A stretch of DNA of 64,000 nucleotides from Streptomyces sp. SID8374 (GTDB lineage: Bacteria; Actinomycetota; Actinomycetes; Streptomycetales; Streptomycetaceae). Positions 1 to 64,000 of the stretch are shown piece by piece. A model generated the notes under the pieces. It saw only the letters and a program-made list of their open reading frames with translations. It made no database searches and was not told the DNA's origin. A program made the position numbers and the translations under genes. Every line of letters starts with the position of its first letter. Position 1 is the first letter of the stretch. The DNA is taken from the NCBI RefSeq assembly GCF_009865135.1, contig NZ_WWGH01000001.1:2356001-2420000 (forward strand), read 5' to 3'.

Positions 1-594
1 CCTCGCCAACCCTGTGGCGCTCCACTCGCACGATGCCGCTCCCACTTTCGTGTACGCACATTCACATCACCTCGGATCATTCATCGTCCCACTTCTGCCT
101 GTTGTCGATCCACAACGAGCGGTAGAGCCTCGGCTTCATCCTCACGATGAGCCCTGGTCTACCTCCTCCAGGAGCGGTGCAAGTCGGCCGGTCCACTCCT
201 GGTACAGGGGATCCTTCTACCCGTACAGGGTCATGGTCGTGGCGTCCTGCTCGGCCCCATGCCGTCCGGGGAGTTCGGAACGACTGGGCACCAGGGACGC
301 CGTCGCCGGGACGGCTGACCAGGCTCTGGCCGACCGCTCATCTCAGTCTGTACGACATCGGGCACAATGAAATCGACCGTGCACCGATCATCGAGATCCA
401 GGGCGGCCGCACTCCCTCACCGCCGGCTGGGCAAAGACGCTGCAAGGACGGACCGGCGGTCCGCTACTCCGTGAGCAGAAAGTAGCGCGCCCCCTCCACC
501 GGGTCTCTGTGGCACGCGGCGGTGAAGGCTGGCAGTGGTCAAGATGCGCCGGTGCGGTCATCGAGTATTTCGACGTCTGCTGAGGAGACCATCT
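1..594. other. Left-edge region without a recognisable gene
   Basis: I see no convincing coding sequence here. Several short frames are open on both strands, but their translations are rich in Arg, Pro and Ser and look like shadows. Base composition is visibly less G+C rich than the core genes further right, as in the rest of the first 4 kb, which fits an accessory stretch. The last bases hold the ribosome binding site of the next gene. Confidence 0.5.
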
Positions 595-1455
595 GTGGTC
601 ACGAGTGTGCCGCGCCCGGAGTACCCGGTTGCCGCGATGTCTGCGGTGGTCGACGTGATGGAAGGGTCCTTGAACGATTCGCTGAAGGCGATCGAGACCT
701 CGGACAAGGCAAGGGCGTCGGCACTCCGCACCTCGCTGAATGTCGCGCGCATCAGGTGCATTTCGGACCCTGAGTCCGTAGTGCTGGAGACCTGGGAGTC
801 CTGGCTGTTGGCCATGCAAGTCTATTCAGCGGTCTTCGCTGCCGCGGCGGCAGACGAGGAATCCGTCATCTGCCGGATTCGACAGGAGGATCGGCGGCTC
901 ACGGCAACCGGCCCGCAGTTCCATGTGAACGCAGGCACTTGGGTCTCCGCTTTCTACCTGGCCGTCATCTGCCGGGAAACGGACCGCCTCGACATGCTCG
1001 CCCGCGTGCCGCTGCCCCTCCTCCGCGAGTGCGGCGGCGAGATGGACGAGTACATCTATGCCTGGGTGGAGACACTTCAGAGTTTCTGGCTCCGCCGTGA
1101 CGATGTCAGCGACCATCTTGTCCGGGCGGTCGATCTCAGTGCTCCCGAATACGCGCGCGTCGTGGACGCCGAAACGATGGGCAAGCTGCTCTGTCCGCCG
1201 ATCATGCTCTTCCACCGCTATCTGCGTCGTGACACGGAAGGCCTCAACGCGGCGCTGGCCGATGCTCTGAGCCGGCACAAGGAGTACTGGACGGCGGACG
1301 CAGACCGCCTCGAAAGCATCGAAGGCGCAGTCTCCGTCGCCCCTCTGGCTATCGCCTGCCTCGCCCGGGCGGAGGGCATCCAGGTGGACGTCGAGTCTCC
1401 CTATCTACCGGAAGCGCTACTGGAGTTCTCCTGGCGGGGAGAATTTGATGCCTAG
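595..1455 (+). CDS. Imm49-like immunity protein, copy 1
   Basis: This encodes a 286-residue, probably all-helical protein resembling the Imm49 immunity family, whose members are predicted to neutralise a neighbouring polymorphic toxin in the cytoplasm. I chose the GTG at 595 because a GAGGAG ribosome binding site lies 7 bases upstream at 582-587, and because the N-terminus then aligns with the second copy at 3039-3895. Blocks shared by the two copies include FYLAVICRE, the Trp-rich segment near WVETLQSFW, HKEYW and the C-terminal LPEALLEFSW. The toxin gene expected just upstream is not visible; a toxin-like tail lies about 1.3 kb downstream. The family assignment rests on recognised sequence style, not on a search. 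The gene looks intact. Confidence 0.75.
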   Translation: MVTSVPRPEYPVAAMSAVVDVMEGSLNDSLKAIETSDKARASALRTSLNVARIRCISDPESVVLETWESWLLAMQVYSAVFAAAAADEESVICRIRQEDRRLTATGPQFHVNAGTWVSAFYLAVICRETDRLDMLARVPLPLLRECGGEMDEYIYAWVETLQSFWLRRDDVSDHLVRAVDLSAPEYARVVDAETMGKLLCPPIMLFHRYLRRDTEGLNAALADALSRHKEYWTADADRLESIEGAVSVAPLAIACLARAEGIQVDVESPYLPEALLEFSWRGEFDA

Positions 1456-1564
1456 GAGCCAGGAAATTCAACTTCTCGATCGCGGCCACGCGGAGTGATG
1501 TAAAGAGCATCGATCACCCGCGGTGACACGCCTGCCACGCCCGGAGCGACGAATTAACAGAACG

Positions 1565-1723
1565 ATGAATAACCCATCCGACCAAATCGGCTTCGATGTT
1601 CTGACTCGCCTCCGCAGAGTCAAGTGGGACAGCGATTGGGACGACGTCTACACGCATTTGCTCTCGCATCAACTGCTGATGCGTTCCTACCCGGCCATGT
1701 ACAGGCCGGAGGCAGCACCGTGA
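1565..1723 (+). CDS. Possible small hypothetical protein
   Basis: This is an open frame of 52 codons starting at ATG 1565. It encodes an acidic/Trp-containing peptide with the segment WDSDWDDVY, and does not look like a GC-rich shadow translation. I do not recognise a family. I see no clear ribosome binding site. It sits between an immunity gene and a scrambled frame, so it may be a remnant of a larger gene rather than a functional small protein. Confidence 0.25.
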   Translation: MNNPSDQIGFDVLTRLRRVKWDSDWDDVYTHLLSHQLLMRSYPAMYRPEAAP

Positions 1724-2000
1724 TTTCCAGCACTCCCGTCGCGCGCTGGACATAGGGGCGAGACGTCCAACCTGAAGACAGGATCATCGCCTGTCTCCAT
1801 GACCTAATGGCTGCCTGGCCCGTATTGGCGAAGCACCAACTCGTCGTGGGTACCCTGAGCATCTCTGTACCTGTCCACGAGGTCGGCAGGTCGAACAGGC
1901 ATCTATTTCAAGGACGCCTTGAGACAGATTCCGCAACCCTCACTTCGCGCGTTGGGGGCGAGCTGGCCCAACAGGCTGAAGCCTCACTCAGCCCAGGTGA

Positions 2001-2527
2001 TATTGGAGCAGTGTACGCGGAGGCGGAAGGCTGTCCGCAGCTCTCCACAGCCTGTCCGAAGCGCTTCACTCGGAGATCGACCCCGATGAGCCAACCTACT
2101 TCGCCAGGCCGACCGAATCGGGTATCGACAACTACCTCGTGGGGGACGGCACGGCATCTGACGTATGGTCCAGTTTCGAAGTACCCTATCGCTACGGAAA
2201 GTTCACGCACGCTCCCGGATTCGGGGCATCGGCTACAAGCGTTCGGCAGAGGGCCCGGTCCTTTACGTTCCCGTACTTGGACCACGCGGGGTGCTCGGAT
2301 ATCTCTGGGCCTCCGACGCAGAAGAGGCGGCAAGCTTCGAACCTCGAAACGTCTCGGATGATGAGTCGTACGAGGCGGGTCTGATGTGGCTGGATCGTCT
2401 GCGTTCCGCACATGATCGAGGCCTCTCCCCAACCGAAGCGCTGGCCGAGTTGACGGGTCCACTGGATCAGACCAAGCCCAGCAGCGTTGGCTTGGCCTCA
2501 CTGCGAGAGATGGCGCACGAGAACTGA
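2001..2527 (+). pseudogene. Frameshifted hypothetical gene
   Basis: A protein-like reading runs in two frames that join naturally. From about 2037 to 2220 the frame beginning at position 2040 reads as an acidic protein with LHSEIDPDEPTYFARP and VWSSFEVPYRYGKF. From about 2225 to the stop at 2527 the next frame reads VLYVPVLGPRGVLGYLWAS and ends in a helical tail. The first frame is closed by a TGA at 1998 with no ATG, GTG or TTG before 2136, so no intact start is visible. I read this as a decayed gene with at least one frameshift near 2215-2235. I do not recognise the family. A sequencing error at the junction would also explain the switch, but not the missing start. Confidence 0.45.
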
Positions 2528-2589
2528 GCGAACTGCCCTCGCGGACCCGGCCACCCGTCGGCATGCGGGTGCCGGATTGGCCACTGCGG

Positions 2590-3042
2590 CGAGTACACCG
2601 TTGCACGGCCCGGTGGCACCGGGACAGGCGCCGTTGCCGCAGGCGGCGATAGGCCCGGTGGCGGCCGCTCTGGGACAGTACGCGCTGGCGCGGCAGGCCC
2701 AGTTGAAGTCGACGCCGGAACGGATCCAGGCGGCGGTGCTCGGGGCGGCGGCAGCGGCCAACGAGTACGTCGAGGGTGACCCGACTGGAGCCCGCCCGGT
2801 TCGACCAGTTCTGGCGGACTGAGGACGGCCGGCTGGTCATCGTCGAAGCAAAGGGTCCGAAGTCCGACATGGATTCACGTGCCCTCTTTTCGCCACTCGG
2901 TGCCAAGGGTGCCCAGCAGATCCGCACCGCGATGGACAGTAGGGAATTGCAGTACATTCTGGTTCATGCCTCAGAAAATCAAGGCACGTGGGCTGGTGCC
3001 CGGATGAAGGACTTCAAGATCTTCCGAGGAGAAGCGCGTTGA
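2590..3042 (+). pseudogene. Tail of a polymorphic-toxin-like nuclease gene (broken)
   Basis: Two frames together read like the end of a secreted polymorphic toxin. The upstream frame (to about 2780) gives a helical stretch with ALGQYALARQAQLKSTPERI. After a frame switch near 2776-2790 the second frame encodes FDQFWRTEDGRLVIVEAKGP and a C-terminal strand, ending with TGA at 3040-3042. The Asp of FDQ plus the E-x-K of VEAKG resemble the catalytic core of restriction-endonuclease-fold toxin domains; this is my inference. The gene lacks a credible start, and its N-terminal trafficking part is not in the window. Its stop overlaps the TTG start of the adjacent Imm49-like gene, as expected for a toxin/immunity pair. 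Confidence 0.5.
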
Positions 3043-3895
3043 CAGTCAACATTTCCCGCAACCCTTCCCTACGGAGAACGCAGCGGCAGGAATTTCCGTA
3101 CTGCCAGAAAGCGCGGAAGCTCTGATCGAGAGCCTTCAGGCCGACTCCACCCGACTGGGTGACGCTTTTCAGCTGACGCTCACCCTCGCGAAGTCACGCT
3201 GCCTCATGGACACCGAGTTCTCCCGACTGCCCACCTGGCAGGCATGGGTCAACGCCATGCAGGTGGGTTCGGCGACATTCGCCACGGCAATGGGCCCAGA
3301 AAGCGACGTCCGCTGCCGCATCGCAGAGAAGGACCGAGTGCTACAAGCCACAGGGCCGCAGAAGTACTCACACGCGGGGTCGTGGCTGACGGCGTTCTAC
3401 CTTGCGGTGATCTGCCGGGAGAAGGACCGGCTGACCGCCCTGTGCCACGTGCCGGTGTCCCTTCTCAGGGAGTCGGGAGCACCCTACGACGACTTTGTCC
3501 ACTCCTGGGTGGAAAGGCTTCAGGCCTACTGGCTCGGAGGGCCTGATCTGGGCGCCAATTTGGTAGCGGCGATCGACGGCACGGGCCCTCGTAGGCCGCA
3601 CATCAGCGCCCCGGAGACAGCGGCTAAACTCCTTTACCCGCCTATGAAGATTTTTCACCACCTGGTACGTGAAGATCATGCAGGCTTCAACAGGGCCTTG
3701 GCCGAATCCATCGAGTGGCACAAGGAATATTGGAGTACGGAGGACAACGCTCTCCAAGCCACCGGCCTGGTTGCCCTTGCGCCTCTGGCCATGGAGTGTC
3801 TCGCATACGACGCTTCCTTTTCCATCGAGGTGACGTCGGAATATCTTCCGCTCGCCCTCTTGGAGCGCGACTGGCCAGGCGAATTCCCCACCTGA
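3039..3895 (+). pseudogene. Imm49-like immunity gene, copy 2, frameshifted near its start
   Basis: From about 3062 to 3895 one frame encodes a protein clearly related to the Imm49-like protein at 595-1455 (shared FYLAVICRE, WVERLQAYW, HKEYW). This frame has no ATG, GTG or TTG before 3206, yet homology begins well upstream. In another frame, TTG at 3039 follows a GAGGAG ribosome binding site (3026-3031), overlaps the toxin stop codon, and starts TVNISRN, which aligns with the start of copy 1. That frame stops near 3126. A one-base loss (or two-base gain) between about 3050 and 3062 would join the two parts. Either the gene is inactivated, or the window carries a single-base error. Translation from ATG 3206 would lack about 55 residues. 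Confidence 0.6.
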
Positions 3896-4250
3896 ACGAA
3901 ACCCGAGCACAGCAGGCCGCGCTGACGATCTCGGTCGCGGCCCTACTGCACATCACGAGCCTCCCGCAGGCGCGAGCGGGGAAAGGCAGCCGCCCATAAC
4001 GGCCAGGGCCTTGCTCCGGTCTCTCCAGAGCTGCACTCAGCACGCAACCATCCACAAATCCTCCGCGCCGGGCCGGCCGGGCGCGTCCTGGTCGCGCGCC
4101 TGGCTCACGGGGTGGTGAGCCTGGTGCCACCGCGTGCAACCCATCGCCTCGGCTCATGATGAGATCGTTTCGGCGTTCCTCGTCCTTCGCCAATGGGAAG
4201 AGGAACCGACCGAGCACCACACAGAGCAAGAGAAACGGGGAACGGAAGCC
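3896..4250. other. Intergenic region, nothing recognised
   Basis: There is no convincing gene on either strand. It presumably contains the promoter of the lipoprotein gene that starts at 4251, but I cannot pick a clear -35/-10 pair. Confidence 0.4.
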
Positions 4251-4703
4251 ATGCGCAAGACAGTTACGGGGATAGCCCTGGCGGCTGCGGCGGCCATGCT
4301 GCTCACGGGTTGCGGAAGCGACGGCGGGTCGAAGGACGAGGCGAGCGCGGCCGACAAGGCCCCCTCGTCCCAGAGCGCTTCGCCGAAGGGGGCCACCGCG
4401 GAGAAGGGTAAGCACGAGGTGACGCTGGAAGTCGGAGGCTCGGGCAAGGTCGCGGTCATGTACAAGGCGGTCGGCAGCGGATTCGAGGAGCAGTCGCTCC
4501 CGTGGACGCTGACGGAGACCGTCGAACTCACCGCCGCCGAGCAGCGCGTGGGGTACCTCGTGACGGCCGTGCCGGGCACGATCACCGCTGCCGACGGCTC
4601 GTTGCAGCAGGCCCCCTGTGTCATCAAGGTCGACGGCAAGAAGGTCGCGGACAACGACGGCGGGAAGAACCCGAAAGGTTGCAAGTTCACCATCAAGGGG
4701 TAA
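4251..4703 (+). CDS. Small secreted lipoprotein
   Basis: This is a 150-residue predicted lipoprotein. The N-terminus has two basic residues, a hydrophobic Ala/Leu run and the lipobox LLTGC (Cys at about residue 21), so it should be exported and anchored in the outer leaflet of the membrane. A Ser/Ala/Lys-rich linker of about 30 residues follows, then a beta-rich domain with two late Cys residues that could form a disulfide. I chose ATG 4251 because only this start places the signal peptide at the N-terminus. The domain resembles small actinobacterial MmpS-type lipoproteins in length and layout, but I cannot name the family. No functional partner is adjacent. Confidence 0.75.
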   Translation: MRKTVTGIALAAAAAMLLTGCGSDGGSKDEASAADKAPSSQSASPKGATAEKGKHEVTLEVGGSGKVAVMYKAVGSGFEEQSLPWTLTETVELTAAEQRVGYLVTAVPGTITAADGSLQQAPCVIKVDGKKVADNDGGKNPKGCKFTIKG

Positions 4704-4904
4704 CGAGCCGACCTCAGGCGAAGCGGGTCACGCCGCCGACCGGCCGGTTTCACCATGGGTGACGGAGAGGGTGGAGTCGGCGCGGATGACGACCGTGCCG
4801 GCGCCGCCTGCGTCACTCGGCTAGTTCGTGCTCCGTGAGGGGGTACGTCGTGGTCGAAGGGATCGCGGCCGCCGCGCCGGGCATGGCTCTCGGAGAAGGT
4901 GTCG

Positions 4905-5306
4905 ATGACCGGTCGGATGCGTCATGCTCCCCGCCCGGTCGTGGTCCAGGTGTGTGTGATCGCGGCCGTCCTCATCCTCGTCGGCGCCGCTTCCCATCTT
5001 GCCGACCTCGCGCAGCACGGTCTTCGGCCCTATGCATGGGCGCCGACCTGGCTCAACCTCTACTGGACCGCCCTGTCCGTCCTCGATCCGCTCGCCGCCC
5101 TCCTTCTGCTCGGCGGGATGCGCCGGGGCCTCGACCTCGTGTGCGCGATCCTCATCACCGACCTCGTCGCCAACTGGTACGCGGTGTACGGCATCCAGCA
5201 CAGCAGTCTCGCCGCCGAGCCCGGCCTGCAACGGCTCACCGCGTTCGCCCTGCTCGTGCCGGCCGCAGCGCCCCTTCTCCGCAGGCACCTCCCCGGGCGG
5301 CCTTGA
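4905..5306 (+). CDS. Small integral membrane protein
   Basis: This encodes a 133-residue protein with about four hydrophobic segments, near residues 10-30, 45-70, 75-95 and 105-125, separated by short loops. ATG 4905 is preferred because GGAGAA lies about 9 bases upstream; a GTG two codons earlier is too close to that site. The gene is followed by a convergent SnoaL-like gene only 15 bases away. I do not recognise a specific function; it belongs to the large group of uncharacterised actinobacterial small membrane proteins. Confidence 0.6.
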   Translation: MTGRMRHAPRPVVVQVCVIAAVLILVGAASHLADLAQHGLRPYAWAPTWLNLYWTALSVLDPLAALLLLGGMRRGLDLVCAILITDLVANWYAVYGIQHSSLAAEPGLQRLTAFALLVPAAAPLLRRHLPGRP

Positions 5307-5321
5307 CGGCGCGCGCAGGGC

Positions 5322-5687
5322 TCAGACCTCGATCACCAGCTGCTGGATGAGGCCGTGGCCGCTGCCGAGGACGAACTGGAAGCGCAGGTCCACGACACCG
5401 CCCGGGAAGTCGCCTTCGAGCCGCTGCGTGACGGTCCAGTGGTCCGCGTCGGTCCGCTGTGCCCCGAGGAGTTCGGTCGTGTACGTGTACTCGCTCGCGG
5501 CGCCCGTGAGCCATCGCCCGATCTCGGCGTGCCCGTGGTGGGTCTTCCCCTCGTCGGTCACGGCGGCATCGGGCGCGAGAGAGGTGAGCGCGGCGGTGGT
5601 GTCGCGGGCGGTGTGCGCGGCGAGATAGCGGGTGATGGTGGTGGGGAGGTCGGCAGGGTCGATGTGCTGGGACGGGTCGGCACTCAT
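5322..5687 (-). CDS. SnoaL/NTF2-like fold protein
   Basis: This 121-residue protein has the layout of the SnoaL-like/NTF2-like superfamily: an N-terminal helix with the RYLAAHTARD motif, a segment AVTDEGKTHHG matching the usual D-E-G-x-x-x-x-G turn, a middle helix (IGRWL), and C-terminal strands. Members act as small isomerases, hydrolases or ligand-binding proteins; no substrate can be inferred. AAGGAG sits at the right distance upstream of ATG 5687. It is divergent from the HxlR regulator at 5780, and the shared 92-base spacer holds a perfect nested palindrome. The simplest inference is that the regulator controls this gene. Confidence 0.75.
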   Translation of the reverse strand: MSADPSQHIDPADLPTTITRYLAAHTARDTTAALTSLAPDAAVTDEGKTHHGHAEIGRWLTGAASEYTYTTELLGAQRTDADHWTVTQRLEGDFPGGVVDLRFQFVLGSGHGLIQQLVIEV

Positions 5688-5723
5688 GGCTGTGCTCCTT
5701 CGGCGGCTATCGGCTACCAGTTA

Positions 5724-5760
5724 CTGCTAAAATAGAAGTCAGTGACTTTCACTTTAGCAG
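5724..5760. promoter_or_regulatory. Nested palindromic operator between SnoaL-like and HxlR genes
   Basis: Two inverted repeats share the same centre at 5742. The inner one is AAGTCA (5736-5741), G, TGACTT (5743-5748). The outer arms are CTGCTAAA (5724-5731) and TTTAGCAG (5753-5760). The sequence is locally AT-rich in a GC-rich genome. This is what a dimeric winged-helix regulator such as the adjacent HxlR protein would bind, and both divergent promoters should overlap it. Confidence 0.6.
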
Positions 5761-5779
5761 CGACCGGAGGGAGTGCCAC

Positions 5780-6271
5780 ATGGCGAGCCGCATCAGGCTG
5801 GAGGACCGCGAGTGCCCGCTGTCCACGACCGTGCAGCACGTCGGTGAGTGGTGGACGCTGCTGCTCCTGCACGACGCGTTCGACGGCTACACGCGCTTCG
5901 ACCAGTTCCAGCAGAACCTGGGCATCTCCTCCAGCATGCTCACCACCCGCCTCAAGACCCTCGTCGACGACGGCCTTCTGGAGCGCCGCCCCTACCAGGC
6001 CAACCCCGTACGGCACGAGTACGTCCTCACCGAGCTGGGCCGCTCGCTGCGCCCCGTGATCGTCGCCCTGGCCGCCTGGGGCAACTCCCGCCTCGCCCCC
6101 GAGCAGCGCAGCATGATCCTGGTCGACGCCGCCTCCGGCGAGGAGGTCGAACCCGTGGTCGTCGACGCCACCAGCGGCCGGCGCCTGGACGACAGCGACG
6201 CCTACGTCTTCACAGCGGGCCCGGCCGCGAGCCCCGCCATGCGCGCCCGGTACGTGCCCGACCCCGCCTGA
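5780..6271 (+). CDS. HxlR-family winged-helix transcription regulator
   Basis: This 163-residue protein has the HxlR signature. The N-terminal Cys in RECPLSTTV is followed by a winged helix-turn-helix with WWTLLLLHDAF, RFDQFQQNLGISSSMLT and the LVDDGLLERRPY wing, through residue 100. Such proteins often sense electrophiles or redox change through the conserved Cys. A C-terminal extension of about 60 residues is atypical for the shortest family members. GGAGGG precedes ATG 5780 by 8 bases. It is divergent from the SnoaL-like gene with a palindromic operator between them, so autoregulation and control of the neighbour are likely (inference). Confidence 0.85.
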   Translation: MASRIRLEDRECPLSTTVQHVGEWWTLLLLHDAFDGYTRFDQFQQNLGISSSMLTTRLKTLVDDGLLERRPYQANPVRHEYVLTELGRSLRPVIVALAAWGNSRLAPEQRSMILVDAASGEEVEPVVVDATSGRRLDDSDAYVFTAGPAASPAMRARYVPDPA

Positions 6272-6335
6272 CCCGGCCGCCCCTACCGGAATGCCGTTGC
6301 GCCCCCGCCCGGCCCCTGGTTGACGCCTGGAACTC

Positions 6336-6744
6336 ATGGATCGGCTGCTCATCAGCCGATCCACCTGCGCCGCGCGTGCCTGGCTGCGGAAGGCGTCGCC
6401 GCAGGCGCGTTCGCAGCCCTCGCACATCTCGCACATCGAAGCCGGGCGCCGCGTGCCGAGCGAAGAGGATGCCCGCCGACTGGATTTGGCCCTGGGCACG
6501 GGCAATGTGCTCACCAGTTTCCGGCCTGGCGCCGAGGACGGCGGAGTCCTCGCGGATTACTTCGGCGCGGCGCGCCATCTCGAACAGCAGGCGACGATGA
6601 TCCGCGAGTCCGCCCTGTCGTTCCTGCCGGGCATCCTCCAGACCGAGGCGTACGCGCGCGCCGTCCTTGGCATGGCGTTCCCGCCGTCGGGCCCGGCGGA
6701 GTGTGACAAGGCCGTTGTCGCACGGCTGAAGCGCGCGAAGATCT
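6336..6744 (+). pseudogene. Remnant of an XRE/DUF5753-type regulator
   Basis: The frame encodes the middle of a Streptomyces XRE-type regulator. It has the end of the helix-turn-helix (SHISHIEAGRRVPSEEDARR), then the start of the DUF5753-like domain (ADYFGAARHLEQQATMIRES and FLPGILQTEAYARAVLG). The first helices are garbled and lack the usual glutamine/serine-rich recognition region, and the last about 100 residues are missing. The frame runs at about 6745 into unrelated sequence. These proteins normally sit next to small DUF397 genes; none is seen. I regard it as a dead fragment. Confidence 0.6.
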
Positions 6745-6957
6745 TCCAGGGCGAACGGCCTCCACGGCGAGATCCAGGTCAAGAAGCCCAACCGGCTCTG
6801 GACCCACGCCACCCTCCTGGGCGCAGGCGACTACACGGAGAACCGTCACCCGGACGACTTCCTGGTGCGGTGGTCCGACGGTGAGGTCTCCCTGTACCCG
6901 GACGCCGACGAGACCGGCCTGAACCGCGAGATCACCCTCGTGTACCCGCCCGCGTAG
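6745..6957 (+). pseudogene. C-terminal fragment of a secreted repeat protein
   Basis: In the frame ending at TAG 6955-6957 the sequence reads GLHGEIQVKKPNRLWTHATL, then LGAGDYT and FLVRWSDGEVSLYPDADE. This W-x-HA ... AGD ... VRWSDGE ... YPD pattern is the unit of FG-GAP/tachylectin-like beta-propeller repeats found at the end of many secreted Streptomyces enzymes. Only about one repeat is present, with no start codon or signal peptide. It is fused out of frame to the regulator fragment before it, so the pair marks an old deletion or recombination junction near 6745. Confidence 0.55.
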
Positions 6958-6984
6958 GGGTCTCCTCCGGAAGGGGGGAGAGGT

Positions 6985-7020
6985 GCCGCCCCGGGGTGGT
7001 CTCAGCGTGTCCGGGGCGGC
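6985..7020. terminator. Hairpin terminator at the end of the M1 peptidase gene
   Basis: The arms GCCGCCCCGG (6985-6994) and CCGGGGCGGC (7011-7020) form a perfect 10-base stem. The right arm lies inside the last codons of the minus-strand peptidase gene, so the hairpin straddles its stop codon. A T-tract is missing, as is usual in Streptomyces. Confidence 0.5.
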
Positions 7021-8546
7021 TTTCTCTTCTCGAAGAGCCAGGTGTCGAAGAGGGCCGTCAGATCCTTGCCGGACCTGTCCTCGCACAGGGCGATGAACTG
7101 GTCGGTGTCCGCGTTGCCGTGCCGGTGCTGCCGGGTCCAGGTGCGCAGGATGTCGAAGAAGGTCTTGTCGCCGACGGCCTCACGGACCTTGTGTACGGCC
7201 ATCGCGCCGCGGCCGTAGACCGGTGGGTCGGAGACGCGTCCCGCGCTGGGCGGGGCGGCCGGCGGGAAGGCCCAGATGCCCTCGCTCTCGGGGTCCGTAC
7301 CGTCGTAGAACTCCTCGAAGACCTCGCCGGTGGTCCGGCCGCCGTGCGCCTCCTCCCACAGCCACTCCGCGTAGGTGGCCAGGCCCTCGTTGAGCCAGAT
7401 GTCCTTCCACTCGCGCGGGGTGACGGAGTTGCCGAACCACTGGTGCGCCAGCTCGTGCACGAGCAGCGCCTCGTCCGGGGCCTTGTCGAAGTACGGCTTG
7501 GTCTGGGTCTCCAGGGCGTAGCCGAGATCGGGCAGGTGGTCGACGGTGGCGCCGGTGGAGGAGAAGGGGTAGGGGCCGAAGCGTTCGCCCGCCCAGCCGA
7601 CGATCTCGGGGACCAGCTTCTTGACGTCGGCGGCGTTCTCGGACTCGTCGGGGTCGGTGGCGATGTAGACGGGCAGGCCGTCGGCGGTCCGGCCCTTGTC
7701 GACCTCGAAGTGGCCGACGGAGATGTTGGCGAGGTAGCTGGCCATGGGCTCCCCGGTGCGCCAGCGCCGGGTCACCGCGCCGCCCTTGCCCTCCTCGGCG
7801 ATCTCCTCGATCAGTTCGCCGTTGCCGACCACGTCGTAGGGGTCGCCGTCCTCGTCCTTCGGCACGGTGACCGTGATGTCGTACGTGGCCTTGTCCGAGG
7901 GGTGGTGATTGCCCGGGAACCAGGTCATGGAGCCGGAGGGCTGGCCGAGGGCCGTCGATCCGTCGTCGGTCTCGATCCAGCCTTCGACACTGCCGTCGTC
8001 GTCCTCGATCGTGCGGGGCGTGCCGTCGTAGGTGACGACCGTCTTGAAGACCTCGCCCTGCCTGACCGGCTCGGGCGGTGTCACCAGCAGTTCGTCCTTC
8101 TCCCGCGTGTACCGGGCCTTCGCGCCCTGCACCGTGGCCCCGCGTGCCCGTAGTCCCGACAGGTCGAGGTTGAAGCGGCTCAGGTCCTGGGTGGCGCGTG
8201 CGGTGATGACGGCCGTGCCCTTCAGGTGGTTGGTCTCGGGCACGTAGTGCAGGGTCAGTCCGTAGTGCGTCACGTCGTAGCCGCCGTTGCCCAGCGCCGG
8301 GAACAGCCGGTCGCCCAGCCCGGCCGCGCCGTGCTTCGAGGCCCCGGCCGTGTCCTTCCCCGGTACGGAGCCGGTGCAGGAGGTCGTCATGGCCAGGAGG
8401 AGTGCCACAGCGGGGACCCAGCGGGACGGGCGGGCGGAGGCCGTGCGCGCTGTCGGCCGCTGCCGACCGTCGTTCGCAACATGAAGGTTCGTCGCAGCAT
8501 GAAGGTTCTTCGCAGCATGAAGGCCCGTCGCCGCCTGGGGGTTCAT
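7002..8546 (-). CDS. Exported M1-family zinc metallopeptidase (lipoprotein)
   Basis: This 514-residue aminopeptidase-type enzyme carries the M1 zinc site. HELAHQWFG lies near residues 362-370 and is followed, 18 residues after the second His, by the zinc-ligand Glu in WLNEGLATY. The exopeptidase motif is degenerate (YALETQTK in place of GAMEN), as in many actinobacterial secreted M1 proteins. An N-terminal stretch with TTSC looks like a lipobox, so the enzyme is probably anchored outside the membrane. ATG 8546 is supported by GGAG 7 bases upstream. The first 25 residues contain three 6-residue repeats encoded by an 18-base tandem repeat, which is unusual. It likely trims peptides outside the cell; the substrate is unknown. 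Confidence 0.85.
   Translation of the reverse strand: MNPQAATGLHAAKNLHAATNLHVANDGRQRPTARTASARPSRWVPAVALLLAMTTSCTGSVPGKDTAGASKHGAAGLGDRLFPALGNGGYDVTHYGLTLHYVPETNHLKGTAVITARATQDLSRFNLDLSGLRARGATVQGAKARYTREKDELLVTPPEPVRQGEVFKTVVTYDGTPRTIEDDDGSVEGWIETDDGSTALGQPSGSMTWFPGNHHPSDKATYDITVTVPKDEDGDPYDVVGNGELIEEIAEEGKGGAVTRRWRTGEPMASYLANISVGHFEVDKGRTADGLPVYIATDPDESENAADVKKLVPEIVGWAGERFGPYPFSSTGATVDHLPDLGYALETQTKPYFDKAPDEALLVHELAHQWFGNSVTPREWKDIWLNEGLATYAEWLWEEAHGGRTTGEVFEEFYDGTDPESEGIWAFPPAAPPSAGRVSDPPVYGRGAMAVHKVREAVGDKTFFDILRTWTRQHRHGNADTDQFIALCEDRSGKDLTALFDTWLFEKRKPPRTR
8476..8529. repeat. Three 18-base tandem repeats in the M1 peptidase 5' end
   Basis: There are three units of 18 bases at 8476-8493, 8494-8511 and 8512-8529, with consensus GCAGCATGAAGGTTCTTC and a few mismatches. 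They keep the minus-strand reading frame and encode the repeating hexapeptide LHAAxN near the start of the peptidase, upstream of its signal sequence. Confidence 0.8.
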
Positions 8547-8623
8547 CTCGTGTCTCCGATCGTTCAGGGAACGCGGGACGTAAGAAACCCTTCGGTGCCT
8601 CTTGGTTGCCTCATCGTTGCGGT

Positions 8624-8657
8624 GATGACCTCAGCCGTTCGATGACCTCAGCCGTTC
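8624..8657. repeat. 17-base tandem duplication
   Basis: GATGACCTCAGCCGTTC occurs twice in direct succession (8624-8640, 8641-8657). It lies between the M1 peptidase start and the terminator of the PRC-barrel gene, most likely in the promoter region of the peptidase. Confidence 0.8.
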
Positions 8658-8661
8658 GCAG

Positions 8662-8711
8662 ACAGCGGGCGGGGCGGAACGCGATGATCCGCGTTCCGCC
8701 CCGCCCGCTGT
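8662..8711. terminator. Strong hairpin terminator of the PRC-barrel gene
   Basis: A perfect 22-base stem is formed by 8662-8683 and 8690-8711, with a 6-base loop ATGATC. It lies 27 bases past the stop of the minus-strand PRC-barrel gene and should act as its terminator. It also separates it from the divergent-side promoter of the M1 gene. Confidence 0.8.
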
Positions 8712-8737
8712 TCGTCCACCGGCATCACACCGTCGGA

Positions 8738-9091
8738 TCAGACCCGACGGTGGCGGCCGTAATACTCACCCGTCGTGCGGTGGAAGTCCGCGTCGCCGAC
8801 ATGCTTGTCCTTGTCGAACTCCGGGGCGTCCTTGATCTGGTCCTTCGTGAGGTCGATGTAGACCTTCTGGTCCTCGGCGTCGATCCGGCTCACGGTGCCC
8901 GCCGGGAGCAGGACGTGCTTGCCGAAGATCCATACGCCGGTGTCGACCACCAGGTACGAGGAGGTGACGTCGTCGGAGTGCTTGTCGACCTTGCCGATGC
9001 TGCCGTCCGTCGCCTCGACCTTGTAACCGATCAGGTCGGTGCCGGCGGTGTGGCCGGCAGTCGGCTGGTAGCCCCACAGGTTCTCGCTCAT
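8738..9091 (-). CDS. PRC-barrel domain protein
   Basis: This is a 117-residue protein with a PRC-barrel: DLIGYKVEATDGSIGKVDK, SYLVVDTG, WIFGKHVLLPAGTV and a final charged helix. PRC-barrels are small beta-barrels that bind RNA or proteins; stand-alone Streptomyces versions are stress-linked, but their targets are unknown. AAGGAG precedes ATG 9091 by 6 bases. The gene is monocistronic, with a 22-base-pair terminator downstream. High Asp/Lys content suggests a soluble cytoplasmic protein. Confidence 0.85.
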   Translation of the reverse strand: MSENLWGYQPTAGHTAGTDLIGYKVEATDGSIGKVDKHSDDVTSSYLVVDTGVWIFGKHVLLPAGTVSRIDAEDQKVYIDLTKDQIKDAPEFDKDKHVGDADFHRTTGEYYGRHRRV

Positions 9092-9400
9092 AAAAACTCC
9101 TTCGATCGCACGTGAATGAATTTTTTAGCGGCGTCCCACGCACCCTTTAAAAAGAGGTGTGTATTCCGCCGTGCCCACTTCCTGAGCAACCGCTGACAGC
9201 CTCGTGCCCCGCACCTTCGGCACCATGTCTGCGAACTCGTGCGTTTTTCGATCCATTTCGCGGGAATTCGATGCCCCCGCGCGGGCGCCCCCGCGCGATC
9301 CACGGTGAATCAGGGGTTTCGGAATCGCTGGGGCGTCAACGCTAGGAAGACCTGCCCGCAGGCGCGGACGGGGCCGCAGTTCGACCGAGGGTGTTCCAGC
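9092..9400. other. Divergent promoter region of PRC-barrel and MarR genes
   Basis: There is no gene. A short AT-rich part (about 9118-9165, with TTTTTTA and TTTAAAAA) stands out and probably holds the PRC-barrel promoter. I cannot assign -35/-10 boxes or a sigma factor with confidence. Confidence 0.4.
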
Positions 9401-9952
9401 ATGGGCGAAGAGCGATCCGGCCCTGATCTCAGGCTCCGCGATGTGGCCAGGGCCATGCGCGGGGTCATCGAACTGCTGGAGGTCTACTGGACACGGGTCC
9501 CCGACGGGTTCTCGCCCGTCACCGTCTCCGCGCCGCAGCTGCGGGTGCTGTACGTGATCGAACGCCGGGAGGGCATCAACCTGCGGCAGCTCGGCGTGGA
9601 GCTGGAGGCCGCGCCGTCGTCGGTGAGCCGGCTGTGCGACCGGCTGGAGGCCGTCGGCTTCGTACGGCGCTCCTCCAGCACGGCCAGCCGCCGCGAGGTC
9701 GAGTTGCGGCTGACCCCGCAGGGGCGGGCGCACCTGGACCGGCTGCGGGTCCGGCGGGAGGAGCGGCTGGCAGCCGTCCTGGCGCGGGCGTCACCGGCCT
9801 CGCGGGCCCGGCTGATGGAGGCCGTGGAGGCCATCCGCACCGCGCTCACCGTCGTACGGGCGGAGCCGCCGGTTTCCGGGGCCGAACCGCCGGACCAGGA
9901 CAGCCCGGCGGAGCGGCCGCCGGACGACGGGGCGGAGCGGCGTACGGGATGA
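9401..9952 (+). CDS. MarR-family transcription regulator
   Basis: This 183-residue winged-helix protein has the MarR layout: a dimerisation helix (RDVARAMRGVIELL), the helix-turn-helix NLRQLGVELEAAPSSVSRLC, then DRLEAVGFVRR, a basic wing with RREVELRLTPQGRAHLDRL, and C-terminal helices. The last about 35 residues are a Pro/Glu/Asp-rich disordered tail. ATG 9401 is chosen because GAGGG lies 9 bases upstream and the domain begins just after it; the longer open frame has no support. No target gene is obvious; the acyl-CoA dehydrogenase follows on the same strand after a weak hairpin. Confidence 0.85.
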   Translation: MGEERSGPDLRLRDVARAMRGVIELLEVYWTRVPDGFSPVTVSAPQLRVLYVIERREGINLRQLGVELEAAPSSVSRLCDRLEAVGFVRRSSSTASRREVELRLTPQGRAHLDRLRVRREERLAAVLARASPASRARLMEAVEAIRTALTVVRAEPPVSGAEPPDQDSPAERPPDDGAERRTG

Positions 9953-9983
9953 CCGGCACGGCGGCCGGCCCGCCCGCCAGGCC

Positions 9984-10012
9984 GTGAGCGAGGCCCGCCC
10001 GGCCCCGCTCAC
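9984..10012. terminator. Possible hairpin after the MarR gene
   Basis: GTGAGCG (9984-9990) pairs with CGCTCAC (10006-10012) around a GC-rich loop. The stem is only seven pairs, so it is a modest candidate. Confidence 0.3.
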
Positions 10013-10069
10013 GCGTGCTCAGCATCACCCTGGACAGCTCCATGACCGACCGGTAACTTCGAAGGGGAA

Positions 10070-10087
10070 TGAGCAAGCGCTTAGCCA
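10070..10087. promoter_or_regulatory. Palindromic operator candidate before the acyl-CoA dehydrogenase
   Basis: The sequence GAGCAAGCGCTTAGC contains AAGCGCTT (10075-10082) with partly matching flanks (GC-A/T-AAGCGCTT-A/G-GC). It lies 60-70 bases before the GTG start. Sites of this form are typical of TetR-family regulators of acyl-CoA metabolism; no such regulator is adjacent, so the binding protein is unknown. Confidence 0.4.
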
Positions 10088-10144
10088 TGCCCGGTGAGCG
10101 CAGACGTCCACCGACGAACACTTCAGCCGATCAGGAGGCACCCC

Positions 10145-11302
10145 GTGCGCCGTACGGTATTCAACGAGGACCACGAGGCGTTCCGGGAGACCATCCGCGC
10201 CTTCATCGCCGCCGAGGTCGTGCCGGTGTACGACGAGTGGTTCGCCGCGGGCCAGGTGCCGCGCGAGTTCTACCTCAAACTGGGTGAGCTGGGCATCTTC
10301 GGCATCGAGGTGGACGAGGAGTACGGCGGCGCGGGCATCGACTCGCACAAGTACGAGGCCGTCATCTACGAGGAGACCGCCCGCGCGGGTGTCTCCTTCG
10401 GCGGCTCCGGCGTGCACACGCTGCTCGGCCTCCCCTACGTCAAGATGCTCGCCACCGACGAGCAGAAGAAGCGCTGGCTGCCGAAGTTCGCGACCGGCGA
10501 GGAGATGTGGGCCCTCGCGATGACCGAGCCGGGCACCGGCTCCGACGTCGCGGGCATGAAGACCACCGCCAAGCTCTCCGAGGACGGCACGCACTACGTC
10601 CTCAACGGCGCCAAGACCTTCATCACCGGTGGCGTCCACGCCGACCGCGTCATCGTCTGCGCCCGTACCGCCGCCCCGCGCGAGGACGACCGCCGCTTCG
10701 GCATCTCCCTCTTCGCCGTCGACACCAAGTCCGAGGGCTACTCGGTCGGCCGCAAGCTGGACAAGCTCGGCCTGAAGACCTCCGACACCGCCGAGCTGGC
10801 GTTCGTCGACGTCAAGGTCCCGGCCGAGGACCTCCTCGGCGAGGAGAACAAGGGCTTCGGCTACCTCGGCACCAACCTGGCCCCCGAGCGCTGGGGCATC
10901 GCCTTCGGTGCGTACGCGCAGGCCGCGGCCGCCGTCCGGTTCGCCAAGGAGTACGTCCAGGAGCGCACGGTCTTCGGCAAGACCGTCGCCTCGTTCCAGA
11001 ACACCAAGTTCGAGCTGGCCGCCTGCCAGGCCGAGGTGGACGCGGCCCAGGCCGTCGCCGACCGCGCGCTGGAGGCCCTGGACGCCGGTGAGCTGACCGC
11101 CGCCGAGGCCGCCTCCGCCAAGCTGTTCTGCACGGAGGTCGCGCACCGCGTGATCGACCGCTGCCTCCAGCTGCACGGCGGCTACGGCTTCATGAACGAG
11201 TACCCGATCGCCCGCCTGTACGCGGACAACCGCGTCAACCGCATCTACGGGGGCACCAGCGAGGTCATGAAGTCGATCATCGCCAAGTCCATGGGGCTGT
11301 GA
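10145..11302 (+). CDS. Acyl-CoA dehydrogenase
   Basis: This 385-residue flavoprotein oxidises an acyl-CoA to the 2-enoyl-CoA in fatty-acid or branched-chain catabolism. Family blocks are visible: EEYGGAGID near the N-terminus, the FAD-binding AMTEPGTGSDVAGMKTTA, TFITGG, ERTVFGK, and the C-terminal LQLHGGYGFMNEYPIARLY with GGTSEVMK. The usual catalytic Glu is expected in the last block (the E of GGTSEV is the position used in many family members). GTG 10145 is chosen because GGAGG lies just upstream, and family homology begins with RTVFNEDHE. The thioesterase gene starts 40 bases downstream, likely the same operon. Chain-length preference cannot be read from sequence. Confidence 0.9.
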   Translation: MRRTVFNEDHEAFRETIRAFIAAEVVPVYDEWFAAGQVPREFYLKLGELGIFGIEVDEEYGGAGIDSHKYEAVIYEETARAGVSFGGSGVHTLLGLPYVKMLATDEQKKRWLPKFATGEEMWALAMTEPGTGSDVAGMKTTAKLSEDGTHYVLNGAKTFITGGVHADRVIVCARTAAPREDDRRFGISLFAVDTKSEGYSVGRKLDKLGLKTSDTAELAFVDVKVPAEDLLGEENKGFGYLGTNLAPERWGIAFGAYAQAAAAVRFAKEYVQERTVFGKTVASFQNTKFELAACQAEVDAAQAVADRALEALDAGELTAAEAASAKLFCTEVAHRVIDRCLQLHGGYGFMNEYPIARLYADNRVNRIYGGTSEVMKSIIAKSMGL

Positions 11303-11342
11303 GGGCTTCGGAAGCCGGTTCCGTAAGGACTACGTTCTCCTC

Positions 11343-12215
11343 ATGAGCGCAGCACTCGATTCCCTTCTCGATCTCCTCGACCTGGAGCCGATCGAGAGGG
11401 ACATCTTCCGGGGCACGAGCCGCAGCGCGGTCGTGCCCCGGGTGTTCGGCGGGCAGGTCGCGGCCCAGGCGCTGGTCGCCGCGGGCCGGACGGTCCCGGC
11501 GGACAGGGGCGCCCACTCCCTGCACGCGTACTTCCTGCGCGCCGGGGACCCGGGCGCGCCCATCGTCTACAGCGTCGACCGCATCCGCGACGGGAAGTCC
11601 TTCACCACCCGCCGGGTCGTCGCCGTGCAGCACGGGCAGCCGATCTTCCACCTCTCCGCGTCCTTCCAGACGTACGAGGAAGGGCTGGAGCACCAGGCGG
11701 ACATGCCGGCCTCCCCCGATCCGGAGACGCTGCCCACGGCCGCCGAGATGCTGCCCCGGTACGCGGACCGCTTCAGCGATCCGGGGATGGTGGACCGGCT
11801 GATCGAGGCGCGGGCCGCCGTCGATCTGCGGTATGTGGACGCGCCGCCGTTCGGCACGGTGGGCGAGGCGCGCGAGCCGCGTTCGCAGGTCTGGTTCCGG
11901 ACCAATGGCAAGCTCGCGGACGACCCGCTGCTGCACGTCTGCATGGCCACGTACGTCTCCGACATGACGCTGCTGGACTCGGTGCTCCTGGCCCACGGGC
12001 GGGGCGGCTGGGCGGTCGGGGACGTGGTCGGGGCGAGCCTGGACCACGCCATGTGGTTCCACCGGCCGTTCCGGGCGGACGAATGGCTGCTGTACGACCA
12101 GGAGTCGCCGTCGGCCTCCGGCGGGCGCGGCCTGGGCCAGGCCCGGATCTACACCGCCGACGGCCGCCTCGCGATCACCGTCATCCAGGAGGGTGTCGTA
12201 CGGGTTCCCCGCTGA
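11343..12215 (+). CDS. tesB: Acyl-CoA thioesterase II
   Basis: This 290-residue double-hotdog thioesterase hydrolyses acyl-CoA to free acid and CoA. Recognised blocks are RVFGGQVAAQALVAAG near residue 30, the HSLHAYFLRAGD strand, the DGKSFTTRRVVAVQ strand, and the second-hotdog LDHAMWFHRPFRADEWLLYD followed by GRGLGQARIY, which carries the usual catalytic Asp/Gln region. Length matches TesB. It probably follows the acyl-CoA dehydrogenase in one transcript and may recycle CoA or release chain-specific acids. Confidence 0.9.
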   Translation: MSAALDSLLDLLDLEPIERDIFRGTSRSAVVPRVFGGQVAAQALVAAGRTVPADRGAHSLHAYFLRAGDPGAPIVYSVDRIRDGKSFTTRRVVAVQHGQPIFHLSASFQTYEEGLEHQADMPASPDPETLPTAAEMLPRYADRFSDPGMVDRLIEARAAVDLRYVDAPPFGTVGEAREPRSQVWFRTNGKLADDPLLHVCMATYVSDMTLLDSVLLAHGRGGWAVGDVVGASLDHAMWFHRPFRADEWLLYDQESPSASGGRGLGQARIYTADGRLAITVIQEGVVRVPR

Positions 12216-12268
12216 CGGGCGGCGCGATGAGCCCCGCCTGAAGCGGCATCTCGGACATACTCCCCACC

Positions 12269-13246
12269 ATGAGCTCCATGAGTGACGCGCAAGCCAAGAG
12301 TGAAGCCGACGGCGGGGAGTCCACCTTCACGGTGATCGTGGCGGCCCTCGCCAACCTCGGCATCGCCGTGGCGAAGGCCGTGGCCGGGCTGATCAGCGGG
12401 TCGAGTGCGATGCTCTCCGAGGCCGCCCACTCGGTCGCGGACACCGTCACCGAGGTCATGCTCCTCACCGCGCTCAAGCGGAGCGAGAAGCCGGCCGACG
12501 AGGACCACCCCCTCGGTTACGGCCCCGAGCGGTACATCTGGGCCATGCTCGCCTCCATCGCCACCTTCGTCGGCGGTGCGGTCTTCTCGATCTACGACGG
12601 CGTGCACACCCTGGTCGCGGGCGAGGAGCTGGGCAGCTCTCTCGTCTCGTACGTCGTCCTCGGCGTCGCCTTCCTGCTGGAGGGGTACTCGCTGCGCACC
12701 GGCGTCAAACAGGTGCGGCGCGAGGCGTCACGGCTGCGGGTGCCGGACACGTACTACCTGCGCCACACCCCCGACACCGCCGTGAAGGCCGTCGTCATGG
12801 AGGACTCGGCGGCCCTTGTGGGGCTGCTGCTGGCGGCGGGCGGGCTGCTCGGCGGGCAGCTGACGGGGTCGGGGGTCTGGGACGGGATCGCGTCCTGCCT
12901 GATCGGCCTGCTGCTGGTGTACGTGGCCTGGGTGCTCGGCCGGTCCAACGCGCAGCTGCTCATCGGGCGGCCGCTGCCCCCGGCGGTGCGGGCGGGGGTG
13001 CGCGAGGAGCTGAAGTCGGTCCCGCACATCGTCGACGTACTGGAACTGACCACGCTCATCCAGGGGCCGGCCGAGATCCTGATCGCCGCGAAGGTCGACT
13101 TCCGGGACATGGCGACCGCCGAGGAGGTCGAGTGGGCCTGCGAGGAGGCGGAGGCGCAGCTGCGGGAGCGGTTCCCGTCGGTCCGGCGGGTGTATCTGGA
13201 CCCGACCCCGGGGCGCGAGCAGCGGCGCCGCCGCAGCGCCCCTTGA
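12269..13246 (+). CDS. Cation diffusion facilitator (CDF) metal exporter
   Basis: This 325-residue membrane antiporter of the CDF family expels divalent metal (Zn, Fe, Mn or Co) in exchange for protons. It has about six membrane segments. The metal-site helix contains SEAAHSVADTVTE (H-x-x-x-D), and the fifth helix has EDSAALVG, the acidic version of the second half-site. A cytoplasmic C-terminal domain follows (HIVDVLELTTLIQGPAEILI). The start is uncertain between ATG 12269 and ATG 12278, neither with a clear ribosome binding site. It is 53 bases after tesB, possibly with its own promoter. Confidence 0.85.
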   Translation: MSSMSDAQAKSEADGGESTFTVIVAALANLGIAVAKAVAGLISGSSAMLSEAAHSVADTVTEVMLLTALKRSEKPADEDHPLGYGPERYIWAMLASIATFVGGAVFSIYDGVHTLVAGEELGSSLVSYVVLGVAFLLEGYSLRTGVKQVRREASRLRVPDTYYLRHTPDTAVKAVVMEDSAALVGLLLAAGGLLGGQLTGSGVWDGIASCLIGLLLVYVAWVLGRSNAQLLIGRPLPPAVRAGVREELKSVPHIVDVLELTTLIQGPAEILIAAKVDFRDMATAEEVEWACEEAEAQLRERFPSVRRVYLDPTPGREQRRRRSAP

Positions 13247-13260
13247 CGCGCTACGGCTCC

Positions 13261-13323
13261 TGACGTCCTACCTCTGTGACGTCCTACAGCCCCTGACCTC
13301 CAACGACCTCTCTGACGTCCTAC
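13261..13323. repeat. Direct repeats TGACGTCCTAC between convergent genes
   Basis: The 11-mer TGACGTCCTAC occurs exactly three times, at 13261-13271, 13277-13287 and 13313-13323, with a degenerate fourth copy (TGACCTCCAAC) near 13292. The stretch lies between the ends of two convergent genes, so it is not a conventional promoter position. Confidence 0.7.
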
Positions 13324-13407
13324 GGCCCTTCGCGCCCTGCGGGGTCAGCTCCGCCACCGCCTTGACTCATCGCGGCCGGCCCGCTTCCACGCGGCGGGCT
13401 CCCGGTT

Positions 13408-14229
13408 CTACGCTGCGGGCTCCCCGGCGGGCTCCGGCGCGGGCTCGTCCTCCAGCAGCCCCGCCGCGTGCAGCAGGTAGTCCGTCATCGGGTCGTAGAA
13501 GCGCGGGTCGGTGACGTGGTCGTCCAGCGGGACGGTGACCTGGAGGGTGCCCTCCGACTCGCCGAGGAAGAGGGCCGGGTCGTTGCAGTCCGCGTAACCG
13601 ATCGCGTCCAGTCCGCGCTGGCCCGCGCACCCCGCCCAGCCGTGGTCCGCGACGACGAGGTCGGGCAGCGGGCGGCCCAGGTGCGCCATGGCGTCCAGGA
13701 TGGCCGCCATCGGGGCCGGGGAGTGGGTGTGCCAGAGGGTGGCCCCGCGCTCCAGCATCGCGACATCGGCGAACTGGAAGACCATGCCCTCGTCCGCGAC
13801 CAGCCCGGAGGGGATGCGGACGATCTCGCAGCCCGCCCGGCGCAGGGCGTCCGCCGTCTGCCGGTGCACGTCCAGCAGGCCGCCGGGGTGGCCGGTGGCG
13901 AAGAGGACCCGCTCGCGGCCGTCGGCGGCCTTGCGCAGGCGGGCCGCCATCCGCTCCAGCGCGTCGACCGTCAGCTCGGGGTCGATGGTGTCCTGGCCGG
14001 TCCGGTGCGCGGGGTCGTCGTTCACGCCGCAGCGCTCGGCCATCACCGCGAGCACGTCCTGCTCGTCGGTCCAGCGGTCGCCGAGCTCCAGGCCCAGCCA
14101 GTAGTGGCGGTCACCGTTGGCGAGCTTGCGGTAGTGGGAGAGGTTGTTGTCGCGCGGGGTGGCGACGTCCCCCGCGATACGCGAACGGACGAGGTGGTCG
14201 ACGAGGGCGGCGCGGCTGGGTATCGGCAT
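13408..14229 (-). CDS. Phosphatase-like conserved protein
   Basis: This 273-residue soluble protein is conserved in Streptomyces and usually annotated as a phosphatase. Visible features are the N-terminal PSRAALVDHLVRSRIAG, a central VLFATGHPGGLLDVHRQTAD with possible phosphate-handling His and Asp, THSPAPMAAILD, and VVADHGWAGCAGQ followed by DCNDPALFLGE. These His/Asp-rich loops suggest a metal-dependent or phosphotransfer active site, but I cannot confirm the reaction. The start ATG 14229 is preferred; the longer frame upstream has no ribosome binding site. The C-terminus ends in a low-complexity Glu/Pro/Ala tail. Confidence 0.65.
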   Translation of the reverse strand: MPIPSRAALVDHLVRSRIAGDVATPRDNNLSHYRKLANGDRHYWLGLELGDRWTDEQDVLAVMAERCGVNDDPAHRTGQDTIDPELTVDALERMAARLRKAADGRERVLFATGHPGGLLDVHRQTADALRRAGCEIVRIPSGLVADEGMVFQFADVAMLERGATLWHTHSPAPMAAILDAMAHLGRPLPDLVVADHGWAGCAGQRGLDAIGYADCNDPALFLGESEGTLQVTVPLDDHVTDPRFYDPMTDYLLHAAGLLEDEPAPEPAGEPAA

Positions 14230-14545
14230 GAACCCATTGTGCCGTCCGGGGTGCGGGGCGTGCCTGGTGTCCCGTACGCCGGACGGATCCCTCCCCGGCC
14301 CCGCAACTCTTCCGGGACTGTTCACCCCCGCGTGACCTGGTCCTTCCTCGTCCGGACCGGGCGGCGGTTCGAATGGGAACACCAAGAGGTCTGGACCAAT
14401 CGAACCACGCCAATCCGGTGTCTCAATCCATCCGTTGTCGCGGTCTCGCGCAAGTGGTCTATACCTTTGGCGCTAGGGTGGGCCACCTCGATCGAGTGCC
14501 GAAACAGGCATGGAAACGGGTACATATGCAGCCGTGGGGGGCTTC
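14230..14545. other. Divergent intergenic region before the glycosyltransferase
   Basis: There is no gene. The part nearest the glycosyltransferase (about 14440-14480) is less GC-rich and contains CTATACC and CTAGGGT, which could be promoter elements, but I cannot assign a sigma class. A GGGGGG tract just before ATG 14546 serves as its ribosome binding site. Confidence 0.4.
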
Positions 14546-16255
14546 ATGACCGTGCACCACCTTCCGCAACCACCGTCCGACGACGAGCTCTACTGGTACT
14601 TCGGGCCCCAGCGCCGCTGGGTCCTGGTGAGCAGTTCGCTGGCCTTCGTCTTCACGGCGGCCACGATGTTCGCCTTCGCGTTACGGACCCCGGCCCTGTG
14701 GGCGTTCCTCGCGATCCTCGGGCTCAATGTCGTGGCGCTGGCGCTCTCCTCGGTGAACAGCCTGCGTCAGCGCCGGCTGACCCGGGCGTCGCACGAGGTC
14801 CTCGTCCACGCCTGGGCGCCCGCCGAACTCCCCACCGTGGACCTGTACTTGCCGACCTGCGGCGAACCTCTCCCGGTCCTCGCCAACGCCTATCGCGCGG
14901 TCTCCGCCGTGGACTGGCCGGGCGCGCTGACCGTCTGGGTCCTGGACGACGGCGACCGGCCCGAGGTCGCGGCGCTGGCCGCCTCGTACGGCTACGCGTA
15001 CGTCGTCCGGCCCGACCGGGGACACCTGAAGAAGGCGGGCAACCTCAACCACGCGCTGACGTTGAGCAGTTCGGAGTTCATCGCGATCCTGGACGCGGAC
15101 TTCGCACCCCGCCCGGACTTCCTGCGCCACCTCGTTCCGTATCTCGCCGACCCCGCCGTCGGCATCGTGCAGAGCCCTCAGTGCTTCGACACCGACGAGA
15201 CGATGGGGTGGATCCAGCGCGCCGCCGGCTCGGCGCAGGAGTGGTTCTTCCGCTGGATCCAGCCGTCCCGGGACGCCAGCGACGCGGCCATCTGCTGCGG
15301 CTCCAACGCCGTCTACCGGCGCCGCGCGATCGACCTGGCGGGCGGCTTCGCCCGCCTCGACCACAGCGAGGACCTGTACACCGGGCTCGCCCTGCACGAG
15401 CGGGGGTTCCGCACCCAGTACGTCCCCGTCCTGGTCGCCAAGGGCACCTCGCCCGACGAGGTCACCTCCTTCGTCAACCAGCAGTACCGGTGGGCGATGG
15501 GCAACCTCCACCTCCTCGGGACGCCCGTACTGAAGCGGATGCGGGCGCCCTGGCGGATGCGGCTCTGCTTCTACGAGGGCGTCGTCGGGTACCTCACCAC
15601 GGCCGTGAACACCTTCGCCGCGCCGCTGCCGCCGCTGGTGATGATGTTCTGGTACCCGGACCACATCCGGCCCTGGCACGTGCTGCCGCTGCTCGCCCCG
15701 CTCTGGCTCTGGCACGTCCTGCTGCCCCGGGTCAGCCGGACCCGCTGGCGGGTCGAGGTGATCCGGGCCAACGTCCTCACCAGCGTGGCCGCCGCGACCG
15801 CGTTCTGGCACACCCTGCGGGGGCGCAGCGCCGCCTGGGTGCCCACGGGGGTGCGGAGCAAGGGGAGTTCGGGCGGGATGGCCCGGCGGGTGGTGGGCGT
15901 CTCGCTGGTCTGGCTCGTCCTCTCGAACGGGGCCGCGGCGGCCGGGATCGCGCTGGCCGTGGCCCGCAACGGGTGGGAGCCCAACTGGGGGCTGTTCCTC
16001 TACCTGTTGGTGCAGCTCCAGATCAATGTGCCGTTGATACGCGACCTGTCGGCCGAACTGCGGCCGGGGGCGCGGGACGAGGGCGTCCCGAAGTCGCGCG
16101 GTGCGGGCGCCCGGGCCTTCCTGGCGGGCCTGCGCTCCCCCGCCGGCATGCTGCCCCGCCGCTGGCCCGAGACCCTCGCCGCCTCCGCCGTCCTCCTGCT
16201 CACCGGTCTGCTCGCCTCGGGATGGGTCAACCCCATGCTCCCCTGGTCGGGTTGA
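14546..16255 (+). CDS. Cellulose-synthase-like family 2 glycosyltransferase (TTA codon)
   Basis: This 569-residue membrane glycosyltransferase makes or extends a polysaccharide from a nucleotide sugar. The processive GT2 signature is complete: DDGD (about residue 134), DAD (about 182), HSED (about 272) and QQYRW (about 311). Two N-terminal membrane helices precede the catalytic domain, and several more follow it after residue 330. No c-di-GMP-binding PilZ domain is seen in the tail. The leucine codon at 14681-14683 (codon 46) is TTA, so translation should need the bldA tRNA and be tied to development. The next gene, an acyltransferase, is 54 bases downstream and could modify the product. It is not the classical cslA/glxA locus, since no galactose-oxidase-like gene is adjacent. 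Confidence 0.85.
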   Translation: MTVHHLPQPPSDDELYWYFGPQRRWVLVSSSLAFVFTAATMFAFALRTPALWAFLAILGLNVVALALSSVNSLRQRRLTRASHEVLVHAWAPAELPTVDLYLPTCGEPLPVLANAYRAVSAVDWPGALTVWVLDDGDRPEVAALAASYGYAYVVRPDRGHLKKAGNLNHALTLSSSEFIAILDADFAPRPDFLRHLVPYLADPAVGIVQSPQCFDTDETMGWIQRAAGSAQEWFFRWIQPSRDASDAAICCGSNAVYRRRAIDLAGGFARLDHSEDLYTGLALHERGFRTQYVPVLVAKGTSPDEVTSFVNQQYRWAMGNLHLLGTPVLKRMRAPWRMRLCFYEGVVGYLTTAVNTFAAPLPPLVMMFWYPDHIRPWHVLPLLAPLWLWHVLLPRVSRTRWRVEVIRANVLTSVAAATAFWHTLRGRSAAWVPTGVRSKGSSGGMARRVVGVSLVWLVLSNGAAAAGIALAVARNGWEPNWGLFLYLLVQLQINVPLIRDLSAELRPGARDEGVPKSRGAGARAFLAGLRSPAGMLPRRWPETLAASAVLLLTGLLASGWVNPMLPWSG

Positions 16256-16309
16256 GCCGGGCCGAGCTGACCTGAGCCGAGCTGAGCCGTGCTGAAAGGC
16301 CGAACCACC

Positions 16310-18928
16310 ATGCCCTTCCTCCTTGCTCCCGGACCGCTCCGGAAGACTGCCGGACCGCCACGGCGTCCCGGGTCGCTCCTGAAGCGCTCCGCACCAGCGT
16401 CCACGCCACCGCCCGCGCCGCCCGCCCGGCGTTCCGGCGGTGAGTCCGGGCCCAGCCCGCACCGGTCCACGTTCCGGCCCGACATCGAGGGGCTGCGCGC
16501 GGTCGCCGTCCTCGCGGTCCTCGCCTTCCACGCCGAAATCCCGGGCCTGGCAGGCGGGTTCGTCGGAGTGGACGTCTTCTTCGTCATCTCCGGCTACCTG
16601 ATCACCGGCCTCCTGGTCCGCGAGGCCATCAGCACCGGCCGGATCCGGCTCGGCGACTTCTTCTCCCGGCGTGCCCGGCGGCTCCTGCCCTCCGCCGCCG
16701 TGGTGCTCGCGGCGGTCGCGGTGGCCGGGGCCTGGCTGACCGTACCGCTGCGCCGCACGGACCTGGAGTACGACGTCCTCGCGGCGGCGCTCTCGCTCGC
16801 CAACTGGCGGTTCGTCTCCCAGCGGGCCGACTACCTCGCCGCCGGACACGACCAGAGCCCGCTGCTGCACTTCTGGTCGCTCGCCGTGGAGGAGCAGTTC
16901 TACCTGGCCTGGGCCCCGCTCCTCGCGGTGGTGGCCGTGTTCGCCGCCCGTGCGGTGCGGCGGGGGCGGGCCGTGCGGTCGGTGGTGGCCCTCGTCACCG
17001 GGGCGCTGGTTGTCGGCTCGTTCGCGCTGTCCCTGCACTGGACGGAGCACTCGGTCTCGCTCGCGTACCTCGGAACACCTTCGCGCGTCTGGCAGTTCGG
17101 CGTGGGCGCGCTGCTCGCGCTGCTGCCGTGGCATCTGCTGCGCGGGCCGCGTCCGCTGCGGCTGCTGTGCGGCTGGGGCGGGGCGGTGGCGATCGGCTGG
17201 TGCGTGGTGGCGTACGACGCCTCGACGCCGTACCCCGGTTACGCGGCGCTCGTCCCGACCCTGGCCACCGCCGCCGTGATCCTCGCGGCGATTCCGGGGC
17301 GGGGCGAGCGGAACGTGCAGGGCGCGTACGGGGTCGGGCGGCTGCTGGCCGGGCGCGCGCCCCGGGCGGTCGGGCGGCTCTCGTACACCCTGTATCTGTG
17401 GCACTGGCCGGTGCTCGTCCTCGCGGAGGCCCAGCTCGGCACGCTCGGGTGGCCGGCGCGGACCGCGCTCACCCTGGCCGCCGTGCTGCCCGCGCTCGCC
17501 ACGATGCGGTGGGTGGAGCAGCCGCTGCGCCGGAGCCGTACGGTCTCCGAACTCCCGCGCCGCGGGCTGGCGGTGGGCGTCTCCGCCATCGTGCTGCCGG
17601 TCGCGCTGGCCCTGGTGGTGGGGACGGCGACGCTGCACCTGATGGGCCCCGCCACACCGGTCGACGCCAAGGGGCTGCCGCCGGGTGCCGCCTCCGGGCC
17701 GTCGCTGCTCGGGGCCTCCGCGGGGGACGGGCCGGTGGTGCCGAGCCCGGTCCAGGCCCGCAAGAACTTCCCGCCGGACCGGAACTGCCAGGTCGCCCCG
17801 GAGGTGACGCGCAGCCCGGAGTGCCTGTTCGGCGCGGTGGACAGCCCGGACCGGATCGTGCTCCTCGGCGACTCGCACGCGGGGCAGTGGTTCTCGCCGA
17901 TGCTGGCACTGGCCGCCCAACGCGGCTGGGCGCTCCAGGAGTTGGTCAAGCAGGGTTGCCCGCTTCCGCAGTTGGCGGTGGACAGCCCGCAACTGGGCCG
18001 CGCCTACCGCGAGTGCGACGCCTGGCGTGCGGACGTTTTGGAGCGCCTTCGTACGGGTCCGAAGCCCCGCCTCATCGTGATCGCCTCGCTCAACCGGTAC
18101 ACCACCGACCGCCAACTCCTCACCGCTGCATGGGAGAAGACCCTGAAGCCGCTGCGGGCGATCGGCGCCCCGATCGTGTACATCGAGGACACCCCCGTAC
18201 CCGGGACGGACATCCCGGCGTGTGTCTCGGGTGCTCCGGACGATGCGGCCGCCTGTGCGTTCCAGCGAGCGGAGGCGGTTCCGGCCGATCCGCTGGCGCG
18301 GAGGATCGCGGCGGGGGCGGTGCCGGGCGTACGGTCCATCAGCGTGAACCCGGTCCTCTGCCCGGGCGACGGCCCGACCTGCCCGGCCGTACGGGAGCGC
18401 ATCCTGCTCTACCGGGACGACGCCCACCTCACCGATGTGGCGGCCATCGTGCTGACCCCGAGGCTGGAGCGGCTGCTGACGGAGGCGGGGGCGCTGCCCA
18501 CCACGACGGCCGCCGGGGCGGACGGCTGGACCGAGCTGCTGCGGGACGACTTCGAGGGCCCGGCGGGCAGCCGCCCCTCCCCCGCGAACTGGCAGTACGA
18601 CCTCGGGACCTGCTACCCCGGCTGCCCGGCCCCGCAGTGGGGCACCGGCGAGATCGAGACCATGACCGACTCGACGGACAACGTCCGCCTGGACGGGAAG
18701 GGCGCGCTGGAGATCGTGCCCACGAGGGTGGACGACCGTTGGCGTTCCGGGCGGATCGAGACCGTACGTTCCGACTTCGCACCGCCGCCCGGCGGAGTGC
18801 TGCGGATCGAGGCGTCGATCGCACTGCCGGATGTGACCGGGCCGGAGGCGGCGAGCTCCCGGCCGCGGACGGCGCCACGGCGGGGCCGGGGACCGAGCCG
18901 GGGCATCCGATGCGGGTCGATCGGGTGA
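16310..18928 (+). CDS. Acyltransferase-3/SGNH protein with truncated GH16 module
   Basis: This is an 872-residue polyprotein-like enzyme. Residues of about 55-400 form an OafA-type acyltransferase-3 domain with about ten membrane segments (RPDIEGLRAVAVLAVLAFHA; FVGVDVFFVISGYLITGLL; HFWSLAVEEQFY). Residues of about 515-720 are an SGNH domain (LLGDSHAGQW and the late DDAHLTD catalytic pair). The pair typically acetylates cell-surface polysaccharide. From about residue 740 a third module begins (DDFEGPAGSRPSPANWQYDL; GCPAPQWGTGEIETMTDST) that matches the start of GH16 glucanases, but it breaks off before the catalytic Glu-x-Asp-x-x-Glu motif and ends in Arg/Pro-rich nonsense. It lies just after the glycosyltransferase. 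ATG 16310 is preferred. Confidence 0.8.
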   Translation: MPFLLAPGPLRKTAGPPRRPGSLLKRSAPASTPPPAPPARRSGGESGPSPHRSTFRPDIEGLRAVAVLAVLAFHAEIPGLAGGFVGVDVFFVISGYLITGLLVREAISTGRIRLGDFFSRRARRLLPSAAVVLAAVAVAGAWLTVPLRRTDLEYDVLAAALSLANWRFVSQRADYLAAGHDQSPLLHFWSLAVEEQFYLAWAPLLAVVAVFAARAVRRGRAVRSVVALVTGALVVGSFALSLHWTEHSVSLAYLGTPSRVWQFGVGALLALLPWHLLRGPRPLRLLCGWGGAVAIGWCVVAYDASTPYPGYAALVPTLATAAVILAAIPGRGERNVQGAYGVGRLLAGRAPRAVGRLSYTLYLWHWPVLVLAEAQLGTLGWPARTALTLAAVLPALATMRWVEQPLRRSRTVSELPRRGLAVGVSAIVLPVALALVVGTATLHLMGPATPVDAKGLPPGAASGPSLLGASAGDGPVVPSPVQARKNFPPDRNCQVAPEVTRSPECLFGAVDSPDRIVLLGDSHAGQWFSPMLALAAQRGWALQELVKQGCPLPQLAVDSPQLGRAYRECDAWRADVLERLRTGPKPRLIVIASLNRYTTDRQLLTAAWEKTLKPLRAIGAPIVYIEDTPVPGTDIPACVSGAPDDAAACAFQRAEAVPADPLARRIAAGAVPGVRSISVNPVLCPGDGPTCPAVRERILLYRDDAHLTDVAAIVLTPRLERLLTEAGALPTTTAAGADGWTELLRDDFEGPAGSRPSPANWQYDLGTCYPGCPAPQWGTGEIETMTDSTDNVRLDGKGALEIVPTRVDDRWRSGRIETVRSDFAPPPGGVLRIEASIALPDVTGPEAASSRPRTAPRRGRGPSRGIRCGSIG

Positions 18929-19057
18929 CGGTCTCGACCAAGGGTCCGGGGCCGGTGGGCGGCTCGGTCAGCGGCTCCGGCCCGGTCAACGGGTCCGGCT
19001 CGGCCAGCGGGTCCGGCCCGGGCCCGGTCGACGGCCCGGCCAGCGGCTCGGCCCCGG
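18929..19057. repeat. Glycine/serine-type low-complexity repeat tract
   Basis: Iterated units of about 18 bases resembling GGCCCGGTCAGCGGCTCG fill 18940-19074 and run into the 3' end of the TetR gene. In one plus-strand frame they read as Gly-Ser-Gly repeats preceded by HPMRVDRVTVSTKG, which looks like the last strand of the lost GH16 domain. I read it as the linker or end of a decayed gene, not a separate gene. Confidence 0.5.
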
Positions 19058-19618
19058 TCAGCGGCTCGGGCTGAGGCCCTCGACGGTGAGGGTGAAGAGG
19101 CGGTCGGCCTGGATCGCCGGTTCGGCGTGGTGCTCGGTGGCCAGGGCGATGCCGACGGCGAGGGTGATCAGGTCGTGGAAGGTGACGCCCGGCCTGACCG
19201 CCTCGTCGCGCAGGGCGCGGTGCAGCAGGGGCGTGGCCGCGGCTTCGAGCGCGGCACCGCAGGAGTGCTGCGCGGGGGCGTCGGTCGGGGGCTCGTACGT
19301 AAGCGCGTCGGCAAGTCCCCGGGCGGAGACGGCGTACCCCACGAGGTCGTGCAGCCACTCCAGCAGCGCGGCCCGGCTGTCGTCGGCCCGGGTCAGCTCT
19401 TCGGCGCGCCGGCAGAGGGCCTGGATGCGCTCCTGGAAGACGGCTTCGAGGAGGGCCTGGCGGCTGGGGAAGTGGCGGCGCACGGTGGCCGAGCCGACGC
19501 CTGCGGTACGGGCGACCTGTTCGAGGGAGGCGGCGGCACCGTGGCGGGCGACCTCCGCCTCGGCCACGGCGAGGATGCGGCTGTAGTTGCGGCGGGCGTC
19601 CGAGCGCTGACCGGTCAC
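19058..19618 (-). CDS. TetR-family regulator
   Basis: This 186-residue repressor has a typical TetR helix-turn-helix: ILAVAEAEVARHGAAASLEQ, then RTAGVGSATVRRHFPSRQAL. The C-terminal ligand domain is helical, with a late HDLITLAVGIAL segment. GTG 19618 is chosen for its upstream AGGAGAG. It is divergent from the NmrA-like gene at 19740, with two GGGCCCCGCC repeats between them, and probably represses both its own gene and that neighbour (inference). The 3' end overlaps a low-complexity repeat tract, giving a Ser/Pro end. Confidence 0.85.
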   Translation of the reverse strand: MTGQRSDARRNYSRILAVAEAEVARHGAAASLEQVARTAGVGSATVRRHFPSRQALLEAVFQERIQALCRRAEELTRADDSRAALLEWLHDLVGYAVSARGLADALTYEPPTDAPAQHSCGAALEAAATPLLHRALRDEAVRPGVTFHDLITLAVGIALATEHHAEPAIQADRLFTLTVEGLSPSR

Positions 19619-19649
19619 GTGCTCTCCTGACCTCTCCTTGCTAAGTGGT

Positions 19650-19697
19650 GGGCCCCGCCATATCGTAGCGAAGACGAAACGGCGGGCCCCGCCGTTT
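19650..19697. promoter_or_regulatory. Operator pair between TetR and NmrA-like genes
   Basis: A perfect inverted repeat AAACGGCGGG (19677-19686), C, CCCGCCGTTT (19688-19697) lies between the divergent genes. A second GGGCCCCGCC copy sits about 34 bases upstream near 19650. This arrangement is typical for a TetR dimer pair controlling a divergent promoter region. Confidence 0.55.
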
Positions 19698-19739
19698 TGT
19701 GTTCGCGGTCCCGCAGACGATTCCCGAGGAGACACGGCC

Positions 19740-20648
19740 ATGGCATCACCTTCTGCCCCCGTACTGGTCACCGGCGCCACCGGACGCCAGGGCGGGGCGG
19801 TCGCCCGAGCCCTGCTGGCCGCCGGTGTGCCGGTGCGCGCGCTGGTGCGCGACCCGCACGCGCCGCGCGCGAAGGCCGTCGAGGCGCTGGGCGTCGAACT
19901 GGTCACCGCAGACCTCTCCGACCGGTCCTCGCTGGATCCGGCCTGCGCGGGTGTCCGTGCCGTGTTCTCGGTGCAGATGCCGCCGATGGACGAGAGCGGG
20001 GTCGACTTCGCCGCGGAGCTGGCCCAGGCGACCCACCTGATCGAGGCGGCGCGGGCGGCCGGCGTACCCCAGCTCGTGCAGTCCTCGACCAGCGGGGTCG
20101 GACGGCACACGGAGACCCCGGGCTGGGCGGAAGGCCGCTGGGCGGCCATGGAGGGCTACTTCAGCACCAAGCAGGCGATCCTGGAGAAGGTGCGCGGGGC
20201 GGGCTTCGCCCGCTGGACGGTGATCAAGCCCGCCTTCTTCATGGACAACCTGCCCCAGCTGGCGCCCCACGGGCCGGAGGGCGGCCTGGCGACGGTCCTC
20301 CGGCCGGACACGACCCTGGCGCTGGTGGCGACGGAGGACATCGGCGCGGCCGTCGCCCACGCCGTCCAGGAGCCCGAGCGCTTCCACAAGGTGGAGCTGG
20401 AGCTCGCCGGTGACCTGCTCACCATGGAGGAGGTCGCCCGCACGCTGTCCACCGCGTGGGGCGTTCCGGTGGAGGCGCCGTCGATGAGCCTCGACGAGGC
20501 GCTCGCGGCGGGCATGCCGACGTGGGGCGCCGGACACGTCTGGAGCAACGCCGTCCTCCAGCCCGCCCGCCCCGAACTCGCCCTGGAGCTCGGGATTCCG
20601 GTGACCACGTTCGCCGCCTGGGCGCGAACCCACCTGACGGCGGTCTGA
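19740..20648 (+). CDS. NmrA/SDR-type NAD(P)-binding oxidoreductase or sensor
   Basis: This 302-residue atypical short-chain dehydrogenase of the NmrA group has the Rossmann motif GATGRQGGAVARALLAAG at residues 10-28 and the strand VRALVRDPHA. The active-site Tyr-x-x-x-Lys is not in the canonical form, though YFSTKQAILEKV is near. These proteins bind NAD(P) and act as redox sensors or as reductases of unknown substrate. GAGGAG precedes ATG 19740. It is divergent from a TetR gene that likely controls it. A strong hairpin follows the stop codon at 20694-20731. Confidence 0.8.
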   Translation: MASPSAPVLVTGATGRQGGAVARALLAAGVPVRALVRDPHAPRAKAVEALGVELVTADLSDRSSLDPACAGVRAVFSVQMPPMDESGVDFAAELAQATHLIEAARAAGVPQLVQSSTSGVGRHTETPGWAEGRWAAMEGYFSTKQAILEKVRGAGFARWTVIKPAFFMDNLPQLAPHGPEGGLATVLRPDTTLALVATEDIGAAVAHAVQEPERFHKVELELAGDLLTMEEVARTLSTAWGVPVEAPSMSLDEALAAGMPTWGAGHVWSNAVLQPARPELALELGIPVTTFAAWARTHLTAV

Positions 20649-20693
20649 GAAGCGAGCAGCACCCGGCCGCCGGGCCGTACGGCCCACCGGCCA

Positions 20694-20731
20694 CGCGCGG
20701 GTCCCTCCCCCGTTGCCCGGGGACCCGCGCG
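20694..20731. terminator. Hairpin terminator after the NmrA-like gene
   Basis: CGCGCGGGTCCC (20694-20705) pairs perfectly with GGGACCCGCGCG (20720-20731) around a 14-base loop. Confidence 0.6.
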
Positions 20732-20886
20732 AGCCGTCGTGCGGGCCGACGGTCGTACGACACGGTCGGCCGGGGGCCCGGCGCCGTACCGTCGCGCGGT
20801 GCGGCCCTGTCCGGGCACCGGAAGTATCGCCTTTCGCCCGGGGAGGGGGCGAACGTTTTTCCGGGCGGCTCCCCGCCGGACGGGTC

Positions 20887-21552
20887 CTACGGCACCACGG
20901 AGAGCACCGTCACCACGGTGACCGTGGTGATCGCGGCCTGGAGGTTGCGGATCGCCTCCCTTACGCTCACGCCCGCCCAGTGGCCGTCGGCGATCTCCGC
21001 CATGCGCGGGGACACCTGCTTCTTCGGCAGGCCGGGGAAGGCCTGCGGGTGCATCCCCGTGGCGTGCACCAGGGCGACCAGCGCGCTCGTGCGGGCGTCC
21101 GGCTCGGCCCCGTCCAGCACCACCGAGGCCAGCCGCGCCCGCAGCTCCCGTTCGACGGAACCGTCGGCCTCCGGGTAGCGGCGCACCGGGAAGACACCGA
21201 GGGCCCGGTGCCGCTCCTCGGCCACCAGGCCGCGGGCGCAGAGGCTGCCCACGACGTCCTGCGAGCCCTTGACGTGCTCCCGGTTCAGCCAGTCGACCAC
21301 CTTGCGGCTGCTGGAGGCCCCGTGGACCCAGCGCGCCACCCGGTCGAGTCGGCCGTCGAGGAGGGCATCGCCCGTCGGGGTCGGGTCGAAGACCTCGACG
21401 CGGCCGCCCTTCACCGTGACGCGGCCCGCCATCACCAGCTCCAGGAGCATGCCCGCGGCCACGCCCCAGCGCGCCGCCGACTCTGCCTTCGCCGCGCCGG
21501 TCGTGTCGTCCAGCGACAGCAGCATGATCTCTTCGCCCAGCGTGACGGCCAT
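20887..21552 (-). CDS. GOLPH3/VPS74 (GPP34) family protein
   Basis: This 221-residue protein resembles the GOLPH3/VPS74 family, known in eukaryotes for binding phosphatidylinositol-4-phosphate on Golgi membranes. Recognised pieces are the N-terminal LGEEIMLLSLDDTTG, the helix VAAGMLLELVMAGRV with VEVFDP, and the GLVAEERHRALGVFPVRRYP region (basic, near the predicted ligand pocket). Actinobacterial versions are common but their role is unknown; membrane association or lipid binding is a guess. GGGGGAG sits about 8 bases before ATG 21552. It is preceded by three tandem 18-base repeats in its promoter region. Confidence 0.85.
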   Translation of the reverse strand: MAVTLGEEIMLLSLDDTTGAAKAESAARWGVAAGMLLELVMAGRVTVKGGRVEVFDPTPTGDALLDGRLDRVARWVHGASSSRKVVDWLNREHVKGSQDVVGSLCARGLVAEERHRALGVFPVRRYPEADGSVERELRARLASVVLDGAEPDARTSALVALVHATGMHPQAFPGLPKKQVSPRMAEIADGHWAGVSVREAIRNLQAAITTVTVVTVLSVVP

Positions 21553-21571
21553 GGTCAGGCTCCCCCGTGCT

Positions 21572-21624
21572 CTCTTCGTGCCGATCGTTCTCTACGTGCC
21601 GATCGTTCTCTTCGTGCTGATCGG
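21572..21624. repeat. 18-base tandem repeats upstream of the GOLPH3-like gene
   Basis: Three units of CTCTTCGTGCCGATCGTT or close variants lie at 21572-21589, 21590-21607 and 21608-21624. They sit 20 bases before the start codon, between the GOLPH3-like gene and the TetR gene, so they could affect transcription or be a neutral expansion. Confidence 0.75.
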
Positions 21625-21673
21625 ACAGACGTGAAGGACGCGGCCGGGGTTGCCCAGCGGGTGAAACTCCTGC

Positions 21674-22318
21674 TCAGGAGCGGTCCGGGACGGTCACCGC
21701 AGAGGCGTCCACAGCCGCCGCGAACGCCCCGCGCGCCAGCCGGTGCAGCAGCGCGGCGGTGGCCTCGCGGCCGGGGCGGGCCTCCGGGCGGGCCAGGTGC
21801 GGGGTGGAGTTCAGCAGGCCGAAGACGGCGTGCACGGTGAGGCGGGCCTCGTTCTCGGGCAGGCCCGGGTAGAGGGCGCGCACGACGCCGACCCAGACCT
21901 CGACGTACTCGCGCTGGAGCCGCCGCACCCGCTTGCGGTCCGTGTCGCGCAGCCGGTCCAGCTCGCGGTCGTGGAGGGTGATCAGGGGGCGGTCGTCGAG
22001 GGCGAAGTCGATGTGGCCCTCGATGAGCGCGTCCAGGAGGGCTTCCGGGGAGCCGTCGCCCCGGGCCGCGTCCTCCGACACCCGCAGCCGGCCGCCCTCC
22101 AGCAGCCGTTCGCTGATGCCCACCAGCAGCTCGGCGAGCATCGCGTCCTTGCCGGGGAAGTGGCGGTAGAGGCCGGGGCCGCTGATGCCGACGGCGGCGC
22201 CTATCTCGTCCACGCCGACACCGTGGAAGCCGCGCTCGGCGAAGAGGCGTGCGGCCTCCCGCAGGATCTGCTCGCGGCGGGTGGGAGCCGCGACGCGGGC
22301 GGTGGCATGGGTGCTCAT
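21674..22318 (-). CDS. TetR-family regulator next to the carboxylase operon
   Basis: This 214-residue TetR protein has the helix-turn-helix ILREAARLFAERGFHGVGVD, EIGAAVGISGPGLYRHFPGK and DAMLAEL. It is divergent from accD1-accA1-hmgL-acdH, with two near-identical 16-base operators at 22342-22357 and 22371-22386 between the genes. The obvious inference is that it represses the leucine-catabolic operon and responds to an acyl-CoA intermediate such as methylcrotonyl- or isovaleryl-CoA, as reported for other TetR regulators of such operons. No close ribosome binding site is evident before ATG 22318. Confidence 0.85.
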   Translation of the reverse strand: MSTHATARVAAPTRREQILREAARLFAERGFHGVGVDEIGAAVGISGPGLYRHFPGKDAMLAELLVGISERLLEGGRLRVSEDAARGDGSPEALLDALIEGHIDFALDDRPLITLHDRELDRLRDTDRKRVRRLQREYVEVWVGVVRALYPGLPENEARLTVHAVFGLLNSTPHLARPEARPGREATAALLHRLARGAFAAAVDASAVTVPDRS

Positions 22319-22341
22319 GAGGATTCATTCTAGACAGGGTC

Positions 22342-22386
22342 GTTAGCGCTCGTTAACCTGAGGGAAACGCGTTAACGGTCATTAAC
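22342..22386. promoter_or_regulatory. Twin operators of the accD1-acdH operon
   Basis: GTTAGCGCTCGTTAAC (22342-22357) and GTTAACGGTCATTAAC (22371-22386) differ at only a few positions and are 29 bases apart centre to centre. Each is an imperfect palindrome with outer GTTA/TAAC halves. They lie between the divergent TetR gene and accD1, close to the probable accD1 promoter and start. Confidence 0.65.
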
Positions 22387-22428
22387 ACCACGGACATGAT
22401 CGCGGTACGGGCAAGGGGGCTCGACACG

Positions 22429-24051
22429 ATGCAGCAGGCACCGGTCCTGGCGAGCGCGGCCGATCCCGCCTCGGAGGCCTGGCAGGCCAACGAGGCGGCG
22501 CATCACGCGCTCTCCGACGAGCTGGCGGCACGGCTCGCCACGGCACGGCTGGGCGGGGGTGAGAAGGCGCGGGCCCGCCATGAGGCGCGCGGCAAGCTGC
22601 TCCCCCGGGACCGGGTGGACACCCTCCTCGACCCGGGTTCGCCGTTCCTGGAGCTGGCCCCCCTGGCGGCCAACGGGATGTACGGGGACCAGGCCCCGGC
22701 CGCCGGTGTCATCGCGGGGATCGGGCGGGTCTCGGGCCGGGAGTGCGTGATCGTCGCCAATGACGCGACCGTCAAGGGCGGCACGTACTACCCGATGACC
22801 GTGAAGAAGCATCTGCGCGCGCAGGAAGTGGCCCTGGAGAACCGTCTCCCCTGCCTCTACCTGGTCGACTCGGGCGGCGCCTTCCTCCCGATGCAGGACG
22901 AGGTGTTCCCCGACCGGGACCACTTCGGGCGGATCTTCTACAACCAGGCGCGCATGTCGGCGGCCGGGATTCCGCAGATCGCGGCGGTGCTGGGCTCCTG
23001 CACGGCGGGTGGGGCGTACGTCCCGGCGATGAGCGACGAGGCCGTGATCGTCCGCAACCAGGGCACGATCTTCCTCGGCGGCCCGCCCCTGGTGAAGGCC
23101 GCGACCGGCGAGGTCGTCACGGCGGAGGAGCTGGGCGGCGGCGAGGTCCACTCCCGGATCTCCGGCGTCACCGACCACCTCGCGGAGGACGACGCGCACG
23201 CCCTGCGGATCGTCCGCAACATCGTGGCGACCCTCCCGGACCGCGCCCCGCTCCCCTGGTCGGTGGAGCCGGCCGAGGAGCCGAAGGCCGACCCGGCGGG
23301 GCTGTACGGGGCGGTGCCGGTGGACTCCCGGACACCGTACGACGTACGCGAGGTGATCGCCCGGGTGGTGGACGGCTCGCGCTTCCAGGAGTTCAAGGCG
23401 GAGTACGGGCAGACGCTGATCACCGGCTTCGCCCGCATCCACGGCCACCCGGTGGGCATCGTCGCGAACAACGGCATCCTGTTCGCCGAGTCGGCCCAGA
23501 AGGGCGCGCACTTCATCGAGTTGTGCGACCAGCGCGGCATCCCGCTCGTCTTCCTCCAGAACATCTCCGGCTTCATGGTCGGCAAGGACTACGAGCACGG
23601 CGGCATCGCCAAGCACGGCGCGAAGATGGTCACGGCGGTCGCCACCACCCGTGTCCCGAAGCTGACGGTCGTGGTCGGCGGTTCGTACGGGGCGGGCAAC
23701 TACTCGATGTGCGGCCGGGCCTACTCGCCGCGCTTCCTGTGGATGTGGCCGAACGCCAAGATCTCCGTGATGGGCGGCGAGCAGGCGGCCTCCGTCCTGG
23801 CCACCGTCAAGCGCGACCAGCTCGGCGACGAGTGGAGCGCCGAGGACGAGGAGACGTTCAAGGCCCCGATCCGCGCCCAGTACGAGACCCAGGGCAACGC
23901 GTACTACGCCACCGCCCGGCTCTGGGACGACGGCGTGATCGACCCCGTGGACACCCGGCAGGTGCTGGGCCTCGCCCTCACGGCCTGCGCCAACGCCCCG
24001 CTGCCCCAGAAGGACCCGGCCGGTCCCGGCTTCGGCGTCTTCCGGATGTGA
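22429..24051 (+). CDS. accD1: Methylcrotonyl-CoA carboxylase carboxyltransferase (beta) subunit
   Basis: This 540-residue carboxyltransferase moves the carboxyl group from biotin to 3-methylcrotonyl-CoA in leucine catabolism. Diagnostic blocks are [36 protein letters not shown] (acyl-CoA pocket), [15 protein letters not shown] and [16 protein letters not shown]; these match methylcrotonyl-type rather than propionyl-type subunits. ATG 22429 is preferred to 22396 because a GGGGG tract precedes it and the upstream start would overlap the operator region. accA1 follows after 7 bases, and the downstream hmgL and acdH complete the pathway. The gene name follows S. coelicolor accD1. Confidence 0.85.
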
Positions 24052-24058
24052 GGAACAG

Positions 24059-26005
24059 ATGACGACGATGTTCGACACCGTGCTGGTCGCCAACCGCGGC
24101 GAGATCGCCGTCCGGGTGATCCGGACCCTGCGCGAGCTGGGGGTGCGCTCGGTCGCGGTCTTCAGCGACGCGGACGCGGACGCCCGGCACGTACGGGAGG
24201 CGGACACGGCGGTACGGATCGGCCCGCCGCCGGCCGCCGAGAGCTACCTGAACGTGCCGGCGCTCCTCGAAGCGGCCCGCCGCACAGGAGCGCAGGCGGT
24301 CCACCCGGGCTACGGATTCCTGGCGGAGAACGCCGAGTTCGCGCAGGCATGCACGGACGCGGGCCTGGTCTTCATCGGCCCGCCCGCCTCCGCGATCTCC
24401 CTGATGGGCGACAAGATCCGGGCCAAGGAGACGGTCGCGGCGGCCGGGGTCCCGGTCGTGCCCGGCTCCTCCGGCAGCGGCCTCACGGATGCCCAACTGG
24501 AGGAATCAGCACGGCAGATCGGCACCCCGGTGCTCCTCAAGCCCTCGGCGGGCGGCGGCGGCAAGGGCATGCGGCTGGTCCGGGACGCGGCGGTGCTGGC
24601 GGAGGAGATCGCGGCGGCGAGGCGCGAGGCCCGGTCCTCCTTCGGCGACGACACGTTGCTGGTGGAGCGGTGGATCGACCGCCCGCGCCACATCGAGATC
24701 CAGGTGCTGGCCGACGCCCACGGCAACGTGGTCCACCTCGGCGAGCGCGAGTGCTCGCTCCAGCGCCGCCACCAGAAGATCATCGAGGAGGCGCCGAGCG
24801 TCCTCCTCGACGAGGAGACCCGGGCCGCGATGGGCGAGGCGGCCGTGCAGGCGGCGCGCAGCTGCGGGTATGTCGGCGCGGGGACGGTGGAGTTCATCGT
24901 CCCGGGCAACGACCCGGCCTCGTACTACTTCATGGAGATGAACACCCGCCTCCAGGTGGAGCACCCGGTCACCGAGCTGATCACCGGCCTGGACCTGGTG
25001 GAGTGGCAGCTGCGGGTGGCGTCGGGCGAGCAACTCCCGTACGCACAGCAGGACATCCGCCTCGACGGCTGGGCGATCGAGGCCCGCGTCTACGCCGAGG
25101 ACCCCTCCCGCGGCTTTCTGCCCTCCGGCGGTACGGTGCTGGCGCTGCGCGAGCCGCAGGGCGGCGGGGTGCGGACGGACTCGGGGCTCAGCGAGGGCGT
25201 GCCGGTGGGCAGCCTGTACGACCCGATGCTGTCGAAGGTCATCGCGTACGGCCCCGACCGCGCGACCGCCATCCGCAAACTGCGGGCGGCCCTCGCGGAC
25301 ACGGTGATCCTGGGCGTCCCGACCAACGCGGGCTTCCTGCGCCGCCTGCTGGCCCACCCGGACGTGGTCTCGGGCAACCTGGACACGGGGCTGGTGGAGC
25401 GCGAGGCGGAGGGCCTGGTGCCGGACGGGGTTCCGGACGAGGTGTACGCGGCGGCCGCGGCGGTGCGGCGGGAGGCGCTGGAGCCCCGGCCGGACGCGGA
25501 GGGGTGGACGGACCCGTTCTCGGTGCCGAGCGGATGGCGTACGGGAGGTGTGCGGGCACCGCTGGCGTTCCCGCTGCGGGTGTCGGGCGCGGACCCGGTG
25601 ACGTACGAGGCTCCGGCGGAGGCCGTGGTGACACCCGACCGGGTCACGGTCGAACTCGACGGCGCGGTAGGGCACTTCCACCGCTCCGGCGACTGGCTCG
25701 GCCGGGACGGCGACACCTGGCACGTCCAGGACCACGACCCGGTGGAGGCGTCCCTGAGCGGGGCGGGCCGGGGCGGGGCGGACACGCTGGCGGCCCCGAT
25801 GCCGGGGACGGTCACGGTGGTGAAGGTGGCCGTCGGGGACGAGGTCGAGGCAGGTCAGAGCCTGCTCGTGGTGGAGGCGATGAAGATGGAGCACGTGATC
25901 TCCGCGCCGCACGCGGGGACGGTGACCGAGCTGGACGTCACGGCGGGCGCGACGGTGGCGATGGACCAGATCCTGGCGGTAGTCGCTCCTCGGGAGGACT
26001 CATGA
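24059..26005 (+). CDS. accA1: Methylcrotonyl-CoA carboxylase biotin carboxylase/BCCP (alpha) subunit
   Basis: This 648-residue subunit fuses a biotin carboxylase (ATP-grasp; [12 protein letters not shown] nucleotide loop, [15 protein letters not shown] near the active site) to a C-terminal biotin carrier domain with the biotinylated Lys in VEAMKMEH (about residue 609). It carboxylates biotin for the AccD1 partner. The middle region (about residues 450-575) is the variable linker/BT part. It starts 7 bases after accD1 and ends with an ATGA overlap into hmgL, so translation of these genes is likely coupled. No sign of disruption. Confidence 0.9.
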
Positions 26006-26967
26006 CCACGCTCCCCATGAAGGTCCCGGCGCCCGGTCTGCCGGCCCGGGTGCGCATCCACGAAGTGGGGGCGCGGGACGGGCTCCAGAACGAGAAGGAG
26101 ACCGTACCGACGCCGGTGAAGGCGGAGTTCATCCGCCGGCTGGCCGTGGCGGGTCTGACGACCATCGAGGCGACGAGCTTCGTGCACCCGAAGTGGGTGC
26201 CCCAACTGGCGGACGCCGAGGAGCTGTTCCCGCTCCTGGGCGAGGTCGCCGACATCGGCGACGTATCCCTGCCGGTCCTTGTACCGAACGAACGCGGCCT
26301 GGACCGGGCGCTGGCGCTCGGGGCCAAGTCGATCGCGGTGTTCGGCTCGGCCACGGAGACGTTCGCGGCCCGCAACCTGAACCGCACGGTCGACGAATCG
26401 CTGGCCATGTTCGAACCGGTGGTGGCCCGCGCGAAGGCGGAGAAGGTGCACGTGCGCGGGTACCTGTCGATGTGCTTCGGCGACCCGTGGGAGGGCGCGG
26501 TCCCCATCGCCCAGGTGGTCAGGGTCGCGAAGGCGCTGATGGACCTGGGCTGCGACGAGCTGTCGCTGGGCGACACGATCGGGGTGGCGACGCCGGGCCA
26601 CGTAACGGCGCTGCTGACAGCGCTGAACGAAGCGGCGGTCCCCACCGCGTCGATCGGCGTCCACTTCCACGACACGTACGGCCAGGCGCTGTCCAACACC
26701 CTGGCCGCGCTCCAGCACGGCGTGAGCACGGTGGACGCCTCGGCGGGCGGCCTGGGCGGCTGCCCGTACGCGAAGAGCGCCACGGGCAATCTCGCCACCG
26801 AGGACCTGGTCTGGATGCTGGACGGCCTCGGCATCGAGACCGGCGTCGACCTGGACGCCCTGGTCGCCACCAGCGTCTGGCTGGCCGAACACCTGGGCCG
26901 ACCGAGCCCATCCCGCACGGTCCGCGCCCTGACCCCTCCCCCTTCTTCCCCCTCCCACAAGGAGTGA
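26002..26967 (+). CDS. hmgL: Hydroxymethylglutaryl-CoA lyase
   Basis: This 321-residue DRE-TIM metallolyase splits 3-hydroxy-3-methylglutaryl-CoA to acetoacetate and acetyl-CoA, the last step of leucine breakdown. The signature blocks are [13 protein letters not shown] (metal-binding Asp), [26 protein letters not shown] (metal His pair) and [19 protein letters not shown] containing the active-site Cys loop. It overlaps accA1 by four bases. acdH follows after 8 bases with GGAG in the spacer. The C-terminus ends in a short Pro/Ser tail. Confidence 0.95.
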
Positions 26968-26975
26968 GTGACCCC

Positions 26976-28142
26976 ATGTCCCTGGACCACCGGCTGACCG
27001 CCGAGCACGAGGAACTGCGCCGCACGGTCGAGGAGTTCGCGCACGACGTGGTCGCGCCGAAGATCGGCGACTTCTACGAGCGCCATGAATTCCCGTACGA
27101 GATCGTGCGCGAGATGGGCCGGATGGGCCTGTTCGGGCTGCCGTTCCCGGAGGAGTACGGCGGCATGGGCGGCGACTACCTCGCGCTCGGGATCGCCCTG
27201 GAGGAGCTGGCCCGGGTCGACTCGTCGGTGGCGATCACCCTGGAGGCCGGGGTCTCGCTGGGCGCGATGCCGCTCCATCTCTTCGGCACGGAGGAGCAGA
27301 AGCGGCAGTGGCTGCCGAAGCTGTGTGCGGGCGAGGCGCTGGGCGCGTTCGGCCTGACCGAGCCGGACGGCGGGTCGGACGCGGGCGGTACACGGACGAC
27401 GGCGGTGCTGGACGAGGCGACGAACGAGTGGGTGATCAACGGCTCGAAGTGCTTCATCACCAACTCGGGTACGGACATCACCGATTTGGTCACGGTCACG
27501 GCGGTGACCGGCCGCAAGGAGGACGGCCGCCCGAGGATCTCCGCGATCATCGTCCCCTCCGGCACCCCCGGCTTCACGGTCGCGGCCCCGTACTCCAAGG
27601 TCGGCTGGAACGCCTCGGACACCCGCGAACTGTCCTTCGCCGACGTCCGCGTGCCTGCCGCCAACCTGTTGGGTGAGGAGGGCCGGGGCTACGCCCAGTT
27701 CCTGCGCATCCTGGACGAGGGCCGCGTCGCGATCTCCGCCCTGGCCACGGGCCTGGCACAGGGCTGCGTGGACGAGTCGGTGAAGTACGCGGCCGAGCGC
27801 CACGCGTTCGGCAAGCCGATCGGCGCGAACCAGGCGATCCAGTTCAAGATCGCCGACATGGAGATGCGCGCCCACATGGCCCGCGTGGGCTGGCGCGACG
27901 CCGCCTCCCGTCTAGTGGCGGGCGAACCGTTCAAGAAGGAGGCGGCGATCGCGAAGCTGTACTCCTCCACGGTCGCGGTGGACAACGCCCGCGAGGCGAC
28001 GCAGATCCACGGCGGGTACGGCTTCATGAACGAGTACCCGGTGGCGCGGATGTGGCGCGACTCGAAGATCCTGGAGATCGGCGAGGGGACGTCGGAGGTC
28101 CAGCGGATGCTGATCGCGCGGGAGTTGGGGCTGCCGGGCTGA
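26976..28142 (+). CDS. acdH: Acyl-CoA dehydrogenase of the leucine operon (AcdH type)
   Basis: This 388-residue acyl-CoA dehydrogenase probably oxidises isovaleryl-CoA (or related short branched acyl-CoA) to feed AccD1/AccA1. Family blocks are EEYGGMGGDYLALGIALEEL, FGLTEPDGGSDAGGTRTTA (FAD/substrate), SKCFITNSG, HAFGKPIGANQAIQFKIADM, THIGGYGF-like IHGGYGFMNEYPVARMWRDS and EIGEGTSEVQRML. ATG 26976 has GGAG at 26961-26964 and follows hmgL by 8 bases. A 12-base-pair hairpin at 28175-28203 should end the operon. The name follows S. coelicolor acdH. Confidence 0.9.
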   Translation: MSLDHRLTAEHEELRRTVEEFAHDVVAPKIGDFYERHEFPYEIVREMGRMGLFGLPFPEEYGGMGGDYLALGIALEELARVDSSVAITLEAGVSLGAMPLHLFGTEEQKRQWLPKLCAGEALGAFGLTEPDGGSDAGGTRTTAVLDEATNEWVINGSKCFITNSGTDITDLVTVTAVTGRKEDGRPRISAIIVPSGTPGFTVAAPYSKVGWNASDTRELSFADVRVPAANLLGEEGRGYAQFLRILDEGRVAISALATGLAQGCVDESVKYAAERHAFGKPIGANQAIQFKIADMEMRAHMARVGWRDAASRLVAGEPFKKEAAIAKLYSSTVAVDNAREATQIHGGYGFMNEYPVARMWRDSKILEIGEGTSEVQRMLIARELGLPG

Positions 28143-28174
28143 TCCGCACCACCTGCTGATGCCCTGACCGCCCC

Positions 28175-28203
28175 GGTCGCCGTGAGCTGCTCTCACGGCG
28201 ACC
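28175..28203. terminator. Terminator of the accD1-acdH operon
   Basis: GGTCGCCGTGAG (28175-28186) pairs with CTCACGGCGACC (28192-28203) around the loop CTGCT, 33 bases after the acdH stop. Confidence 0.7.
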
Positions 28204-28269
28204 ACCACGCCCCCGCCCTGCTCGGTCATCAAAGGGCTCGGCAGCCATGACCTGGGGGGTGGCCGACAT

Positions 28270-28609
28270 CCGCTTCTCCCGGGCCGGCCGTCCTCGACGC
28301 GGCCGGTGTGGAGGTGGACTCCGTACTGCTGGTCAGCAAGCCGTACGAGGAGAGGCGCGCTTACGCCACGGCCCGCAAGCTGTGGCCGGGGGTCGGCATC
28401 GTGAGTGCTTCGGGTCCGATGACGTTCGAGGAGTACGTGGCCCCGATCGGGGACGACCGGAGGGCCTCGACATGCTCGTCGGTGCCCTGCAACGGCTGCT
28501 CGTCCACCCGGCTCAGGGCTTCTTGATCGAACAGCCCGTCCCGGACGAGGTGGCGGCGGCGTACGAGCGGCTGGTCGGGGCCGGGTTCACCAGCAGGTTG
28601 ATCCCGTAG
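28270..28609 (+). pseudogene. YdcF-like (DUF218) gene remnant, frameshifted
   Basis: One frame encodes VDSVLLVSKPYEERRAYATA and FEEYVAPIGDD (to about 28460). A second frame continues LDMLVGALQRLL and FLIEQPVPDEVAAAYERLVG to the stop at 28609. Together these are the C-terminal half of a YdcF/ElyC/SanA-like DUF218 protein. The N-terminal half, including the first DxxxxxG motif, is missing, and the frame changes near 28460-28475. I regard it as a dead fragment. A small hairpin (28613-28621 with 28625-28633) follows it. Confidence 0.6.
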
Positions 28610-28697
28610 GGCTGGAGCCCGTCGGGCTCCAGCGTGACCACCGCGTCCGCTGGCCATGGGGGCGGCCGCGACACGGCGTTCGGGGGTGGGCGTGCGG

Positions 28698-29846
28698 TCA
28701 GCGGGCGCCGGCATGGCCGGGGTCGAAGGTTTCGTCGGCCAGCAGGTCGGCGGCGGCGCCGTCCAGCAAGGTCTGCATCTCGTTCGAACGGGGCAGCATC
28801 GTCTTCTCGTAGGCGCGGATGGCGTCGGCGATGCTGTCGTGGCCGACGACGGCGAGGGCGAGTTCGGCGGCGTCGAGCATGGCGAGGTTGACGCCGACGC
28901 CGAGCGGGGGCATGAGGTGTGCGGCGTCGCCGAGCAGGGTGACGGTGGGGTTGGTCTCCCAGGTGTGGGGAACGGGCAGGGCGTAGAGGGGGCGGTCGAT
29001 GTACGGGCCGTCGTTCTCGGCGATCAGGCGGAGGAGGCCCGGCGCCCAGTCGCGGTAGCGGTTGAGGAGCAGGGCGCGGATGCCGTCGGTGTCCTGGCCG
29101 GTGAGACCCGCCCGGGCGAGCCAGTCTGCGGAGTCGGCCACGATGATGTAGACGCGGATGTGGCCGCCGCTGTTGCGCTGGGCGAACAGGCAGCGTTCAC
29201 CGTCGGCCGCCATGGCGCTTCCCTGCCCGACGAGGTCCGCGATGGCGCGGTGCCGGGTCTCGACGTCGTCGAACCGGGCTTCGAGGTAGTTGATGCCGAT
29301 GTGCTGAGGCGTGGCGTCCGAGAGGACGCGTCGGACCTTGGACCAGGCACCGTCGGCGCCGATGACGAGGTCGGCTTCGACGACGGTGCCGTCGGCGAAG
29401 TGGAGCCGGCGGGGGCCGTCGGCGGGGCCTTCGACGCTGTTGAGGGTGTGGTTCCAGCGGACGGTGCCGGGGGCGAGGGAGCCCAGCAGAAGGTCGCGCA
29501 GCTGGCCGCGGTCGATCTCGGGGGCGGAGAACTGGCCCTCGGTGGGGCGCCGGTGGAAGCGGATCGCGGCGTCGGCCGCGTGGAACTGGCGCATCTCCTG
29601 GCCCTCGGGGCGGGCGAGACGCGTGAACTCCTCCATCAGCCCCGCTTCTTCGAGCGCGAGCTGGCCGTCATCGGGGTGGAGGTCCAGGGTGCCGCCTTGG
29701 TTGCGGTCGTCGGGGCCGGAGGCGCGGTCGTGGACGGTCGCGGGGATGCCGTGGACCTGGAGGATGCGCGCACAGGTCAGGCCGCCGGGACCGGCGCCGA
29801 TGATGGCGATGCGGGGTGTGGGTGTGGGTGTGGGTGTGGTGGGCAT
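28698..29846 (-). CDS. FAD-dependent monooxygenase (TetX/PHBH type)
   Basis: This 382-residue class A flavoprotein hydroxylase oxidises an aromatic or polycyclic substrate with NAD(P)H and oxygen. It has the FAD-binding GAGPGGLTCARIL near the N-terminus, the DGAWSKVR strand, and GDAAHLMPPLGVGVNLAM (FAD pyrophosphate site). It resembles TetX-like enzymes used in antibiotic modification or resistance. The N-terminus begins with six Thr-Pro pairs from a GGTGTG hexanucleotide repeat. ATG 29846 is supported by GGAGC upstream. It is divergent from a TetR gene (30007) across a palindrome-containing spacer, so it is probably inducible by its substrate. Confidence 0.85.
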   Translation of the reverse strand: MPTTPTPTPTPRIAIIGAGPGGLTCARILQVHGIPATVHDRASGPDDRNQGGTLDLHPDDGQLALEEAGLMEEFTRLARPEGQEMRQFHAADAAIRFHRRPTEGQFSAPEIDRGQLRDLLLGSLAPGTVRWNHTLNSVEGPADGPRRLHFADGTVVEADLVIGADGAWSKVRRVLSDATPQHIGINYLEARFDDVETRHRAIADLVGQGSAMAADGERCLFAQRNSGGHIRVYIIVADSADWLARAGLTGQDTDGIRALLLNRYRDWAPGLLRLIAENDGPYIDRPLYALPVPHTWETNPTVTLLGDAAHLMPPLGVGVNLAMLDAAELALAVVGHDSIADAIRAYEKTMLPRSNEMQTLLDGAAADLLADETFDPGHAGAR

Positions 29847-29944
29847 GGTGGTGCTCCGTTCCTGTGGCCCGGCAGGGGGGGCCGGACGGGATTGCGGGGA
29901 GGGGCGGCAGGCCTCTGGCGGCCGCTGAACCAGAAAAGCACAGC

Positions 29945-30006
29945 GATTCAATAAGTGCAACGAGTCAACTTTTTGAATCGGGCCACAAGTGTTGTAGGTT
30001 GCCTGT
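29945..30006. promoter_or_regulatory. Divergent promoter/operator between the monooxygenase and TetR genes
   Basis: Inverted GATTCA (29945-29950) and TGAATC (29974-29979) halves flank a central AGTCAACT stretch. On the plus strand TTGAAT (29973-29978), about 16 bases, then TAGGTT (near 29996) resembles a sigma-70-type promoter ending only a few bases before ATG 30007, so the TetR transcript may be leaderless. On the minus strand TTGACT lies at the expected side for the monooxygenase promoter. Confidence 0.5.
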
Positions 30007-30612
30007 ATGCACGCCGAGAGTGAGACCGCTCCCGCGCCGATGGGGCGCCGCGAGCGCAAGAAGGCGGCCACCCGCCAGGCCATCGCCGACGCCGCCCTGC
30101 GCCTGTTCCTGGAACGCGGTTACGACGAGGTCAGCCTCCGCGAGATCGCGGACGCCGCCGACGTGTCCACCACCACGCTCTTCAAGCACTTCTCGGGCAA
30201 GGAGGCCCTCGTCTTCGACCGGCAGGACGAGATGCGCATCCACCTTCTCGACGCCGTGCGCGAACGCCCCGAGGGCCGGACCATCCCGGCCGCCCTGTGC
30301 GAGCACGCCCTGCGGTACCGCCTGCGCGGCCCCCATGACGAGCCCGGCGGCGCGGCCTTCGTCGCCCTGGTCAACAGCACCCCGGCCCTGGTCGCCTACC
30401 AGCAGGCCGCATGGATGGACTACACGGCCGACCTGGCGGCGGCCATCGCGGAGGAGAGCGGCCTCGACGCCGACGACCCCGCCTGCACCGCGCTGGCCCA
30501 CTTCGCCCTCGAAGCACCGCACGCCTTCCGCGGACACCCGGACGGCGCCGAAGCCATCCGCCGCGCCTTCGCACTGCTGGAGAACGGCTGGCAGGGCACC
30601 GCGGAGGCGTGA
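30007..30612 (+). CDS. TetR-family regulator of the monooxygenase
   Basis: This 201-residue TetR repressor has the helix-turn-helix AIADAALRLFLERGYDEVSL, REIADAADVSTTTLFKHFSG and KEALVFDR, followed by a helical ligand domain. It is divergent from the FAD monooxygenase, with the operator between them. No ribosome binding site precedes ATG 30007, and the putative -10 ends just before it, so leaderless translation is likely. It probably senses the monooxygenase substrate (inference). A 17-base-pair hairpin shared with the GH92 gene follows. Confidence 0.85.
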   Translation: MHAESETAPAPMGRRERKKAATRQAIADAALRLFLERGYDEVSLREIADAADVSTTTLFKHFSGKEALVFDRQDEMRIHLLDAVRERPEGRTIPAALCEHALRYRLRGPHDEPGGAAFVALVNSTPALVAYQQAAWMDYTADLAAAIAEESGLDADDPACTALAHFALEAPHAFRGHPDGAEAIRRAFALLENGWQGTAEA

Positions 30613-30653
30613 CCCGCCCCCGCCCGGACCCGGATGTCGAATGATCCGCGAGA

Positions 30654-30704
30654 GGGGTGCGCCCGTCCGCACGCGGCAGGGCCGCAAGCGGACGGGCGCA
30701 CCCC
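30654..30704. terminator. Bidirectional terminator between TetR and GH92 genes
   Basis: A perfect 17-base stem (30654-30670 with 30688-30704) encloses a second small hairpin (GCGGC/GCCGC) in the loop. It sits between two convergent genes and could end both. Confidence 0.75.
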
Positions 30705-30736
30705 CCGGGGGACTGTCCCTTACCGAGCCCCGCCGC

Positions 30737-33736
30737 CTACAGGTCCGGGTTGGTCGTCAGGGCCACGTCGAAGACGTGCATGATGCCCCGGTCCGTGCCC
30801 TGCGGCAGGGTCACCGACTTCACGCGCTTCTTCCCGTCCAGCACCTGCGGGACCGTGCCGAAGACCACCGTGCGCGTCGTGTCCGACGTGCCGTTCACCT
30901 TGTTGCGGCCCTCCGTGACCACCAACGGGACGTTGCCGTAGAGGTAGTTGGTGCCGGGCGTCCAGTCGGTGAACTGCACCGCGACATTCTGCGCCGAGCC
31001 GTCCACGTACTCCACCGTCGCCAGGCCCTGCGAGGGGCCGTTGGTCGCCAGGCCGAGGAAGGAGATGCCCGTCGCCTTGGTCCCCTTGCCGTTCTTGCCG
31101 CCGAGGTCGATGCGCTGGCCGTGCGGGATCCAGTTGTCCGGCTGCCCCTCCTTCGTCCTCGGCCAGGTGAACGTGATCCCCGTGTCGCCCAGCGGCAGCT
31201 TCGCGCCGGGGGCCGCGCCCGCCGCCGTCAGCTTCTCGCGGGAGAGGGAGTTGTCGCTGAGGTCGAGGGAGCCCAGCTTGCCCTGGCCGTCGGGGGTGGA
31301 GCCGATGTTGTTGCGGGCGTCGGAGCCGTCGGTGTACGACGGGGGTACGTCCGCCGGCCCTGTGCCCCATGCCCCCGGGGCCTCGCCCATCGTGTACGTC
31401 AGTACGCCGCCCGCCCGCGCGAAGTCCTCGTTCAGCCAGGATTTCGTCGTGGCGCGGCCGTTGACCTTGAGCCCCGTCACATACGGCCTGTCCGACGCCG
31501 CCCCCTCCGCCTTGACCGTGATCCGGCGGTCGCTGTCCGCGCTGTCGATCACGATCCGGTCGAACATCGGCGAGCTGAGCACCAGGTTCGCCGTGCCGTA
31601 CACCGTGGGGTTCATCCCCAGGTTCGCCCATACGTACCAGGAGCTGAGCGACCCCAGGTCGTCGTTGCCCGGCAGGCCCGACGGGGTCGTGCCGTACATC
31701 TCGTCCGTCGCGCGGCGCAGCACCTCCGACGTGCGGTGCGGCTGCCGAAGCCAGTTGTAGACGTACGGCATCGAGAAGCTCGGCTGGTTGGAGAGGTAGG
31801 CGCCCGTGGTGTTGTAGACGCCGGCGTCCAGGGCCCTGGTGTGCTCGTCCAGGTCCCGCGTGACCGGTTCGATGCCTCCCCGCTCCTCGATCAGCGTTCC
31901 GACGTTCTGCGGGACCATCCAGCCGTACTGGTAGCCGGTCGCCTGCTCGAACTGGTTGCCGCGCTCACCGAGGTTGAAGGAGCGGTCGAAGCCGTTGCGG
32001 CCGCGCGGGCGGATGCGCTGTGTCTCCGGGTCGAGGAGGTTCTGCCAGTTCTGCGCCCGCGTCATGAACTGGTCGTACGACGCCTTCTCGCCGAGCCTGC
32101 CCGCCAGTTGGGCGATGGCGAAGTCGTCGATCGCGTACTCCAGCGTCTTGGACGTGGCCGAGTCGCCCTTGCCGTTGTCGATGAAACCGGCGCTGAAATA
32201 CTGCTGCGCGTGCGCCCGCTTCGTCGTGTCGGCGGGGAGCGACTGCGTCTTCCGCATCGACGCGAGCGCCGCCTTGCGGTCGTAGTCCACACTGCCGAAC
32301 GCGTCGATCGACGACAGCACCACCTGGAGCGAGTCCCCGCTCATCTTCTGCTGCGACTGGTTCAGGTGGGGCCAGTTGGGCCATGCGCCCGTCTGCTTCA
32401 CCAGGTCCACCAGCGACTGGTTGATGTCGTCCCCGACCTTCGGGAAGAGCAGGGCGATCAGCTGGGCCTGGCCCCGGTACATGTCCCAGCCCGCGTACGT
32501 GACGTAGTGGTGCCGGCCGGCAGAGACCTTACGGACCTTGCCGTCGTGGCCGGGGTACTGGCCGTTCACGTCGTCGGAGACGTTCGGGTGGAGGAGGGAG
32601 TGGTAGAGCGCGGTGTAGAACTTCACCCGTTCCGACTTGGTGCCGCCGGTCGCCTTCACCGTCGACAGCGCGTCCTTCCACGTCTGCGCCGTCGCCTTGC
32701 GCACCTGGTCGAAGGTGCGGCCGCCGGTCTCCTCCTCCGCGTTGCGGGCCGCGTTCGCCACGCTCACGTAGCTCAGCCCGGTCCGCGCGGTGACCGTCGC
32801 GCCCTTCGGGAAGACGAGGTACGCCCCCGAGCCGTGCTTGGCCTCGCCACCGCGCGCGGTCGCCGCGCCCGGGGTGACCGAGCCGCCCTGCCAGGTGCCG
32901 TACGAGGTGAACGCGCGGTCGAAGGTCGAGGAGAAGTAGGCCCGGTACCGGCCGCCCTCGTCGCACACCGACGCCGTCTCGACCCAGCCGCTGACCGTGC
33001 GGCCCTCGACCCTGACCTCGCTGTCGAAGACCCGGTTGTTGGAGCCCGCCACATCCAGGATCAGCGTGGAGGAGTCCTTGCGGGCCGGAAACTCGTACCG
33101 GTTGACGGCAGTTCGGGTGGTCGCGGTCAGCTCGGTCTCCACGCCGTTGCCGAGGCCGACCGTGTAGTGGCCGGGTGCCGCCGTCTCGTCGCGGTGGTCG
33201 AAGTCCAGGTAGTACGGGTCGATCTTCGTGCCGGGGCTGGTCGGCAGCGCGCCCCCGTCGAGAGGGCCCGTGTACGGCAGCACCGGGAAGTCGAAGGCGC
33301 TGAACCGGCCCTCGCAGCCGGTGCCGGAGAGCCGGGTCATCCCGAAGCCACGGATCTTGTCCGCGCTGTACTCGTATCCGCCCTTCTGGTCGCCGTCCGA
33401 GGAGCGGTACGTCGTCGGGCTGGACTGGACCATGCCGAACGGGGTCGTGGCTCCCGGCCAGGTGTTGCCGTACGCGCTGTTGCCCTTGTTCTGCTTCGGG
33501 TCCAACTCCGTCCCGATGAACGGGTCCACGGCGTCGTACGCACTGATCGTGGAGGCGCGCGCGGTGACGTCCGGAGACGGGGCGGTGACGGTGACGGTGA
33601 CGGCGGCCGTGGCCGGGGTCAGACCGGCGACCAGCGCGCCGGACGTGAGCGCGGCCGTGGCCACGGCGCGAAGCCGGGCCCGTCTCGTGCGCGGTGCCGG
33701 GCGTGCGGCGGGGGCGGTGGCGGTGGGTTCCCGCAT
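30737..33736 (-). CDS. Secreted GH92 alpha-mannosidase
   Basis: This 999-residue exported glycoside hydrolase resembles family 92, exo-acting alpha-mannosidases that trim fungal or plant mannans and N-glycans. An Arg-rich start followed by a hydrophobic Ala/Leu segment forms a signal peptide (cleavage likely near ATAA). The catalytic region has VDPFIGTELDPKQNKGNSAY, GNTWPGATTPFGMVQ, GYEYSADKIRGFGMTRLSGT (substrate loops), and GLPGNDDLGSLSSWYVWANL with the catalytic Glu/Asp region typical of GH92. A C-terminal beta domain follows; its final part resembles a carbohydrate-binding NPCBM-like or Ig-like module. ATG 33736 has GAGAGGA upstream. A perfect GACAACGTTGTC palindrome lies in its promoter. 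Confidence 0.85.
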   Translation of the reverse strand: MREPTATAPAARPAPRTRRARLRAVATAALTSGALVAGLTPATAAVTVTVTAPSPDVTARASTISAYDAVDPFIGTELDPKQNKGNSAYGNTWPGATTPFGMVQSSPTTYRSSDGDQKGGYEYSADKIRGFGMTRLSGTGCEGRFSAFDFPVLPYTGPLDGGALPTSPGTKIDPYYLDFDHRDETAAPGHYTVGLGNGVETELTATTRTAVNRYEFPARKDSSTLILDVAGSNNRVFDSEVRVEGRTVSGWVETASVCDEGGRYRAYFSSTFDRAFTSYGTWQGGSVTPGAATARGGEAKHGSGAYLVFPKGATVTARTGLSYVSVANAARNAEEETGGRTFDQVRKATAQTWKDALSTVKATGGTKSERVKFYTALYHSLLHPNVSDDVNGQYPGHDGKVRKVSAGRHHYVTYAGWDMYRGQAQLIALLFPKVGDDINQSLVDLVKQTGAWPNWPHLNQSQQKMSGDSLQVVLSSIDAFGSVDYDRKAALASMRKTQSLPADTTKRAHAQQYFSAGFIDNGKGDSATSKTLEYAIDDFAIAQLAGRLGEKASYDQFMTRAQNWQNLLDPETQRIRPRGRNGFDRSFNLGERGNQFEQATGYQYGWMVPQNVGTLIEERGGIEPVTRDLDEHTRALDAGVYNTTGAYLSNQPSFSMPYVYNWLRQPHRTSEVLRRATDEMYGTTPSGLPGNDDLGSLSSWYVWANLGMNPTVYGTANLVLSSPMFDRIVIDSADSDRRITVKAEGAASDRPYVTGLKVNGRATTKSWLNEDFARAGGVLTYTMGEAPGAWGTGPADVPPSYTDGSDARNNIGSTPDGQGKLGSLDLSDNSLSREKLTAAGAAPGAKLPLGDTGITFTWPRTKEGQPDNWIPHGQRIDLGGKNGKGTKATGISFLGLATNGPSQGLATVEYVDGSAQNVAVQFTDWTPGTNYLYGNVPLVVTEGRNKVNGTSDTTRTVVFGTVPQVLDGKKRVKSVTLPQGTDRGIMHVFDVALTTNPDL

Positions 33737-33821
33737 GGGCGGTCCTCTCGGGCAGGCGGTTAGAGGAGGGGAGGTGGGGCGTGGGGAGTCGGCCCGGGAA
33801 CGAGGGTCCGGTTGAACGAAT

Positions 33822-33833
33822 GACAACGTTGTC
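33822..33833. promoter_or_regulatory. Palindromic operator before the GH92 gene
   Basis: GACAACGTTGTC is a perfect 12-base palindrome about 86 bases upstream of the GH92 start. Its form fits LacI-family operators that control sugar-use genes in Streptomyces. No LacI gene is adjacent, so the regulator is unknown. Confidence 0.6.
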
Positions 33834-33932
33834 CGACCCCCGTCCGGGCGCGGGCACCACAGTGCTCGGCACAGTTTTCCCCTGGAGGGCCCCGATGGGA
33901 AGACCTGGCCAACAACGCCCGTCCCGAAGACG

Positions 33933-34385
33933 TCACCCGGAGGCGGCGGCCTCCGCCTCCGCGACCTGGCGGCTGTCGTACTCCGCGCGCGCCCTCGCGA
34001 TCTCCTGCTGGTGGCCCTCGGTCCAGTCGACCAGGGACCGGATCGTCGCGTGCAGGGTCGCGCCCATCGGCGTGAGCTCGTACTCCACGCGCGGCGGGAC
34101 GACCGGGTAGACCGTACGCCGCACCAGGCCGTCGCGTTCGAGCTGGCGCAGGGTCACCGTGAGCATCCGCTGGCTGATGCCGTCGATCAGGCGGCGCAGC
34201 TCGGAGAAGCGCAGCGTCCGGCGCTCCAGGTGCGCTATGGCGAGCAGCGACCACTTGTCCGCGACGCGGTCGAGGATCTGGCGCACCTCGCAGCCCTCGC
34301 GGACATCCCAGTTGCTGATGTCGAAGTCCTGCTCGACTCCGGTATCGCCGCAGTTACCCGGTGACTTCAAAGTGCCTTCTTCCAT
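33933..34385 (-). CDS. HxlR-family regulator
   Basis: This 150-residue winged-helix HxlR regulator contains DVREGCEVRQILDRVADKWS, with its conserved Cys, then FSELRRLIDGISQRMLTVTL, RQLERDGLVRRTVYPVVPPR and VEYELTPMGATLH. It is divergent from the drug-export-like MFS gene at 34563 and very likely represses it; HxlR regulators commonly sense reactive or aromatic compounds. ATG 34385 has a weak upstream purine stretch. A short Ala/Glu tail closes the protein. Confidence 0.85.
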   Translation of the reverse strand: MEEGTLKSPGNCGDTGVEQDFDISNWDVREGCEVRQILDRVADKWSLLAIAHLERRTLRFSELRRLIDGISQRMLTVTLRQLERDGLVRRTVYPVVPPRVEYELTPMGATLHATIRSLVDWTEGHQQEIARARAEYDSRQVAEAEAAASG

Positions 34386-34562
34386 GGTCCCTCAGCGTGC
34401 CGCATGCTTCGAGTGGTTACAAGAGGGAACCGACCAGCACTTCGGTAACTCTGCTTCCTTTCGCATGCATTGAGGACCTGCTCCCTCAAACCCCCTTCCA
34501 CGAACCGCCGTTGCGGTGGTTCGCCCTGCCCGTTCCCCGTTCCCCTCCCCAGGAGAAGCCCC

Positions 34563-36059
34563 GTGTCCACATCACCACCCCTTTCGAGCACCGGCACCTC
34601 CACCCGTATGACCGGGCGCGCGTGGGGCGTGCTGTTCGTGCTCTGCGGGGCGATCTTCCTCGAAGGCATCGACGTGGCCATGCCGAACGTGGCCATGCCC
34701 GCGATCCGCGCCGACCTGGGGCTCTCCACCGGCACCCTCCAGTGGGTGATGAGCGCGTACGTCCTCGGCTACGGCGGCTTCATGCTGCTGGGCGGACGGG
34801 CGGCCGACCTGTTCGAGCGGCGGCGGATGTTCCTCCTCTGGCTCGTGGTCTTCCTGCTCTTCTCCGGACTCGGCGGGCTGGCCGCCGAAGGGTGGATGCT
34901 GATCCTCGCCCGGTTCGTGACGGGTGTCTCCGCCGCCTTCATGACTCCGGCCGGCCTGTCGATCATCACCACCGGCTTTCCGGAGGGGCCGCAGCGCAAC
35001 AAGGCCCTGCTCGTCCACTCCGGCACCGCGGCGGGCGGTTTCTCCATCGGCCTGGTCGTCGGCGGGCTGCTCTCCGCCGTCGACTGGCGCTGGGTGTTCT
35101 TCGCCCCGGTCATCCTCTCCGCCCTCATCCTTCTCGCCGCGCTGCGGCTCGTCCCGAAGTCGCCGCGCCCTGACCGCACCGGGCAGGGCGTCGACCTGGC
35201 GGGAGCGGTCACCGTCACCGGCGGGATCCTGCTCCTCGTCCTCGGCGTGGAGCGGGTCACGCACGCCTCGGCCGCCTGGACGACCGGCACGATCGGTACC
35301 GCGCTCCTGCTCTTCCTCGCGTTCGCCCTCATCGAACGCCGCTCGGCCTCGCCCCTGGTACGCCTGGGCCTCTTCCGTAACGGGCCGCTGGTCCGCGCCA
35401 ATGTGTCGGGGCTGCTCTTCGCCGCGGGCTTCTTCGGGTTCCAGTTCATCGCCGTGCTCTATCTCCAGGAGCTGCGGGGCTGGTCGCCCCTCCGGACGAG
35501 CCTCGCCTTGATCGTCATCGGCCTGGACGCGGTCCTGTCCCCGCTCCTCACCCCGAAGCTGGTGGCCCGGTTCGGCAACGCACGCGTCATCTTCGGCGGG
35601 CTGCTCCTCGCCTCCCTGGCGTACGCGCTGTTCCTGCCGCTCACCGCCGACTGGGCCTATCTCGCGATGCTCCCGAGCCTGGTCCTGCTCGGCGTGGCCT
35701 TCTCGCTGGCGTACGGTCCGCTGACGATCACGGCCACCGACGGCATCGCGGAGGCCGAACAGGGCGTCGCGGGCGGGCTGCTCCACACCTCCTTCCAGTT
35801 CGGCGCCGCGCTCGGCCTGTCCTCCGTCGCCGCCGTCAACATCGCGGCCACCGACGGGACTTCGGCGGCCGCCCTCCTCGACGGCTACCGGGCGGCGCTC
35901 GTCGTCCCGCTGGCCGCCGCCCTGACCGCCACCGCCGTCGGCGCCTTCGGGCTGCGCCGCCGGGCCGGAAGGCCGAATGCGGGGCCCGGCGACCCGTCCC
36001 GCGCCGCCCCGGAATCCGTTCGACAATCCGACCTGCCCTCCGGCAAAGTCCCTGCATGA
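34563..36059 (+). CDS. MFS drug/H+ antiporter (DHA2, 14-helix type)
   Basis: This 498-residue membrane exporter resembles the 14-helix DHA2 drug:H+ antiporters. Visible motifs are LFVLCGAIFLEGIDVAMPNV (first helix with the Asp of the DHA2 motif), FMLLGGRAADLFERRRM (the conserved intracellular loop), and TPAGLSIITTGFPEG and SIGLVVGGLLSAVDWRWVFF near helices 5-6. GTG 34563 is preferred, with AGGAGA about 7 bases upstream. The next gene, a GNAT acetyltransferase, overlaps it by four bases (ATGA). The divergent HxlR gene probably controls both. The exported compound is unknown. Confidence 0.85.
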   Translation: MSTSPPLSSTGTSTRMTGRAWGVLFVLCGAIFLEGIDVAMPNVAMPAIRADLGLSTGTLQWVMSAYVLGYGGFMLLGGRAADLFERRRMFLLWLVVFLLFSGLGGLAAEGWMLILARFVTGVSAAFMTPAGLSIITTGFPEGPQRNKALLVHSGTAAGGFSIGLVVGGLLSAVDWRWVFFAPVILSALILLAALRLVPKSPRPDRTGQGVDLAGAVTVTGGILLLVLGVERVTHASAAWTTGTIGTALLLFLAFALIERRSASPLVRLGLFRNGPLVRANVSGLLFAAGFFGFQFIAVLYLQELRGWSPLRTSLALIVIGLDAVLSPLLTPKLVARFGNARVIFGGLLLASLAYALFLPLTADWAYLAMLPSLVLLGVAFSLAYGPLTITATDGIAEAEQGVAGGLLHTSFQFGAALGLSSVAAVNIAATDGTSAAALLDGYRAALVVPLAAALTATAVGAFGLRRRAGRPNAGPGDPSRAAPESVRQSDLPSGKVPA

Positions 36060-36697
36060 ACCACCGACACTGGCCCCTCCACGGCCTCCGGATCCGTACC
36101 CCCCGCCTCGAACTGCGCCTGCCCGACGGGGACCTCCTCGACGAGCTGGCCTCGGTCGGGGCGGGCGGGGTGCACACCCCGGACCGGATGCCGTTCCTCG
36201 TACCGTGGACCGACGGCGAGCCCGACGAGGTCGGCCGGGCCACCTACCAGCACGTGCTGGGCACCATCGCCGGGTGGACGGTCCAGGAGTGGCACCTCTC
36301 CCTGGCCGTCCTCCACGAGGGCAAGGTCGTGGGGCGGCAGGACGTGATGGGCCAGGAGTTCGGCGTACGGCGCGAAGTGGTGACCGGGTCGTGGCTCGGC
36401 CTCCCCCACCAGGGGCAGGGCATCGGCACGGAGATGCGGGCCGCCGCCCTCCATCTGGCCTTCGAGGGGCTCGGCGCCCGGTACGCCGTCTCCGAGGCCA
36501 GGACGGACAACGCCCGTTCGCTCGGCGTCTCGCGGCGGCTCGGGTACGAGCCCGACGGCCTCCAGGTCCAGGTGGTCCGCGGGGAGGCCGCCACCTTTCA
36601 GCGGCTGCGGCTGGACCGGGCCGGGTGGGAGAAGCACCGCAGTGTCGACGTCACCGTGGAGGGCCTCGACGCCTGCCGGGCCGACTTCGGGGCGTAG
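36056..36697 (+). CDS. GNAT-family N-acetyltransferase
   Basis: This 213-residue acetyltransferase of the RimJ/RimL-like GNAT group has RTPRLELRLPDGDL at the start, the acetyl-CoA-binding GSWLGLPHQGQGIGTEMRAA (about residue 120) and the SEARTDNARSLGVSRRLGYE strand. It probably acetylates a small molecule or a protein N-terminus. It overlaps the MFS gene by four bases, which suggests a role in modifying the compound that the exporter removes or in resistance (inference). A 14-base-pair terminator follows at 36724-36761. Confidence 0.85.
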   Translation: MNHRHWPLHGLRIRTPRLELRLPDGDLLDELASVGAGGVHTPDRMPFLVPWTDGEPDEVGRATYQHVLGTIAGWTVQEWHLSLAVLHEGKVVGRQDVMGQEFGVRREVVTGSWLGLPHQGQGIGTEMRAAALHLAFEGLGARYAVSEARTDNARSLGVSRRLGYEPDGLQVQVVRGEAATFQRLRLDRAGWEKHRSVDVTVEGLDACRADFGA

Positions 36698-36723
36698 AAC
36701 CGGCGGGGGCGGGGCTCCGCAAG

Positions 36724-36761
36724 GGCGGGGCCGGGGGTGAGGCGCTGCCCCCGGCCCCGCC
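36724..36761. terminator. Terminator after the GNAT gene
   Basis: GGCGGGGCCGGGGG (36724-36737) pairs with CCCCCGGCCCCGCC (36748-36761) around a 10-base loop, just before the iron box of the next transcript. Confidence 0.7.
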
Positions 36762-36781
36762 CGACACCGTGACCGCCTAGC

Positions 36782-36798
36782 AAGGTTAGGCTAACCTT
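36782..36798. promoter_or_regulatory. Iron box upstream of desF
   Basis: AAGGTTAGGCTAACCTT is a perfect palindrome centred at 36790 and matches the Streptomyces iron box TTAGGTTAGGCTAACCTAA bound by the Fe-dependent repressor DmdR1 (IdeR/DtxR family). It lies 71 bases before the siderophore-interacting protein gene, so that gene should be repressed when iron is plentiful. Confidence 0.85.
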
Positions 36799-36868
36799 CC
36801 TTCGGACTGCCCTCGCCGGAGCCGGGCCCGTCCGCCCGTCGCTCCTGCCCGTTCCGGAGGAGCCCTCG

Positions 36869-37732
36869 TTGACGACGACTGCCGCCGTTCCCCAAGTAGC
36901 CCCGTTCCGGTTCTTCGACCTGACCGTTCTACGGGTCAGGCGGCTCGGCCCCTCCATGCTCCGGATCACCCTGGGCGGGCCCGGGGCCGAGGGGTTCCGG
37001 GCCGGGGGGCGTGACCAGAGCCTGTCGATCTTCCTGCCGCACCCGGGGCAGAGCGAGGCCGTGGTGCCGGAGGGTGAGGACGGGGCCTGGTACCCGAAAT
37101 GGCGGGCGCTGCCCGAGGACGTACGGGCGGTGATGCGGTCGTACACCGTGCGGGCCCAGCGCGTGAAGGCCGACGGCTCCACCGAGGTGGACATCGACTT
37201 CGCCCTCCACGGTGACGGCGGTCCGGCCTCCCGGTGGGCGCTCACGGCCGCGGCGGGCGACCGGCTCAAGGTGCTGGGGCCCGCCGTCGAGGACAACACC
37301 TCCGTACGGTTCCGGCCGCCGGCGGACACCGACTGGGTCCTCATCTGGGCCGACGAGACGGCCCTGCCGGCCGCGTCCGCCGCCCTGGAGTGGCTGCCCC
37401 CGGGCACGCCCGCCCGGGTCTGGCTGGAGGTGCCGAAGACGGAGGACCGGCAGGCCCTCAACACCGCCGCCAAGGCCCGGATCAGCTGGCTCGTCCGGAG
37501 CGAGGGCGCCCTGCCCGCCGTGGAGGCCGTGCGCGGTGCCGAGCTGCCCGAGGGCACCCCGTACGTCTGGATCGCGGGCGAGTCCTCCGAGGTGCGGGCG
37601 CTCCGCCGCCACCTGGTCCAGGAGCGCGGCTTCGACCGCAAGCGGGTCACCTTCGTCGGGTACTGGCGGCGCGGGCTCAGCGAGGAGCAGCTGCGGGCCG
37701 AGGCGATCGCGCGGGCCGGGGCCGAGGAGTAG
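36869..37732 (+). CDS. desF: Siderophore-interacting protein (ferric-siderophore reductase)
   Basis: This 287-residue cytoplasmic flavin reductase of the SIP family releases iron from imported ferrioxamine. It has the FAD-binding RVRRLGPSMLRITLGG and RSYTVRAQRV (FAD isoalloxazine site), VDIDFALHGDGGPASRWA, and the C-terminal YVWIAGESSEVRALRRHLV nucleotide-binding strand with GYWRRG. The start is TTG 36869, with GGAGGAG upstream; no in-frame ATG is close. It sits just before desA, under its own iron box. In the S. coelicolor des locus the siderophore-binding lipoprotein DesE is next to this gene; here the neighbour is the MFS/GNAT pair. Confidence 0.9.
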   Translation: MTTTAAVPQVAPFRFFDLTVLRVRRLGPSMLRITLGGPGAEGFRAGGRDQSLSIFLPHPGQSEAVVPEGEDGAWYPKWRALPEDVRAVMRSYTVRAQRVKADGSTEVDIDFALHGDGGPASRWALTAAAGDRLKVLGPAVEDNTSVRFRPPADTDWVLIWADETALPAASAALEWLPPGTPARVWLEVPKTEDRQALNTAAKARISWLVRSEGALPAVEAVRGAELPEGTPYVWIAGESSEVRALRRHLVQERGFDRKRVTFVGYWRRGLSEEQLRAEAIARAGAEE

Positions 37733-37758
37733 CCCCCCAGGCGCGGGCGCCGGGGGGC
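37732..37758. terminator. Hairpin after desF
   Basis: GCCCCCC plus GGCGC pairs with GCGCC plus GGGGGGC (37732-37758), with one bulged A. It overlaps the desF stop codon and precedes the desA iron box. Confidence 0.6.
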
Positions 37759-37779
37759 GGGGGGCAACCGGTGATCGAG

Positions 37780-37798
37780 TTAGGTTAGGCTAACCTCA
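37780..37798. promoter_or_regulatory. Iron box upstream of desA
   Basis: TTAGGTTAGGCTAACCTCA is a near-perfect 19-base iron box (AGGTTAG-G-CTAACCT core centred at 37789). It lies about 85 bases before desA and should bind the Fe-repressor DmdR1, switching on desABCD when iron is scarce. Confidence 0.9.
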
Positions 37799-37881
37799 CT
37801 TCGACATCGCGTCCCTCGTCCCCCCTTTTTTCCTGCCCGGAGGGACGCGATGAAGTTCCCCTCACCCGGGAGGACCCCTTC

Positions 37882-39330
37882 ATGCGTTCGCACCTGCTCA
37901 ACAACACGACTGCGGAGCACTACCGGCGTACCGTCACCGCAGGAGTGGAACGGGTCGCGGCCAAACTCGCCGCCACCGAGCGTCCCTTCAGCGGGGTCGG
38001 TGTCGACGAGCTCTCCACCGTCGTCGACGCGATCGACCTCGACCGGCCGCTGGGCGACGCCACCGCCGCCCTAGACGAGCTCGGCGAGGTCTACCTCCGC
38101 GACGCCGTCTACTTCCACCACCCCCGCTACCTGGGCCACCTCAACTGCCCAGTCGTCATCCCCGCCGTCCTCGGCGAGGCGGTGCTCTCCGCCGTCAACT
38201 CCTCCCTGGACACCTGGGACCAGAGCGCGGGCGGCACCCTCATAGAGCGCCGGCTGATCGACTGGACCACCGAGCGGATCGGCTTCGGACCGGCCGCCGA
38301 CGGCATCTTCACCAGCGGCGGTACGCAGTCCAACCTCCAGGCCCTGCTGCTGGCCCGCGAGGAGGCGAAGATCCGGCCCGAGCACTACACCCGGTTGCGG
38401 ATCTTCACCTCCGAGTGCAGCCACTTCAGCGTGCAGAAGTCCGCCAAACTGCTCGGCCTCGGCCCGGACGCGGTCGTCGCGATCCCCGTCGACAGCAACA
38501 AGCGCATGCAGGCCGTGGCCCTCGCCCACGCCCTGGAGAGTTGCGTCGCCGAAGGCTCCGTGCCCATGGCCGTCGTCGCGACCGCCGGGACCACGGACTT
38601 CGGCTCCATCGACCCGCTGCCCGAGATCGCCGCGCTCTGCGAGCAGTTCGCCACCTGGATGCACGTCGACGCCGCGTACGGCTGCGGGCTGCTGGCATCA
38701 CGCGCGCGGCGCGGGCTCCTCGAAGGCATCGCGCACGCCGATTCGGTCACCGTGGACTACCACAAGTCCTTCTTCCAGCCCGTGAGTTCGTCGGCGATCC
38801 TGGTCCGCGACCGGGCGACCCTGCGCCACGCCACGTACCACGCGGAGTATCTGAACCCGCGCCGGATGGCCGAGGAGCGGATACCCAACCAGGTCGACAA
38901 GTCCCTCCAGACAACCCGCCGGTTCGACGCGCTCAAGCTGTGGATGACGCTGCGCGTGATGGGCGCCGACGGTATCGGCGAGCTGTTCGACGAGGTCTGC
39001 GACCTGGCCGCCGAAGGATGGAAGCTGCTCGCCGCCGACCCGCGCTTCGACGTGGTGGTCCAGCCGCAGCTCTCCACGCTCGTCTTCCGCTACATCCCCT
39101 CCGGTGTCACCTCCCCGGACGACATCGACCGCGCCAACCTCTACGCCCGCAAGGCGCTGTTCGCCTCCGGCGAGGCGATCGTCGCGGGCACCAAGGTCGG
39201 CGCCCGCCAGTACCTGAAGTTCACCCTGCTCAACCCCGAAACGACCGTGGACGACATCGCCGCGGTCCTCGACCTGATCTCCGGCCACGCCGAGAAGTAC
39301 CTGGGAGACTCCCTTGACCGCGCTTCCTGA
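37882..39330 (+). CDS. desA: Lysine decarboxylase of desferrioxamine synthesis
   Basis: This 482-residue PLP enzyme makes cadaverine from lysine, the first step of desferrioxamine synthesis. It is a group II decarboxylase. [20 protein letters not shown] holds the cofactor site, HVDAAYGCG is typical of the PLP Asp region, and the Lys in DYHKSFFQP is the PLP-binding residue. The N-terminal half has the family's [16 protein letters not shown] 37882 has GGGAGGA just upstream. desB begins inside its last 17 bases. An iron box (37780-37798) precedes the operon desABCD. Confidence 0.95.
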
Positions 39331-40591
39331 CCCCCACGACTTCATCGGGATCGGGCTCGGCCCGTTCAATCTCGGACTGGCCTGTCTGACCGAGCCGATC
39401 GGCGAACTGAACGGTGTCTTCCTGGAGTCCAAGCCGGACTTCGAGTGGCACTCCGGGATGTTCCTCGAAGGGGCGCATCTCCAGACGCCGTTCATGTCGG
39501 ACCTGGTCACCATGGCCGACCCGACCTCGCCGTACTCGTTCCTCAACTACCTCAAAGAGCGCGGCAGGCTCTACTCGTTCTACATCCGGGAGAACTTCTA
39601 CCCGCTGCGGACCGAGTACAACGACTACTGCCGCTGGGCCGCCGCCAAACTGAGCAGCATCCGGTTCAACGAGACCGTCGAGGCGGTGACGTACGACGAG
39701 GGCAGCGAGCTCTACACCGTGACGACCGCCGCCGGGACCGTCCTGCGCTCCCGCCATCTGGTCCTCGGCACCGGAACCCCGCCGTACATCCCCGAGGCGT
39801 GCCACGGCCTCGGCGGCGACTTCCTGCACAACTCCCGTTATCTGGAGGGGAAAGCCGAGCTCCAGAAGAAGAAGTCGATCACCCTGGTCGGCAGCGGGCA
39901 GAGCGCGGCGGAGATCTACTACGACCTGCTCTCCGAGATCGACACGTACGGCTACCGGCTCAACTGGGTCACCCGCTCCCCCCGGTTCTTCCCGCTGGAG
40001 TACACCAAGCTGACGCTGGAGATGACCTCCCCGGAGTACATCGACTACTTCCACGCGCTGCCCGAGGAGACCCGCTACCGGCTGGAGACCGGGCAGAAGG
40101 GGCTGTTCAAGGGCATCGACGGGGAGCTGATCGACGCGATCTTCGACCTGCTCTACCAGAAGAACCTGCCCGGCCCGGTCCCGACCCGGCTGCTCACCAA
40201 CTCGGCGCTGATCAGCGCGCGTTACGACGAGGAGGGCGGCGCGTACAGCCTGGGGCTGCGCCAGGAGGAGCAGGGCAAGGAGTACGAGCTCACCACCGAG
40301 GGGCTCATCCTCGCCACCGGCTACCGCTACGAGGCGCCCGCCTTCCTGGCGCCCGTCCAGGGCCGGCTGCGCCACGACAGCCGGGGCCGCTTCGACGTGG
40401 CCCGCAACTACAGCATCGACACCACCGGGCGCGGGATCTTCCTCCAGAACGCCGGGGTGCACACCCACTCGATCACCTCGCCCGACCTGGGCATGGGCGC
40501 CTACCGCAACGCGTACATCATCGGCGAGCTGCTCGGCCGTGAGCACTACCCGGTCGAGAAGTCCATCGCCTTCCAGGAGTTCGCGATATGA
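39314..40591 (+). CDS. desB: Cadaverine N-monooxygenase
   Basis: This 425-residue FAD/NADPH N-hydroxylase of the lysine/ornithine monooxygenase family converts cadaverine to N-hydroxycadaverine. It has [14 protein letters not shown] (FAD), [17 protein letters not shown] (NADPH) and the C-terminal [12 protein letters not shown]. The start is TTG 39314, which overlaps the end of desA by 17 bases; GGGAG within desA serves as ribosome binding site. No ATG is available near the N-terminal FAD motif. Its stop overlaps the desC start (ATGA). Confidence 0.95.
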
Positions 40592-41160
40592 GCCGCCCCC
40601 ACAGCGACAAATCCCCCGGAAAACTGGGCGAGTTCACCGTTCGTCCGCTGGACCCCGCCTCCGACGCCGAGCTGGTGCACAGCTGGGTGACCCACCCCAA
40701 AGCCGCGTTCTGGCTGATGGGCGGGGCGAAACTCCAGGATGTGGAGCGGGAGTACATGGCGATCGCCGCCCACCCGCACCACGACGCGTTCATCGGCCTG
40801 CACGACGGCGAGCCCGCGTTCCTGATCGAGAGGTACGACCCCACCGAGGTCGAGTTGAAGGGGCTGTACGAGGCGGAGCCCGGCGATGTCGGGATGCACT
40901 TCCTGGTCGCGCCGACCGACACCCCGGTGCACGGCTTCACCCGGGCCGTGATCACCGCCGTGATGGAGTTCCTCTTCGCCGACCCGTCGGTGCGCCGGGT
41001 CGTCGTGGAGCCCGATGTGACCAACAGCGCCGTCCAGGCCCTCAACAAGGCCGTCGGCTTCGAGGTCCTGCGGGAGATCGCCAAACCGGAGAAGGACGCA
41101 CTGCTCAGCGCCTGCACCCGCGAGCAGTTCGAAGCAGCAACCGGAGGAACCGACCGATGA
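40588..41160 (+). CDS. desC: N-hydroxycadaverine acyltransferase
   Basis: This 190-residue GNAT-fold acyltransferase of the IucB/siderophore type acylates N-hydroxycadaverine with succinyl- or acetyl-CoA to give the hydroxamate units. Visible features are [53 protein letters not shown], and [11 protein letters not shown] (CoA-binding strand) with [23 protein letters not shown] 40588 overlaps desB by four bases, and its own stop overlaps desD by four bases, so the genes are translationally coupled. Confidence 0.95.
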
Positions 41161-42935
41161 CGACCGCCCTCACCGACAGCGTCGCCCACCTCTCCCCGGG
41201 CCGCTGGGCCACCGCAAACCGACTGCTGGTCCGCAAAGCACTGGCGGAATTCAGCCACGAACGGCTGCTGACCCCCGTTCCGCTCGGCGAGGACTGCTAC
41301 ACCCTCCGTAGCGACGACGCGGGGACGGAGTACCGTTTCACCGCACGCCTCTTCGCGCTGGACCACTGGCAGATCGAGGCCGAGTCGATCACGCGCCACC
41401 GGCACGGCTCCGAAGTTCCTCTCGACGCGCTGGAGTTCTTCATCGAACTGCGGGTGGCTCTCGGGCTGACCGAGGACATCCTGCCGGTCTACCTGGAGGA
41501 GGTCTCCTCCACCCTGGCCGGAACCGCCTACAAACTCACCAAGGAACCGGCCACTTCCCGGCAGCTCGTCGCCGCCGGTTTCCAGGCCATCGAGACCGGG
41601 ATGACCGAGGGTCACCCCTGTTTCGTGGCCAACAACGGCCGGCTCGGTTTCGGGGTCGACGAGTACCGTGCGTACGCCCCCGAGGCCGCCTCCCCGATCC
41701 GGCTGGTGTGGCTGGCCGCCCGCCGCGACCGGGCCACCTTCACCGCGGGCGCCGGTCTCGACTACGACACGCTGGTCGAGAGCGAGCTGAGCGAGGCGAC
41801 CCGGGAGCGGTTCGCCGCCACCCTGCGCTCGCTCGGCCTGGACCCGGAGGCGTACTTCCTGCTGCCCGTCCACCCCTGGCAGTGGTGGAACAAGCTTGCC
41901 GTGACCTTCGCCGGTGAGCTGGCCGAGCGCCATCTGGTGGTGCTCGGCGAGGGCGAGGACGGCTACCTGGCCCAGCAGTCGATCCGTACGTTCTTCAACA
42001 CCGACCACCCCGAGAAGCACTACGTCAAGACGGCCCTCTCCGTCCTGAACATGGGCTTCATGCGCGGCCTCTCCGCCGCCTACATGGAGGCCACGCCGGC
42101 CATCAACGACTGGCTGGCCGGGCTCATCGAACGCGACAGCCTGCTGACCGCCGCCCGGTTCTCGATCATCCGGGAGCGGGCCGCGATCGGCTACCACCAC
42201 CGGAGTTACGAGGCGGCCACCGCCAAGGGCTCCCCGTATCTGAAGATGCTGGCCGCCCTCTGGCGCGAGAGCCCCGTGGCGGGTCTGGAGCCGGGCGAGC
42301 GGGTCGCCACGATGGCCTCCCTGGTCCACACCGACCACGAGGGCCGCTCGGTGGCCGGGGCGCTCATCGAGGAGTCCGGACTCGACCCGCAGGTGTGGCT
42401 GCGGCGCTACCTGGACGCCTACCTGGTGCCGGTGCTGCACAGCTTCTACGCCTACGACCTGGTCTACATGCCGCACGGCGAGAACGTGATCCTGGTCGTC
42501 GAGGACGGCATCGTCACCCGCACGATCTTCAAGGACATCGCCGAGGAGATCGCGGTCATGGACCCGGACGCGGTGCTGCCGCCGAAGGTCGACCGGATCC
42601 GGGCCGAGGTCCCCGAGGACATGAAGCTGCTGTCGGTCTTCACCGATGTCTTCGACTGCTTCTTCCGCTTCCTGGCCGCGGGGCTCGCCACCGAAGGGGT
42701 CCTGGACGAGGACACCTTCTGGCGGACGGTCGCGGAGTGCGCACGCGAGTACCAGAAGTCGGTGCCGTATCTCGCGGAGAAGTTCGCCCAGTACGACCTG
42801 TTCGAGCCGGAGTTCGCGCTCTCCTGCCTCAACCGCCTCCAGCTGCGCAACAACCAGCAGATGGTCGACCTCAACGACCCTGCGGGAGCGCTCCAGTTGG
42901 TGGGGCGTCTGAAGAACCCGATCGCCAAGTTCTGA
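41157..42935 (+). CDS. desD: NIS siderophore synthetase
   Basis: This 592-residue NRPS-independent siderophore synthetase joins the N-hydroxy-N-succinylcadaverine units and closes the desferrioxamine E macrocycle with ATP. It has the IucA/IucC ATP-binding pieces: EGHPCFVANNGRLGFGVDEY (with Lys/Thr/His contacts), PVHPWQWWNKL, the phosphate loop TFFNTDHPEKHYVKTALSV, and YMPHGENVILVVEDG with the catalytic region IFKDIAEEI. ATG 41157 overlaps desC by four bases. The operon ends with a 15-base-pair hairpin at 42952-42987. Confidence 0.95.
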   Translation: MTTALTDSVAHLSPGRWATANRLLVRKALAEFSHERLLTPVPLGEDCYTLRSDDAGTEYRFTARLFALDHWQIEAESITRHRHGSEVPLDALEFFIELRVALGLTEDILPVYLEEVSSTLAGTAYKLTKEPATSRQLVAAGFQAIETGMTEGHPCFVANNGRLGFGVDEYRAYAPEAASPIRLVWLAARRDRATFTAGAGLDYDTLVESELSEATRERFAATLRSLGLDPEAYFLLPVHPWQWWNKLAVTFAGELAERHLVVLGEGEDGYLAQQSIRTFFNTDHPEKHYVKTALSVLNMGFMRGLSAAYMEATPAINDWLAGLIERDSLLTAARFSIIRERAAIGYHHRSYEAATAKGSPYLKMLAALWRESPVAGLEPGERVATMASLVHTDHEGRSVAGALIEESGLDPQVWLRRYLDAYLVPVLHSFYAYDLVYMPHGENVILVVEDGIVTRTIFKDIAEEIAVMDPDAVLPPKVDRIRAEVPEDMKLLSVFTDVFDCFFRFLAAGLATEGVLDEDTFWRTVAECAREYQKSVPYLAEKFAQYDLFEPEFALSCLNRLQLRNNQQMVDLNDPAGALQLVGRLKNPIAKF

Positions 42936-42951
42936 GCGGTCCGCACGAGCC

Positions 42952-42987
42952 GGTGAGCGCCCGGGGACGGTCCCCCGGGCGCTCACC
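42952..42987. terminator. Terminator of desABCD
   Basis: GGTGAGCGCCCGGGG (42952-42966) pairs perfectly with CCCCGGGCGCTCACC (42973-42987), followed by a short T/C tract. It also lies just before the 3' end of the convergent GH20 gene. Confidence 0.8.
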
Positions 42988-42994
42988 TCTTTCC

Positions 42995-44653
42995 TCATGG
43001 CCCCCAGTCCACCTGCGGGGAGCGGTAGAAGCCGATCCCCAGCTCGGTGAGCCGGGGCCCTTGCGCGGCCAGGCGCACCTTGTACGTCTCCCAGTCGCGG
43101 GCCGCCGCCGGTGACCAGCCGATCTCGGCGGCGCCCAGCAGCCGGGGGAAGGCCATCGCCTCGATCTCCGCGCTGTTCGTCAGCGTCTCGGTCCAGACCG
43201 GCGCCTCGACCCCGAGGACGGCCTCGGGCGGGGCGCCTTCGAGGTAGGCCGCCGGATCCCAGTCGTACGACCTCTTCACCTCTACCAGCCCGGCCCAACT
43301 GAGGCCCAGCTTCGTGTCCTTGGTGTACTTCATGTCGAGGTAGACCCGGTCGGCCGGGGAGAGCACCAGCCGGGTGCCGCCCTTCGCCGCGTCCGCCACC
43401 TGCTGCCGCTCGGCGGCGCCCGTGCGGTCGTAGCCCCAGTACTGCGCCACCGCCCCCTTCACCGGCACCGCGCCGGTCAGCTGGTGCCAGCCCATCACCG
43501 TCTTGCCGTACTTCCCGACGACCGCCTGGGCCTTCGCCATGAACGCCACGTACTCCTCATGGCTGGTGGCGTGCGCCTCGTCGCCCCCGATGTGGAGGTA
43601 CTTCCCCGGGGTGAGGGCGGCCACCTCGCGCAGGACGTCGTCCACGAAGTCGTACGTCACCGGCTTGGGCACGCACAGCGAGCTGAAGCCGACCTCGGTG
43701 CCGGTGTAGAGCGGCGGGGCGGTCCCGTCGCAGTTCAGCTCGGCGTAGGAGGCGAGGGCGGCGTTGGTGTGGCCGGGCAGGTCGATCTCGGGGACGACGT
43801 CCAGATAGCGGGAGGCGGCGTACCGGACGATCTCGCGGTACTGCGCCTTGGTGTAGTACCCGCCCGGCCCGCCGCCGACCTCGGTGGAGCCGCCGTACGT
43901 GGCGAGCCGGGGCCAGGAGTCGATGGCGATGCGCCAGCCCTGGTCGTCGGAGAGGTGCAGGTGCAGCTTGTTGACCTTGTAGAGGGCGAGCTGGTCGATG
44001 TACCGCTTGACCTCGGCGACGGTGAAGAAGTGGCGCGAGACGTCCAGCATCGCGCCCCGGTAGCCGTAGCGCGGCGCGTCCGTGATGGTGCCGCCCGCGA
44101 CCTTCCAGGGCCCCGCGCGGCGGCTGTCGGCCTCCACCCGGTCCGGGAGGAGCTGGCGCAGGGTCTGGACGCCGTGGAAGAGCCCGGCCGGGGCGCGGGC
44201 GGTGATGGTGAGCGCGCCGGGCGTGGAGCGCAGCCGGTACCCCTCCTCGCCGAGGGACCGGTCCCGGGCGCCCAGCTCCAGCCGGATGCCGCCGGGGCCC
44301 GGCCGGCCGGTGACGGGCAGGGCGTAGCCGGTGGCGGGGCGCAGCAGCTCCGCCAGGTACGTCCCGATCCGCCGCACCTCGGCGGAGTGGCCGGGCACCC
44401 GGATCGGGGTCGCGGCGGTGATGGCGTACGGGGAGCCGCCCGGCACCACCTTCGCGGGGACGGGCACCAGCTGTCCGAGGGGGCGGGGTGCGGAGGCGGC
44501 GGCCACGGAGGAGGTCGCGGCGGTGGAGGAGAGGGCGGCCGCCACGACGATCAGCAGGGTGGCGAGGAGCCTGGGGAGGCGTCTGTCCGGGGCCGGGGAG
44601 CGTGGGGCCTTGCCGCGTGGAGCCTGCTGCCGGGTCGTACGTCGCTGTCGCAC
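42995..44653 (-). CDS. Secreted GH20 beta-N-acetylhexosaminidase
   Basis: This 552-residue exported exo-hexosaminidase releases GlcNAc from chitin oligomers and possibly peptidoglycan. The catalytic Asp-Glu pair is in YLHIGGDEAHATSHEEYVAF. Other GH20 marks are YRGAMLDVSRHFFTVAEVKR, LHLHLSDDQGWRI, VVPEIDLPGHTNAALASY, and WETYKV/LGVEAPVWTETLTNS. The N-terminus has an Arg-rich stretch, then a hydrophobic segment (LLATLLIVVAAALSS) as signal peptide. I chose GTG 44653, which has AAGGGACAGG upstream; a longer start at 44740 is possible. Neighbouring glmS and a DasR-controlled LPMO suggest a chitin/GlcNAc context. Confidence 0.9.
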   Translation of the reverse strand: MRQRRTTRQQAPRGKAPRSPAPDRRLPRLLATLLIVVAAALSSTAATSSVAAASAPRPLGQLVPVPAKVVPGGSPYAITAATPIRVPGHSAEVRRIGTYLAELLRPATGYALPVTGRPGPGGIRLELGARDRSLGEEGYRLRSTPGALTITARAPAGLFHGVQTLRQLLPDRVEADSRRAGPWKVAGGTITDAPRYGYRGAMLDVSRHFFTVAEVKRYIDQLALYKVNKLHLHLSDDQGWRIAIDSWPRLATYGGSTEVGGGPGGYYTKAQYREIVRYAASRYLDVVPEIDLPGHTNAALASYAELNCDGTAPPLYTGTEVGFSSLCVPKPVTYDFVDDVLREVAALTPGKYLHIGGDEAHATSHEEYVAFMAKAQAVVGKYGKTVMGWHQLTGAVPVKGAVAQYWGYDRTGAAERQQVADAAKGGTRLVLSPADRVYLDMKYTKDTKLGLSWAGLVEVKRSYDWDPAAYLEGAPPEAVLGVEAPVWTETLTNSAEIEAMAFPRLLGAAEIGWSPAAARDWETYKVRLAAQGPRLTELGIGFYRSPQVDWGP

Positions 44654-44784
44654 AAGCCTGTCCCTTCGACGGGTCCTACCTGTGGATCTCGGGGCAACCG
44701 AACGCCGACCATCCGTATCGCGGAGCCGTGTACGGGTCAAGGACCGGGCCCGCTCCCCTACGCGCGGCTGGCAGAATCGCGGCC

Positions 44785-45663
44785 ATGGCGGAAATCATCC
44801 AGCGCGACGGAACGTGGACGTTCGACGGGGAGACGGTGCGCATCGTGCCGGGCGGCAAGGCGCATCCGCTCCGGCTGGCGCTGGGTGAACTGGCCTTCCC
44901 CGTACAGGCCTTGGCGGGCATCTCGTTCGAGCCGGAGCGCAAGGGCGGCCGGCTGCGGCTCCGGCTGCGCGGCGGTGCCTGCCCGGTGCTGCGGGCCGCC
45001 GACGGGCGCCTCAAGGACGGCGCCGACCCGTACGTCCTGACCGTGGAGAAGGACCGCACGGGGGTGGCGGAGTATTTCGTCGACGAGGTCCGCAACGCGC
45101 TGCTGATCGAACAGGTCCCCGACGGCCCGGTGGACCGCTTTCTGCTGCCGGGGCCCTCGCTGCCGGTCTCCGGCGGAGGCGGCGACGGCACGGCGTCCTT
45201 CGACGGCGAGACCGTACGGCTCATCTGGAACTGGAAGGCCGAGGAGTCCAAGAACGCGAGCGGCCCGGCGGTCTTCCCGCTCTCGCGGATCGCGGGGGTG
45301 CGCTGGCTGCCCGCGATAGGCCTGGAGAACGGCTATCTGCGGTTCGAGCCGGTGGACGGGCCGGTCTCGGCGCCGCCGAAGTACGACCCGTACTCCCTGG
45401 AGCTGTGGGGGATGTCCAAGAAGGAGTACACGGCGGTCGTGGTCGCGGCGGCGGTGCTGGCCCGGCTGCCGCAGGCCCGTACGGCCGTGGACGCGCCCGC
45501 CGGGCCCCCGGCCCTCACCAAGGCGCCCGCGCCCGCACCGCCCGCCGACGACCACGACGTACTGCTGCGGCGGCTGCGGGAGCTGGGCGAGCTGCACCGG
45601 GCCGGGGTCCTCACGGACGAGGAGTTCAGCACGGCGAAGCAGGCGATCCTGAGCCGGATGTGA
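44785..45663 (+). CDS. DUF4429 protein with SHOCT tail
   Basis: This 292-residue protein has two beta-rich domains of the DUF4429 type (about residues 1-120 with WTFDGETVRIV and 135-245 with ASFDGETVRLIWNWK; the two start with the same motif), then a Pro/Ala linker and a C-terminal SHOCT helix pair (LLRRLRELGELHRAGVLTDE; FSTAKQAIL). The internal duplication FDGETVR is clear. The function of this family is unknown; SHOCT tails occur in proteins linked to membranes or oligomers. ATG 44785 is preferred, although the ribosome binding site is weak. It is divergent from the GH20 gene. Confidence 0.8.
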   Translation: MAEIIQRDGTWTFDGETVRIVPGGKAHPLRLALGELAFPVQALAGISFEPERKGGRLRLRLRGGACPVLRAADGRLKDGADPYVLTVEKDRTGVAEYFVDEVRNALLIEQVPDGPVDRFLLPGPSLPVSGGGGDGTASFDGETVRLIWNWKAEESKNASGPAVFPLSRIAGVRWLPAIGLENGYLRFEPVDGPVSAPPKYDPYSLELWGMSKKEYTAVVVAAAVLARLPQARTAVDAPAGPPALTKAPAPAPPADDHDVLLRRLRELGELHRAGVLTDEEFSTAKQAILSRM

Positions 45664-45793
45664 GCCGAGCCGGGGGCGGATGTGAGCCGACCGTGAGCCG
45701 GATGTAACCGTTTCGAGCACCCTCCCGGGTGCCTCCTGCCCGATATCGGGCAGATTTCTTGCGTAAGTGCGTCCCGGCACGCAATATCGACGG

Positions 45794-46069
45794 GTGCTTG
45801 AACGCCGCTCGTCGCACGACGACCTCATCGACCACCTCGTACGCTCCACCGCGCTCCAGCGCGGCGAGGCCGCCCGGGTGATCCTCGACGTGCTGGCGTA
45901 CTTCGACGAGAGCACCGACGACTTCGTCCGGCGCCGCCACCGCGAACTGCAGTCCGGCGGCCTGGTCAACACGGAGATCTTCGAGCGGATCGCGGCCGAG
46001 CTGCCGCACCGCGCCGTGGCGCCGCCGGAGCTCTCGCTCCGCCAGCTGCGCCGCATCGTCTACGGCTGA
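45794..46069 (+). CDS. Conserved small hypothetical protein
   Basis: This 91-residue helical protein starts at GTG 45794 (V-L-E-R-R-S-S). It has HDDLIDHLVRSTALQRGEAA, RVILDVLAYFDESTDDFVRR, and RLRRIVYG-type basic helices. The Ser/Asp-rich N-terminus and regular heptad-like spacing suggest a small alpha-helical adaptor, but no family is recognised. It lies 84 bases before glmS and may be its first cistron. The two-codon-preferring composition (GC-rich third positions) supports its being real. Confidence 0.55.
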   Translation: MLERRSSHDDLIDHLVRSTALQRGEAARVILDVLAYFDESTDDFVRRRHRELQSGGLVNTEIFERIAAELPHRAVAPPELSLRQLRRIVYG

Positions 46070-46153
46070 TCCCGCTGCGGCGGATCACCGGGCGCCCGTG
46101 CGGGGCGCCGAGCGCAGGCAGGTACGTGTACGTCGAGGAGGGGCAGAGAATCC

Positions 46154-47983
46154 ATGTGCGGGATCGTCGGATATATCGGAAAGCGTGATGTTGCACCGCT
46201 GCTGCTGGAAGGCTTGCAGCGGCTGGAGTACCGGGGGTACGACTCCGCCGGCATCGTCATCACCGGCAAGACGGCCGCGGGCAAGCCCGGCACGCTGAAG
46301 ATGGTCAAGGCCAAGGGCCGGGTCCGTGAGCTGGAGGCCAAGGTCCCCAAGCGGTTCGCCGGCACCACCGGCATCGCGCACACCCGCTGGGCCACCCACG
46401 GCGCCCCCAGCGACGAGAACGCCCACCCGCACCTGGACGCGGAGAACAAGGTCGCCGTCGTCCACAACGGGATCGTCGACAACGCCTCCGAGCTGCGCGC
46501 CAAGCTCACCGCCGACGGCGTCGTCTTCCTCTCCGAGACCGACACCGAGGTGCTGGTCCACCTGATCGCCCGCGCCCAGGCGGACACCCTGGAGGAGAAG
46601 GTCCGCGAGGCGCTGCGCCACGTCGAGGGCACGTACGGCATCGCCGTCATGCACGCCGACTTCAACGACCGCATCGTGGTCGCCCGCAACGGCTCCCCGG
46701 TCGTCCTCGGCATCGGCGAGAAGGAGATGTTCGTCGCCTCCGACGTCGCCGCCCTGGTCGCCCACACCCGCCAGGTCGTCACGCTGGACGACGGCGAGAT
46801 GGCCACCCTGAAGGCCGACGACTTCCGTACGTACACCACGGAGGGGTCGACCACGACGGCCACGCCGACCACCGTGGAGTGGGAGGCCGAGTCGTACGAC
46901 ATGGGCGGCCACGACACGTACATGCACAAGGAGATCTCCGAGCAGGCCGACGCCGTGGACCGCGTGCTGCGCGGCCGGATCGACGACCGGTTCTCCACCG
47001 TGCACCTGGGCGGCCTCAACCTGGACGCCCGTGAGGCGCGCGGGGTGCGCCGGATCAAGATCCTCGGCTGCGGCACCTCGTACCACGCGGGCCAGATCGG
47101 CGCCCAGCTGATCGAGGAGCTGGCCCGTATCCCCGCCGACGCCGAGCCGGCCTCCGAGTTCCGCTACCGCAACCCGGTCGTCGACCCCGACACCCTGTAC
47201 GTGGCGGTCTCCCAGTCGGGTGAGACGTACGACGTGCTGGCCGCCGTGCAGGAGCTGAAGCGCAAGGGCGCCCGCGTTCTCGGTGTGGTCAACGTGGTCG
47301 GCTCCGCGATCGCCCGGGAGGCCGACGGCGGTACGTACGTCCACGCGGGCCCGGAGGTCTGCGTGGTCTCCACCAAGTGCTTCACCAACACCGTGGTCGC
47401 CTTCGCGCTGCTCGCCCTGCACCTGGGCCGCATCCGCGACCTGTCGGTGGCCGACGGCAAGCGGATCATCGACGGGCTGCGGAAGCTCCCGGAGCAGATC
47501 AGCGAGATCCTGGCGGGCGAGGACGAGATCAAGCGGCTGGCGGCGGAGTACGCGGACGCCAAGTCGATGATGTTCATCGGCCGGGTGCGCGGCTACCCGG
47601 TGGCCCGTGAGGCCTCGCTGAAGCTCAAGGAGGTCTCGTACATCCACGCCGAGGCCTACCCGGCCTCCGAGCTGAAGCACGGCCCGCTCGCGCTGATCGA
47701 GCCCGCGATGCCGACCGTGGCGATCGTGCCGGACGACGACCTGCTGGAGAAGAACCGGGCCGCGATGGAGGAGATCAAGGCGCGCAGCGGCCGGATCCTC
47801 GCCGTGGCGCACCAGGTCCAGGAGAAGGCCGACCACACCATCGTCGTACCGAAGAACGAGAACGAGCTGGACCCGATCCTGATGGGCATCCCGCTCCAGC
47901 TCTTCGCGTACCACACGGCCCTGGCGATGGGCCGGGACATCGACAAGCCGCGCAACCTGGCGAAGTCGGTCACGGTCGAGTAG
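46154..47983 (+). CDS. glmS: Glucosamine-6-phosphate synthase (isomerising)
   Basis: This 609-residue enzyme makes glucosamine-6-phosphate from fructose-6-phosphate and glutamine, the first committed step to UDP-GlcNAc for peptidoglycan and other glycans. The N-terminal Cys (MCGIVGYIGKRD) is the glutaminase nucleophile; GIAHTRWATHGAP and the SETDTEVLVHL loop are typical. The two SIS isomerase domains follow (GCGTSYHAGQIG; MFIGRVRGYPVAREASLK), and the C-terminal GRDIDKPRNLAKSVTVE is the conserved family tail. GGAGG precedes ATG 46154. A 21-base-pair terminator follows. It is adjacent to amino-sugar genes; whether another glmS exists cannot be seen. Confidence 0.95.
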   Translation: MCGIVGYIGKRDVAPLLLEGLQRLEYRGYDSAGIVITGKTAAGKPGTLKMVKAKGRVRELEAKVPKRFAGTTGIAHTRWATHGAPSDENAHPHLDAENKVAVVHNGIVDNASELRAKLTADGVVFLSETDTEVLVHLIARAQADTLEEKVREALRHVEGTYGIAVMHADFNDRIVVARNGSPVVLGIGEKEMFVASDVAALVAHTRQVVTLDDGEMATLKADDFRTYTTEGSTTTATPTTVEWEAESYDMGGHDTYMHKEISEQADAVDRVLRGRIDDRFSTVHLGGLNLDAREARGVRRIKILGCGTSYHAGQIGAQLIEELARIPADAEPASEFRYRNPVVDPDTLYVAVSQSGETYDVLAAVQELKRKGARVLGVVNVVGSAIAREADGGTYVHAGPEVCVVSTKCFTNTVVAFALLALHLGRIRDLSVADGKRIIDGLRKLPEQISEILAGEDEIKRLAAEYADAKSMMFIGRVRGYPVAREASLKLKEVSYIHAEAYPASELKHGPLALIEPAMPTVAIVPDDDLLEKNRAAMEEIKARSGRILAVAHQVQEKADHTIVVPKNENELDPILMGIPLQLFAYHTALAMGRDIDKPRNLAKSVTVE

Positions 47984-47998
47984 TCGGCAGTACGTCAG

Positions 47999-48049
47999 CG
48001 AGTTGGGCCCCGCACCGTCGTACCGAGAGACGGTGCGGGGCCCAACTCG
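47999..48049. terminator. Strong terminator after glmS
   Basis: A perfect 21-base stem (47999-48019 with 48029-48049) with a 9-base loop starts 16 bases after the glmS stop. It is palindromic enough to serve the convergent universal stress protein gene too. Confidence 0.85.
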
Positions 48050-48088
48050 TTGCGTGGCGGGGCCTTCTGGCCGTGCGTCAGGAGCTGT

Positions 48089-48610
48089 TCAGGGGATGAC
48101 GACGACCGGGCGCTGGGCGCGGCGGGCGAGGCGGCCCGCCACCGAGCCGAAGATGCGGCCGACGATGCCGTGCGTGGAGCCGACGACGATGGCGTCGGCG
48201 GAATACTCGCGGCCGACCTCCTCCAGCTCGTGGCAGATGTCGCCGCCGCGCTCCACCAGCACCCAGGGGACGTCGGAGAGGTAGTCCGCGCAGGCCAGCT
48301 CCAGGCCGAGGACCTCGGTGCGGTGGTCGGGGACGTCGACGAAGACGGGGGGCTCGCAGCCTGCCCAGACCGTCGTCGGGAGCCGGTTGGCGACGTGGAC
48401 GATGATCAGGCCCGAGCCCGATCTGCCGGCCATGCCGATGGCGTAGGCGAGGGCCCGCTCGCTGGAGGTGGAGCCGTCGAAGCCGACCACCACTCCGTGC
48501 CGGAAGGCGGGATCGCACGCATGGCGTCCTTCTTCGACCGTCCGCGGCTCCGACCGGGGGTCGGCTACCTGCTTGCGGTCTTTGGGTTCAGGGATTTCGT
48601 GACCGGCCAT
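48089..48610 (-). CDS. Universal stress protein (UspA fold)
   Basis: This 173-residue single-domain USP carries GVVVGFDGSTSSERALAYAI at the start of the domain and the ATP-binding G-x2-G-x9-G motif in STHGIVGRIFGSVAGRLARR. It probably binds ATP and acts in dormancy or nitrogen/hypoxia stress; no partner is adjacent. The N-terminal 40 residues are polar and not part of the fold, so the true start could be internal. It sits between glmS and the long region before adpA. Confidence 0.8.
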   Translation of the reverse strand: MAGHEIPEPKDRKQVADPRSEPRTVEEGRHACDPAFRHGVVVGFDGSTSSERALAYAIGMAGRSGSGLIIVHVANRLPTTVWAGCEPPVFVDVPDHRTEVLGLELACADYLSDVPWVLVERGGDICHELEEVGREYSADAIVVGSTHGIVGRIFGSVAGRLARRAQRPVVVIP

Positions 48611-49499
48611 CGGTGTCTCGGCGAAGAGAATCCTCGTGAGGAGGGAGCGGTTTCGAGAGGTGCGTCAGCTGGTGATGTGGCTCTGTCCGGGAATCATCTT
48701 CCCAACGCCATACCCCCAAGGGTACGGCGTCACTCCTCAGCTGCCCAGACCCCCGCAAAAGCACGCGTGACGTTGGAGGGAGCATGCCCGAGGCGGTCCG
48801 GTATGGCAATGCCGGTTGTGTCGTACACGGGCCTCCGGGCGGGCCGGACGAGGGCGACCGCCCTGTTTTCGGGGCCTTGGGCGGCCCTACGGCCCCCCGG
48901 GGAGAGGTGCGCGCCGGGCCGCCGGACGGCATCGCCGATTCTCGGCGCCTGTGGCCCGGCGGTCGGTAATCCGGCTCACACCTCCCCAGGGGCCGACCGC
49001 ACCCCTCCGGCCCGTCACCTTCCGCCCCGGCGGCCCGAACACGCCACGTACCGAGGGGGGCGAGGGGAGCGCATCGGGGCGGTCGTCAGGCGGAAGTTGT
49101 GCGCCCGGCGTGACTGGAACCCGCGCACGCAACCGTTTGTTTTCAGCCAACTTCACATCCTGGCCGAACCCTTCGCGGAATGGCCGGACAGCCCACCACC
49201 CACCAGGCAGGAAGAGACCGCGCGGTACGCTTTCACCCGACGCGGACGGGCCACGTTCGCGAAGGGCACTTCCCTGTGCGCTTCGCGGGTGAAACGCTTC
49301 GTGATCGAACGCTTCACGCCACGTTTCCTTATCGACATAGCGCCGGTGGGGGAAGGTGTCACGGCGGGGCCACGCGACGCAGTAGATTCGATCTTGAAAA
49401 TCGGGGACTGGGGAAACGTGCGAAACCGAGGGGAAACGTGCAGGAGCGGCAGGCCCGTAAGGACCAGGGAGACGCGAACACCGAGGGGGGCTTAGCGTC
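48611..49499. other. Long untranslated region upstream of adpA
   Basis: About 890 bases carry no convincing gene; the few open frames are short and Pro/Arg/Gly-rich. The part nearest adpA has lower GC and two exact GGGGAAACGTGC copies at 49410-49421 and 49430-49441, exactly 20 bases apart. A GTGAAACG/CGCTTCAC inverted pair lies at about 49289-49317. Streptomyces adpA is known for a long regulatory upstream region (gamma-butyrolactone receptor, BldD and AdpA itself), which is consistent. I do not assign specific sites. Confidence 0.6.
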
Positions 49500-50720
49500 A
49501 TGAGCCAGGACTCCGCCACCGCGACGGAGGCCGCACGCAAGCTGACCGGGCGGCGACGCCGGGAAGTCGTTGCCGTGCTGCTCTTCAGCGGCGGCCCTAT
49601 CTTCGAGAGCTCCATCCCGCTCTCCGTTTTCGGAATCGACCGGCAGGACGCGGGAGTTCCCCGCTACCGCCTGCTGGTGTGCGGCGGCGAGGACGGACCG
49701 CTGCGCACGACGGGTGGACTCGAACTGACCACGCCGTACGGCCTGGAGGCGATCAGCAGGGCAGGCACCGTGGTGGTGCCCGCCTGGCGGTCGATCACCT
49801 CGCCGCCGCCCGCCGAGGCACTGGACGCGCTGCGGCGCGCCCATGAGGAGGGCGCCCGCATCGTCGGCCTGTGCACGGGAGCCTTCGTGCTCGCGGCGGC
49901 CGGACTGCTGGACGGCCGACCCGCCACCACGCACTGGATGTACGCGCCGACGCTGGCCAAGCGCTATCCGTCGGTGCACGTCGATCCGCGCGAACTCTTC
50001 GTGGACGACGGCGATGTGCTCACCTCCGCCGGCACGGCGGCGGGTATCGACCTCTGCCTCCATATAGTCCGCACCGACCACGGCACGGAGGCGGCGGGCG
50101 CGCTCGCCCGCAGGCTCGTCGTGCCGCCGCGGCGCAGCGGCGGGCAGGAGCGCTACCTGGACAGGTCTTTACCTGAAGAGATCGGCTCCGACCCGCTCGC
50201 CGAGGTCGTGGCCTGGGCGCTGGAGCATCTGCACGAGCAGTTCGACGTGGAGACGCTCGCGGCGCGCGCCTACATGAGCAGGCGGACCTTCGACCGCAGG
50301 TTCCGCTCGCTCACGGGGAGCGCACCGCTCCAGTGGCTGATCACCCAGCGGGTGCTCCAGGCACAGCGGCTGCTGGAGACCTCCGACTACTCGGTCGACG
50401 AGGTCGCCGGCCGCTGCGGCTTCCGCTCACCGGTCGCGCTGCGCGGGCACTTCCGCCGCCAGCTCGGCTCCTCCCCCGCCGCGTACCGGGCCGCCTACCG
50501 GGCCCGTCGTCCGCAGGGGGTGGCGGAGAGCGCCGCGACGGTGCTGGAGACGGTCGTGCCCAGCCAGGGCTCGCCGTCCGGCCGCAGGAGCGCCCCGGCG
50601 CCCTCCGGTGCTCCGGTCCCCGTATCGGCGTCGGCGGGCTCCTCGGAGCACTCGCTGCCGGTCCCTGACGCGTACGTTCCCGGGCGCCCGGCCCTGCCGG
50701 GACAGCGGAGCGCCCCGTAG
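49500..50720 (+). CDS. adpA: AdpA, A-factor-dependent AraC-type master regulator (TTA codon)
   Basis: This 406-residue developmental regulator controls hundreds of genes for aerial growth and secondary metabolism. Residues of about 20-200 are the DJ-1/PfpI-like dimerisation domain ([37 protein letters not shown]). Residues of about 235-335 are the AraC DNA-binding domain ([40 protein letters not shown]). The leucine at codon 224 (50169-50171) is TTA, in the linker between the domains, as in all studied Streptomyces adpA genes, so translation depends on the bldA tRNA. GAGGGGGG precedes ATG 49500. The C-terminal 70 residues are a Pro/Ser/Ala-rich tail. It is also called bldH. Confidence 0.95.
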
Positions 50721-50730
50721 GGTGGGGCGC

Positions 50731-51336
50731 ATGAACGACCGCATGGTGTGGATCGACTGCGAGATGACCGGGCTCTCGTTGACGGACGACGCACTCATCG
50801 AGGTGGCCGCCCTGGTCACCGACTCGGAGTTGAACGTGCTCGGCGACGGGGTGGACATCGTGATCCGCCCGCCGGACGCGGCCCTGGAGACCATGCCCGA
50901 GGTGGTGCGGCAGATGCACACCGCCTCGGGCCTCCTCGACGAGCTGGCCGGGGGCACCACCCTGGCCGACGCCGAGGAGCAGGTCCTGGCGTACGTCCGC
51001 GAGCATGTGAAGGAGCCGGGCAAGGCCCCGCTCTGCGGAAACTCGGTCTCCACCGACCGCGGCTTCCTGGCGCGGGACATGCAGAAGCTGGAGGGGTACC
51101 TCCACTACCGCATCGTGGACGTGTCCTCGATCAAGGAGCTGGCCCGCCGCTGGTATCCCCGGGCGTATTTCAACAGCCCGGAGAAGAACGGCAACCACCG
51201 GGCGCTGGCGGACATCCGCGACTCCATCGCGGAGCTGCGGTACTACCGGGAGGCGGTCTTCGTGCCGCAGCCCGGCCCGGACTCGGAGCGCGCCAAGGAG
51301 ATCGCGGCGCGCCACGTGGTCCGCACCACACCGTAG
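50731..51336 (+). CDS. orn: Oligoribonuclease
   Basis: This 201-residue DEDDh exonuclease degrades two- to five-base RNA fragments and pGpG, ending c-di-GMP turnover. The catalytic set is [13 protein letters not shown] (Asp, Glu), [14 protein letters not shown] and [13 protein letters not shown] (His, Asp). Length matches the family. ATG 50731 has GGTGGGG upstream and lies 10 bases after adpA, a neighbourhood conserved in Streptomyces; whether they share a transcript is unknown. A single tRNA-His gene follows. Confidence 0.95.
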
Positions 51337-51456
51337 AAAACCGCTGGTCACGGGCGTGTGAGCGCCCGCAGACCGGCCCCGGGAAACGGGGGCGCGAGCA
51401 CCCTCCCGGACCCTGTACACTTTTTCTCGGCCGGTCGGAAACGACCGGGCGACATG

Positions 51457-51529
51457 GTGGGTATAGCTCAGCTGGCAGAGCACCTGGTTGTGGTCCAGGA
51501 TGTCGCGGGTTCAAGTCCCGTTACTCACC
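51457..51529 (+). tRNA. tRNA-His (anticodon GTG)
   Basis: A 73-base cloverleaf is formed. The acceptor GTGGGTA pairs with TACTCAC, the D-arm holds TAGCTCAGC, the anticodon arm reads CTGGTT-GTG-GTCCAG (anticodon at 51490-51492), and the T-arm is GCGGG-TTCAAGT-CCCGT. Discriminator is C (51529), and the base before the acceptor (G 51456) can be the G-1 characteristic of tRNA-His. No CCA is encoded. A UUCG-loop terminator follows at once. Confidence 0.95.
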
Positions 51530-51535
51530 CTGAGG

Positions 51536-51567
51536 GAAGGGCCCCGGTCTTCGGACCGGGGCCCTTC
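51536..51567. terminator. UUCG-tetraloop terminator after tRNA-His
   Basis: GAAGGGCCCCGGTC (51536-51549) pairs with GACCGGGGCCCTTC (51554-51567) around TTCG, followed by TTCTTC. It is a textbook hairpin terminator. Confidence 0.9.
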
Positions 51568-51612
51568 TTCGTGCCTGCTCCTCCGGCCTTCGCTTCTGCT
51601 CTTCCGGTCAGA

Positions 51613-52203
51613 TCAGAACGTGACGTCGGAGCAGGCGTAGAACGCGTTGCCGGTGTCCGCGATGGTCCAGACGCCGAGGATCAGGTGCCTGCCCGACTTC
51701 TGCGGCAGGGTGCCGTCATGGGTGACCGTGGCACCCGGCTGCCGGCCGCCGAACGGCACCGTGAGGAACGGCTGCGGCTCCAGATCGGCGCGCGTGAGCG
51801 GCTTCGCGGGGTTGTAGCCGTCCTTGGTGACGTAGTACCGGAAGTCGGTCGTGGCGTGCCGGGCGGTGATCCGCCACCGGAACGTGTGGCTCTGCCCGGC
51901 CCGTACGGCGGAGGCGGGCCAGGCCCCGCCGCGCGGGTCGTCCAGCTCGGCGAAGCGCTGGTTGCCTCCGGCGCAGATCAGCCCGTCCCGGGGGCCGCCG
52001 GCCGGGAACCCCTTGGGGCCTTCGACGCTCGGCGGCTCCCACTGGATCTGCCCGCAGTTGCGGACGGTCCCGTTGCCGCAGAGCTGCTGCCGGCTGATGG
52101 GCGAATCGGTGTAGCCGTGGCTCTGTGCGCTGCCGGAGGTGGCCAGCAGGGAGGCCCCGGCGACGCCGAGGCCGAGGAGTAAGGCGGTGATCTTTCTGCG
52201 CAT
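51613..52203 (-). CDS. Secreted AA10 lytic polysaccharide monooxygenase (TTA codon, DasR box)
   Basis: This is a 196-residue copper enzyme that oxidatively cuts crystalline chitin (or cellulose). After a 28-residue signal peptide, mature His29 (HGYTDSPISRQQLC) is the first copper ligand, and His116 in ARHATTDFRYYVTK is the second; NAFYACSDV carries the axial aromatic. Four Cys are in pairs typical of AA10. Codon 8 (52180-52182, inside the signal peptide) is TTA, so translation probably needs bldA. A dre-type palindrome CTTGGTCTAGACCAAG lies 133 bases upstream, matching the DasR-binding consensus. Both point to control by GlcNAc and development. Confidence 0.9.
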   Translation of the reverse strand: MRRKITALLLGLGVAGASLLATSGSAQSHGYTDSPISRQQLCGNGTVRNCGQIQWEPPSVEGPKGFPAGGPRDGLICAGGNQRFAELDDPRGGAWPASAVRAGQSHTFRWRITARHATTDFRYYVTKDGYNPAKPLTRADLEPQPFLTVPFGGRQPGATVTHDGTLPQKSGRHLILGVWTIADTGNAFYACSDVTF

Positions 52204-52251
52204 GTGGTGCTCCTGAGGTGAGGGGTGGAGCTTGCGGACAGATGGACCAGT

Positions 52252-52299
52252 GGATCGATGGATCGGCGGATCGGCGGATCGGTGGATCGGCGGTTCGAT
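52252..52299. repeat. Six 8-base tandem repeats between the LPMO and its DasR box
   Basis: Units GGATCGAT, GGATCGGC (x2), GGATCGGT, GGATCGGC and GGTTCGAT lie head to tail at 52252-52299, followed by CGATCC. The array sits between the LPMO start and the DasR box at 52336-52351, probably inside the 5' untranslated leader, and may affect transcription or be a neutral expansion. Confidence 0.8.
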
Positions 52300-52335
52300 C
52301 GATCCATCGGCCGGGACCGGCGACGGCTCGTCGCA

Positions 52336-52351
52336 CTTGGTCTAGACCAAG
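52336..52351. promoter_or_regulatory. DasR-responsive element (dre) upstream of the LPMO gene
   Basis: CTTGGTCTAGACCAAG is a perfect 16-base palindrome matching the published dre consensus (A-C/G-TGGTCTAGACCA-C/G-T). DasR is the GntR-family repressor of chitin and GlcNAc genes that releases DNA on binding glucosamine-6-phosphate. It lies 133 bases upstream of the LPMO start codon. Confidence 0.85.
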
Positions 52352-52402
52352 ACGGAGGCTAGTCCTGCCTTTTGGTCATGTCCATACCACTGGCGGCACG
52401 AC

Positions 52403-52436
52403 GGACCGGCCCCCGCCCGAAGGCGGGGGCCGGTCC
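52403..52436. terminator. Terminator after the TerD-nuclease gene
   Basis: GGACCGGCCCCCGCC (52403-52417) pairs with GGCGGGGGCCGGTCC (52422-52436) around a four-base loop, 19 bases past the stop codon of the minus-strand gene. Confidence 0.8.
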
Positions 52437-52454
52437 ACGGGGCCGGGTCCGTCG

Positions 52455-54521
52455 TCAGCCGGTCGGCGCCTCGCTCCGGGTACGGCGGGCGGCCGGGGCC
52501 TCCACCTGGGCGACGACCTGGGCGTGGAAGCGGTCCACCGCCTCGTCGACACTGCGGATGAAACCGGTCTCGGCGCTGCCCCGGCCGGTACCCATGCCCT
52601 TGAAGAGGGAGAGCCGGAAGCCGGTGATCTGCGCCCCGTCTTTGGGGACGATGTCGGCGGGCTCCGGGCGCAGCCGCTCCAGCGTGCCGCGCGGCCCGGT
52701 GCCTTGGCCCTCGACGAGCGTCTCGATGTGCAGGTCGGCGGGGGCCTCGGAGAGGCGCCGGATCAGCCGCTTGACCCGGCTGAGGGGGTAGCCCGGCTCG
52801 GCGGACGGGACCTCGATCGACGTACGGAGCTTGCCGGTGCGCAGGTCGGCGGTGATCGCCAGGACGCCCGGGGTGCCCTCGATCCGGATCTCGGCGTTCA
52901 GCCGCCCCTGCTCGCAGAGGTGGTCGGCGAGCTCGGTGCGGCGGATGCGCGGATCGGAGCCGCGCCGGGTGCGCTGGACCGGCAGGACCTTCTGCCCCAG
53001 CTCACCGCCGAGCCGCAGACAGACCTGGCGGACCAGGCGCTCCCAGTTCTCGATGACCTCCAGGGCCCGGGCGTCGCCCTGGCACAGGGTCTCCTCGTCG
53101 ATGCCCCGGCGGACCGGGACCCAGGCCGCGCCCATGTTCTGGAAGCCGTGGCAGCCGGAGTTCTCGTGCTGGAGGTAGTGCAGCAGCTCCTGGAGCAGCC
53201 AGGCGTGGGCGGCGTTGCCGACGCCCTCGTGGCGGATCAGCATCTGCGCCTGGTGCACGACCTCGGCCCAGGACAGGTGCCAGAGGGCCACCTTGTGCTT
53301 GCGCCGGCCGTCGATCCGCACGTCGACGAGCGGACTGCCTTCGAGCGCCACATCGTTGGAGAGCGTGATCACGGCCTCGTACCCCCGGCGGGCGGCGATG
53401 TCCATGTACGCCTGCACCTGGTCGGGCTTGAGCGCGTTCCCGTTGGTCTTGGTCTCGACGAGCGCCGTCCACAGCTTGCCCGCCCGCTCCACCCGGACCA
53501 CCCCGTCCGGGCGCCGGGGCGACTCCCCGTGCGGCAGGGTCACCTCGGTGTACGTCTCCATCCGGCCGGCCGGGGCGCCGAACCCGGCGGTGAGGCGGCG
53601 GCCGAACTCCGGCACCTGCGCCATCACCGACAGGACGACCGAGGTGGCCCGGGTCTCGCGCTCGCGGTCGCTCTTGAGCGCGGAGACGGGGAACAGCCGG
53701 GCCGACCGCCACGACTCGTTGTCGGCGAGGCTCTTCCTGGTCGTACGGGGGAGGGTGACCTTCTTCTTCGCCGTACGGGGACGGCGTGCGGGTTTGGGCG
53801 GGGTGAGCGGGTCCGGAGCCGGGGGCGCCTCTTCCGCGCGGGCGGCGGTGGCCTGGCCGGGGACCCGGACCTCCGGGGCGGCGGGCGGCGCACCCGCGCC
53901 CGTGGCACCGTCCGCGTCAGTCTCCGGCGGCCCCTCGTCGGGCTCCTGCTCATGCTCGCCCTGCTCCGGCGCCTCTTCCGCCGCGTCGTCGTCGATATCC
54001 ACGCCGTAGTCGGTCGCCAGCCCGGCGAGCCCCGATGCGTACCCCTGGCCGACGGCCCGGAACTTCCACTCCCCCGACCGCCGGTAGAGCTCGCCGAAGA
54101 TCACCGCGCTGACCTCGTCGGCCTCCTCGACGGCGAACCGGACCAGGCTGTCGCCCGCGCCGTCGGCGAGGGTGAGGCGGAGGTCGTGCAGCTCGCCGAA
54201 GCGGGATCCGCCGTAGCGGCTGGCGGCGACGACCACCTTGTCGATCTCCTGCGGCACGGCGTCCAGATCGAAGCTGATCCGGTCCTCGCTGCCGTCGGCC
54301 GTGGGTGTCTTGCCGAGCAACTGCACGCTTCCGCTGCCGGCCACGGGGTTGTTGTAGAAGCAGAAGTCGTCGTCGCTGCGGACCTTGCCGTCGCCGTCGA
54401 GGAGGAGGACGGAGACGTCCGCGTCGCCCTCCCCCGTAGCGCTGCTCCAGCCCAGGCCGACCACCACCGAGCCGACGTTCTCGCTCAGCGCCGCCAGACC
54501 GACGTTGGCGCCCTTGACCAT
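52455..54521 (-). CDS. TerD-domain protein fused to a PD-(D/E)XK nuclease-like domain
   Basis: This 688-residue protein has two parts. Residues 1-170 are a TerD domain, with the calcium-binding GDADVSVLLLDGDGKVRSDD and FYNNPVAGSGSV motifs and the FGELYRR strand. Residues 180-260 are an acidic then Pro/Arg/Lys-rich linker. Residues of about 265-688 form a second module with RRPDGVVRV (D339), LVETKTN (E356-T-K358) and QVQAYM (Q370), which together match the core of PD-(D/E)XK nucleases. Further helices include HDALEVIENWERLVRQ-like segments. ATG 54521 puts the TerD domain at the N-terminus. TerD proteins belong to tellurite- and phage-linked stress systems; the fused nuclease suggests a defence or DNA-damage role (inference). 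Confidence 0.75.
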   Translation of the reverse strand: MVKGANVGLAALSENVGSVVVGLGWSSATGEGDADVSVLLLDGDGKVRSDDDFCFYNNPVAGSGSVQLLGKTPTADGSEDRISFDLDAVPQEIDKVVVAASRYGGSRFGELHDLRLTLADGAGDSLVRFAVEEADEVSAVIFGELYRRSGEWKFRAVGQGYASGLAGLATDYGVDIDDDAAEEAPEQGEHEQEPDEGPPETDADGATGAGAPPAAPEVRVPGQATAARAEEAPPAPDPLTPPKPARRPRTAKKKVTLPRTTRKSLADNESWRSARLFPVSALKSDRERETRATSVVLSVMAQVPEFGRRLTAGFGAPAGRMETYTEVTLPHGESPRRPDGVVRVERAGKLWTALVETKTNGNALKPDQVQAYMDIAARRGYEAVITLSNDVALEGSPLVDVRIDGRRKHKVALWHLSWAEVVHQAQMLIRHEGVGNAAHAWLLQELLHYLQHENSGCHGFQNMGAAWVPVRRGIDEETLCQGDARALEVIENWERLVRQVCLRLGGELGQKVLPVQRTRRGSDPRIRRTELADHLCEQGRLNAEIRIEGTPGVLAITADLRTGKLRTSIEVPSAEPGYPLSRVKRLIRRLSEAPADLHIETLVEGQGTGPRGTLERLRPEPADIVPKDGAQITGFRLSLFKGMGTGRGSAETGFIRSVDEAVDRFHAQVVAQVEAPAARRTRSEAPTG

Positions 54522-54704
54522 CTCGTGCACGAGGCCCCCCGGATGCACAGCCGCTCGGAACGCACCCGGCAGCCCGCTGTGTGACGTGTGTGGTGCGTCA
54601 CACAGTCGCCGTACGCAGCGAACATTAGCCGTCACATCGCGGGCGCGTGAAGAACTTGTGAAATCCGGAGGCCCCGCCACCGCGCTCACGCGCCACGGCC
54701 GCCG

Positions 54705-55736
54705 TCACGAGGAGTCCCGCACCACCAGCTCCGTGGGCAGCACCACCGTCGGCCGCTCCCCCGTCCGCCCCGCGATCTCCTCCAGCAGGAGCTGGGCCAT
54801 CCGGCGGCCCATCTCCTCGATCGGCTGGCGGACGCTGGTGAGGGCCGGGTGCATATGGCGGGCGACCACCGAGTCGTCGAAGCCGATCAGGGCCACGTCC
54901 TCGGGGATGCGCCGGTCCGCCTCGCGCAGGACCTGGCGGGCGCCGGCCGCCATCACGTCGGAGGCGGCGAAGACCGCGTCCAGGTGGGGGCGGCGGGCCA
55001 GGAGTTCGCGCATCGCCCGGGCGCCGCCCTCCTCGGTGAAGTCGGCGGGGGCGATGAGGCGTTCGTCCGGGGGCAGGCCCGCGGCGGCGAGGGCGGCGCG
55101 GTAGCCGTCGAGGCGGCGCTGGGCACCGTAGACCTCCAGGCGGCCGGTGATCGTGGCGACCGAGCGGCGGCCCCGGGAGATCAGGTGGTCGACGGCGGCC
55201 CGCGCTCCCTCGAAGTTGTCCGAGTCGACCGAGGCCAGCGGCTCGTTCGCGTGCCGGGCGCCGCTGATCACGCAGGGCATGCCCAGCTGTTCCAGCAGTT
55301 CGGGCAGCGGGTCGTCGGCGTGCACCGCGACCAGGAGGACCCCGTCGACCCGGTGCGCCGTCAGGTACTGGGCGAGTCGGCGGCGCTCGCGGTCGTTGCC
55401 CGCGAGGGTGAGGAGCAGCTGCATCTCGGTGTCGGCGAGGGCGGCGCCCACGCCTCGGACTATGGCGGAGAAGTACGGTTCGGCGAAGAAGCGGGTCTCC
55501 GGCTCCGGCACGACCAGCGCGATGGCGTCGGTGCGGTTGCCGGCGAGGGCGCGGGCGGCGCGGTTGGGGACGTAGCCCAGTTCGGCGACGGCCGCCTCGA
55601 CCGCCTCGCGGGTCGCTTCGCTGACCCGGGGCGAGCCGTTGATGACCCGGGAGGCGGTGCCGCGGCCGACGCCGGCCCGGGCCGCGACCTCTTCGAGCGT
55701 GGGCCGCCCGCCGTTCCGTACTCGCGCTGCCGCCAT
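54705..55736 (-). CDS. cebR: LacI-family repressor CebR
   Basis: This 343-residue repressor of cellulose/cello-oligosaccharide use has the LacI helix-turn-helix LEEVAARAGVGRGTASRVIN (residues about 14-33) followed by the hinge GYVPNRAARALAGNRTD, then a periplasmic-binding-like ligand domain (PLASVDSDNFEGARAAVDHL; GFDDSVVARHMHPALTSVRQ). Cellobiose or cellotriose is the known inducer in S. scabiei and S. griseus. GAGG lies upstream of ATG 55736. Three CebR boxes in this window lie at this gene, bglC and cebE. A terminator separates it from bglC. Confidence 0.9.
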   Translation of the reverse strand: MAAARVRNGGRPTLEEVAARAGVGRGTASRVINGSPRVSEATREAVEAAVAELGYVPNRAARALAGNRTDAIALVVPEPETRFFAEPYFSAIVRGVGAALADTEMQLLLTLAGNDRERRRLAQYLTAHRVDGVLLVAVHADDPLPELLEQLGMPCVISGARHANEPLASVDSDNFEGARAAVDHLISRGRRSVATITGRLEVYGAQRRLDGYRAALAAAGLPPDERLIAPADFTEEGGARAMRELLARRPHLDAVFAASDVMAAGARQVLREADRRIPEDVALIGFDDSVVARHMHPALTSVRQPIEEMGRRMAQLLLEEIAGRTGERPTVVLPTELVVRDSS

Positions 55737-55828
55737 GGCTGCCTCCCCGTTCCCGGTCAATTTCTCACAGCCGTACAGTCAATCCAAGTCCTGGATCGAT
55801 CACTCCGACGAGCGTACGGACAGTGTAT

Positions 55829-55842
55829 TGGGAGCGCTCCCA
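55829..55842. promoter_or_regulatory. CebR box upstream of cebR
   Basis: TGGGAGCGCTCCCA is the perfect 14-base CebR operator, about 93 bases before cebR. It suggests autoregulation. Confidence 0.9.
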
Positions 55843-55857
55843 GGACCGGGTGAAGGT

Positions 55858-55889
55858 GTGGGCCCCGGTCTGCCGCCACCGGGGCCCAC
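55858..55889. terminator. Terminator between bglC and cebR
   Basis: GTGGGCCCCGG (55858-55868) pairs with CCGGGGCCCAC (55879-55889) around a 10-base loop, 14 bases past the bglC stop. Confidence 0.7.
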
Positions 55890-55902
55890 GGCCTTCGAGG
55901 CG

Positions 55903-57360
55903 TCACGCCTCCGGCGGCAGCCCGTGCCGTGCGATCACCTCGCTGTACCAGTGCGCGCTCGCCTTGGGGGTGCGGAGCTGGGTCTCGTAGTCGATGTGCA
56001 CCGCGCCGAACCGCTTCGCATAGCCGTACCCCCACTCGAAGTTGTCCATCAGCGACCAGAGGAAGTAGCCGCGTACGTCGGCCCCGTCGGCCACCGCCCG
56101 CTGTACGGCGGCGAGATGGCCGTGCAGATAGGCGATCCGCTCCGGGTCGTGGACCTGGCCGTCCGCGGCCACGGTGTCCTCGAAGGCAGCGCCGTTCTCG
56201 GTGACCATCAGCGGCAGGCCCGGGTTCTCGCGGGTGACGTCCATGAGGAGGGCGTGGAGGCCGTCCGGGTCGACCGACCAGTTCATGGCCGTACGCGGCT
56301 TGCCCTCGGCCAGGTGGAACGCGACGTGCTCCGAGCCCGGCCACGGCGAGTGGTCGCTGTTGCCGTGGCCGTCGTTGCGGGTGTCACCGGCGCCGGAGGC
56401 GGGCGTGGAGACGATCGTGGGCGTGTAGTAGTTGACGCCGAGCACGTCGATGGGGGCGGCGATGGCGGCGAGGTCCCCGTCGTGGATCAACTCCGGCCAG
56501 TTCACGATGCGTTCGGTGTCGGTCAGCAGGTCTTCCGGGTACGCGCCCTTCAGCATCGGGCCCGTGAAGATCCGGTTGCCCACCGCGTCGATCCGGCGCG
56601 CCGCGTCCGCGTCCGCCTCACTGCCGGTCAGCGGGCGCACCTGGTGGAGGTTGAGGGTGACCGAGGTCTGCGCGGCAGCGGGGAGGTTGGCGCGCAGCGC
56701 CTCGGTCGCCCGGCCGTGGGCCAGGTTGAGGTGGTGGGCGGCCCGCAGTGCGGCGGCCGATTCGGTGCGGCCGGGGGCGTGGACCCCGGAGCCGTAACCG
56801 AGGAAGGCCGTGCACCAGGGCTCGTTGAGCGTCGTCCACATCCCGACCCGGTCGCCGAGCGCACGGGCCATGATGGCCGCGTAGTCGGCGAACCGTTCGG
56901 CCGTCGCGCGCTCGGGCCAGCCGCCCGCGTCCTCCAGCTCCTGGGGCAGGTCCCAGTGGTAGAGCGTGGCGACGGGCGTGATGCCGGCCGCCAGCAGCTC
57001 GTCGACGAGCGAGCGGTAGAAGTCCAGGCCGCGTTCGACGGCGGGGCCCCGGCCGGTGGGCTGGACGCGGGACCAGGAGACGGAGAAGCGGTACGCCTTG
57101 AGGCCGAGCCGCTTCATCAGGGCGACGTCGTCGCGGTAGCGGTGGAAGTGGTCGGCGGCCACGTCTCCGGTGTCGCCGTTCTGCACCTTGCCGGGGGTGT
57201 GGCTGAAGGTGTCCCAGATGGAGGGGGTGCGGCCGTTCTCGGCGGCCGCCCCTTCCACCTGGTACGCGGCCGTGGCGGCGCCCCAGATGAAGCCCGTCGG
57301 GAAGGGGGCGGGGGCGGAGGCTGCCTGCTGCGGAGCTGTTTCGGATCGTACTGCTGTCAT
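55903..57360 (-). CDS. bglC: GH1 beta-glucosidase BglC
   Basis: This 485-residue intracellular beta-glucosidase cleaves imported cellobiose/cello-oligosaccharides to glucose. The acid/base Glu is in WTTLNEPWC (about residue 182), and the nucleophile Glu is in [34 protein letters not shown] is the N-terminal GH1 block and [20 protein letters not shown] the C-terminal one. ATG 57360 is chosen because it starts the GH1 domain; the ribosome binding site is GGGAG, part of the CebR box just upstream (57362-57375). It is the last gene of the ceb cluster transcribed from the cebE side or from its own promoter. Confidence 0.9.
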
Positions 57361-57361
57361 G

Positions 57362-57375
57362 TGGGAGCGCTCCCA
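57362..57375. promoter_or_regulatory. CebR box overlapping the bglC ribosome binding site
   Basis: TGGGAGCGCTCCCA, identical to the other two boxes, is directly before ATG 57360. Its GGGAG on the minus strand is also the only ribosome-binding-like sequence, so CebR binding could block translation initiation or act as a roadblock. Confidence 0.85.
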
Positions 57376-57410
57376 TAGGGGTGGTGGAGGAGGGGGATGA
57401 GGTGGAGGGG

Positions 57411-57438
57411 GCGGTGCGGTCCCGGCCGGCCGCACCGC
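57411..57438. terminator. Hairpin between cebG and bglC
   Basis: GCGGTGCGG (57411-57419) pairs with CCGCACCGC (57430-57438). It lies just past the cebG stop, between the transporter operon and bglC. Confidence 0.5.
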
Positions 57439-57446
57439 TCGTGGCG

Positions 57447-58367
57447 TCAGCCCTTGACCGCACCCGACATGATCCCGCCGACGATCTTCTTGCCGAAGAG
57501 CACGAAGACCAGCAGCAGCGGCAGCGTGCTGATCAGCGCGCCCGCCATGACGATGGACTGGTCGGGGGTGTACGAGGCGCTGAGCTGGCCGAGGGCCACC
57601 TGAAGGGTGGGGTTCTGCTGGTTCAGGGCGAGGTAGGGCCAGAAGAAGTCGTTCCACGCCTGGACGAAGGTGAGCATCCCGAGCACCATCATCGCGGGGC
57701 GGGCCACCGGCAGCACCACGCTCACCACGATGCGGAAGTTGTTCGCCCCGTCGATCTTGGCCGCCTCGATCAGCTCGTACGGCAGCGCCTCGATCAGGTA
57801 CTGGCGCATGAAGAACACGCCGAACGCGCTCACCAGCGTCGGGAAGATCACCGATTCGAGCTGGCCGCCCCAGCCGAGGCCGGACATCATCATGAAGAGC
57901 GGGACCACGCTGAGCTGCGGCGGGATCGTGAGCGTGGCGATGACGGCGGTCATCAGCCAGCCCCGGCCCCGGAAGCGCATCTTGGCGAAGGCATATCCGG
58001 CGAGCGTGCAGAAGAAGAGCGTCGCGGCCGTGATGGACGACGAGACGATGATGCTGTTGACGATCGCCTTGCCGAGGTTGGCCTGCTCCCAGGCCGTCCG
58101 GACGTTCTCCACGAGCTGGCCGCCCGGGAGGAACGGCGGTGTGGAGGCGAGGACTTCGTCCTGGGTACGGGAGGCCGCCACCAGGGTCCAGTACAGCGGC
58201 AGCAGCGAGCCGAAGCCGACGACGGCGAGCGCGATGTACGCGAACGGGCCGCCCTTCATCTGCTGGCCCGCGCCCATCCTGAAGCGGCTCGGGCGGTCCG
58301 GCCGGCCGCCCGTCGGGGACGGCGCGAGCCGCACGGGGGCGGTGGGTGTGGGGCTGGTCATGGTCAT
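57447..58367 (-). CDS. cebG: Cellobiose ABC transporter permease CebG
   Basis: This 306-residue inner-membrane permease of the MalG family has about six helices and the EAA loop ([19 protein letters not shown]). The C-terminal [14 protein letters not shown] is typical of sugar permeases. It pairs with CebF and CebE; an ATPase (MsiK in Streptomyces, encoded elsewhere) is not in the window. The first 35 residues are a Thr/Pro-rich polar stretch. It is 14 bases after cebF. Confidence 0.9.
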
Positions 58368-58381
58368 GGAATCGCTCCCGG

Positions 58382-59431
58382 TCAGACCGCGGAATCGGAC
58401 GTGCGGACGTAGCGGCCGATGAGCCAGTTGACGCCTGCGATGAGGAGCAGCAGTGCCAGCATCGCCCAGGCGACGGCGGCGGCCGGACCGAGATGGCCGA
58501 GGTTCCAGCCGTAGTTGTAGAGGTAGATGCTGAGCGTCTCGTACTGGTTCTCGTTGCCGCCGGTGGCGCCCATCGCGCCGCCCTCCAGCAGCAGCGGCTC
58601 ACCGAACAGCTGCATGGAGCCGATGGTCGAGATGACGATCGTGAACAGGATCGTCGGCCGCAGCGAGGGGATGGTCACCTTGAGGAACTGCTGCCAGCGC
58701 GAGGCGCCGTCCAACGAGGCCGCTTCGTAGAGGTCGTTGGGGACCGCCTGCATGGCCGCGAGGTAGATCAGCGCGTTGTAGCCGGTCCAGCGCCAGATCA
58801 CGATGATCGAGATCGCGAGCTTCGAAGTCCAGTGTCCGTTGGCCCAGTTGACCGGGTCGAAGCCGACGAGGCCGAGCGTCCAGTTGAGCAGTCCGCCGTC
58901 CGCCCGGAAGACCAGTGCGAAGACGAGGGCGGCCGAGGCGACCGAGGTCGCGTACGGCGTCAGGATGATCGTGCGCCAGAACGTGCTTGCGCGCAGGCGG
59001 TAGTTGAGGAGGTGGGCGAGGCCGAGGGCCACCAGGAGCTGCGGGACGGTGGAGATGACGCCGATCAGGAAGGTGTTGCTGACCGAGGTCCAGAACTCCG
59101 GGTCGTGCAGGATCTTGTCGAAGTTCTCCCAGCCCACCCACTCCATGGTGTCCAGGCCGGTCATCTCCACCCGGTGCAGGGCGATCCAGCCGGTGTAGAG
59201 GAGCGGGTAGAGGCCGAAGGCGCCGAAGACCAGGAAGAACGGCGCTATGTACGCGTACGGGGACGCCTTGTCGTCGAACCGCCACAGCCGACTGCGCCAC
59301 AACTGCCGCCGCTCGGACGGTGGTTCCTTCTGCGGTTCGCGGGGCGGGGATGCGTACGCGTCCCGGGTGGGGGTCGAGGTTGCCACGGGCGGGAGTCCTT
59401 CCCTGGGGGCGCCGGCGGGCGGCTGAGTCAT
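58382..59431 (-). CDS. cebF: Cellobiose ABC transporter permease CebF
   Basis: This 349-residue inner-membrane permease of the MalF family has six predicted helices, the EAA motif [20 protein letters not shown], and a typical long periplasmic loop after helix 1 or 2 ([17 protein letters not shown]). It forms the heterodimer with CebG. The first 50 residues are polar and Pro-rich, so the start could be a later codon. It follows cebE after an 85-base spacer with a strong hairpin. Confidence 0.9.
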
Positions 59432-59456
59432 GGAGTGGGCGGGCCGGTGACGGGCG

Positions 59457-59500
59457 GCCGGGGCGGGCGGGCGCGGCAGGAGTCACCCGCCCGCCCCGGC
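59457..59500. terminator. Intercistronic hairpin between cebE and cebF
   Basis: A perfect 15-base stem (59457-59471 with 59486-59500) lies in the spacer after cebE. Such a hairpin can limit read-through or protect the upstream message, giving more binding protein than permease. Confidence 0.65.
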
Positions 59501-59516
59501 GTGCGGCCGGTTCAGC

Positions 59517-60842
59517 TCAGCCGATCGCCTTGTCGATCGTGCGGACCGCGACGTCCCAGGCCGCGTCCGGCTTCGTGCCGCGCTGCTCCATGTTGTTGAT
59601 CTGCGTGGAGATCGAGTCCTTGATCACGCCGTCCTTCGGGCCGAGCACCGCCTCGGGGATGGACTTCGCCCCGTCCGCGTAGATCTGGCCGATGGGGGCG
59701 TTGTTGAAGTACGGCAGGGTGGCGGTCTTCACGTCGGGCAGCTCGTAGGCTCCCTGGTTGGACGGGAAGACGCCGATCGCCTTGAAGACGGCGGCCTGCT
59801 GCTCGGGGGCGGTCAGCCACTTGACGAGCTTGGCGGCCTCGTCGACGTTCTTGCCGGACTTCGGTACGGCGAGGAAGGAGCCGCCCCAGTTGGCGGCGGT
59901 GGCGCCGGGGGCGCTGGTGATGTCCCACTTGCCCTTGTTGGCGTCACCGGCGTACGTGGAGATCTGGCCGGCCATCCAGGCGGGGCAGACGACGGTGGCG
60001 ACGGTGCTCTTGCGCAGGGCCGCCTGCCACTGGTCCTCGAACTGGGCCAGGCCCTGCGTCAGCTTCTTGGACGCGGCCTCGGCGGCCAGGTCCCAGCCCT
60101 TCTTGACGCTGGCGCTCTCCTTGTAGACGGGCTTGCCGCTCGCGTCGTAGTACTGCTCGGGGCTGGAGCTGACGACCGCGTTGAACATGGCGCTGGCGGA
60201 GTCCATGAAGTACGTGCCCTTGGGCGCCTTCTTCTTGTACTCCTCGCCGAGTGCGAGGAAGTCCTCCCAGCCGCCGGCCGTCCGCTTGGCGACCTCGGTG
60301 CGGTCGGTGGGCAGCCCGGCCTTCTCGAACAGCTCGCGGTTGTAGCAGAGGGACATGGGGCCGATGTCGGTGCCCGCGCCGATCATCGCGCCGCTGGGGG
60401 CGGTGGCCTGCTTGGCCTTCCAGGAGACCCACTCGTCGACGTCGATCACCTTGGAGAGGTCGGCGAAGGAGTCCGCCTTGGTGTCGACGATCTCCTTGAT
60501 CCGGCCGACCTCGATGCCCTGGACGTCGGCGAGGCCACTGCCCGAGTTCAGCTGCTGGAGCAGCTTGGGGTAGTAGTTCTTCTCCTCGGCGGTGGTGTCC
60601 TCCTTGACCGTGATCTTCGGGTTCAGCTCGTGGTACTTCTCGAAGAGCCCGGCCTCCTTGTACCCGAACTGGCCGAAGTCGGCCACGGTCAGCGTGATGT
60701 TGCCGTCGGCGTCGGCGCCCTTGCTGCCGGAGTCGGACGAGCCGCCGCAGCCGGTGAGCAGGAGGGCGGTGACCGTGAGGCCGGTGGTGGCCACGATCGC
60801 GGTTCTACGGCGTCGACCGGCAACGCTGCGGGTGATGCGCAT
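59517..60842 (-). CDS. cebE: Cellobiose-binding lipoprotein CebE
   Basis: This 441-residue extracellular solute-binding lipoprotein captures cellobiose and cellotriose for the CebFG transporter. A twin-basic N-terminus (RRRRTAIVATTGL) with the lipobox LLLTGC (about residue 32) directs export and lipidation. The type 1 SBP fold has TLTVADFGQFGYKEAGLFEK, ADVQGIEVGRIKEIVD and WLTAPEQQAAVFKAIGVFP. AAGGAG precedes ATG 60842. The CebR box at 60907-60920 is 65 bases upstream and controls cebEFG. Confidence 0.9.
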   Translation of the reverse strand: MRITRSVAGRRRRTAIVATTGLTVTALLLTGCGGSSDSGSKGADADGNITLTVADFGQFGYKEAGLFEKYHELNPKITVKEDTTAEEKNYYPKLLQQLNSGSGLADVQGIEVGRIKEIVDTKADSFADLSKVIDVDEWVSWKAKQATAPSGAMIGAGTDIGPMSLCYNRELFEKAGLPTDRTEVAKRTAGGWEDFLALGEEYKKKAPKGTYFMDSASAMFNAVVSSSPEQYYDASGKPVYKESASVKKGWDLAAEAASKKLTQGLAQFEDQWQAALRKSTVATVVCPAWMAGQISTYAGDANKGKWDITSAPGATAANWGGSFLAVPKSGKNVDEAAKLVKWLTAPEQQAAVFKAIGVFPSNQGAYELPDVKTATLPYFNNAPIGQIYADGAKSIPEAVLGPKDGVIKDSISTQINNMEQRGTKPDAAWDVAVRTIDKAIG

Positions 60843-60906
60843 TCCACTGCTCCTTGTTCCGGGGAGTCCTACGGAAGGAAGCGCGCGAGATCCCCTCCCC
60901 GTGGTG

Positions 60907-60920
60907 TGGGAGCGCTCCCA
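60907..60920. promoter_or_regulatory. CebR box upstream of cebE
   Basis: TGGGAGCGCTCCCA lies 65 bases upstream of cebE, in the promoter region of cebEFG. It is identical to the boxes at cebR and bglC. Confidence 0.9.
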
Positions 60921-61161
60921 TGCGCCGATGCCGGAAGGTTCCTGCCTCAAGGGGGTGAGTGTCAAGAGTTGAAGACGAATCCGTTGCCGCCGGATGTCCA
61001 CCACGTCACGCGGGGACGTCGCACCCGGCCACCCGTCGAGAGGTGAACGGGAGCAGCGGGAAGCGGGCGAGGTGCCGGGAGGGACCACCCCTGTTAATTT
61101 CGCCTTTATGTCCCCTTTGATCATGCTGGTCTCCAGCACCGGACCGGGTGAGTGACGCGGG

Positions 61162-62838
61162 ATGGGCGTACTGCGCGACCATCCCGAACTGGCCCTCTTC
61201 TTCTGCCTCGCCGCCGGCTACCTGGTCGGCAAGCTCCGCGTCGGCCCGATCACGCTCGGCGGCATCTGCGGCACGCTGATCGTCTCCCTGCTGATCGGCA
61301 CCCGGCACGTCAGCGTCGACGACGACGTCAAGACTGTCTTCTTCGCGCTGTTCATCTTCTCGCTCGGCTATATGGCCGGGCCGCAGTTCTTCGCCAACCT
61401 CAACCGCTCCAGCCTGCGCTTCTTCGCGCTCTGCCTGATCGAACTGGTCTGTGTCCTCGGGATCGCCTACGGGCTCGCCAAGGCCTTCGACCTGGACGTC
61501 GGCACGGCGGCCGGGATCCTGGCGGGGGCGGCCACCGAGTCCGCCGTCGTGGGGACGGCCACCGAGGCGATCGGCAAGCTCAGCGACCTGACCTCGGAGC
61601 AGATCACCCAGTACCAGGGGCACGTGGCGACCGCCTACACGGTCTGCTACCTGTTCGGCCTGATCACCATCGTCCTCTTCACCAGCCAGATCATGCCGAT
61701 GCTGCTCCGCATCAACCTGGCCGACGCCTCCCGCGAGCTGTGGGAGAAGATGCGCGGCGGCCAGGCCGGACTGGAGTCCGACGAGCGTGAGGCGCTGCCC
61801 GGCACGGTCGGCCGCACCTACCTGGTGACGCTGGCCGACGGGCGTACGGTCGGCGATCTGGAGCGCGCGCTGGGCGGCCACATCACCGTCGAGGGGATCA
61901 AGCGCGGCAGCAAGCTGCTGACGCCCTCCCCCGGACTGGAGCTGACGCTCAGCGACCTGGTCCAGGTCGTCGGCCGGCGCTCGGCGATCATCGAGGCGGG
62001 CCGGGAGATCGGCCCGGAGACCCCGGCCGTCCCGGGACTCGACGCCCCGCTGGCCACCAGCCAGGTCGCCGTCACCGAGAAGGCGACGGCCGGGTCGACC
62101 ATCGACCGGCTGGAGAAGAACCACCCGGAGTTCCGCCAGGACGGCGTCTACATCACCGACGTCCTCCGCAACGACCAGCACCTCCCCGCCAGCGGGGAGA
62201 CCGTCCTCCAGCGCGGCGACGTCCTCACCCTGGTCGGCGCCCGCGGCGGGCTGAACAGGCTGGTCGCCAAGATCGGCGCGGTGGTCAGGAACGACTCCAC
62301 CGACTTCGTCTACATCGGCTTCGGCATCGTCGCCGGCTCCCTGCTCGGCCAGATCGTGGTCAAGCTCGGGGACGTCCCGATGTCGCTCGGCACGGGCGGC
62401 GGCTGCCTCATCTCGGGGCTGGTCTTCGGCTGGTTCCGCTCCCGCAAGCAGACCTTCGGTGCCTTCCCGCCGCAGGCCGCGACCACGCTCAAGGACATGG
62501 GCCTGGCCGTCTTCATCGCCTGTACGGGACTGGCGGCGGGGCCGCAGGCCTGGCCGCTGCTCAAGGAGTACGGGGCGCTGCTGCCGTTCGCCGGAATCGC
62601 CATGGTCCTGGTCCCCGCGACGATCTCCCTGATCGTCGGGCGGAAGCTGCTGAAGATCGAGAAGCCGCTGCTGATCGGGGCCATCGCCGGACAGCAGTGT
62701 TCGACCCCGGCGATCACCTCCATCACCCAGGTGGCCCAGAGCTCCGTACCGCTGCTCGGCTACACCATCACGTACACGCTCTCCAACTTCCTGCTGCCGC
62801 TGACCGGCCCCATCCTCGTCGGCGTACTGGGGGCCTGA
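61162..62838 (+). CDS. aspT: AspT-type aspartate:alanine exchanger
   Basis: This 558-residue membrane antiporter of the AAE (AspT/YidE) family swaps external aspartate for internal alanine. It has two membrane halves of about five helices each around a hydrophilic centre. The centre holds two RCK_C/TrkA-C-like segments (YLVTLADGRTVGDLERALGG; GVYITDVLRNDQHLPASGET). The duplicated AGAATESAVVGTATEAIGKL and LLIGAIAGQQCSTPAITS motifs (GxxS/T-x-T-E/Q-P type) are typical of the family. ATG 61162 has a weak GACGCGGG upstream. It is followed at once by the aspartate decarboxylase gene, with which it should form the aspartate-alanine proton-motive cycle. Confidence 0.85.
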   Translation: MGVLRDHPELALFFCLAAGYLVGKLRVGPITLGGICGTLIVSLLIGTRHVSVDDDVKTVFFALFIFSLGYMAGPQFFANLNRSSLRFFALCLIELVCVLGIAYGLAKAFDLDVGTAAGILAGAATESAVVGTATEAIGKLSDLTSEQITQYQGHVATAYTVCYLFGLITIVLFTSQIMPMLLRINLADASRELWEKMRGGQAGLESDEREALPGTVGRTYLVTLADGRTVGDLERALGGHITVEGIKRGSKLLTPSPGLELTLSDLVQVVGRRSAIIEAGREIGPETPAVPGLDAPLATSQVAVTEKATAGSTIDRLEKNHPEFRQDGVYITDVLRNDQHLPASGETVLQRGDVLTLVGARGGLNRLVAKIGAVVRNDSTDFVYIGFGIVAGSLLGQIVVKLGDVPMSLGTGGGCLISGLVFGWFRSRKQTFGAFPPQAATTLKDMGLAVFIACTGLAAGPQAWPLLKEYGALLPFAGIAMVLVPATISLIVGRKLLKIEKPLLIGAIAGQQCSTPAITSITQVAQSSVPLLGYTITYTLSNFLLPLTGPILVGVLGA

Positions 62839-62839
62839 C

Positions 62840-64000
62840 ATGACGGCGACCCCAGGCCTCCCGACCACCGACGACCTCCACGGAGCGGACACCGCCATGC
62901 CCCAGACCACCCGCCTCAGCCGGGAAGAGATCCGGTCCTTCGCCCAGCTCTCGCCCTTCGAGCTGAAGGACAAGTTCATCCGGATCGCGACGGAGGCGCA
63001 GAGCGACAAGCCCGGCCAGAAGGGGAAGACGACGCGCGCGATGCTCAACGCGGGCCGGGGCAACCCCAATTGGACCGCCACCGGCCCCCGTGAGGCGTAC
63101 CACGCGCTCGGCTACTTCGCGATCCAGGAGTGCCGCCGGGTCTGGACGGCGGACAACCTGGGCGGGATGCCGGAGGAGGCCGGGTGCGCGGAGCGGTTCG
63201 AGCGCTTCGTCCGTACGCATCCGGAGCTGCCCGGCATCGAGTTGCTGAAGGCGTCCGTGGACCTGGCGGTGAAGCGGTTCGGCTTCGACCGGGACGCGTT
63301 CGTGCACGAGCTGGCGGACTCCTCGATCGGGGACAACTACCCGGTGCCGGACCGGATCCTGCGCCACACCGAGGAGATCGTGCGCGGCTATCTCGCGGAC
63401 GAGATGTTCGACCACCGGCCGCCGGAGGGGCAGACGCTGAGCCTGTTCGCCACCGAGGGCGGTACGGCGGCGATGTGCTACATCTTCGACTCGCTGATGC
63501 AGAACGGAATCCTGGCCAAGGGCGACCGGATCGCCCTGATGGTCCCGGTGTTCACCCCGTACCTGGAGATCCCCGAGCTGGACACGTACGGGTTCGACGT
63601 CGTCCATGTGGAGGCGAACCTGTTCACCGAGACCGGGGTGCGGCAGTGGCGCTACCCGGAGGAGGAGATCGCCAAGCTGGCGGACCCGTCGGTGAAGATG
63701 GTCTGCTGCGTCAATCCGAGCAACCCGCCCTCGCTGGCGCTCTCTTCACGGGTCAGCGAGCAGATCGCCGCCATCGTCGGCGAGCAGAACCCGAACCTGA
63801 TCATCGTGACCGACGATGTGTACGGGACGTTCGTGGAGGGCTTCCGCTCGCTCGCCGGCGACCTGCCGCGCAACACGCTGCTCGTCTACTCGTACTCCAA
63901 GCACTACGGGGCGACCGGCTGGCGGCTCGGGGTGATCGCGCTGCACGACGACAACGTGATCGACGCGATGCTGAAGGAGCAGGGCCCGGAGCAGAAGGAG
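62840..64000 (+). CDS. aspD: Aspartate aminotransferase/4-decarboxylase (5' part, runs off the window)
   Basis: The first 387 codons of a PLP enzyme are present; the gene continues past the right edge. It matches the bifunctional aspartate aminotransferase/aspartate 4-decarboxylase (Asd/AspD) of the AspT pathway. RAMLNAGRGNPNWTATGPRE and the mid-region NPSNPPSLALSSRV belong to the family, and the PLP Lys is in YSYSKHYGATGWRLGV (about residue 354). It starts at ATG 62840, one base after the aspT stop; ATG 62897 is an alternative start. It converts L-aspartate to L-alanine and CO2, consuming a proton. Confidence 0.85.
   Translation, partial: MTATPGLPTTDDLHGADTAMPQTTRLSREEIRSFAQLSPFELKDKFIRIATEAQSDKPGQKGKTTRAMLNAGRGNPNWTATGPREAYHALGYFAIQECRRVWTADNLGGMPEEAGCAERFERFVRTHPELPGIELLKASVDLAVKRFGFDRDAFVHELADSSIGDNYPVPDRILRHTEEIVRGYLADEMFDHRPPEGQTLSLFATEGGTAAMCYIFDSLMQNGILAKGDRIALMVPVFTPYLEIPELDTYGFDVVHVEANLFTETGVRQWRYPEEEIAKLADPSVKMVCCVNPSNPPSLALSSRVSEQIAAIVGEQNPNLIIVTDDVYGTFVEGFRSLAGDLPRNTLLVYSYSKHYGATGWRLGVIALHDDNVIDAMLKEQGPEQKE

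What the first reader, a model, noticed from the sequence alone, without database searches (positions are those of the whole stretch)
52180..52351. LPMO gene with both a TTA codon and a DasR box
Codon 8, in the signal peptide, is TTA, and a perfect dre palindrome lies 133 bases upstream with an 8-base tandem array between. A chitin-active LPMO would thus be gated by GlcNAc status and by bldA. I know of no description of this double control for an LPMO.
Basis: partly seen in the sequence, partly recalled or inferred. Interest (0 to 1): 0.6.

Follow-up and report, generated by a model that had tools for sequence, protein, structure and literature searches.

The report
Doubly gated chitin-cutting enzyme gene
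A Streptomyces gene for a secreted, predicted chitin-cutting copper enzyme carries both a chitin-signal (DasR) switch and the rare TTA codon tied to development; both are conserved in a family of relatives, and the arrangement closely resembles one already proposed for cellulose-cutting enzymes.

Summary
The AA10 LPMO gene (51613-52203, minus strand) has TTA as codon 8, in the signal peptide, and a palindromic dre 132 bases upstream. (1) The operator is two sites: a second, imperfect repeat 40 bp further upstream overlaps a putative -35, and the palindrome lies at the likely start of transcription. Nearly all of 100 related LPMO genes share this layout. GGTCTAGACC occurs only three times in the 7.78-Mb genome, each before a chitin-degradation gene. 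(2) TTA sits at the same position in 44 of 49 orthologues, against none at about 680 other leucine codons of those genes. (3) A paralogue with nearly the same promoter but no TTA exists in this genome and in other TTA-carrying genomes: a natural control. The 8-base array is a leader expansion seen only in this strain. DasR binding to LPMO promoters is published (SCO6345, SCO7225), and an LPMO with repressor box plus early TTA has been proposed for CelS2 (CebR). Double control by DasR and bldA is therefore plausible and conserved, but untested, and extends a known scheme. Selection for an open mRNA start remains a rival for the TTA.

The parts
51613..52203 (-). AA10 LPMO gene (196 aa, secreted, PF03067 over the whole mature part)
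   Evidence: ORF and translation; PF03067 E 2.6e-51; best solved relative 5ftz over residues 29-196, E 1.2e-74
52120..52203 (-). Signal peptide, codons 1-28; mature protein begins at His29 (LPMO N-terminal histidine)
   Evidence: alignment to 5ftz starts at His29
52180..52182 (-). TTA (UUA) leucine codon 8, the putative bldA-dependent step
   Evidence: sequence; 43 of 49 orthologues at codon 8 plus one at the aligned codon 9
52210..52214 (-). AGGAG ribosome-binding site, 6 bases before the ATG
   Evidence: sequence; leader end CTCAGGAGCACCAC conserved in near relatives
52336..52351 (-). Downstream dre: CTTGGTCTAGACCAAG palindrome, at the inferred transcription start
   Evidence: conserved in all orthologues and nearly all paralogues
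52376..52391 (-). Upstream dre-like repeat AGTGGTATGGACATGA, 40 bp from the palindrome
   Evidence: repeat at about the same spacing in nearly all homologous promoters
52356..52384 (-). Inferred promoter: -35 TGGACA (52379-52384, inside the upstream repeat), 17-bp spacer, -10 TAGCCT (52356-52361)
   Evidence: hexamers and spacing conserved; not found by the simple sigma-70 scan; no transcription start mapped
52250..52304 (-). Imperfect 8-bp tandem array in the transcribed leader, specific to this strain
   Evidence: TRF; absent from ten near relatives
49500..50720 (+). AdpA-like AraC-family regulator with TTA codon 224 (neighbour; its own product would be bldA-dependent)
   Evidence: Pfam DJ-1_PfpI + HTH_18, TTA; AdpA identity inferred from the adjacent oligoribonuclease gene and TTA position
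50725..51336 (+). Oligoribonuclease gene (ornA)
   Evidence: NCBIfam PRK05359 above cut-off
51457..51530 (+). tRNA-His gene between ornA and the LPMO gene
   Evidence: ARAGORN

Best explanation
The gene encodes a secreted LPMO, most likely chitin-active, under two gates. Gate 1 (transcription): DasR bound to the pair of dre sites that straddles the promoter blocks transcription until chitin-derived GlcNAc raises glucosamine-6-phosphate and releases DasR. Gate 2 (translation): UUA at codon 8 lets the mRNA be translated fully only when the bldA tRNA-Leu(UAA) is available, so the enzyme is made late or under stress even when chitin is present. The paralogue 40 kb away has nearly the same promoter and no TTA, so it would respond to chitin alone. 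Shown here: the sequence elements, their conservation, and the presence of DasR and tRNA-Leu(UAA) genes. Inferred: DasR binding at this site, the transcription start, bldA dependence, substrate and timing.
For: Two-site operator: downstream site in all 49 clade members and nearly all paralogues, upstream repeat in nearly all. All three genomic GGTCTAGACC sites precede chitin-degradation genes: this LPMO, its paralogue and a GH19-like chitinase. A near-identical DasR is encoded in the genome (E 1e-143 to 9i0v/4zs8) and tRNA-Leu(TAA) is present. Codon 8 or its aligned equivalent is TTA in 44 of 49 orthologues, with no TTA at about 680 other Leu codons and GC3 of 0.94. The TTA persists where the gene lies elsewhere in the genome. 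Paralogues recovered from nine other TTA-carrying genomes and from the window's own have dre and no TTA. Published DasR binding to SCO6345 and SCO7225.
Against: No binding or expression data exist for this gene. Deleting dasR in S. coelicolor changed chitinase transcripts only slightly. UUA can be mistranslated in bldA mutants, especially when transcription is high. By number of codon changes on the tree, codon 8 (5 changes) is better conserved than the median degenerate site (7) but not exceptional: 32 of 92 such sites have 5 or fewer. TTA has been lost in 5 members (TTG, TTC, TCA x3). TTA also weakens predicted structure at the mRNA start.
Confidence: 0.6

Rival explanations
1. The gene is an ordinary DasR target, and TTA at codon 8 is kept because an A/U-rich codon near the start keeps the mRNA open for initiation, not for bldA control.
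For: Replacing TTA by CTC or CTG lowers predicted folding energy of -30..+60 by 1.7 and 2.7 kcal/mol on average over 42 orthologues. The five replacements seen (TTG, TTC, TCA x3) are all one base away and still rather A/U-rich.
Against: Paralogues with the same promoter and a similar start use GCC or GCG there. TTA is the only A/T-ending codon in the gene held by more than about half of the clade. Only one of 45 leucine codons at the site is another Leu codon.
Confidence: 0.22
2. Shared descent only: TTA arose once in this LPMO lineage and is lost slowly, without current function.
For: One gain explains the distribution within the clade, and the codon-change count at the site overlaps that of many other sites.
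Against: The genes run at 94% GC3 and use TTA nowhere else, so neutral decay to CTC or CTG would be expected; none is seen at this position. TTA with a dre also appears elsewhere in the family (L058 codon 12; L233 codon 10).
Confidence: 0.13
3. The neighbouring AdpA-like regulator (itself TTA-containing) drives the gene, so bldA acts mainly indirectly.
For: The tRNA-His gene that marks the adpA-like/ornA locus lies next door in the window and in eight of the nine closest relatives.
Against: No TGGCSNGWWY AdpA-type match lies between 49100 and 53000. Most TTA-carrying orthologues lack the tRNA-His neighbour.
Confidence: 0.08

Closest known systems
S. coelicolor DasR-bound LPMO genes SCO6345 (ScLPMO10E by inference) and SCO7225 (ScLPMO10G)
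   Same: LPMO-type chitin-binding protein genes with dre sites; DasR binding by EMSA and ChIP-chip; chitin-induced transcripts for Sclpmo10E and 10G (PMC6097792, PMC4398421, PMC9820598)
   Different: No TTA codon is reported for them in the papers read; I could not check their sequences by name here
CelS2-type cellulose LPMO, S. scabies scab21081
   Same: LPMO with a substrate-repressor box (CebR) and TTA at nucleotide 22, i.e. codon 8; proposed bldA control (PMC5332605). In my survey 9 of 20 CebR-box LPMOs had TTA in the signal peptide
   Different: Cellulose rather than chitin, CebR rather than DasR, different LPMO subfamily; also untested
S. halstedii JM8 endoglucanase and cellulose-binding protein genes (Garda et al. 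1997)
   Same: Secreted polysaccharide-degradation genes reported as co-regulated by a TTA codon; PMC9820598 cites it for CelS2 co-expression with cellulase
   Different: Cellulose system, no DasR. Only the title was available here
actII-ORF4 and redZ of S. coelicolor
   Same: DasR targets (PMC4398421); actII-ORF4 is listed as a TTA-containing regulator (PMC2000904), redZ from my own knowledge
   Different: Pathway regulators of antibiotics, not an exported enzyme; TTA is not in a signal peptide

Membership tests
AA10 LPMO (PF03067) | Full-length family match with N-terminal histidine after signal cleavage | tested here: met
   PF03067 positions 1-183, 175 bits; match to 5ftz starts at His29
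AA10 LPMO (PF03067) | Oxidative cleavage of chitin | not testable with these tools
   Inferred from nearest solved relatives 5ftz and CBP21
DasR core regulon | dre element in the promoter | tested here: met
   core 12/12, consensus 12/16, conserved pair
DasR core regulon | DasR encoded in the genome | tested here: met
   (protein from G000:C2:70408-70830, locus L116)
DasR core regulon | DasR binding and GlcNAc-responsive transcription | not testable with these tools
   published for other LPMO genes only
bldA-dependent genes | In-frame TTA codon in the true reading frame | tested here: met
   start supported by conserved RBS and orthologue N-termini
bldA-dependent genes | TTA conserved among orthologues | tested here: met
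   44 of 49
bldA-dependent genes | tRNA-Leu(UAA) gene present | tested here: met
bldA-dependent genes | Loss of product in a bldA mutant | not testable with these tools
   experiment needed

The most novel reading that the evidence does not exclude
Duplicated chitin LPMOs with the same DasR promoter divide labour in time: the TTA-free copy serves the vegetative response to chitin, and the TTA copy is held for the developmental or stress phase, for example attack on chitin or fungal walls around sporulation. More broadly, TTA in the signal peptide would be a recurrent add-on to substrate-repressed LPMO genes (DasR or CebR), acquired several times.
Probability: 0.3. Interest if true: 0.55.

Novelty: new member of a known kind. 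Interest (0 to 1): 0.45.

Why it matters
bldA is mostly discussed through antibiotic regulators and morphogenesis. A conserved UUA in an exported chitin-degrading enzyme, with a TTA-free duplicate under nearly the same promoter, would link nutrient sensing and developmental timing at the level of a single enzyme. The two copies form a ready-made matched pair for measuring what a UUA codon does in nature. In the sample of LPMO genes surveyed, TTA occurred only in those with a substrate-repressor box (10 of 34 against 0 of 55), though the genes are related to each other.

Tried and rejected
A role for the 8-bp array between operator and start: rejected as general, because near relatives have leaders of about 63-78 bases without it. 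Direct AdpA control: no site found. A CebR box at this LPMO: none; boxes in the window are at 55829, 57362 and 60907. The first pattern searches for bldA failed and a looser one found it. Simple sigma-70 scan: no hit, so the promoter rests on conservation alone. Garda 1997 and Rigali 2008 were not held. Another TTA call in the window (59517-61139) is probably an artefact of a too-early start codon.

Full report
Observation. The gene at 51613-52203 (minus) is an AA10 LPMO of 196 aa. Codon 8 is TTA, the only TTA in the gene; its other 14 Leu codons are CTC or CTG. CTTGGTCTAGACCAAG at 52336-52351 is a perfect palindrome with the 12-bp dre core. The published 16-bp consensus A(G/C)TGGTCTAGACCA(G/C)T is matched at 12 of 16 positions. 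The expected number of matches to this 16-mer within 3 mismatches in the window is 0.07.

The operator is larger than described. Upstream regions of 100 related LPMO genes, aligned on the palindrome, show in nearly all a second, imperfect repeat (ATTGGTATGGACATG-like) about 40 bp upstream, then a spacer of about 17 bp and a TAGCCT/TAATCT-like -10, then the palindrome. The TGGACA inside the upstream repeat fits a -35. A repressor bound at both repeats would cover the promoter and its start. This resembles the old 'direct repeats' of chitinase promoters, whose single-base mutation deregulates expression and which DasR binds. The promoter assignment is an inference; a plain sigma-70 scan does not call it.

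Specificity of the dre. GGTCTAGACC is found at three places in 7.78 Mb, against 19 for the reversed control: before this LPMO, before its paralogue (C1:2448814) and before a GH19-like chitinase (C1:4111486; chitinase identity judged by eye from the translation). The genome encodes a protein nearly identical to DasR of the solved structures.

The TTA codon. Relatives came from genome contigs and 296 genus genomes. A tree of mature domains splits the family into a paralogue group and an orthologue group of 52 rows. In the main orthologue set of 49 (one added by hand because its frame is interrupted), 43 have TTA at codon 8 and one has it at codon 9 after a one-codon insertion. The rest have TTG, TTC or TCA (three). 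Four early-branching relatives (L042, L048, L093, L105) lack it. No other position in these 49 genes carries TTA, and GC3 is 0.94. The gene lies beside tRNA-His in the window's close relatives only, so the TTA is tied to the gene and not to the locus. Caution: codon 8 shows 5 changes on the tree, against a median of 7 at degenerate sites, and 32 of 92 sites do as well. The unusual point is which codon is kept, not the rate alone.

Matched paralogue. In the window's genome (C1:2448143) and in nine other TTA-carrying genomes for which the second copy was recovered, the second LPMO has a dre and no TTA. For a few genomes my parser recovered nothing, so 'all' is not claimed.

Machinery. tRNA-Leu(TAA) is present at C1:2749430. 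The neighbour 49500-50720 is AdpA-like with its own TTA at codon 224, but no AdpA-type site lies near the LPMO promoter.

Wider survey. Among 89 further LPMO genes from genus genomes, TTA in the signal peptide occurs in 9 of 20 with a CebR box, 1 of 14 HGYTD-type genes with dre, and 0 of 55 others; none has TTA outside the signal peptide. Fisher p is 2.6e-5 for box against no box, but the genes are related and the p-value is not corrected for that. Start codons were chosen by script.

Prior work. DasR binds LPMO promoters in S. coelicolor. S. scabies celS2 was listed with a CebR box and TTA at nucleotide 22 as possibly bldA-regulated. S. halstedii cellulase genes were reported as co-regulated by a TTA codon (title). 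DasR with TTA is known for antibiotic regulators (actII-ORF4). I found no description of DasR plus TTA in a chitin LPMO in the open-access papers searched; subscription papers were not searched.

Verdict. The double signature is real and conserved, and the double-gate reading is the best explanation (0.6). The rival that TTA keeps the mRNA start open is not excluded: TTA weakens predicted structure by 1.7-2.7 kcal/mol relative to CTC/CTG. It is a chitin/DasR counterpart of a scheme already proposed for cellulose/CebR LPMOs, hence a new member of a known kind.

Noticed in passing
14370-16255 (+): A GT2 glycosyltransferase gene has two dre-like sites upstream (14385 AGAGGTCTGGACCAAT, 14453 AGTGGTCTATACCTTT), kept in six orthologues from other genomes; a possible DasR target. 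A TTA codon in it is shared only with one near relative.
   Followed up: partly
54705-61139: The LPMO gene sits near a likely CebR-type LacI regulator, a beta-glucosidase and a sugar-binding protein, with three perfect CebR boxes (55829, 57362, 60907).
   Followed up: partly
52250-52304: An 8-bp (GATCGGCG-like) tandem array in the LPMO leader of this strain is absent from S. microflavus JCM 4496 and other near relatives.
   Followed up: yes
L233, L058: Separate occurrences of TTA in the signal peptide of other dre-bearing chitin-type LPMOs (codons 10 and 12).
   Followed up: no
L152-L241: TTA in these LPMO genes was confined to signal peptides and to genes with a CebR box or dre.
   Followed up: partly
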